The notes under the pieces are model-generated. The model was not told the DNA's origin. It saw nothing but the letters and a program-made list of their open reading frames with translations, and ran no database searches. The translations under genes were made by a program, and so were the position numbers. From a virus, in the IMG/VR virus record IMGVR_UViG_3300037963_003617, positions 1-26,852 of that record: DNA of 26,852 bases, one strand, 5' to 3'. Positions 1-26,852 of this stretch are shown here, one piece after another. Within the stretch, counting starts at the first letter, position 1. Each line of letters begins with the position of its first letter.

Positions 1-122
1 CTGACGTCGTTTTTTTCTCGCGCACCAAAAATAATTAATTAACGTATCAACATGTTGCCAAACGCGCAACAAAAAAAGAAAAAACCTTTTCCGTTAGTCC
101 TTTGTAGGGGGATAGATATACA
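1..122. other. non-coding left edge, AT-rich leader
   Basis: No gene is seen here. The stretch is far more AT-rich than the rest of the window. It holds a run of seven T at 10-16, which could be the tail of a terminator whose stem lies outside the window, a TTAATTAA-type tract near 33-42, a perfect 10-bp palindrome CAACATGTTG at 48-57, and an A-rich run at 68-84. A G-rich Shine-Dalgarno-like GGGGGA near 107-112 precedes the GTG at 123. No convincing -35/-10 pair was found, although a promoter for the packaging operon would be expected here. Confidence 0.4.
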
Positions 123-434
123 GTGACAACCTCATCAATCAAGGCAGTCAACGCACGCATCAGGTATCTCAAAAAAGCACTGCGTGAGCTGGAGACGACC
201 TACAAAGACGCCACCGAATCCGGAAGCTTTACCCCTGCCGTGCAGGCCAAAAAGGCTGCAATATCTGTGCATGCTGAGCTTGAGGCTGCGCTTGTGGAGA
301 AGGCCCGCATCCAAGCAGCCGAGGTGCCCACGCCAGCTGCAGGCGATGCGCTCGAGGTCATACTTGCCACGCTCGAGGGTTTGCCACGCAGCGTGCTCGA
401 GCAGTTGCGCAAAGCAATCGATGAGCTGCTGTGA
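123..434 (+). CDS. probable terminase small subunit (by position)
   Basis: A 103-aa, largely helical, charged protein. The N-terminal half has heptad-like Leu/Ala spacing suggesting a coiled coil, followed by a Pro/Ala linker (about residues 68-74) and a C-terminal helix. It starts at GTG after a G-rich ribosome site, and its stop overlaps the GTG of the large terminase (GTGA), so translation is coupled. Small terminases bind the packaging start site and hand DNA to the large subunit; the position and size support that role, but no family motif is visible and 103 aa is short for the family. It could be an unrelated small packaging-operon protein. Confidence 0.5.
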   Translation: MTTSSIKAVNARIRYLKKALRELETTYKDATESGSFTPAVQAKKAAISVHAELEAALVEKARIQAAEVPTPAAGDALEVILATLEGLPRSVLEQLRKAIDELL

Positions 435-1906
435 GCCTGTCCGAGCTTGCCAAGGCTTTGGCCACTGTTGAGCGCACTGCCCAGCAGTCGCCCCTTGATT
501 ATTACCAGTGGCTGCCTTGCCAGTATCAGTTTCTCAAGAGCACTGAGAAGCGGCTGCTGCTGCGTGCAGGCAACCAATTTGCGGGCAAAACTACAGCCGG
601 AGTGGCTGAGCTTATCTACCGATTAATGGGCAAACATCCTTACAAATGGGTAAACCCAGGCCCAATCAATGCGCTGGTTGTCTGCGCTAGTCATGAGCAG
701 ACGCTAAACATTCAGGGACGCATCAACGCCATGATTGATGACAGCCTGCTGCATGAGCGCTGCAGGTTTGATGTGGGCACTGGCAAGTATTACGGGAAGT
801 ACCCAACAGTCAGGCTCAAGAATGGCAGTTCCTGCCAGTTCCGCAGCGGGTCCGGTGACACCCTCAACCTTGCGGGCCTGACCGTTGATTATCTGTGGTT
901 AGATGAGCCACCAAAGACGCCACGGGTCTACTCAGAAGCCAGCAAACGCGTGCTGCGCAGCAATGGCGACATACGCTTAACGCTGACCCCCGTGAATGCT
1001 AATGTTGAGTGGCTGAGATTAGCGGTTGAATCTGGGCAAATCAAAGAAGTGCACACGCGACTCACGCCAGAGGCCTGCATACCTGTGGGCAGCGCTCTGC
1101 CAATGCGCTTGGGTGATGGCACCCTTGCAGATGCCAAGTGGATTGAGGCTCTGATTGCTGACACCCTTGCGCATGAGGTGCCCGTTGTCTGCCATGGCGA
1201 ATGGAATATGGCAAGCCAGTTGGCATGCTTTACAGCATGGAACCCCACCAAGATGGTGACGCGCCAGTTGCCCAGCCATGACGTTGAGCTGCTGCTTGGG
1301 GTTGACCATGGCGCTGGCAAGTTGGGCAGCAGTTACGCTGTCATCGTTGCTGTTGACCATGCGGTTGGTGAGGCTATGCCCACAGTGTGGGTGGTTGGTG
1401 AGTACAGCTCAGCAGATGAGTGCACGGCAGATGATGACGCTGCTGGCATCCTGTCTGCGCTGTATGACTGTGGCATCAAGTACAGGCAACTTGACAAGGT
1501 GTGGGGTGACCGTGCGCACCACGGTAGCAACAGGCGTGGCAGTGTGGCCAAGAAAAGCAACGCACTGCTGGCATCTGCTTTGGGCAGGGCAAGCGCTGCG
1601 CAGATGCATGGCATCGGGCCTGCAAACGTGGTGCCCCCAGTGCGCAACGCTAAGAGGGGCAAGGGTGGTGCCAATGCCCCTGGGGCAGTCAGTTGGGGTG
1701 TTGGCTATCTGCATAGGCTCATGTTGCGTGACAAGCTCAAGGTGCACCCACGCTGCACGGAGCTTGCAAAGGCAATGAGCAATTACGATATGAAACCAAA
1801 CACCAAGTATGCCCACCCAGTTGATGCGCTCAGGTATGCCCTGCGTGATGTTATCTATGGCGCAGGGGCACGCACAAGGTCAGCCCCATCGATTAAGATA
1901 CGATAG
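431..1906 (+). CDS. terL: terminase large subunit
   Basis: A 491-aa DNA-packaging motor. The N-terminal ATPase has a Walker A-like GNQFAGKTT at residues 47-55, Walker B LWLDEP at 155-160 with Asp158-Glu159, and a coupling-type motif LTLTPVN near 183-189. The C-terminal RNase H-like nuclease shows the usual spaced acids: Asp292 in LGVDHG, Asp360 in VWGD, and Asp465 in AHPVDALRYAL close to the end. Length is normal for the family. The enzyme docks on the portal, pumps DNA into the prohead and cuts concatemers. GTG start overlapping the upstream stop by 4 bases. Confidence 0.95.
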   Translation: MSLSELAKALATVERTAQQSPLDYYQWLPCQYQFLKSTEKRLLLRAGNQFAGKTTAGVAELIYRLMGKHPYKWVNPGPINALVVCASHEQTLNIQGRINAMIDDSLLHERCRFDVGTGKYYGKYPTVRLKNGSSCQFRSGSGDTLNLAGLTVDYLWLDEPPKTPRVYSEASKRVLRSNGDIRLTLTPVNANVEWLRLAVESGQIKEVHTRLTPEACIPVGSALPMRLGDGTLADAKWIEALIADTLAHEVPVVCHGEWNMASQLACFTAWNPTKMVTRQLPSHDVELLLGVDHGAGKLGSSYAVIVAVDHAVGEAMPTVWVVGEYSSADECTADDDAAGILSALYDCGIKYRQLDKVWGDRAHHGSNRRGSVAKKSNALLASALGRASAAQMHGIGPANVVPPVRNAKRGKGGANAPGAVSWGVGYLHRLMLRDKLKVHPRCTELAKAMSNYDMKPNTKYAHPVDALRYALRDVIYGAGARTRSAPSIKIR

Positions 1907-1921
1907 GGGGTATGGTATCGC

Positions 1922-3559
1922 ATGGCCACACTACGCACTGCACCTGTCCGCCCATTGCCCCATGACCCTGCCGACGTTGATCGATGGGAATACACAGCAC
2001 TAGTGAGGCGCGTGCTATACGGGCTGTTCCAAGATGACGTAAGGCGCAGGCTGGTTGATGAGGTTGGCACCACACGCGCCCACATCATCAAGCATGGTGA
2101 CATCTCGCACAATGTGCTCAACAGCCTGTGCAACAGCCTGAGTCAGTCATACGTCAGACCACCCATCATGAGCAACGCAGCTGACGCATCTGCACTCATT
2201 GGGCCTGATGGTGCGCTTGCTCGAGCTGGATACTTTGCCCTCATGCCACGGTTCATGCGTGACCTGCTTGGCATGCGTGAGATGTTCATGTGTGTCAGTG
2301 TGTCCGATGGTGAGCTTGTGCTGCGCCCTGTCAGCCCTGACAATGTGGTTGCGATTGCAGACCCTAACAACCCCAGCCAACCCATTGAGGTTGCTGAGCT
2401 TAGGCTGCGCCATGTTGAGGGGCATGGGATGGTGTACTGCTATGACGTGTACAGCATTGGTGATGTGCCTGTGTATCGCATTGTGGCTGCTGGAGGGGAT
2501 AGCAAGGGCAAAGACCTGACAGAGGCAGTGCTTGGCACTGGGCCAATGGTTGGGCCTGCGTATCCCTTTGTCAACGCAGAGGGCATGCCAATCATCCCAC
2601 TGGCGCTGTACCACGCTGAGGCCACGGGCAAGCTCTTTGACCCTCATGGCTTTGGTGACCTCGTTGACGGCACTTTGAACATCTGCACAATGATGAGCTT
2701 TCTGCGCCACACCATGCGAGCTGCATCGTGGCCACAGAGGGTGTCAGTTGGCTTGTCTCCTGTGGGGCTTTCCCCTAGTTACGAGGGGCGCACCAGAGAG
2801 GTGGTCACAGACCCAAGCACCCTGCTGCAACTTGAGCCGATTGACGGGTTTGAGGGACAGCCGTTCTTGCACCAGTTTAGCACCTCAGCCAGCCTGTCTG
2901 ATTACATGGACGTGATTAGCCGCTACATGCGTGGCCTTGTGTCCGCTGCTGGCGTTAGCGCTGCTGACTATCAGCGTGTAACCGGCGATCCCAGAAGTGG
3001 ATACGCGCTAAGCCTGACCCGCGAGGGACTCAGGGAGCAGCAGAGGAAGTATGAGCCAAACCTGCAAGCAGGTGACACGCAGTTGCTCGAGATATGCGCC
3101 ATCATGCTCAACCGTCACAGTGAGGCAATGGGGCAACCCCTCAACCTGCCTGAGTCTGGCTATAGCATCACCTATCAAGGCGTGCCCAAGACCTCTGATG
3201 AGATTGAGAGTGAGCAGAAGCAGACGCTTGAGCTGATGGATGCGGGCCTACTGTCTCGCCTTGATGCGTACATGAAGCTCAACCCAGGTGTCACCAAGGA
3301 TGAGGCAGTTGCTGCGCTCAACGATATTGACGGGCTGGGCAGTGACAGTGAGCTTGAGCAAACCGTTGACACTGACTCTGTGCTGAATGGTGCGCAGGTG
3401 ACTGCAGCTCAGGGCATTGTCACCAGTGTGGCTGCTGGGCAGTTGCCGCGTGAGTCAGGCATCAACATGCTGGTTGAGTTCTTTGGCATTACAGAGCAAG
3501 CAGCCAGCAACATCATGGGCACAGTAGGCCAAGGCTTTGAGCCAACGCCCCAAGAATAA
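1922..3559 (+). CDS. portal protein
   Basis: A 545-aa protein directly after the large terminase, the usual place for the portal, which forms the dodecameric ring through which DNA enters and leaves the head. The middle contains a long helical region rich in Arg/Glu (TREGLREQQRKYEP, near residue 370), as expected for a portal stem/wing. The C-terminal segment around residues 485-530 (NGAQVTAAQGIVTSVAAGQ and what follows) is of a type I know from the ends of siphovirus portals. ATG start with a GGGG ribosome site about 8 bases upstream. No capsid protease or MuF-like gene follows, so head maturation may be protease-free or use the scaffold alone. Confidence 0.85.
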   Translation: MATLRTAPVRPLPHDPADVDRWEYTALVRRVLYGLFQDDVRRRLVDEVGTTRAHIIKHGDISHNVLNSLCNSLSQSYVRPPIMSNAADASALIGPDGALARAGYFALMPRFMRDLLGMREMFMCVSVSDGELVLRPVSPDNVVAIADPNNPSQPIEVAELRLRHVEGHGMVYCYDVYSIGDVPVYRIVAAGGDSKGKDLTEAVLGTGPMVGPAYPFVNAEGMPIIPLALYHAEATGKLFDPHGFGDLVDGTLNICTMMSFLRHTMRAASWPQRVSVGLSPVGLSPSYEGRTREVVTDPSTLLQLEPIDGFEGQPFLHQFSTSASLSDYMDVISRYMRGLVSAAGVSAADYQRVTGDPRSGYALSLTREGLREQQRKYEPNLQAGDTQLLEICAIMLNRHSEAMGQPLNLPESGYSITYQGVPKTSDEIESEQKQTLELMDAGLLSRLDAYMKLNPGVTKDEAVAALNDIDGLGSDSELEQTVDTDSVLNGAQVTAAQGIVTSVAAGQLPRESGINMLVEFFGITEQAASNIMGTVGQGFEPTPQE

Positions 3560-3580
3560 ACCAAGACAGGAGCAACCCAC

Positions 3581-4120
3581 ATGAGTGATGAGAGCAGTGG
3601 CACCAGCAACGCTGTGCCCTATGAGCGTTTTACAACAGTGAACGACCAACGCAAGGCTGCTGAGCAAGAGGTTCAAAAACTCAAGCAGCAACTTGCTGAC
3701 GTGAGCAAGCAGGCTGGTGCAGCTGATGCGTTGTTTACGCAACTCGAGGCAGTCAACAAGACCCTTGAGACGGAGCGCAGCACCTGGGCCACAGAGCGCA
3801 GCCTGATGAGCCACGGACTGCTTGACCAAGAGGCCCGCGATTTGGCTATCTGGTCATACCAGCGGCTGGGTGATGACAAGCCTGAGCTTGGTGACTGGCT
3901 TAGCAGCATGAAAGAAACACCAGACAACGTGCCTGCATACCTCAAGCCATACTTTGGGCAGCAGCCTCAACAGGCCAAGGCAATGCCTGACACCAACAAG
4001 GGTGCCCTTGACTCAGGCCTTGAGACTGCAGCTTTTAAGCGTGGCAGCATCTCGAGCATGACCCTTGATGAGTACCGTGAGCACAGAGAGAAAATAAAGC
4101 AGCGCTATCTCAAGAAGTGA
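3581..4120 (+). CDS. head scaffolding protein
   Basis: A 179-aa, very hydrophilic protein between portal and capsid genes, the standard scaffold position. Residues about 25-80 form a predicted coiled coil (repeated Leu/Gln/Lys heptads from DQRKAAEQEVQKLKQQ on). The middle has a short conserved-looking segment GLLDQEARDLAIW near 82-94, and the C-terminus is strongly basic (EHREKIKQRYLKK), as in scaffolds that bind capsid subunits by their tail. Such proteins template the prohead and then leave. ATG preceded by AGGAG at suitable distance. The family assignment rests on position, size and coiled coil rather than on a catalytic motif. Confidence 0.75.
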   Translation: MSDESSGTSNAVPYERFTTVNDQRKAAEQEVQKLKQQLADVSKQAGAADALFTQLEAVNKTLETERSTWATERSLMSHGLLDQEARDLAIWSYQRLGDDKPELGDWLSSMKETPDNVPAYLKPYFGQQPQQAKAMPDTNKGALDSGLETAAFKRGSISSMTLDEYREHREKIKQRYLKK

Positions 4121-4215
4121 GCAGGTGGGGTACTGTTTGATATGCTGCCCGTCTCCTCAGACGTAAAACAGAGCACAAGCAGTGTGACCCTTTTACCCTT
4201 TGGAGAATAGTACAA
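4121..4215 (+). promoter_or_regulatory. leader of the capsid gene
   Basis: A 95-base gap, long for this genome, in front of the most highly expressed structural gene. It contains a small perfect hairpin CGTCT-CCTC-AGACG at 4150-4163, inside a looser pairing of CTGTTT (about 4133) with AAACAG (about 4166). The ribosome site GGAG lies 10 bases before the ATG. The stem is too short and lacks a T-run, so it is not a terminator; it might stabilise the mRNA end or set capsid translation. A separate promoter is possible but no good boxes are seen. Confidence 0.3.
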
Positions 4216-5151
4216 ATGGCACAAAACATCTACAATGACGGCAACCTTGTTGTCAGTGAAATCCTGGCCCAAGAGGTGGGCTTGAAACTGGCAGAACGAG
4301 GGTTCTTCCATGCACATCCGGCAATCCAGTACGCTGGTGCAGCCATGGGCAGCTCAGTCACCAAGGTTGATTACATTGATGCCGGCGCAGGCACGCTGGC
4401 GAGCACAAACGAAAACACCGCTGTTGCTGGTACAGCGTTTACGTTCACCCGTGCCAGTGTTACGATTGCTCAACACCGTCTAGCACGCAGCGTGTCAGAT
4501 ATGCTGCGATTTTTGGACAGCACCGGCACTGTGACCAATGTTGAGGACTTTGCGGCTGATGCTGCTGGCTCCTATGCTAAGACGCTCAGCAGCCTGCTCA
4601 TCACTGCAGCTCAGTCAGCCACGGCATCTGTGGGCACTTCTGGCTCAGACATGACTTGGGCTGACTTCCGTGCTGCCAAGGCTGCGCTTGTTGCTGCCAA
4701 CGCTGAGGTCACCCCAGGCTCTGTGGTTTGCGTGCTTCATCCTACACAGTTCGCCGACCTAGAGACAAACGCGGCTGCTGCGGGCATCGGTGATGCTGTG
4801 GCCCGCAGTCCAGAGGCTCAAGAGGTCATGCAGGCCAATGCGCCCCTCTCTGGTTACCGTGGCCGTTACTTTGGTGTTGATGTCTTCACCAACACCCTCA
4901 TTCCGACTGCCAACAGCGGTGCTGACTATTCTGGGTTCATGGCTGCACGCACAGGCCTTGTCTGGGCTGACGCTCTGATTGAGGCGTCCCTTGCTGGTGA
5001 GCGTGAGATTCTGGTTGATGGTGGACGTCTGCAGATTGACTTTGATCGCGACAGCAGCAAGGCCATGACCAATGTGTACTACCAAGCACTTGTTGGCGCG
5101 TCACTTGGCCAAGATGCTGCAGTGGTTAAGATGGTCACAAGCGCTACATAA
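4216..5151 (+). CDS. major capsid protein
   Basis: A 311-aa protein rich in Ala, Thr and Ser with few Lys, of the size and composition of HK97-fold major capsid proteins that lack a cleaved delta domain. It follows portal and scaffold, has its own leader, and is followed at once by a strong terminator, as expected for an abundant product. A mid-protein segment (VVCVLHPTQFADLE, about residues 173-186) and a C-terminal ILVDGGRLQIDFDRD-type strand pair resemble the A domain and late beta-strands of this fold. There is no adjacent protease. The fold is inferred from context and composition, not from a diagnostic motif. Confidence 0.85.
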   Translation: MAQNIYNDGNLVVSEILAQEVGLKLAERGFFHAHPAIQYAGAAMGSSVTKVDYIDAGAGTLASTNENTAVAGTAFTFTRASVTIAQHRLARSVSDMLRFLDSTGTVTNVEDFAADAAGSYAKTLSSLLITAAQSATASVGTSGSDMTWADFRAAKAALVAANAEVTPGSVVCVLHPTQFADLETNAAAAGIGDAVARSPEAQEVMQANAPLSGYRGRYFGVDVFTNTLIPTANSGADYSGFMAARTGLVWADALIEASLAGEREILVDGGRLQIDFDRDSSKAMTNVYYQALVGASLGQDAAVVKMVTSAT

Positions 5152-5161
5152 TCTTAGGCGC

Positions 5162-5193
5162 TGCCAGAGGTGCTGCTGACTGCTCCTCTGGCA
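5162..5193 (+). other. hairpin downstream of the capsid gene
   Basis: TGCCAGAGG at 5162-5170 pairs perfectly with CCTCTGGCA at 5185-5193 around a 14-base loop. A third copy of CCTCTGG follows at 5197-5203 and could compete for the left arm. There is no T-run directly after it, so it may protect the 3' end of the capsid mRNA, with the real terminator just downstream. Confidence 0.55.
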
Positions 5194-5218
5194 CGCCTCT
5201 GGTGGCGTCTTTCACTGG

Positions 5219-5248
5219 CTGTCAGCGCTCTGCTGGCAGTCTTTTTTT
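5219..5248 (+). terminator. intrinsic terminator after the capsid gene
   Basis: CTGTCAGC at 5219-5226 pairs with GCTGGCAG at 5232-5239 (8 pairs, one G-U) around loop GCTCT, and is followed by TC and seven T at 5242-5248. This is a standard Rho-independent terminator. It ends the head operon transcript and probably lets some read-through into the connector and tail genes, lowering their level relative to capsid. Confidence 0.85.
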
Positions 5249-5263
5249 GTAGGAGCAATAGAC

Positions 5264-5923
5264 ATGGCAATGATAGGCGAGTCCTTTACCCCCAGAGAAG
5301 TGGTCAAACCCAAAGCGCTGGCAAAACTGCCACCGTCTGCAGCGTTTCAGTACGCGCATCACCCCAAGAGTTGGCAGGTGATGTATGACAGCAAGGGTGC
5401 AGCTAAGGTGCTGCCACGCCTGTCCAAGATATTCTTTAAACCTGGCACCAACCACATTGGCACTGACAGGGGCAACGGCATTGACACCACAGAGTGCAAG
5501 ATGAGGTATGAGGCTGATGGCTATCGCTTCATCCCGTATGACCTTGCTGGCAAGGTTGACAAGGGTGCCACAAGCTACCTGCAGCGCATCAACGTCATGG
5601 GTGGTCATACGTTCCTCTCACGCTGGGCGCGTGTCATCCCAGGCACTAGCCGCATCATGTCTGATAAGGCTGGTTGGCTGCGCTTCTTGGCTGCTGTTGC
5701 CAAGGTGGTTGAGCCACCCCCAACATATGCACTGATGGATCTGCGCAGCCAGTATGAGCGCAAGATGAGTGAGTATGCACGCAACGCAGCCATCATGCCT
5801 GATGCTGAGGCCCGCATTGCCAAGGCTGCTGCAGCAGTCGCAGCGATTGACAAAGAAATCAAGAAGGCTGAGCAGCGTGATGCGCAGTTTGGTCAGGAGG
5901 CTACCCCCAATGTCATTGAGTGA
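5264..5923 (+). CDS. unknown structural protein after the capsid gene
   Basis: A 219-aa protein with AGGAG 8 bases before its ATG. The first 160 residues are a mixed, Tyr/Lys/Pro-rich domain; the last 55 residues are an Ala/Lys/Glu helix (near AKAAAAVAAIDKEIKKAEQ) that should form a coiled coil. It lies between capsid and connector genes, where decoration or head-completion proteins occur. I do not recognise the family. Its end overlaps the next gene, whose ATG lies inside it in another frame, so the two are translationally coupled. Confidence 0.7.
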   Translation: MAMIGESFTPREVVKPKALAKLPPSAAFQYAHHPKSWQVMYDSKGAAKVLPRLSKIFFKPGTNHIGTDRGNGIDTTECKMRYEADGYRFIPYDLAGKVDKGATSYLQRINVMGGHTFLSRWARVIPGTSRIMSDKAGWLRFLAAVAKVVEPPPTYALMDLRSQYERKMSEYARNAAIMPDAEARIAKAAAAVAAIDKEIKKAEQRDAQFGQEATPNVIE

Positions 5924-6656
5924 CCAGAGACGCACAGCAAGGTTCCCACTGCCGCACTTGATTGAGCGCGGCATTGACACGCTGATACAGTGTGAGCTGT
6001 ACCTTGACAATGCACTCACTGCCCCAACCAGTGGGGTGGTCACCATCTTTGACGTAAACAACAACCAAGTCATCAGCAGTGCTGTCACCGTGGTCAGTGA
6101 CGTGGCCACATACACTGTCACGGCTGGCACCACGTCAGGGCTGACGCTGGGTGATGGTTGGCGCGCTGAGTGGGTGCTAACTGTTGGCACAGATACTGTG
6201 CGGGCTGTCAATGAGGCTGCGCTTGTGCGGCAGGTTGTGCGCAGTCCAATCTCAACAGTCGACCTCATACGACGGGTGCCAGCCTTGGACCCCAGCAGCG
6301 CCACTGTCATCACCTCAAGCACATCATACCAATACGCGATTGACGAGGCCCATGTGATTGTCAGTACCCGTCTGCTGCAAGGGGGTCGCAGGCCTTGGCT
6401 CATCATGTCACCTGCAAGCTTGCGCCCCGTGTATATGGCTCTCAGCCTTTCCATTGTGTTTGAAGACCTCTCAAGCAGAGTCTCAAATGCTGACTACATG
6501 GAGCGGGCCAGAGAGTACCGCAAAGAGTATGAGCACGCCTTTGGCGCGTGCGTCTTTTCGTATGACCGTGATGAGGATGGCGTTGCTGACCTTGACGGTG
6601 ACGGTGACCCACAGCGTGTGGGCATGTCTTCAGTGTTTCTGACAAGCAGGGCATAA
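5910..6656 (+). CDS. probable head-tail connector protein
   Basis: A 248-aa protein. I chose ATG 5910 because AGGAGG ends 8-9 bases before it; an in-frame upstream ATG at 5769 would bury most of the extension in the previous gene. The N-terminal half is beta-rich (residues about 25-100, Thr/Val strands), the C-terminal half helical with a segment DYMERAREYRKEYEHAF typical of head-tail adaptor proteins. Residues 219-233 are an acidic calcium-loop-like motif (DRDEDGVADLDGDGD), unusual in a connector. The role is inferred from position after capsid and before tail completion genes. Confidence 0.6.
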   Translation: MSLSDQRRTARFPLPHLIERGIDTLIQCELYLDNALTAPTSGVVTIFDVNNNQVISSAVTVVSDVATYTVTAGTTSGLTLGDGWRAEWVLTVGTDTVRAVNEAALVRQVVRSPISTVDLIRRVPALDPSSATVITSSTSYQYAIDEAHVIVSTRLLQGGRRPWLIMSPASLRPVYMALSLSIVFEDLSSRVSNADYMERAREYRKEYEHAFGACVFSYDRDEDGVADLDGDGDPQRVGMSSVFLTSRA

Positions 6657-6657
6657 C

Positions 6658-7110
6658 ATGGGCTATCTGACCACCTCAGCACTCAAGCAGGCCTTTGAGG
6701 CAGCGCTTGCAAGCTCATTGACTGGCTATCATATCAGCAGGTATCCACATGAGCTGTTCCCGCTTGACTCAGACAGCAGGCCACTTGAGCACAAGGCCTT
6801 TTGTGTTGGGGTGCTTGATACGGTCACTTATGTTGACCGAGCAAGGCAAAGGCCTACGCTTGGCAATGTGGTTGCCACAGGCCTTGAGGTGAGTGTTGCG
6901 TACAGGCTCAGGGCTGATGCAATGGTGGCCGATTACAACGCGGGCCTTGCTGCTGAGGCTGAGCTGCTCAAGGCTGTCTTTGCAGTCTCCAACAGCAGCC
7001 TCATCTCTATCACTTTCAACAGCACCAGCAGGCAGGTGGTGGGAGAGGGTACAGTATTCTCAAGCACCTCAAACTTCAGGTGCGTTCATAGACTCCAACT
7101 TGAGGCATAA
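6658..7110 (+). CDS. probable tail terminator/completion protein
   Basis: A 150-aa alpha/beta protein starting one base after the previous stop. It has an N-terminal helix (residues 5-20), a central strand-rich core, and ends in a beta-strand segment (NFRCVHRLQLEA). Size, fold pattern and position just before the tail tube gene match tail terminator proteins, which cap the tube and join it to the head connector. No diagnostic motif is visible, so another small connector role is possible. Confidence 0.5.
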   Translation: MGYLTTSALKQAFEAALASSLTGYHISRYPHELFPLDSDSRPLEHKAFCVGVLDTVTYVDRARQRPTLGNVVATGLEVSVAYRLRADAMVADYNAGLAAEAELLKAVFAVSNSSLISITFNSTSRQVVGEGTVFSSTSNFRCVHRLQLEA

Positions 7111-7112
7111 AC

Positions 7113-7625
7113 ATGGCAGCACCTGGCACCTTCATTGCTAACTTTACACACGGGCAAATCACCGTAAGTGATGGTTCAAGCACGCCTTTGAGCTTGACGC
7201 TGACTCTTGATGAGGGCAGCATGAGCATCAGCGGCATGGCTGACAAGTTGCGAGAAGTCGCAGCCTATGAGACAAGAGGCGCACTGCGTGGCTTGGCTCT
7301 CACCACACGCTCATACCCATCAGGCTCATTCTCGAGCCTTATAAATGAGTGGTCAGACACCAGCACAGGCACACTGCTTGACATGATTACTGGTCAGGCT
7401 GGCTCTGCGTTTGCTGCGCGTGAGAGCACCTTAGGTGCCACTCACCCAGTCATCTGCCTTGACGTGGCTTTTCAGTTTACCGATTACGCAGGCACTGCTC
7501 ATGACATCAAGCTGCATGACTGCTATTTGGTGGCTGAGTTTGCCGAAGGTGACCCTTCAACCTTGTCTTTCAGCTTCACCTGCTATGGTGAGATTGATGG
7601 CGACTTGTCAATGGATGAGAGCTAA
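7113..7625 (+). CDS. probable major tail tube protein
   Basis: A 170-aa, strongly beta-rich protein (Ser/Thr/Gly-rich strands throughout, few charged patches), directly before the tail chaperone pair, which is where siphoviruses keep the tube protein. Hexamers of such proteins stack into the tail. Start ATG with TTGAGG 7 bases upstream; the stop overlaps the next ATG (TAATG). Assignment rests on gene order, size and secondary-structure impression. Confidence 0.6.
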   Translation: MAAPGTFIANFTHGQITVSDGSSTPLSLTLTLDEGSMSISGMADKLREVAAYETRGALRGLALTTRSYPSGSFSSLINEWSDTSTGTLLDMITGQAGSAFAARESTLGATHPVICLDVAFQFTDYAGTAHDIKLHDCYLVAEFAEGDPSTLSFSFTCYGEIDGDLSMDES

Positions 7626-7966
7626 TGCCAACAGTCAACATCAAGGGGCAGGATGTTGAGTTGGTTGCACCCACCAGCGTTGCTGATGCATATGACTGCT
7701 TAGCAGCGCTGGGCAACAACACCACCAGAGGCATGGCTGCTGCGCTTGGCCTTTGTGCGCGTGGCCCGCACAAGCCAGCTGCAAGGCTCAAGAGCCACAG
7801 TCAGGCTGACTGGCTACGCTTTGGTGGTGATGTGATTGACCACTACCACAAGAAGGGGCTACAGCTTGATGAGTGGCTGCCCCAAGCCAATGAGGCTGTT
7901 GAGCTTGTTGCCAGTGTTGTTGCTGGCACCAGTCAGGGTGAGGTCACCAAGGCTCAGGGAAACTAG
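7625..7966 (+). CDS. tail assembly chaperone (G-like, zero frame)
   Basis: A 113-aa mostly helical protein between the tail tube and tape measure genes, the position of lambda gpG. Its last sense codons, GGA AAC, form the end of a slippery heptamer directly before the TAG stop, and the -1 frame beyond the stop is open for 62 codons. Such proteins coat the tape measure protein and recruit tube subunits; they are absent from the finished virion. Start ATG overlaps the previous TAA. Confidence 0.8.
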   Translation: MPTVNIKGQDVELVAPTSVADAYDCLAALGNNTTRGMAAALGLCARGPHKPAARLKSHSQADWLRFGGDVIDHYHKKGLQLDEWLPQANEAVELVASVVAGTSQGEVTKAQGN

Positions 7967-8151
7967 ATAGAAGGGCTGCGACCCTTGACAGGATTATCAT
8001 ACAGATAGAGCGTGAGTGGGCCAAGTGGCCTGGGTGGTTTCAAACGCTAGCCCCTGACAAGCGCTCGCTGCTGCTGGCAGAGTACAAGGTGAGGAGCAAA
8101 CCCAAGAAGCAGGCAGGCCCGAACATCAAGAAGGTGGGGCGCTACAGATGA
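7625..8151 (+). CDS. tail assembly chaperone, -1 frameshift product (GT-like)
   Basis: Predicted 175-aa fusion made when ribosomes slip back one base on GGGAAAC (7957-7963). After codon 113 translation continues CTA GAT AGA AGG from 7963 and ends at TGA 8149-8151, overlapping the ATG of the next gene. The 62-residue extension starts LDRRAATLDR and contains a Trp-rich WAKWPGWF segment and a basic C-terminus (KPKKQAGPNIKKVGRYR), suiting a T domain that contacts tube subunits. The extension has no good start codon of its own and exactly fills the otherwise empty gap between two genes. The frameshift itself is inferred. Confidence 0.8.
7957..7986 (+). promoter_or_regulatory. programmed -1 frameshift signal
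   Basis: Slippery heptamer G GGA AAC at 7957-7963, in the correct phase of the zero frame, directly followed by the zero-frame stop TAG. Seven bases downstream comes a hairpin: AAGGG (7971-7975), loop CTGCGA, CCCTT (7982-7986). Heptamer, spacer and stem are the classic arrangement for -1 slippage. Confidence 0.8.
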
Positions 8152-8624
8152 GAAGTAAAACCACCAAGGTCAGCCACAGCATCATCAGTGCTGAGATTAA
8201 AGATGAGTTTGAGCCGATGATACAAGGGTTCTTGTCACAGGTTGCGCCTGATGTGGTCAACCTGCTTGAGCGTGAGCTGCTGCAGCCTATCACAAGTGAG
8301 GCCCGTAAGAGGTGGCCTGTGGGCGATTACGATAGGGAGCGCACCAGTCGCAGGGGCGGAGTCAGCAAGCGTGCCCTGCGCTATGTCATCACCAGTGATG
8401 GGCGCAGCATCTTTGCCCGCATTGAGAACAACGCCAGATACAAAGGGTATCTGTATGCCTATGTCATCTTTATCAGAGGCTCTGCTGAGTTTCGCGGTGG
8501 GCGCAAGCGCACAAAGGGCAAGAACGTCTGGCAGTTGTTTGTCCGCAAACCGTTCATCAGAGAAGCCAAAAAGATTGAGGGCAAACTGCTCAGGCTTATC
8601 AACAAAGACCTTGGGGGCAACTAA
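8148..8624 (+). CDS. unknown tail-region protein, weakly gp10-like
   Basis: A 158-aa basic protein. An N-terminal helix is followed by RKRWPVGDYD (about 54-63), a strand region with ARIENNARYKGYLYAYVIF (about 90-108), and a C-terminal RKPFIREAKKIEGKLL helix. The order of a Pro-Val-Gly turn, a YAYV strand and a KPFIREA helix loosely resembles HK97 gp10-type tail completion proteins, but those normally lie before the tail tube gene, whereas this one sits between chaperone and tape measure. ATG overlaps the frameshift product's TGA. Function uncertain. Confidence 0.5.
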   Translation: MRSKTTKVSHSIISAEIKDEFEPMIQGFLSQVAPDVVNLLERELLQPITSEARKRWPVGDYDRERTSRRGGVSKRALRYVITSDGRSIFARIENNARYKGYLYAYVIFIRGSAEFRGGRKRTKGKNVWQLFVRKPFIREAKKIEGKLLRLINKDLGGN

Positions 8625-10660
8625 TGGCACAACGCGCCACGGTAGATGTTAGCCTTAGAGCTGACATATCGAACCTTGTAGACAACCTCAGCAAGGTTGA
8701 GGGATTGACCAAGGCCCAGGCCCGCAAGATGGTCAGGCAGGTTGAGCGCTCATACAAAGACCAGGCCAAAGCAGCCAAGGCAACTGCTGAGGCTCAAATC
8801 AAAGCGGCGCGCAACGTCGGCAGAGAAACCAAGCGAATGACCGATGACACGTTAGACGTGCTCCAGAAGTCAGCAACAGAAATTAGCAGTGTTTTCGGGG
8901 TCGGTTTACTTGGTGACCTTGAGGGGCTCTTTGACATTGCGCGCCAAAGCTCGGAGCGGTTCGGGGCTGGTGCTGTTGCAGCGTTTGCAGGTGGCGCAGG
9001 TGCTGCAGCGCTCTTTGTCGCCGGTCTTGTGCAGGCAGTGGAGGCGCAGCGTTCTCTCAATAGGGAGGTGGCTGCTTCTGCTGATGGCTTGCAGGGCTTT
9101 GTTTCGTCTGAGCTACTGCAAAGGCTGCAGGGCTTTGAGGGGCAGATAACGACTATCGATAAGACATTAGAGCGCATGAGTGCTGAAACGCTTCTTGATG
9201 CTCAAGAGCAGGTCATTGGCATTGAGACTGCGTTTGTCGGCCTCACTGACCTGGGTCTGCCCACCTTCTTTGCCGCTCTCACTGGGCCAATAGACGGCTT
9301 GTCTGAGCGCTTATCTTTTATGGGTGGCAAGCTGCCCATCTTGTCCCTAGCGTTTCAAAAACTTTCAGAGGCTATAGGTGATGCGGGGCGTGCGCAAATT
9401 GCGCAGACCCAAGCAGCAGAGGTGGCCACGGCATCACTTGAGACGCAGGCTGAAATGCTCGAGGCTCTTGGCATGCTAATCCCAGAAAGCACCAAAGAGC
9501 TTGACAAGGAATCTGACGCGCGTGCAAGGGCTGCACAGGCTGCAAGAGATGAGGCGCAGGCCAAAGCCGACCTTGCGTTCAAGACTGAGCGGCTGGCAGA
9601 CAGGCAGCGCAAAGAGCACGCAGCTGCAATGATGTCAGCAGAGCAAAAGGAAGAGCAAGCAAGGCTTGCCAAGAGCGTTGCTCAGTTTGAGGCGCTGCAG
9701 GCCTCTGCCACCAGCGCTGTAGTGAGCGCAGATGAGGCTGCTGTGCAAAAGGCTGCTGCTCGAGTTGAGGAGATGCGCAACCTAGCCAAGGCACTGGGCG
9801 ACAACCACAATGCCACCATTGGCCTGATGATGGCAGAGGAGGCGCTACAGCAAGCCAAAGACAAGCGAGACAGCAACGCTGAGGCTGAGCAGTTTGAGAG
9901 ACTGTCAGAAACCATACAGACGGCAGCAGGCCACACCCTTGAGCTGACAGCCAACATGTCAGGGTTTGCAGAGTTGGCGTTGAGCAAACTGCAAGAAGTG
10001 GCAGACAAAGAGCGGGCAAGGCAAGAGGCTGCGATCGATAGAGACGCAGAAGCGCAAAAGGCCCGCATTGAGCGCTTGCTTGAGAGCGGCAAGATTGATG
10101 AGGAGCAGGCTGCCGCACGCATGCGCAATGTTGATAGGCTGGCTGAGGTTGACAAGCGCAGGATTGAGGGTCTGACCAAAGAGCAGGCCAAGGCTGCAAA
10201 GCGTGCCTTTGTTCTGCAGCAGAGCCTTGCTCTGAGTGAAGTGGCTATCAGTGGCGCTGCAGCGTATATGGCTTTGCTCGGCTCAATGGCTTACCTTGGG
10301 CCACTAGCGCCAGCTGCAGCCGCAGGCATTGTAGGCACTGCAAGCGCTTTGCAGGTTGCCACTATTCTTAGCCAGTCTCCCCCAGAGTTTAGCTCAGGTG
10401 GTTTGGTGGCTGCACGCATGAGTGCTGACCACGCCCTTATCGCTGCGCAGCCTGATGAGGGTATTGTATCACGCAGGGGCATTGCAGCGCTGGGCGGGCC
10501 TGATGGTCTTGACCAGCTCAACAGGGGCACACCAATGGGGCAGACCATCACAGCCAACATCATGCTTGACAGGCAGATGCTTGGCAGGGTGGTGGCAGAG
10601 GTTAGCAACAAGCACAGCCGCACTGCAACAGGCAGGGTGCAGGTGTATGGGGGTCAATAA
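8624..10660 (+). CDS. tape measure protein
   Basis: A 678-aa protein, mostly helix and coiled coil (residues about 25-80 and 270-535, Ala/Glu/Lys/Arg-rich), with hydrophobic helices near 115-138 and about 540-585 and a short globular C-terminus containing FSSGGLVAARMSADHALI, a type of ending common in tape measures. It sets tail length: at about 1.5 angstrom per residue the tail would be near 100 nm. The hydrophobic helices may form the channel for DNA entry. Start ATG overlaps the preceding TAA; GGGGG lies 6 bases upstream. Confidence 0.9.
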   Translation: MAQRATVDVSLRADISNLVDNLSKVEGLTKAQARKMVRQVERSYKDQAKAAKATAEAQIKAARNVGRETKRMTDDTLDVLQKSATEISSVFGVGLLGDLEGLFDIARQSSERFGAGAVAAFAGGAGAAALFVAGLVQAVEAQRSLNREVAASADGLQGFVSSELLQRLQGFEGQITTIDKTLERMSAETLLDAQEQVIGIETAFVGLTDLGLPTFFAALTGPIDGLSERLSFMGGKLPILSLAFQKLSEAIGDAGRAQIAQTQAAEVATASLETQAEMLEALGMLIPESTKELDKESDARARAAQAARDEAQAKADLAFKTERLADRQRKEHAAAMMSAEQKEEQARLAKSVAQFEALQASATSAVVSADEAAVQKAAARVEEMRNLAKALGDNHNATIGLMMAEEALQQAKDKRDSNAEAEQFERLSETIQTAAGHTLELTANMSGFAELALSKLQEVADKERARQEAAIDRDAEAQKARIERLLESGKIDEEQAAARMRNVDRLAEVDKRRIEGLTKEQAKAAKRAFVLQQSLALSEVAISGAAAYMALLGSMAYLGPLAPAAAAGIVGTASALQVATILSQSPPEFSSGGLVAARMSADHALIAAQPDEGIVSRRGIAALGGPDGLDQLNRGTPMGQTITANIMLDRQMLGRVVAEVSNKHSRTATGRVQVYGGQ

Positions 10661-13600
10661 TGGGCAGCAATCTCACCAAGGAGCTTGTGCAGGGCATACT
10701 TGTACCAGATGAGTACCTAACATCTGCAGCAATGGACCTGACCAACGCAACGCAGCAGGGGCCACGCCCTGGGGTTGCAGTGCCTAAGTCAGCACGCACA
10801 ACGCTCAGGCCTGTCATCACTGCAGCTCAGACAGAGGCTGTGACTGTTGGCGCAACCCGTGGGGGCGGGGTTGGTGCTGCAGAGATTGCGTACAGGCTCA
10901 ACAGTGAGGCTGCTGCTGACTATCGTGGCTGGCAGTCACCTAATGGGCCTGTGTGGACTGGCATGCTAAACAAGCACCCACTGCAGCGACGCCTTGCTGG
11001 CTTTGACAGCGCAACACATCCCAAGACGCAGGATGTGTATGTACCGCATGTGATGGATGACGTTTTGTTGATGGCTAGATGGAGGCAGTCAGACTGGACC
11101 AACAATATCACCCTCATAGCGTCAGGCGCTGCCAATGTGTATGCTGGGCGAATTGCAGCAACTCCAACTGTGCACATACAAGACACGGGCAGGATTGTTG
11201 TCTGGAATAACGGTCTAAGCTTCTACAGTGACGACCTTGGCAATACATGGCAGGTGTATGCGCGTGATGGGTTCCCCATCTTTGATGAGTCAGGCCCGCT
11301 GCCTTTGCTCAGTAGGCTTGAGAAACAGAGGGTGCGTGAGGTTGGCGGGCAGCTCATATGCATTGCCCTTGAGGGCTTGGGTAATTGGTCGCAGTGGGCG
11401 AGCAAGGACCGTGGCAAGACCTGGGACTATGTAGACAGGGCAAGTGCAGGCACGGCCATGCATGACATTGACATTGCTGAGATGCCAGATGGCACAGCAT
11501 ATCTGGCGTTTACTAATGACAGGTTTGACGCCCTTGACTGTGATGCCCTAGCCCTGCGCCTTGCCTCAGCATATCAGCCCATTACGGAGGTATTCTCAAC
11601 AGCGGTCACAGTCTTTGCAGGTGACGCGACTAACAAAAAGTTTGACCGCGTGGCCATTGCTTCTGACCCTGATGGCACGCTTGTGATGTCTGCCTGCTAT
11701 GATGACACCACTGCAACCACAGGCACCCACGGCATTGCATGCAAGAAGCTTGGGCAGTTTGGTTGGTTTGATTACTTGTCAGGCATGTGCAACATGGGCA
11801 CAGATGAGATGGCACCCACAAACCTTGCATCATGCTGGTCACTAGGGCAGCACATTGTCATCACAAACAACGTGCCAAGGGTGTCAAGGTCGCGCAGTCA
11901 AGACCCCAGCGTCTTGCGCATGATTGCCCTTGGGGGCTGGTCAACCTTGGTGGGTGACTGCTCAATGCGCAGGCTAGACTCCCCAGCCTTTGGAACCTAT
12001 CAGGCCCGCTATTGGTATCCCATCAACGTGCCAAGCACTGGCTCAGCCTTCTCAGGCTTCACAACGTCAGGCAGCGCCACCCTGACTGCTGAGTATCTCC
12101 AGATAGCGGGTACAAACTATGGGTATGCAGCCGCCCTGCCTGTGGCGGCGTTTCCCCCAGTGTTTCGCCCAATGGGCATCACTGCCCAATGGCAATGCAG
12201 CGTGCAGGCTGCCGACACTAGCGGCACTGACCTCAGCCCAGGGGTTGATTTGGTCACACAGGCAAGCCCTGCCCGTTATCGTGTGCGCGTTGTGTACCGC
12301 ACTGGGGGCATCATTGTGCATGACGTGCTTGCTGGGTCTGCCATTGCCAACATCATCATTGACACAAGCGTGCCACGCATCTATCACCTGCACGTCACGG
12401 GCACAGGCGCTGTGCGGTTTGCTATACGCAGCCCAGGCTCAACAGTGTGGCAGCAGCACACGGGCACTGCGATTGCTGGTGCTGGTGGCGCTGCTGGTAA
12501 CTCTGTGACCTTTGGCAGTCAGGGTGCCACAACAGTGGCCCAATCACGCTGGTACTGGTTCCAAGTGAGGTCTGCCCTTGACGCGGTTATTGACGGGCTG
12601 CAAAACTTTTGGGTAACGGGTCGCAATGAGCTGGTTGGCAGGCCCCTCAACGGACTGCCCACGCCCGTGCCAGTTATCGGCACCACTGCCCAACAAGCCT
12701 ATATGCACAGTGAGGGTGGTGACGCGCCTGACCTTGCTGAGTTTGATGTTGACGCAGCGCATGACTACCCAGCAGCCAACATGCTGCCAGCAGTGCAGCC
12801 ATCACCAGCAGTGGGCTGGCGCAGCACAAGCACAGCAGAGCAGTTGATTGTCTTTGAGCCAAGCAAGCCATCAGGCACAGCACAGCAGTCATACCTTGGC
12901 AAGCTCATTGGCCTGTATGTTGAGGGCTGCAACTTTCGCACTCTGCACCTCGAGGGGTCAGACACAGGGTCAAGCTGGACGCCACTGGCCACCCTTGACC
13001 TGTGCACTGACCTTGGTGCAGCTGGCGCGTTGTCTTACAAGCTCACAGGTGAGGTGGTGACTGTTGAGCCTGCATCTGCTGAGGCTGCAAAGTACATCTT
13101 TGGGGAAGACTTGAGAGGCAGCAGGGTGCTGCTCAACGCTACCAAGTCGCGCAAGATTGCAGCCAACCTGTCAGGGCAGTGGGGCAGCACCGGCACGACA
13201 GTGAGGCCCGCGCTGCGCCTTGAGGCAGTTGACGGCACAGAGACAGCCATTGCAACATGCATGCTGCAGAGCCACAAGGGCATCTGCTTTGTTGACACCA
13301 GCGACTTGCAGTATTTCAAGTATTGGCGGATACGCATACCGGCTGGGCAGGTCATCTGTGATGTTGGTGACGACCCAGAGACGGGCTACCGCATAGGCAG
13401 CATGGTGCTGGGTGAGGTGGTCACATTTGGTGCGGGCACCAATAGCCAATGGTCCGAGACAACAGACCCCAACTACACAGAGAGCGTGACTAGGCGCGGC
13501 ACAAAACTGCGCACCAAGAATGGCCCACCCCAGCGCACATGGACAATGCAGTGGGCAGAGGCTGACCGTTTTCTTGATAGTCAGTCGCCAGACTATGTGC

Positions 13601-13866
13601 AGCGTGACAACACCATGCCCCTTGCTGCACGGGCTGAGGTGTATGAGCAGCTCAGGGCGATTGCTGACAGGTCTGACAGTTTTGCTGTGCCAATGGTTGC
13701 ACTGCGGTACATACCTGCAGACGGTGGCAACGTCACCAACCCTGATGCCATGTTGTACGGTCACCTTGATGGCAGTGTTGAGCTGCAGTCAGTGTTTGCA
13801 GAGAATGACTACACGGCACACCAAGTGGTCAGGGGTGGCCTCATCAGCATCAATGAGGTCATCTGA
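10660..13866 (+). CDS. large tail protein with Asp-box (sialidase-like) repeats
   Basis: A 1068-aa protein right after the tape measure. Two perfect Asp boxes (S-x-D-x-G-x-T-W) lie at residues 190-197 (SDDLGNTW) and 248-255 (SKDRGKTW), pointing to a beta-propeller in roughly residues 120-460. Next is a jelly-roll-like Ser/Thr/Gly-rich region (about 460-650), then a discoidin-like segment (about 700-800), then a C-terminal domain of about 160 residues ending near AHQVVRGGLISINEVI that resembles tail-tip scaffolds. Such a propeller could bind or trim surface glycans, so this is a candidate receptor-binding protein. Catalytic sialidase residues (Arg triad) were not established; propeller without enzyme activity is possible. 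Confidence 0.7.
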   Translation: MGSNLTKELVQGILVPDEYLTSAAMDLTNATQQGPRPGVAVPKSARTTLRPVITAAQTEAVTVGATRGGGVGAAEIAYRLNSEAAADYRGWQSPNGPVWTGMLNKHPLQRRLAGFDSATHPKTQDVYVPHVMDDVLLMARWRQSDWTNNITLIASGAANVYAGRIAATPTVHIQDTGRIVVWNNGLSFYSDDLGNTWQVYARDGFPIFDESGPLPLLSRLEKQRVREVGGQLICIALEGLGNWSQWASKDRGKTWDYVDRASAGTAMHDIDIAEMPDGTAYLAFTNDRFDALDCDALALRLASAYQPITEVFSTAVTVFAGDATNKKFDRVAIASDPDGTLVMSACYDDTTATTGTHGIACKKLGQFGWFDYLSGMCNMGTDEMAPTNLASCWSLGQHIVITNNVPRVSRSRSQDPSVLRMIALGGWSTLVGDCSMRRLDSPAFGTYQARYWYPINVPSTGSAFSGFTTSGSATLTAEYLQIAGTNYGYAAALPVAAFPPVFRPMGITAQWQCSVQAADTSGTDLSPGVDLVTQASPARYRVRVVYRTGGIIVHDVLAGSAIANIIIDTSVPRIYHLHVTGTGAVRFAIRSPGSTVWQQHTGTAIAGAGGAAGNSVTFGSQGATTVAQSRWYWFQVRSALDAVIDGLQNFWVTGRNELVGRPLNGLPTPVPVIGTTAQQAYMHSEGGDAPDLAEFDVDAAHDYPAANMLPAVQPSPAVGWRSTSTAEQLIVFEPSKPSGTAQQSYLGKLIGLYVEGCNFRTLHLEGSDTGSSWTPLATLDLCTDLGAAGALSYKLTGEVVTVEPASAEAAKYIFGEDLRGSRVLLNATKSRKIAANLSGQWGSTGTTVRPALRLEAVDGTETAIATCMLQSHKGICFVDTSDLQYFKYWRIRIPAGQVICDVGDDPETGYRIGSMVLGEVVTFGAGTNSQWSETTDPNYTESVTRRGTKLRTKNGPPQRTWTMQWAEADRFLDSQSPDYVQRDNTMPLAARAEVYEQLRAIADRSDSFAVPMVALRYIPADGGNVTNPDAMLYGHLDGSVELQSVFAENDYTAHQVVRGGLISINEVI

Positions 13867-15587
13867 TGGTCACACAGCTCACAGCGCATGACCATGACGG
13901 GCACTGGCTGCTCGACTTTACCATTGAGGGGCAGCGTTATTCATACACCAGCGCGCCAGATGCCGTGACAGTCAATGAGGCTGACGGCACTGCACGCCTG
14001 TATGTCATTGGCCTTGAGGATGTGCAGGTGAGCAGGGCGGCTGACAGTGTGGCTGTCTCCATTGAGGCGCAGGTTGACTGGGCTGCGCTTGCTGCTCAGG
14101 GTGTCAACCTCGAGGGTGGCACGGCAACCCTGCGCAGATGGTTTGCGGGCCTGACCATCAATGAGGCTGTTGACTTTGGCAAGGGGCTAGTCATTAACGT
14201 GAAATATGGCGAGCTTGGTGAGCCTTTGGCCTTTACTGTGTCAAGCGCACTGGAAGAGCGCACAAATTTGCTGCTGCCACTAGGTGCAAAGTCTGCCAAC
14301 AGCATGCAGGCTGCGCCATATGAGCCATATGAGCAGACCATTGGTGCCCCCTTTGCCATCGTTATTGGCTTCCCGGGGGAGTGGCCAAGCGGCAAGGGAG
14401 GCCCAGCAGACGGCAGGTGGCCTTGTGTGCCGGTCATTTTGACTGATGTGATTATACCTGGCACAAGCCTCAACACTGCTGCCCGCTGCGTCATAAGCTT
14501 GCAGGGCATTGATGCTGCAAGCGTTAGAGTCAGAGCGGTTAACGCTAAAGTGGCAGCAAACAGCCCAGAAAACCTAGACGCAATACGCACGCCCCAGATA
14601 GGCCACATCCCAGCGCATGACGGTCAGGTTGAGTATATGCTGCCCGTTAGCTTCTTTGACTTTACTGGCACGCTCGTTGATGGTGTTGACCTTGCCACAG
14701 AGATGCTGCCCACAGTGCAAGAGACAAAGATTGAGTATTATGCTGGATTCAAGCAGGACACAGGTGGGGGCATTGGCAACCTGTATGGCACTGGCACGCT
14801 GGCTGGTGCTGGCGACGTCATTGTATGGGCGCTGCGCACTGCAGCTGGCGATCTGCTGGTTGATTATGAAACGCTTGAGCGGCTAGCGCCAAGGCTTAAC
14901 GCATACCGTATCGATACGTGGGTCAATGACCCCAAGGTGACAGCGCTTGAGTATCTGCGCTCTGCAATCCTGCCGCACCTGCCAGTGGCTGAGACGACCA
15001 CAGCAGCAGGCTGGTCACTGTCCTACATTGACTATGGGGCCAATGAGAAAGACGCCATAGCCACGCTGACTGCTGGGCATGACATTGAGCGGGCAAGCGC
15101 TGTGCAGCTCATTGCCAATGGCGTGGCCAATCAGGTGACTGTTTCATATCGGCCACTGGATGGCTCACGCAATTACGCCAGTCAGGTCACCATCACCCCC
15201 AACGTCTTTGTTGCTGGCAGCAACACTGCTGGTGACATTCGGCACCCGTCGTACCCGTCAAAGATAGCCAGCGCAAGTGAGTCAAGGTATGGACTCAAGG
15301 CCATTGACATTGAGGTTGATGAGACGTGGGATGATGCCACAGCCCTGCTCATTGCTGAGGATGCAATCAAGGCCCGCGCACTGCCTATCACCGCTATCAG
15401 TTATCAAGCGTTGTCATATGAGTGGGAGCGCACGCAGATTGGCGAGGTTTACCTGCTCACAGATGCAGGCCTGAGCCTGTCTGAGCGTGTGGCTATTGTG
15501 ACTGACGTGCAGGTTGGTGGTGGTCAGCCTCCAGTCATTACGCTCATCCTGCCTGACCCAATGCTCAAACGCCCCACAGGTGGCTAG
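13866..15587 (+). CDS. tail tip/baseplate protein
   Basis: A 573-aa protein, last in the rightward structural block, its ATG just after the previous stop (TGATGG) with GAGG 7 bases upstream. It is beta-rich, with a long central segment of Gly/Ala/Thr strands and a C-terminal part (about 390-570) that looks like a tail-hub repeat (strands QVTVSYRPL, then IGEVYLLTDAGLSLSERVAIVTDV). Gene order (tape measure, large distal protein, then this) suggests a hub or tail-tip component. No lysozyme or peptidase motif seen. Exact family not recognised. Confidence 0.6.
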   Translation: MVTQLTAHDHDGHWLLDFTIEGQRYSYTSAPDAVTVNEADGTARLYVIGLEDVQVSRAADSVAVSIEAQVDWAALAAQGVNLEGGTATLRRWFAGLTINEAVDFGKGLVINVKYGELGEPLAFTVSSALEERTNLLLPLGAKSANSMQAAPYEPYEQTIGAPFAIVIGFPGEWPSGKGGPADGRWPCVPVILTDVIIPGTSLNTAARCVISLQGIDAASVRVRAVNAKVAANSPENLDAIRTPQIGHIPAHDGQVEYMLPVSFFDFTGTLVDGVDLATEMLPTVQETKIEYYAGFKQDTGGGIGNLYGTGTLAGAGDVIVWALRTAAGDLLVDYETLERLAPRLNAYRIDTWVNDPKVTALEYLRSAILPHLPVAETTTAAGWSLSYIDYGANEKDAIATLTAGHDIERASAVQLIANGVANQVTVSYRPLDGSRNYASQVTITPNVFVAGSNTAGDIRHPSYPSKIASASESRYGLKAIDIEVDETWDDATALLIAEDAIKARALPITAISYQALSYEWERTQIGEVYLLTDAGLSLSERVAIVTDVQVGGGQPPVITLILPDPMLKRPTGG

Positions 15588-15644
15588 CTGATAGCCCTGT
15601 GAGGCGCGTGAGGCGTTTGGCAGTGTGATGGGGTGGCTGAGGTG

Positions 15645-16490
15645 CTACGCAGCCCCAGAGCGTGCGTCAGGCCTTTGGCTCTTGACCTGTGCAAGTGTGC
15701 ACTCATCAGCAACCTTGTCATCACGCCAACGCAGCCACACTGGGTGACGCAGTGCGCCTGACTCAAAAGCCTTGTTTCCGGTGGCCTCAAAGACTTTGCC
15801 AATGTAGTCAGCAGGGTTGAGAGTCAGAGCGCTGCGCAGTTTGTGGGGCAGGTTGCCAACCTTGCACACGTCAACAAGCTTGCCACCAATGAGCAGGGCA
15901 CCTGTGATGGTTGCGGCTGTGCCCTCATGGTACTTGCTCTCACTGAGGTTGATGGCTGTGAGCACATAGTCAACGCTAACAGCGTTCTTGAGTTTGAGGT
16001 GAGGCCTGTCATTGTACCTGCTGTGCTTGTGCACCAGCACCACGCCATCATAGTGCTTGTTACCAATAGACGCAGCGCCAACGATAGTCTCAAGCATGTC
16101 AATGCTGTGGTGCCATACAACCTCAACCCAGTAAAGCTCAATCCTTAGGTCGCCGAAATAATCCCACATCGTGCGTGATAGCTTTGTGCGCTCCTGATGA
16201 GGCCTGCGCGTAACGTCTTGACCCATATGGCTGACCACATCAAAGATGTGAAAGCAGCCTTTTTCTGGGTCCGGCTTGCCTGTCAGCTCACCAATGGCCA
16301 CAAACGATATGCCTTCAGTCTCCGTCTGTTGAGACATAAGCACACGCCCACGCCTGTTGGTGACTGTCGCAAGGCCTTGCTCATCAACCGTGAGCTTGGC
16401 CCAGACGCCATCATACTTGAGGCTGACGCGCCAGAGGTTACCCAGCGTCTTGGCTTCTGTGTAGGTGATTGACGTGTACTCATGTCTCAT
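15645..16490 (-). CDS. ATP-dependent DNA ligase
   Basis: A 281-aa ligase that seals nicks using ATP. I chose ATG 16490 because AAAGGAG lies 8 bases before it; an upstream in-frame start has no such site. Motif I is KYDG with the adenylated Lys at residue 25; motif III is FHIFD; motif IV YDGVVLVHK; motif V HLKLKN; and motif VI LRHPVWLRWRDDK near the C-terminus, in an OB domain. It lacks extra N-terminal DNA-binding domains, as in small phage ligases. The Arg normally two residues after KxDG is Trp here (Trp30). It is the first minus-strand gene, convergent with the tail block and with only 57 bases between stops. Confidence 0.9.
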   Translation of the reverse strand: MRHEYTSITYTEAKTLGNLWRVSLKYDGVWAKLTVDEQGLATVTNRRGRVLMSQQTETEGISFVAIGELTGKPDPEKGCFHIFDVVSHMGQDVTRRPHQERTKLSRTMWDYFGDLRIELYWVEVVWHHSIDMLETIVGAASIGNKHYDGVVLVHKHSRYNDRPHLKLKNAVSVDYVLTAINLSESKYHEGTAATITGALLIGGKLVDVCKVGNLPHKLRSALTLNPADYIGKVFEATGNKAFESGALRHPVWLRWRDDKVADECTLAQVKSQRPDARSGAA

Positions 16491-16592
16491 GCTGGCTGCT
16501 CCTTTGGGGCGTGGCGTGACTGCCATGTTGCCAGTGTGGTAACACCTCACGCAGAGGTCAACAAAAATATTGCGCACGGGGTATGTTTACCC
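16491..16592. promoter_or_regulatory. divergent intergenic region, ligase versus lysis/repair group
   Basis: This 102-base region separates two divergent genes, so it must hold a start of transcription for at least one. An inverted repeat GGGTA-TGTT-TACCC at 16579-16592 ends exactly at the + strand ATG and covers its ribosome site; it could be an operator or an RNA hairpin that masks the start. An AT-rich patch (AACAAAAATATT, about 16560-16571) lies upstream. No clear -35/-10 pair is seen on either strand. Confidence 0.35.
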
Positions 16593-16925
16593 ATGACCAC
16601 AGCCAGCCAAGTCAAAGACCTGCTTGACCAAGCCACACGCAGAGTCTTGACGCATCAGGAGACTGCTGGCGCTGTTGAGTGGCTTGACGGGCAGCAGCGT
16701 GATGAGATTGCCACAGCCCTGACCACACTGGCAGAGTTGGAGTCAAAAAGAGTGGCAGCGATACAGCAGCAGGCTGATGCAAGAGCCATGCACCTTGAGC
16801 TAATCAGCAAGCATGTGGCACCACGCCTGCTGTGGTTTGTGTGCGTCATCTTGATGGCTGGCGCGTACACCATTGCAACCCGTGTGGGTCTGCCTCTCTC
16901 GTTTATCTTTGATGACCTGCCGTGA
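16593..16925 (+). CDS. small membrane protein, possible holin
   Basis: A 110-aa protein; ATG 16593 chosen because upstream sequence is the divergent intergenic region. Residues 1-75 are helical and charged with a coiled-coil pattern (LTTLAELESKRVAAIQQQ), and a single membrane helix LWFVCVILMAGAYTIATRV lies near 79-97, leaving a short tail. A tail-anchored protein of this kind could be a holin or spanin-like lysis protein, or a membrane anchor for another phage function. It is not adjacent to the endolysin. Its stop overlaps the GTG of the next gene. Confidence 0.6.
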   Translation: MTTASQVKDLLDQATRRVLTHQETAGAVEWLDGQQRDEIATALTTLAELESKRVAAIQQQADARAMHLELISKHVAPRLLWFVCVILMAGAYTIATRVGLPLSFIFDDLP

Positions 16926-18307
16926 CAGCCAGGGAGATTGCCGCCAAGTATGGTGACAGGCTCCGTGAGCTTGGCAAGCGTGAGCGGTTAGGGCAGGTCA
17001 GGGTCAGGCAGTTGCTGCGTGACTGGCTTGGTGAGGATGTAACAGCGAGCAGGGCCCGCAAGGTGTGGGACATTGCCCGCACCACCCTGCCAGCTGCACA
17101 GTCAGGGCAGCAGGTTGAGGTCAAGCGCAGCAGCAGCATTGACATCAGCCTGAGCAGCAGGGGTGCCCATATCCGCACCCTTGATGACCTGCTTGCCTAC
17201 ACCAACACAGACCTCAAGACATGGCGTGTGACGCGCCACAAGCTCAACAGTTGGCAGCAGGGTCAACGCGACAGCTCAACAGGCAAGTCACGGGTTGTGC
17301 AGTTGTTCCAAGTCAAGGCAGACCTTGAGCGCAGGCTGCAGCCAGTGGCAGCGCCTGAGCCTGTCACGATTACCGCGACCCCTGGGCGCAAAGAGTCAAC
17401 AGGCTTGAAGACCTGTTTGTTCCTGCCTGACCCCCAGATAGGCTTACGCTGGGTACTGCCAAGGTATGAGCGGCTTGAGTGCCTGCATGACTGGCGAGCG
17501 CTTGACCTTGCTGTGCAGGTAGCGCTTGACATGCAACCAGACGTAATTTGCTGCTTAGGTGATTTTTTAGACCTCGCGCCCTTTAGTCGCTTCGATGGTG
17601 ATGCGGGCCTGCGTCAGACCACTGCCCCAGCGCTGGCAGTTGGCGCACATTGGCTGGCAAGCTTGCGAGCTGCAGCACCTGACAGCGTTATCACAGTGCT
17701 TGAGGGCAACCATGACATCAGACTGCTCAAGCACGTCAGCAAGATGCTGCCAGAGGTTGAGGCGTTAGCGGCTGAGGGTGATGACAAGCCAGCGCTTGAC
17801 ATACGCAGGCTGCTCAACCTTGATGCCTATGACGTGCAGTGGGTTGGCTCACCCTATGATAAGAGTTGGTATCTGTGGGACCGCATAAGGGTCAGGCATG
17901 GGTCAGTGGTCAGGGGCAGAGGTGGGCAGACTGTTGCCAGCATGGTGGCCAGCGCTGTCACAGATGAGGTGTGCGGACACATACACCGCAGAGAGATTGC
18001 AGCCCGTGTGGTGTATGGGCCTGAGCACCCAGAGGGCAAGCTAATACAGTGCATGAGTCCAGGCTGCTTGACAATGGTGGACGGCAGCACCCCTGGGCGC
18101 AGCAAAGAGGTTGACTGGCACCAAGGTCTTGGGTTCTGTACGTTTGACCCATCAAGAGACTTGGTGAGTATGCACAGCATCCCAATCGTAAACGGCACCT
18201 GCATCCATGAGGGCAGGGTATACTCTCACAGGGCATCAGCCCTGCAAGAAACTGCGCAAGCCACAGGGTGGCACCAACTAACTGGGGGCAAGAATGGCAA
18301 AGGGTAA
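16922..18307 (+). CDS. calcineurin-like metallophosphoesterase
   Basis: A 461-aa protein. The N-terminal 60 residues look like a helix-turn-helix (about 1-55: TAREIAAKYGDRLRE, VRVRQLLRDWLG). From residue 163 there is a metallophosphoesterase core: DPQ at 170-172, GDFLD at 213-217, GNHD at 262-265, RHG at 325-327, and GHIH at 352-355. These bind two metal ions and hydrolyse phosphoesters. Motif I is DxQ, where the family usually has DxH; I have seen this variant in phage members. Substrate unknown: nucleic-acid ends, cyclic nucleotides or proteins are possible. GTG start in a GTGA overlap. Confidence 0.85.
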   Translation: MTAREIAAKYGDRLRELGKRERLGQVRVRQLLRDWLGEDVTASRARKVWDIARTTLPAAQSGQQVEVKRSSSIDISLSSRGAHIRTLDDLLAYTNTDLKTWRVTRHKLNSWQQGQRDSSTGKSRVVQLFQVKADLERRLQPVAAPEPVTITATPGRKESTGLKTCLFLPDPQIGLRWVLPRYERLECLHDWRALDLAVQVALDMQPDVICCLGDFLDLAPFSRFDGDAGLRQTTAPALAVGAHWLASLRAAAPDSVITVLEGNHDIRLLKHVSKMLPEVEALAAEGDDKPALDIRRLLNLDAYDVQWVGSPYDKSWYLWDRIRVRHGSVVRGRGGQTVASMVASAVTDEVCGHIHRREIAARVVYGPEHPEGKLIQCMSPGCLTMVDGSTPGRSKEVDWHQGLGFCTFDPSRDLVSMHSIPIVNGTCIHEGRVYSHRASALQETAQATGWHQLTGGKNGKG

Positions 18308-18482
18308 GGGCATCAACGTTGTGGGGCTGGTGGTTGCAATCTGGAGCGCTCTGCGCCCAGTGCTCAAGGCTCTCAAGTCAAACAGTGACAAGGGCAGCAA
18401 GGTCAGCCAAGATGAGGCCGCTGAGATTATGCAGGCAGTCATTGCGGCTGCTGATGCGTACATCACCAAGCACGTCATCTGA
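18294..18482 (+). CDS. small hydrophobic protein
   Basis: A 62-aa protein whose ATG lies inside the end of the phosphoesterase gene, preceded by GGGGG. Residues about 7-24 (INVVGLVVAIWSALRPVL) form one short hydrophobic helix, followed by a charged helix. It could be a small holin-type membrane protein or an amphipathic peptide. No family recognised. Its TGA overlaps the next ATG (TGATG), implying coupled translation. Confidence 0.55.
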   Translation: MAKGKGINVVGLVVAIWSALRPVLKALKSNSDKGSKVSQDEAAEIMQAVIAAADAYITKHVI

Positions 18483-18688
18483 TGCTGGGCAAGTGGTCTG
18501 CTGGTCAGGTTGGCATCAAGGTTGCGCTGCTCGCAGAGGAGGCGCAGACCGTGCAGCTGGCACAAGGCCACAAGCTCACTGGGTCGCAGTTTTGTGACCT
18601 CGTTAACAACGTGTGCGTTGAGCTTGCAGACTTCTTGTCTGAGGATGGCATTGTGCCACGCCTGCTCATCGCGCACCTTGATGATTAG
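18482..18688 (+). CDS. small protein of unknown function
   Basis: A 68-aa acidic, largely helical protein (two helices around 8-28 and 33-60) with no membrane segment and one Cys pair (Cys38 and Cys45). It is coupled to the preceding small gene by a TGATG overlap. Its TAG overlaps the TAA of the convergent endolysin gene by two bases, so two transcription units meet here without spacer. I do not recognise it; no function is proposed. Confidence 0.5.
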   Translation: MLGKWSAGQVGIKVALLAEEAQTVQLAQGHKLTGSQFCDLVNNVCVELADFLSEDGIVPRLLIAHLDD

Positions 18689-19536
18689 TCACCATTACTG
18701 CTAAACGGCAGGCCCAAAGGCCCGCAGCCTCTGAGCCTTGCCCACATGTATTGTGTGTCATACTGCTCAGGTATTGCCTTGGTGTATGTCGGCTCAACGC
18801 TTGTGGCCTTTTTGCGCTTATTCCAAGTGGGGGCGCTCTTGATGCGTGGATGGCTGCTAGCCTCGAGCACAGCAACCTTGCGGTCATCTCTAGCGCCAAC
18901 ACTCCAAAAGATAAACTGATGACCACCCTTGAGCGCATCAGGGTCAAGCCATGTCTGCACAAGGTATAAGCCCTCATAGCAAGGCAGGCCCGCACCCATG
19001 TCATCTGCTTGCCCGTGCCTGACTGCAGCCTTGATGGCAGACCACGGGTCTGACGTGTGTATCAGTTGATGGGCAAGGTACTGCTTGGGTCCACCAAGCT
19101 TGTATATCCAATCAAGGCAGGCCCATGTCAGTGAGCTGCAGTCAATCTGCTTGGTGCCTGTGTTGCTCACCTTGTCTGGTGCCCACACGCTTGGTGGGAG
19201 GTCAACGTCTCTGCCGTATGTGTAGCCCCTCAACCGTGGCAGGCGTGCCAGCAGTCTTGTGCGCTTGCAGTCTTTGCCAAGTGGAAGCAGGGCAGGGTCT
19301 TTGCTGCCATACTTGTGCTCACGCCACCAGACAAAACCCCTGTCAAAGGCAAACCACTGCTGCCCGTTCTCGATGACCGTCTTGCCATCATACAAGACCG
19401 CACCAGGCTCAAGCTTGCCAACAACGTCAGAGTCAGTGCGTGGCGCAGAATAGATGCGCACAGGCTCACCATAGTCAACCACAATGACTGTCTCAGGCGA
19501 GGCCTGCCCATATGCGTAGATAGTGTGTCCGCTCAT
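18685..19536 (-). CDS. endolysin-like Cys/His peptidoglycan hydrolase with SH3 domain
   Basis: A 283-aa protein; ATG 19536 chosen because GGAG sits 10 bases before it, although the frame is open 66 bases further upstream. Residues about 17-72 form a bacterial SH3-like domain (PVRIYSAPRTDSDVVGKL, then QQWFAFDRGFVWW), usually a cell-wall binder. The C-terminal part resembles the NlpC/P60 type: nucleophile Cys133 in QIDCSSLTW and His206 in GGHQFIFW, with a later Glu/His (LEASSH, 225-229). It would cut stem peptides or amide bonds in the wall at lysis. No signal peptide, so it needs a holin. It overlaps the end of the XRE gene by 44 bases. Confidence 0.7.
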   Translation of the reverse strand: MSGHTIYAYGQASPETVIVVDYGEPVRIYSAPRTDSDVVGKLEPGAVLYDGKTVIENGQQWFAFDRGFVWWREHKYGSKDPALLPLGKDCKRTRLLARLPRLRGYTYGRDVDLPPSVWAPDKVSNTGTKQIDCSSLTWACLDWIYKLGGPKQYLAHQLIHTSDPWSAIKAAVRHGQADDMGAGLPCYEGLYLVQTWLDPDALKGGHQFIFWSVGARDDRKVAVLEASSHPRIKSAPTWNKRKKATSVEPTYTKAIPEQYDTQYMWARLRGCGPLGLPFSSNGD

Positions 19537-19762
19537 CGTTTTGCAACTCCAGACTGTTGAGCAGAGAGCGCAGCACCTCTCTGCTTGGGTATGACCTTGC
19601 ACTTATCCAACGTGACACGGTTGCTGCTGTTACGTTGCTGTGCTCGTTGATGCGTTTGCGTAGCTCAGCCTGTGTGATGCCTAGGGCTTGCATGCGCTGG
19701 CTCAAGTACCATGCATGCATCACAAGGGGCGTAGGCTTAGCTTGTTTGGGTGTGATAGCCAT
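19493..19762 (-). CDS. XRE/Cro-type helix-turn-helix regulator
   Basis: An 89-aa DNA-binding protein. Residues about 28-72 are a Cro/C1-type domain: GITQAELRKRI, then a turn and recognition helix in TAATVSRWISARSYPS, and LRSLLNSLEL. There is no dimerisation or protease-sensitive C-terminal domain, so it is Cro-sized. It lies at the divergent control region and is followed, in overlap, by the endolysin gene. Promoter-like boxes end only about 8 bases before its ATG and no Shine-Dalgarno is visible, so its mRNA may be leaderless, as lambda cI is from PRM. It probably controls both divergent units. Confidence 0.75.
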   Translation of the reverse strand: MAITPKQAKPTPLVMHAWYLSQRMQALGITQAELRKRINEHSNVTAATVSRWISARSYPSREVLRSLLNSLELQNDERTHYLRIWAGLA

Positions 19763-19770
19763 ACCATCTG

Positions 19771-19797
19771 CGTATATTTTCGCAGGGTCAATGTCAA
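19771..19797 (-). promoter_or_regulatory. candidate promoter of the XRE-endolysin unit
   Basis: On the minus strand a perfect -35 box TTGACA lies at 19797-19792 and TATACG at 19776-19771 as -10, with a short 15-base spacer. The -10 sits inside a TGCG-N8-CGCA inverted repeat (19769-19784) that could be an operator. Transcription would begin almost at the ATG. Confidence 0.4.
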
Positions 19798-19814
19798 GGT
19801 TGAGGGTACGGTAT

Positions 19815-19840
19815 CAACGTGCAAGCATGCATATGCGTTG
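19815..19840. promoter_or_regulatory. 26-bp dyad, candidate operator
   Basis: CAACG (19815-19819) and CGTTG (19836-19840) flank a central palindrome GCATGC (19825-19830) with 5 bases on each side, giving exact two-fold symmetry about 19827.5. It lies between the two divergent promoter-like sites, where a Cro/C1-type repressor would bind. Confidence 0.4.
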
Positions 19841-19861
19841 CCACTAATGTCACCAAATGTG

Positions 19862-19889
19862 TTGACAGTTGCGCAAGCTTTTGGATACC
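19862..19889 (+). promoter_or_regulatory. candidate early promoter for the replication genes
   Basis: TTGACA at 19862-19867, a 16-base spacer, and GATACC at 19884-19889 (3 of 6 matches to the -10 consensus). The 8-bp palindrome TTGCGCAA at 19869-19876 lies inside the spacer and could be an operator half. Predicted start is about 14 bases before the first small gene's ATG, near its ribosome site. Confidence 0.4.
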
Positions 19890-19909
19890 TGACCTGTGGA
19901 GGCAATGGT

Positions 19910-20020
19910 ATGATTGATTACGAGATGCTCTGTATTTTTGGCCTGATTGTGTGCAACGGCATGCAGTTGGCTACCATCTGGACCCTGCAAAAGAGGCTAG
20001 GCTATCATGTCGAGTATTGA
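19910..20020 (+). CDS. 36-aa membrane peptide, first early gene
   Basis: A very short gene with a perfect GGAGG at 19898-19902, 7 bases before ATG 19910. The peptide has one hydrophobic helix (about residues 6-26, containing LCIFGLIVCNGMQLATIW) and a basic tail QKRLGYHVEY. Its end overlaps the start of the Erf gene by 14 bases, so it would be translated first in the early operon. Function unknown; small phage membrane peptides of this kind can be exclusion or lysis-timing proteins, but nothing here shows which. Confidence 0.55.
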   Translation: MIDYEMLCIFGLIVCNGMQLATIWTLQKRLGYHVEY

Positions 20021-20570
20021 TGCAAAGCTTGCAGCCGCATTGGTCAAGGCTTGTGCTGCGCTTGACCCAGCACTGAAGAACAGCACCAACGCACACCTCA
20101 AAAATAGCTATGCTGACCTGCAGGCTGTGCAGGATGCTGCACGCAAAGCGCTCAGCCCCAACGGGCTGACATGGTATCAGGCCTGCATTAGCGAGGGTGA
20201 CAAGGTTGGCGTGCACACGTTTATTGTGCACACGTCAGGGGCAGTGCTTGACTGTGGCAAGTGCTTGATGCCTGTGCCACAGGCGAGAAATCAGGCCCAT
20301 GCAATCGGATCGATTCTCAGCTACACGCGCAGGTATAGCCTTGCTGCAGCACTGGGCATCCATCAGGCAGACCCAGACGCAAGCTTGCCCGATGAGACGC
20401 CGCAGCCCAAGAAGCGCAAGACGCTGGCAGGGCTGGGGCTGTCACCTGCTGACGTTGATGCGTTTATGGAGTCCAAAGGCAAGGCAGACAGGTGGGCAAC
20501 CATGAGCGCTGCCAAGCGTGGCAAGTTTTGTGACTGGGCTGAGAGCAACAAGGGCAAGGTGAAACCATGA
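20007..20570 (+). CDS. erf: Erf-family single-strand annealing protein
   Basis: A 187-aa recombination protein of the P22 Erf type. Diagnostic segments in order: KNSYADLQAVQDAARKAL (32-49), PNGL (51-54), a paired-strand region with VHTFIVHTSG (69-78), then QAHAIGSILSYTRRYSLAAALGI (96-118) and the acidic QADPDAS. The C-terminal 50 residues form a separate helical domain. Erf proteins form rings on single strands and anneal homologous DNA, aiding circularisation and recombination. It overlaps the upstream peptide gene and its TGA overlaps the next ATG. Confidence 0.85.
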   Translation: MSSIDAKLAAALVKACAALDPALKNSTNAHLKNSYADLQAVQDAARKALSPNGLTWYQACISEGDKVGVHTFIVHTSGAVLDCGKCLMPVPQARNQAHAIGSILSYTRRYSLAAALGIHQADPDASLPDETPQPKKRKTLAGLGLSPADVDAFMESKGKADRWATMSAAKRGKFCDWAESNKGKVKP

Positions 20571-21532
20571 GCGGAAGGGATAGCGTGCCAGAGGCTGGCA
20601 CTGCGCTGATTATGGCATCAGTGAGCGGGGGCAAAGACAGCACGGCAATGGCCTTGCACCTCAAAGAGTTGGGGCATGATTACAAGTGCACCTTCGCAGA
20701 TACCGGCTGGGAAGACCCTCAGACATATGACTACATCCGTGAACAGTTGCCAAAGGCTTTGGGTCCAATCAAATGGGTTCGCCAAGAGATTGAGCTTGAG
20801 GGTGAGCGTGAGGAGTTGGCGCAAAAGTATGAGGCCCGCCTTGGCTTCTACTCGCCTATGGTGCGCCTCTGCCTCAAAAAGAGCATTTTCCCAAGCAGGT
20901 TGAGACGCTGGTGCACCACTGAGCTAAAAGTCAAGCCGCTCAAGCAATACATGTGGTCATTCGATGATTACATGGTCAACGCTGTTGGCATTAGGGCTGA
21001 GGAGTCTGTGAGGCGTGCTCAAATGCCCATGTTTGAGTGGTCTGCCAGTATGAAGATGGACGTATGGAGGCCACTGCTTGACTGGAAACTGCAGGACGTG
21101 ATTGACATACACAAGAGGCATGGCATCAAGCCAAACCCAAAGTATCTGCAAGGGGCAGAGCGTGTGGGGTGTTGGCCTTGCGTCTTTGCTCGTAAGGCTG
21201 AGGTCAGGCGTCTTGGTGAGGATGATGTGCGCGTTGGCATCTTGCGTGACCTCGAGGTTGACATGACGCGCCTGCAGAATGACAAGCGGGTTGAGCAAGG
21301 CCTTGAGCCGGTTGAGGCCACGGGTTGGTTTCAGGCCCGCACGGGCTATGTGTACGATGCTGACGGCAACAAGAAGCGTGACGGTGGACGCTGGTCGATT
21401 GACAAGGTGGTTGATTGGTCGCGCACTGGCAGGGGTGGCAAGCAGTTTGAGATGTTTGCTGCAGCTGGCAGAGATGCTGGCTGTGTTCGCTGGGGGTTCT
21501 GCGACACTGGCAAAGACGGTGATGAGTCATGA
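20567..21532 (+). CDS. PP-loop ATPase, PAPS-reductase-like family
   Basis: A 321-aa enzyme with the adenylating PP-loop SVSGGKDST at 18-26, a conserved WCTTELKVKPL at 115-125, and a Cys pair GCWPC at 201-205. Together with Cys102 and Cys116 this gives four Cys that could hold an Fe-S cluster. The family includes PAPS reductase, DndC (DNA phosphorothioation) and tRNA thiolation enzymes; phage members are common but mostly uncharacterised. True PAPS reductases have a C-terminal catalytic Cys motif that I do not see. Its place beside two DNA methyltransferases makes a nucleic acid modification role plausible. ATG in an ATGA overlap. Confidence 0.75.
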   Translation: MSGRDSVPEAGTALIMASVSGGKDSTAMALHLKELGHDYKCTFADTGWEDPQTYDYIREQLPKALGPIKWVRQEIELEGEREELAQKYEARLGFYSPMVRLCLKKSIFPSRLRRWCTTELKVKPLKQYMWSFDDYMVNAVGIRAEESVRRAQMPMFEWSASMKMDVWRPLLDWKLQDVIDIHKRHGIKPNPKYLQGAERVGCWPCVFARKAEVRRLGEDDVRVGILRDLEVDMTRLQNDKRVEQGLEPVEATGWFQARTGYVYDADGNKKRDGGRWSIDKVVDWSRTGRGGKQFEMFAAAGRDAGCVRWGFCDTGKDGDES

Positions 21533-21533
21533 G

Positions 21534-21568
21534 TTGCTACAAAAACAAAGCCTTTGTTTTTCTAGCAA
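21534..21568. terminator. long A/T-stem hairpin, candidate two-way terminator or attenuator
   Basis: Starts one base after the PP-loop gene. TTGCTA (21534-21539) pairs with TAGCAA (21563-21568) and AAAAACAAA (21541-21549) with TTTGTTTTT (21553-21561), around loop GCC, with a single C-C mismatch: 15 base pairs in 35 bases. The T-tract on either strand would act as a terminator tail, but the stem is AT-rich and weak, so partial termination or mRNA-end protection is as likely. Confidence 0.55.
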
Positions 21569-21589
21569 GGCTCAAGCAGGGGCAGGGTG

Positions 21590-22438
21590 ATGCGTGAGTT
21601 GGCGTGCTTTGCTGGAGCAGGTGGGGGGATTCTCGCCAGCAGCCTACTTGGTTGGTCTACGTTGGCGGCCATTGAGATTGAGCAGTACCCAAGAGACGTG
21701 CTCATCCAAAGGCAGAGAGATGGGTGTCTGTCAGCTTTCCCTGTTTACAGAGATATCAGGGAGTTTGACGGCAGACCGTGGCAGGGCATCATCGATGTTG
21801 TCTCTGGAGGGTTCCCCTGCCAAGACATCAGCTCAGCAGGTACGGGTCAAGGACTTGCCGGAAACCGTTCGGGCCTATGGTTTGAGATGCTCAGAGTTAT
21901 TGAGGAGGTCAGGCCTCGATATGTGTTCGCGGAAAACAGTCCGCACTTGCGTACCCGTGGCCTTGGCACCGTCATCAAAGGCCTTGCCAGCTTGGGGTAT
22001 GACACACGATGGTGCGTGCTGGGAGCTTGGCACACGGGTGCGCCCCACAAAAGAAACCGAATGTGGGTCTATGCTGCCCACTCCGACGTGCAACCCGTAT
22101 GGCAGCGACAGGGGCGGCAGACAGGGCAGGGTAGGCAAGTGGAGGCCAAAACTTGGGACGCTGATAGAGCGCAACATGTGGCCAACTCCTCAGTCATCGG
22201 ATTGCAGGGACAGGGGCCACATGGGCACCAAGGTGGTGCAACGCAGGATTGCAAACGGCAGACAGGTCAACTTGGGCATGGTGGTCAGCAACACCAGTGG
22301 GAAGTTGAACCCCGATTGGGTCGAGTGGCTAATGGGATGGCCAATAGGGTGGACCGACTTAGAGCCATTGGCAACGGACAGGTGCCACAATGCGCAGCGC
22401 TGGCGTGGCGCATCTTGCACGGGTCGCACAATGAGTGA
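21590..22438 (+). CDS. C5-cytosine DNA methyltransferase
   Basis: A 282-aa enzyme that methylates C5 of cytosine in a specific site, using S-adenosylmethionine. ATG 21590 chosen, AGGGG 7 bases upstream; a GTG one codon earlier is possible. Motifs in order: FAGAGGG (7-13), acid of motif II in AIEIEQYPRD, catalytic GGFPCQ with Cys77 (73-78), AENS (114-117), APHKRNRMWV (151-160), and AIGNGQVP (259-266). The target-recognition region (about 165-240) is short, Gln/Gly-rich and unlike a folded domain, and overlaps a second long open frame. The end overlaps the next gene by 8 bases. It may protect phage DNA from restriction. Confidence 0.9.
   Translation: MRELACFAGAGGGILASSLLGWSTLAAIEIEQYPRDVLIQRQRDGCLSAFPVYRDIREFDGRPWQGIIDVVSGGFPCQDISSAGTGQGLAGNRSGLWFEMLRVIEEVRPRYVFAENSPHLRTRGLGTVIKGLASLGYDTRWCVLGAWHTGAPHKRNRMWVYAAHSDVQPVWQRQGRQTGQGRQVEAKTWDADRAQHVANSSVIGLQGQGPHGHQGGATQDCKRQTGQLGHGGQQHQWEVEPRLGRVANGMANRVDRLRAIGNGQVPQCAALAWRILHGSHNE
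21795..22430 (+). other. second open frame inside the C5-methyltransferase gene
   Basis: In the +1 frame relative to the methyltransferase there is no stop from 21594 to 23246, so this frame is continuous with the SPPY methyltransferase downstream. An ATG at 21795 has AGGG 8 bases upstream. The translation carries segments that I recall as a recurring phage protein type: LSLEGSPAKTSA at the start, LPTPTCNPYGSDRGG (from 22074), a second WPTP, and LNPDWVEWLMGWPIGWT (from 22305). Whether this is translated protein or a by-product of the methyltransferase codons cannot be told here. Confidence 0.35.
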
Positions 22439-23246
22439 CGTGCGCCACGGTGATGCCCTCAAGCTTCTGCAGGCTATGGGTGATGAAAGCGTGCAGGCCT
22501 GCATCACTTCACCCCCATATTGGAAGCAGCGCAGGTACAGCAGTGATGACGAGCTTGGCCAAGAGTCTGACGCTGAGGCATACGTTGCGGGCCTTTGTGA
22601 TGTGCTGATGGAGGTGCACAGGGTGCTCAAGGACAATGGCACGCTTTGGCTTAACCTTGGTGACACCTATGCCAAGACTGGGCAGCTCAGTGGCATACCG
22701 TGGCGTGTTGCACTTGAGCTGCAGCGCAGGGGCTGGCTGCTGCGTCAAGACATCATCTGGCACAAGTCAAACCCAATGCCAGAAAGTGTACTGAATAGGT
22801 GCACCAGAGCGCATGAGTATGTGTTCATCTTGGCCAAGCAGAGACGGTATCTGTTTGATGTTGAGGCAATCAAAGTGCCGTCAACGGGTCGTAAGGTCAG
22901 CCAGCGTACGGTCAAGAGCGGCAAGGGGTTTGAGATACGCTCAGGCCTTGACAAGCTTGATGGTGAGATACGGCAGATGAGGCGCAGGCATAGCGTGTGG
23001 CGTGTGTCAGCAAGCAGGGACGCTGCAGCGGGTGACCTGCATGTTGCGCCATATCCTGAGCGGCTGGTTGCCCCGTGCGTATTGGCAGCAACCCAAGAGG
23101 GTGACACAGTGCTTGACCCGTTTTGTGGTAGCGGCACCACTGGGGCTGTGGCTGTCAGGCTGGGCAGGGAGTTTGTGGGGATTGACCTAGATGAGCAGGC
23201 CTGTGAGCACGCCCGTCAGCGCATAGATGGTGCAGCCAATGACTAG
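22431..23246 (+). CDS. SPPY-type (N4-cytosine or N6-adenine) DNA methyltransferase
   Basis: A 271-aa amino-methyltransferase of the beta order: catalytic SPPY at 27-30 near the N-terminus, a recognition region in the middle, then the AdoMet site LDPFCGSGTTG at 228-238 and FVGIDLDEQACEHAR. SPPY usually marks N4-cytosine enzymes, though some N6-adenine ones share it. ATG 22431 is supported by AdoMet-fold completeness and by the typical N-terminal RHGDALKLL; the frame is open for 279 codons upstream. Its stop is one base from the stop of the convergent minus-strand gene. Probably acts with the neighbouring methyltransferase to alter phage DNA. Confidence 0.88.
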   Translation: MSDVRHGDALKLLQAMGDESVQACITSPPYWKQRRYSSDDELGQESDAEAYVAGLCDVLMEVHRVLKDNGTLWLNLGDTYAKTGQLSGIPWRVALELQRRGWLLRQDIIWHKSNPMPESVLNRCTRAHEYVFILAKQRRYLFDVEAIKVPSTGRKVSQRTVKSGKGFEIRSGLDKLDGEIRQMRRRHSVWRVSASRDAAAGDLHVAPYPERLVAPCVLAATQEGDTVLDPFCGSGTTGAVAVRLGREFVGIDLDEQACEHARQRIDGAAND

Positions 23247-23247
23247 C

Positions 23248-23562
23248 TCAGCCACCATATTGGTCAGCAAGCTCACGCAGTACCTTGGCGGCCCAACGCT
23301 TACCAGGCAGACCACCCCAGAGGTCATATGCAATGCTGCTGGCACTGGTCTTGTCTCGCCTGCGCTCAGCGCTGCCCTCAATGCCCTCATGGCGTGCAAA
23401 GAAAGACAGCATGCGCCTCAGCACATCAACAGAGATGTTGCGCCCGTTTGCCAAGTCTCGAGCACGGGCAACTCCAACAGATGTGCCACCCCTGCCATAC
23501 TGCTTGCGCCTCTTGAGTGCGTCTCTGGCTACGGCTCTCACTTCTGCTGGGGGCACTGGCAT
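23248..23562 (-). CDS. conserved phage protein of the LWGG type, unknown function
   Basis: A 104-aa basic protein, alone on the minus strand within the early operon. ATG 23562 has AGAGG 7 bases upstream. Order of features: a basic stretch (KRRKQYGRGG, 17-26), VGVARARDLANGRNISVDVLRRMLSFFARHEG (29-60) and IAYDLWGGLPGKRWAAKVL (78-95). I recognise this combination of ARARDLA, RRMxSFFxRHE and LWGG as a small module found alone or attached to phage head proteins; its function is not known to me. Basic charge suggests nucleic acid contact. Convergent with the methyltransferase, 1 base apart. Confidence 0.6.
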   Translation of the reverse strand: MPVPPAEVRAVARDALKRRKQYGRGGTSVGVARARDLANGRNISVDVLRRMLSFFARHEGIEGSAERRRDKTSASSIAYDLWGGLPGKRWAAKVLRELADQYGG

Positions 23563-23600
23563 CACGTCACCTCTGGTGACTATACCACAAGGCCCGCATC

Positions 23601-23816
23601 ATGAGCAACGCACAGCAGAGCAGGGCAACAAGGGTGCAGCAGGCGCACATCATGCGTGTGCTGTCTAGGTGCGGCAGTTGGCACACCACTGATGACGTGG
23701 CACGGCACTGCTACTGGTCAAGGCTGACCGTGTGGCGCAGGCTGCGTGAGCTTGAGCAGGCAGGACGTGTGAGCTGCAGGCGTGTGGGTGAGTGCAGATG
23801 GAGGGTGGCCCAGTGA
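23601..23816 (+). CDS. small winged-helix DNA-binding protein
   Basis: A 71-aa, Arg-rich protein. Residues about 15-70 fit a winged helix: HIMRVLSRCG, a second helix TTDDVARHCYW, recognition helix SRLTVWRRLRELEQAG, then a wing RVSCRRVGECRWRVA. Such proteins repress or activate nearby promoters. It starts the last early block, divergent from the minus-strand LWGG gene (38 bases between start codons), and its TGA overlaps the GTG of the initiator, so it may regulate replication genes. Confidence 0.65.
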   Translation: MSNAQQSRATRVQQAHIMRVLSRCGSWHTTDDVARHCYWSRLTVWRRLRELEQAGRVSCRRVGECRWRVAQ

Positions 23817-24511
23817 AGTGGTTCAGATGTGATGTAGAGGCATGGGATGAGCTTGTGGAGGAGTGCCCCACAGTGCTGACAAGGCAGCAGGCCTGCATGG
23901 ACCTGAGACGCCACGCGCACGCCCACCTAAGTGAGCGGCAATACGCAGAGCGCTGGGGCTGGCACAGGTCCAGAGTGCGCAGGTTGATGAGGTCAGATGA
24001 GTGGCTTGACCCATACTCAAAACACCCGACCCAGAGCAGGCCCAAGCCCGACCCAAAACCGACCCAGCCAGCCCGTCAACCACGGGCAACCACAGAGCAA
24101 ACCGACCCAGAGCAGGCCCAGACCCGACCCACACCCGACCCAGCCTCTATATATAAGGATAATATCATATCTATATCTAATAAAGATACGTCTACTTTTG
24201 ATGCAGTGGTTGACCTTTGGAAGCAGTACAAACCCAAGGGGCCAAGACCAAGGCGCAGCAAGGGCGTTGGCAAGGCTGTGGCAGCTCGCATCGATGAGCA
24301 TGGGGCTGACAACGTGCGCAAGGTCATGACGTGGGCAATGACCAGCCAGCATGACCGTGCTGTATGGCTGAGAGAGAAGCACGGGCTGATGACCCTGATG
24401 AGGCCCGCAAACTTTGAGACCTACCTTGAGTTGAGTGAGCAGACCGTTGCCGCACGCGGTGAGTGGACTGACCACGGTGATGATGACAGCAAACGCCCAC
24501 TGCCATTCTGA
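23813..24511 (+). CDS. lambda O-like replication initiator
   Basis: A 232-aa protein; GTG 23813 chosen because GGAGG lies 8 bases before it and it overlaps the previous TGA. The N-terminal domain ends with a helix-turn-helix, SERQYAERWGWHRSRVRRLM (about 40-60), typical of phage replisome organisers that bind iterons. Residues about 70-112 are a Pro/Gln/Asp/Arg-rich linker encoded by the repeated DNA. The C-terminal domain (about 123-215; FDAVVDLWKQY, AARIDEHGADNVRKVMTWA, RPANFETYLELS) is of the kind that recruits the helicase-loader complex. The gene precedes a DnaC-like loader, as O precedes P in lambda. Confidence 0.8.
   Translation: MKWFRCDVEAWDELVEECPTVLTRQQACMDLRRHAHAHLSERQYAERWGWHRSRVRRLMRSDEWLDPYSKHPTQSRPKPDPKPTQPARQPRATTEQTDPEQAQTRPTPDPASIYKDNIISISNKDTSTFDAVVDLWKQYKPKGPRPRRSKGVGKAVAARIDEHGADNVRKVMTWAMTSQHDRAVWLREKHGLMTLMRPANFETYLELSEQTVAARGEWTDHGDDDSKRPLPF
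24026..24142. repeat. iteron-like direct repeats inside the initiator gene
   Basis: Six exact copies of CCGACCCA start at 24026, 24048, 24059, 24102, 24124 and 24135, spaced 22, 11, 43, 22 and 11. They form two triplets 76 bases apart; the longer unit CCGACCCAGAGCAGGCCCA occurs at 24026 and 24102. The copies fall in all three codon phases, so the repetition is of DNA, not of protein sequence. A degenerate copy (TTGACCCA) is at 24006. Placed like lambda ori iterons. Confidence 0.75.
24146..24188. other. AT-rich tract, candidate DNA unwinding element of an origin
   Basis: 36 of 43 bases are A or T, the most AT-rich stretch of this length I see in coding DNA of the window. It begins 3 bases after the last iteron-like repeat and contains TATATATAAGG and ATATCATATCTATATC-type runs. 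It encodes a short linker (SIYKDNIISIS). Iterons followed by an AT-rich stretch within the initiator gene is the lambda origin plan. Confidence 0.7.
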
Positions 24512-24525
24512 GAGGAGCAACACAG

Positions 24526-25563
24526 ATGCGGTACAACGTGAGAGACAAGAGCAAGCAGCCACCAAGCATGATATGCCCAAGGTGCGGCAAGCAGCATGAT
24601 TGGTGGTGGCAGGGTAGCTTTGAGCCAAGACCTGGGCTGCAGCTGGGCAACCACTGGGTCAAGCCAAGCATTGGGCCGATTGAGAATGACCCCAACATTG
24701 TGGCATGCCCACGCTGCAAGGCTGGTGCTGAGCATGAAGTCAAAGAGGGCAAGATGCTTGCCAAGCTCAAGCGCATGGGCGTGCCTAAGCGCTGCAGGCC
24801 TTTTGGCCTCAAGGATATTGAGTATCAGCGGCCAGACTATGAGCCAACAGGCAGGTTTATTGAGCGTGTCAACAGTCATGTCAGGCTCTATGGGGTGCCA
24901 GAGTACAACCGTGAGACGGTTGAGGCTGTGGTGCGCTGGGTGCAGTGGCTCAAGGGTGAGAGCAGCAAGGATGATGAGCCTGCTGAGCGCAGTGTTGGCA
25001 TCTATCTGCATGGGCCAGTGGGTACAGGCAAGACCCTGCTCGCAAGCATGGTGTGCAGGGCACTGCTTGACAGGCCAGATATGGAGTGGACCAGATACAG
25101 TGATGAATACATCATGGCGCACAATGATGGCATCATGCCCACTGAGGCTGAGCTTGCTGAGGATGGCAGGTGGTGGGGCTATCGCATGCCAAAGGCTGTG
25201 CCGGTTTATTACATCACAGAGTCTGAGCTGCTACGCAGGCACAAGCTTAGCTGGCGCGGAGAAGCCAGCCCACTGGCTCAGGCTGCAACCCACAAGGGTT
25301 TGCTGATACTGGACGAGCTAGGGGCAACTAGTGCACCCCCTGGGCGCAAGGGGCCTGAGTGGGCGGTTGAGTCGGTGGAACGCTTGGTATCGCTCAGGTA
25401 CGACCGCTCACTGCCAACCATGTATACAAGCAACGTGCCGTATCGTGTGGCGCGTGGTGATGTAGAGGGCACGCCTGCGCCTTGGGGTGCTCGAGTGGCA
25501 GACAGGTTGCGCGGCAGCGTTGTTGGCTTGGCTCTCAAGGGGTCAAGTTGGCGCACAGTTTAA
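24526..25563 (+). CDS. DnaC-like AAA+ helicase loader
   Basis: A 345-aa ATPase expected to load the host replicative helicase at the origin. The N-terminus has two CxxC pairs, CPRC at 17-20 and CPRC at 61-64, likely one zinc site. Then Walker A GPVGTGKT (163-170), Walker B LLILDEL (259-265), and a sensor-type TSN (301-303) followed by an arginine-rich RVADRLRGS end. Gene order after the O-like initiator and before SSB supports the role. A longer than usual insert (about 185-255) separates Walker A and B. ATG with GAGGAG upstream. Confidence 0.85.
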   Translation: MRYNVRDKSKQPPSMICPRCGKQHDWWWQGSFEPRPGLQLGNHWVKPSIGPIENDPNIVACPRCKAGAEHEVKEGKMLAKLKRMGVPKRCRPFGLKDIEYQRPDYEPTGRFIERVNSHVRLYGVPEYNRETVEAVVRWVQWLKGESSKDDEPAERSVGIYLHGPVGTGKTLLASMVCRALLDRPDMEWTRYSDEYIMAHNDGIMPTEAELAEDGRWWGYRMPKAVPVYYITESELLRRHKLSWRGEASPLAQAATHKGLLILDELGATSAPPGRKGPEWAVESVERLVSLRYDRSLPTMYTSNVPYRVARGDVEGTPAPWGARVADRLRGSVVGLALKGSSWRTV

Positions 25564-25578
25564 CAGTGGAGGTGGAAT

Positions 25579-25935
25579 ATGTTTTGCAATGTGACAGTCA
25601 TGGGCAGGGTTGGGCACAAGCCTGACCGCAGAGATAGTGGTGATTGGGGTGGCGTGACCAGTGTGCGGCTGGCAGTCACCAAGCTCACAAGGGGTGAGAA
25701 GGTCACCACATGGGTGCGCGTCAGTGCCTTTGGCAAGCTCGGTGAGTATCTGGCCCGCACAGATAAGGGGCTGAGGGTTCTGGTGAGTGGTGAGCTGTAT
25801 GCGCGTGAGTACACAAGCAAGGATGGCACGCCCAAGCAGAGCGTTGAGGTGATTGCCAAACAAGTGCAGCTGGTTGATTGGCCTGAGCCTGACAACAGCA
25901 TGAGTGATAGGCCTGATGATGACGTGCCGTTCTGA
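25579..25935 (+). CDS. ssb: single-stranded DNA-binding protein
   Basis: A 118-aa SSB with one OB-fold: N-terminal VTVMGRVGHKPDRR, then SVRLAVTK, TTWVRVSAFGKLGEYLA, and LRVLVSGELYAREYTSKDG. The short acidic tail ends DDDVPF, the tip that in bacterial SSBs recruits other replication proteins. It is shorter than chromosomal SSBs because the flexible linker is reduced. It covers single strands at the fork and for Erf-mediated annealing. ATG preceded by GTGGAGGTGG; its TGA overlaps the next ATG. Confidence 0.92.
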   Translation: MFCNVTVMGRVGHKPDRRDSGDWGGVTSVRLAVTKLTRGEKVTTWVRVSAFGKLGEYLARTDKGLRVLVSGELYAREYTSKDGTPKQSVEVIAKQVQLVDWPEPDNSMSDRPDDDVPF

Positions 25936-26441
25936 TGGGTGGCGCAAGTAGGTCAAAGGGTGCACGGTTTGAGCGCAGCGTTGTCAATGACTTGGCACGC
26001 TGGCTGGGCAGTGATTGGCAGGTGAAGCGCAACCCAACAGACAGGCAGCGTGGTGAGATGGGTGATGCTGGTGACGTCATTGTGACTGGCGGGCCTTTTG
26101 TGTTTCCGTTCTCAATCGAGTGCAAGCACTACCGTGAGCTTGGGCGTGAGTGGGTCATACGTCCTGACAAGGGACCGCTCAAGCGCTTTTGGCTGCAGAC
26201 ATGTGAGCAGGCCCGCATCGTTGGCAAGGTGCCACTGCTGTTGCTTAGGCAGGACCGTGGCACCACATGCGCTGTGATGCCAAAGGCTGCAGCCAGTCAG
26301 GTGGTCTGGCGTTGGTCGGTAGAGTGTAGGGTAAGGATGGAGGTGTACGGTGCTGAGCAGGTTGTATGCATCGTGCCTTGGTCTGAGTTGTGCAAGGTTG
26401 AGCCAATAGCCTTGGGAGAGTTAGCGCATGCCTGGGGTTGA
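25935..26441 (+). CDS. PD-(D/E)XK nuclease, likely Holliday-junction resolvase type
   Basis: A 168-aa basic protein. The nuclease core shows Glu13 in GARFERSVV, Asp47 in GDAGDVIV, and Glu62-x-Lys64 in FSIECKHY, the usual order for this fold; a Gln/Arg-containing helix follows (TCEQARIVGKVPLLLLR). Small nucleases of this kind in phage replication operons resolve or debranch recombined DNA, acting with Erf. Repair or restriction-like functions are alternatives. TGATG coupling with ssb; its end overlaps the next gene. Confidence 0.75.
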   Translation: MGGASRSKGARFERSVVNDLARWLGSDWQVKRNPTDRQRGEMGDAGDVIVTGGPFVFPFSIECKHYRELGREWVIRPDKGPLKRFWLQTCEQARIVGKVPLLLLRQDRGTTCAVMPKAAASQVVWRWSVECRVRMEVYGAEQVVCIVPWSELCKVEPIALGELAHAWG

Positions 26442-26852
26442 CTTAGAAGCCAAGGCAGTTGATGTGGCCCGCATCGCTGCAAGCTTGTACGGGCGCAAGG
26501 TCATTGATGCTGGCTTTGAGTGGGATGACTTCCTAAGCAATCTGTATATGGCCATCCTCAGACGCAATGAGGGCAACACGCCTTACGACCCAAGGCGTGC
26601 CAGCCTTAGCCGTTACATCAGTGTGCTGTCACGCACAGTGCTCTCACACATGTGCACGGCACGGTGGAGGCTCGAGCGCAAGCACAGCCTTGGGGCACGG
26701 GACAGGTCAGGGGCTGTGGTTGATGCTGCCCTTGTTGCTGTTGAGCTGCAGGCCCCACAGTTGCAGCGCAGTGTGGAGGCTGAGGCTGCTGACTTGCTGA
26801 GGGCACAGTTGGTGAGCAAGAGACTGCACAAGGCTGCAGTGCTTGTGCTGGT
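26428..26852 (+). CDS. sigma-factor-like protein, 3' end outside the window
   Basis: Open from ATG 26428 (GGAG 9 bases upstream) to the end, 141 codons, so truncated by the window. Residues 33-46 (DDFLSNLYMAILRR) and 53-74 (YDPRRASLSRYISVLSRTVLSH) resemble sigma-70 region 2: a helix with an acidic start, then YDP-R-S followed by a Tyr-containing helix. Phage sigma-like proteins can redirect host RNA polymerase to late genes. The region 4 part would lie beyond the window, so this is tentative. It overlaps the nuclease gene by 14 bases. Confidence 0.5.
   Translation, partial: MPGVDLEAKAVDVARIAASLYGRKVIDAGFEWDDFLSNLYMAILRRNEGNTPYDPRRASLSRYISVLSRTVLSHMCTARWRLERKHSLGARDRSGAVVDAALVAVELQAPQLQRSVEAEAADLLRAQLVSKRLHKAAVLVL

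Follow-up and report, generated by a model that had tools for sequence, protein, structure and literature searches.

Why should an 8-mer, CCGACCCA, occur six times within one protein-coding gene of a virus? We addressed this question in a virus record taken whole from IMG/VR (26,852 bases; the window), in which the repeats lie in a 232-residue, replisome-organizer-like open reading frame (23,813–24,511, plus strand, GTG start) with a helix-turn-helix (HTH) match to the SPP1 gp38 profile. An initial annotation had read them as a lambda-like replication origin hidden inside the initiator gene. The comparisons described below make it highly probable that the locus serves as a theta-type origin of replication, of the SPP1 oriL kind and lying within the initiator gene. 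This gives a phage for which the collections contain almost no relatives an origin that can be put to the test.

A phased repeat array under constraint at the DNA level

Searching both strands of the window, we found CCGACCCA on the plus strand at 24,026, 24,048, 24,059, 24,102, 24,124 and 24,135, and on neither strand outside 24,026–24,142 in all 26,852 bases. Six copies compare with 0.39 expected and with a maximum of two in 100 shuffles. Copies with one mismatch were not found near the array, nor was a second array found elsewhere in the window. Our recount agrees with the initial annotation on the copy number, on the spacings (22, 11, 43, 22 and 11), on the two triplets 76 bases apart and on the use of all three codon phases. 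Coding does not explain the array, as had been argued from the phases, and the constraint lies at the level of DNA: none of 2,000 synonymous shuffles of the initiator gene gave any 8-mer six times, and in 5,000 such shuffles no 8-mer had more than two copies that were followed 11 or 22 bp on by another, compared with four in the window. We also considered mRNA structure as the cause of the repeats and rejected it (z −1.4).

The triplets make up two 44-bp copies on the plus strand, 91% identical: 24,026–24,069 (iterons at 24,026–24,033, 24,048–24,055 and 24,059–24,066) and 24,102–24,145 (iterons at 24,102–24,109, 24,124–24,131 and 24,135–24,142). Their offset of 76 bp does not divide by three, so the copies are read in different frames. 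All four differences between them fall outside the 8-mers, an outcome with a chance of about 0.036. At 10.5 bp per turn, the six sites lie at 0, 34, 51, 86, 120 and 137 degrees. The proposal that they share one side of the helix thus holds within each triplet, whose sites deviate by no more than about 50 degrees from one face, but not between the triplets, which drift apart by 86 degrees (0–51 versus 86–137 degrees). One face per triplet, together with this offset, suggests two clusters of initiator on the array.

Directly 3′ of the array starts an AT-rich tract, a probable DNA unwinding element (24,146–24,198, plus strand), with 42 of 53 positions A or T and lying in the codons for SIYKDNIISISNKDTST. 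It is the most AT-rich 53-bp stretch of the window. Its part at 24,146–24,188, noted initially for its 36 A/T in 43 bases, is likewise the most AT-rich 43-mer, the next best having 31. GC skew was uninformative, with no change of sign at the array in this contig, which may be a fragment.

The initiator shares an HTH core with the gp38 family

The 232-residue protein has an N-terminal HTH, a disordered Pro/Thr/Asp-rich linker and a divergent C-terminal region, and gave no Pfam match. Close relatives of this protein, or of the helicase loader encoded next to it, were not found in the viral, genome and phage collections; a search with the portal protein recovered one 94% relative, L003, in which this region is missing. 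An alignment seeded with the window protein was too diverse for use in searching. Structure prediction from the single sequence performed poorly (mean pLDDT 44): the low-confidence model has helices at residues 24–36, 41–48 and 52–59 and almost no structure at 61–120, and a fold search with it returned no matches.

The route to a family led through the repeats. The pattern CCGACCCA-N3-CCGACCCA occurs in 43 stretches across all viral contigs, most of them not initiators; some lie in other genes, and some are tandems outside clear genes. A gp38-type gene was not found in 12 of 13 tested records with CCGACCCA tandems, so that the exact 8-mer is not diagnostic and proves nothing alone. Among the stretches, L024 stands out as an initiator: it is a fragment of an O-like gene whose linker carries the motif. 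Relatives of L024 led to Bacteroides phage BS-TP2, and the N-terminal domain of the BS-TP2 protein recovered SPP1 gene 38 as well as many genes of Bacillus, Staphylococcus, Vibrio and Sulfitobacter phages. We observed short 11-bp CCGACCCA tandem arrays with a fixed 3-base spacer (GTC, GTT, GTA or TTT) at L044:3135-3175, L033:314-354, L028:6744-6762, L031:5-34, L039:13216-13245 and L012:10322-10358; for the most part they lie outside clear genes, with no gp38-type initiator.

We built a gp38-type profile from 52 N-terminal domains and compared it with the window protein. The profile matches the HTH core LSERQYAERWGWHRSRVRRLMRS (23,927–23,995, plus strand), which probably holds the iteron-reading helices. 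With hhalign, the core (AERWGWHRSRVRRLM) aligned at a probability of 86% (E 4.8e-6), and hmmsearch gave the same core at E 2.4e-6, with shuffled or reversed controls at 0.02 or worse. The match covers the 23-residue HTH core; the remainder of the N-terminal domain is shortened, and neither the winged part nor the C-terminus is recognisable. A C-terminal profile of O-like proteins gave no significant match either. Because the match to this core is short, membership of the gp38 family is likely rather than firm.

The initial annotation had placed an O-like HTH in the repeat-bearing gene. The PHROG "O-like" match (phrog_678, E 0.007) belongs instead to a small ORF upstream, which encodes a 71-residue winged-HTH protein (23,601–23,816, plus strand; PF13412, E 1e-5), overlaps the initiator start and joins it via a GTGA junction. 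The 71-residue protein could be the source of the wing missing from the shortened HTH domain of the initiator.

Phasing at 11 bp across gp38-type genes

We surveyed 55 non-redundant gp38-type genes, 45 from viral contigs, picked by a protein motif blind to repeats, and 10 from named phages; L065, the phage PVL replication region, was excluded from every analysis. Identical 7-mers 11 bp apart occurred in the linker of 48 genes, where synonymous shuffles predict 10.5 (sd 2.8), and identical 7-mers 22 bp apart in 36, where they predict 6.2. In the part encoding the HTH, only four of these genes had 7-mers spaced by 11 bp. After thinning at identity cut-offs of 70, 50 and 40%, 11-bp phasing persisted in 39/45, 15/19 and 6/7 genes, respectively. 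Since neither 11 nor 22 is a multiple of the codon length, the phasing is a signal at the DNA level. The repeated letters differ between phages, for example AGCGGGACA in Sulfitobacter phage pCB2047-A (spacings 22, 11, 11 and 11), CACAGAA in Bacillus phage Page (11, 11, 11, 22 and 11), AAAAGACA in Staphylococcus phage phi879 (11, 11, 22 and 11) and CGAACCA in MT839942 (34, 11 and 11). In these relatives, the 50 bp past the array are on average 70% A/T; the array itself has 56%, and the gene 62%.

An alignment of iterons from 36 genes revealed a weak core, about N-G-A-A-A-C-purine with positions 3–5 loose, carrying 3.4 bits of information compared with 2.7–2.9 bits in column-permuted and 2.4–2.6 bits in half-reversed controls. 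The window iteron CGACCCAGA fits this consensus in the forward orientation, where only 0.25% of column-permuted controls equal it, and fits poorly in reverse.

By these comparisons, 11-bp phasing is a rule of the gp38-type family. We found no statement of this rule and core in the literature searched, a search that did not extend to the older SPP1 papers. The spacing of the window repeats had been taken at first as a possible different binding geometry. The phasing in the relatives, the fit of the window core to their consensus and a CCGACC array in the gp38-type gene of L137 (below) point instead to the normal geometry of a known family of intragenic origins.

A broader generalization, which we regard as evenly balanced between right and wrong, is that gp38-type organizers in phages of Firmicutes, Bacteroidetes and Proteobacteria have their origin as 11-bp-phased iterons in the linker codons, with letters that drift, presumably together with the HTH, around a retained core N-G-purine-N-(A/C)-C-purine. 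The window would then be a strongly diverged member that kept the DNA geometry but has a reduced protein domain, and origins and initiator specificity would become predictable from sequence alone. The survey itself shows a large initiator family in which the 11-bp DNA geometry within coding sequence stays fixed and iteron letters and linker protein vary freely; this would make sequence-based origin calls and studies of helix-to-iteron co-evolution possible.

The survey also bears on whether the repeats are functionless products of slippage or duplication in a growing low-complexity Pro/Thr/Asp linker. The 44-bp duplication is evidence of such events, and the linkers of some other O-like initiators contain plain 6-bp microsatellites (L048:814-1836, L052:1039-1818 and L055:1118-1806, from Pseudomonas, Stenotrophomonas and Aeromonas phages; GGGACA, GAGAAG and AGTGAT). 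In the window, however, the spacers vary while the cores stay identical, and a period of 11 or 22 bp that is no codon multiple recurs with other sequences in most relatives and rarely in their HTH-coding part. We therefore consider expansion without function improbable. In L055, the annotation splits the gene around the microsatellite into two pieces that lie in different frames.

Other spacings occur in the "primosomal protein I" genes of Pseudomonas phages (L049:1150-1848 and L060:1090-1800), where linker repeats CCCCGCAG and CCCCGGCA lie 16–17, 23 and 22 bp apart; these are probably another intragenic origin.

SPP1 oriL is the nearest proven precedent

Origins within initiator genes have been described for lambda O, SPP1 gp38, TP901-1 and Tuc2009, and one has been suggested in 80alpha (PMC6316719, PMC5499656, PMC8965321). 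SPP1 oriL was mapped experimentally inside gene 38 (PMC6316719), in which we find five consecutive 11-bp units, AGAAACGACAG, AGAAACGACAC, GAAAAAGACAC, GAAAAAGACAC and AGAAACGGATA, and then an AT-rich stretch. SPP1 and the window thus share 11-bp direct repeats in the initiator gene, an AT-rich stretch directly 3′, a helicase-loader gene next (PMC6316719) and a similar HTH core. They differ in iteron sequence (AAACGACA in SPP1, CGACCCA in the window), in the shortened N-terminal domain and unrecognised C-terminus of the window protein, and in that SPP1 has its own DnaB-like helicase and a second origin, oriR.

The L137 contig (IMGVR_UViG_3300012983_001628) carries a clear gp38-type gene (E 8e-36) whose linker contains CCGACC, nearly the motif of the window, seven times at spacings of 24, 68, 12, 11, 11 and 11. 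As in the window, CCGACC iterons lie in the linker, in L137 mostly 11–12 bp apart, and an AT-rich tract comes after them. L137 differs in having the full gp38 N-terminal domain and, as the next gene, one for a DnaB-like helicase where the window has its DnaC-like loader.

More distant parallels are TP901-1 ORF13 and Tuc2009 Rep2009, with direct-repeat origins within their own genes, and ORF20 of 80alpha, for which one is proposed (PMC8965321, PMC5499656). Like the window, these phages have a module with an annealing recombinase, an SSB and a RusA-like enzyme (PMC8965321, PMC5499656), in TP901-1 a Sak-like annealing protein, SSB, Rep and a RusA-like protein. The lactococcal and staphylococcal origin sequences differ from that of the window, and when TP901-1 rep was tested in the same way, no 11-bp array emerged. 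Among proven systems, the SPP1 gp38 "replisome organizer" and not lambda O comes closest, and on this comparative evidence the SPP1 type is the best placement for the window origin, as a new and diverged member.

Proposed mechanism and alternatives

The gene directly downstream of the initiator encodes a DnaC-like helicase loader (24,526–25,563, plus strand; phrog_50, E 3.2e-20), as the initial annotation had it and as in an SPP1-type origin. It is followed on the same strand by genes for a single-strand DNA-binding protein (SSB; 25,579–25,935; PF00436, E 1e-16) and a RusA-like/PDDEXK Holliday-junction nuclease (25,935–26,441; phrog_244, E 1.6e-19; PF24608). An ERF-type single-strand annealing recombinase (20,007–20,570, plus strand; PF04404, E 1e-18) belongs to the same replication and recombination module.

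By analogy with SPP1 and lambda, we infer the following course of binding, melting, loading and origin use. The 232-residue protein would bind through its N-terminal HTH to the six 11-bp-phased iterons (core CGACCCA) in its own linker codons. Stacked as two triplets, the bound proteins would put the AT-rich tract immediately downstream under strain, and this tract would melt. The DnaC-like protein would then load a DnaB-type helicase, presumably that of the host, since no helicase gene was found among the replication genes examined in the window. SSB, ERF and the RusA-like nuclease would serve a later, recombination-dependent phase.

A regulatory role, in which the repeats serve as operators or silencers and the initiator or the upstream 71-residue protein binds them to control the replication operon and not to start replication, seems to us very unlikely. 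A second DNA-binding protein is indeed encoded just upstream, and an initiator bound inside its operon would affect transcription too. The array nevertheless sits in mid-gene beside an AT-rich tract, as in proven origins, and a melting tract would be unnecessary for regulation.

Membership of the lambda O family is the least probable reading, hardly to be credited: ori-lambda does follow the same logic, with iterons and an AT tract in gene O and a loader gene downstream, but its iterons are annotated as 18 bp long and 20–24 bp apart (distances 20, 23 and 44 bp) against a linker period of 11 bp in the window, and the HTH core of the window protein, which is of a different family from lambda O, matches the gp38 profile. 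The literature regards SPP1 G38P and lambda O themselves as unrelated proteins with the trick of an intragenic origin in common (PMC5499656). Of the "lambda-like" label, an origin in the initiator gene beside the loader is thus retained, by anatomy and comparison; the likeness to lambda is one of analogy, and the 11/22-bp phasing is that of the SPP1 gp38 family. The anatomy of the window, with repeats, AT tract and gene order, is also the rule in gp38-type genes.

Further genes lie between the ERF recombinase and the initiator. A C5-cytosine methyltransferase ORF (21,587–22,438) overlaps a 550-residue ORF (21,594–23,246) for 0.8 kb in a different frame; the C-terminal part of the latter is an N4/N6 methyltransferase, and its long N-terminal extension is probably not real. 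A PAPS-reductase-domain protein (20,567–21,532; E 1e-23) is encoded between the recombinase and the methyltransferases.
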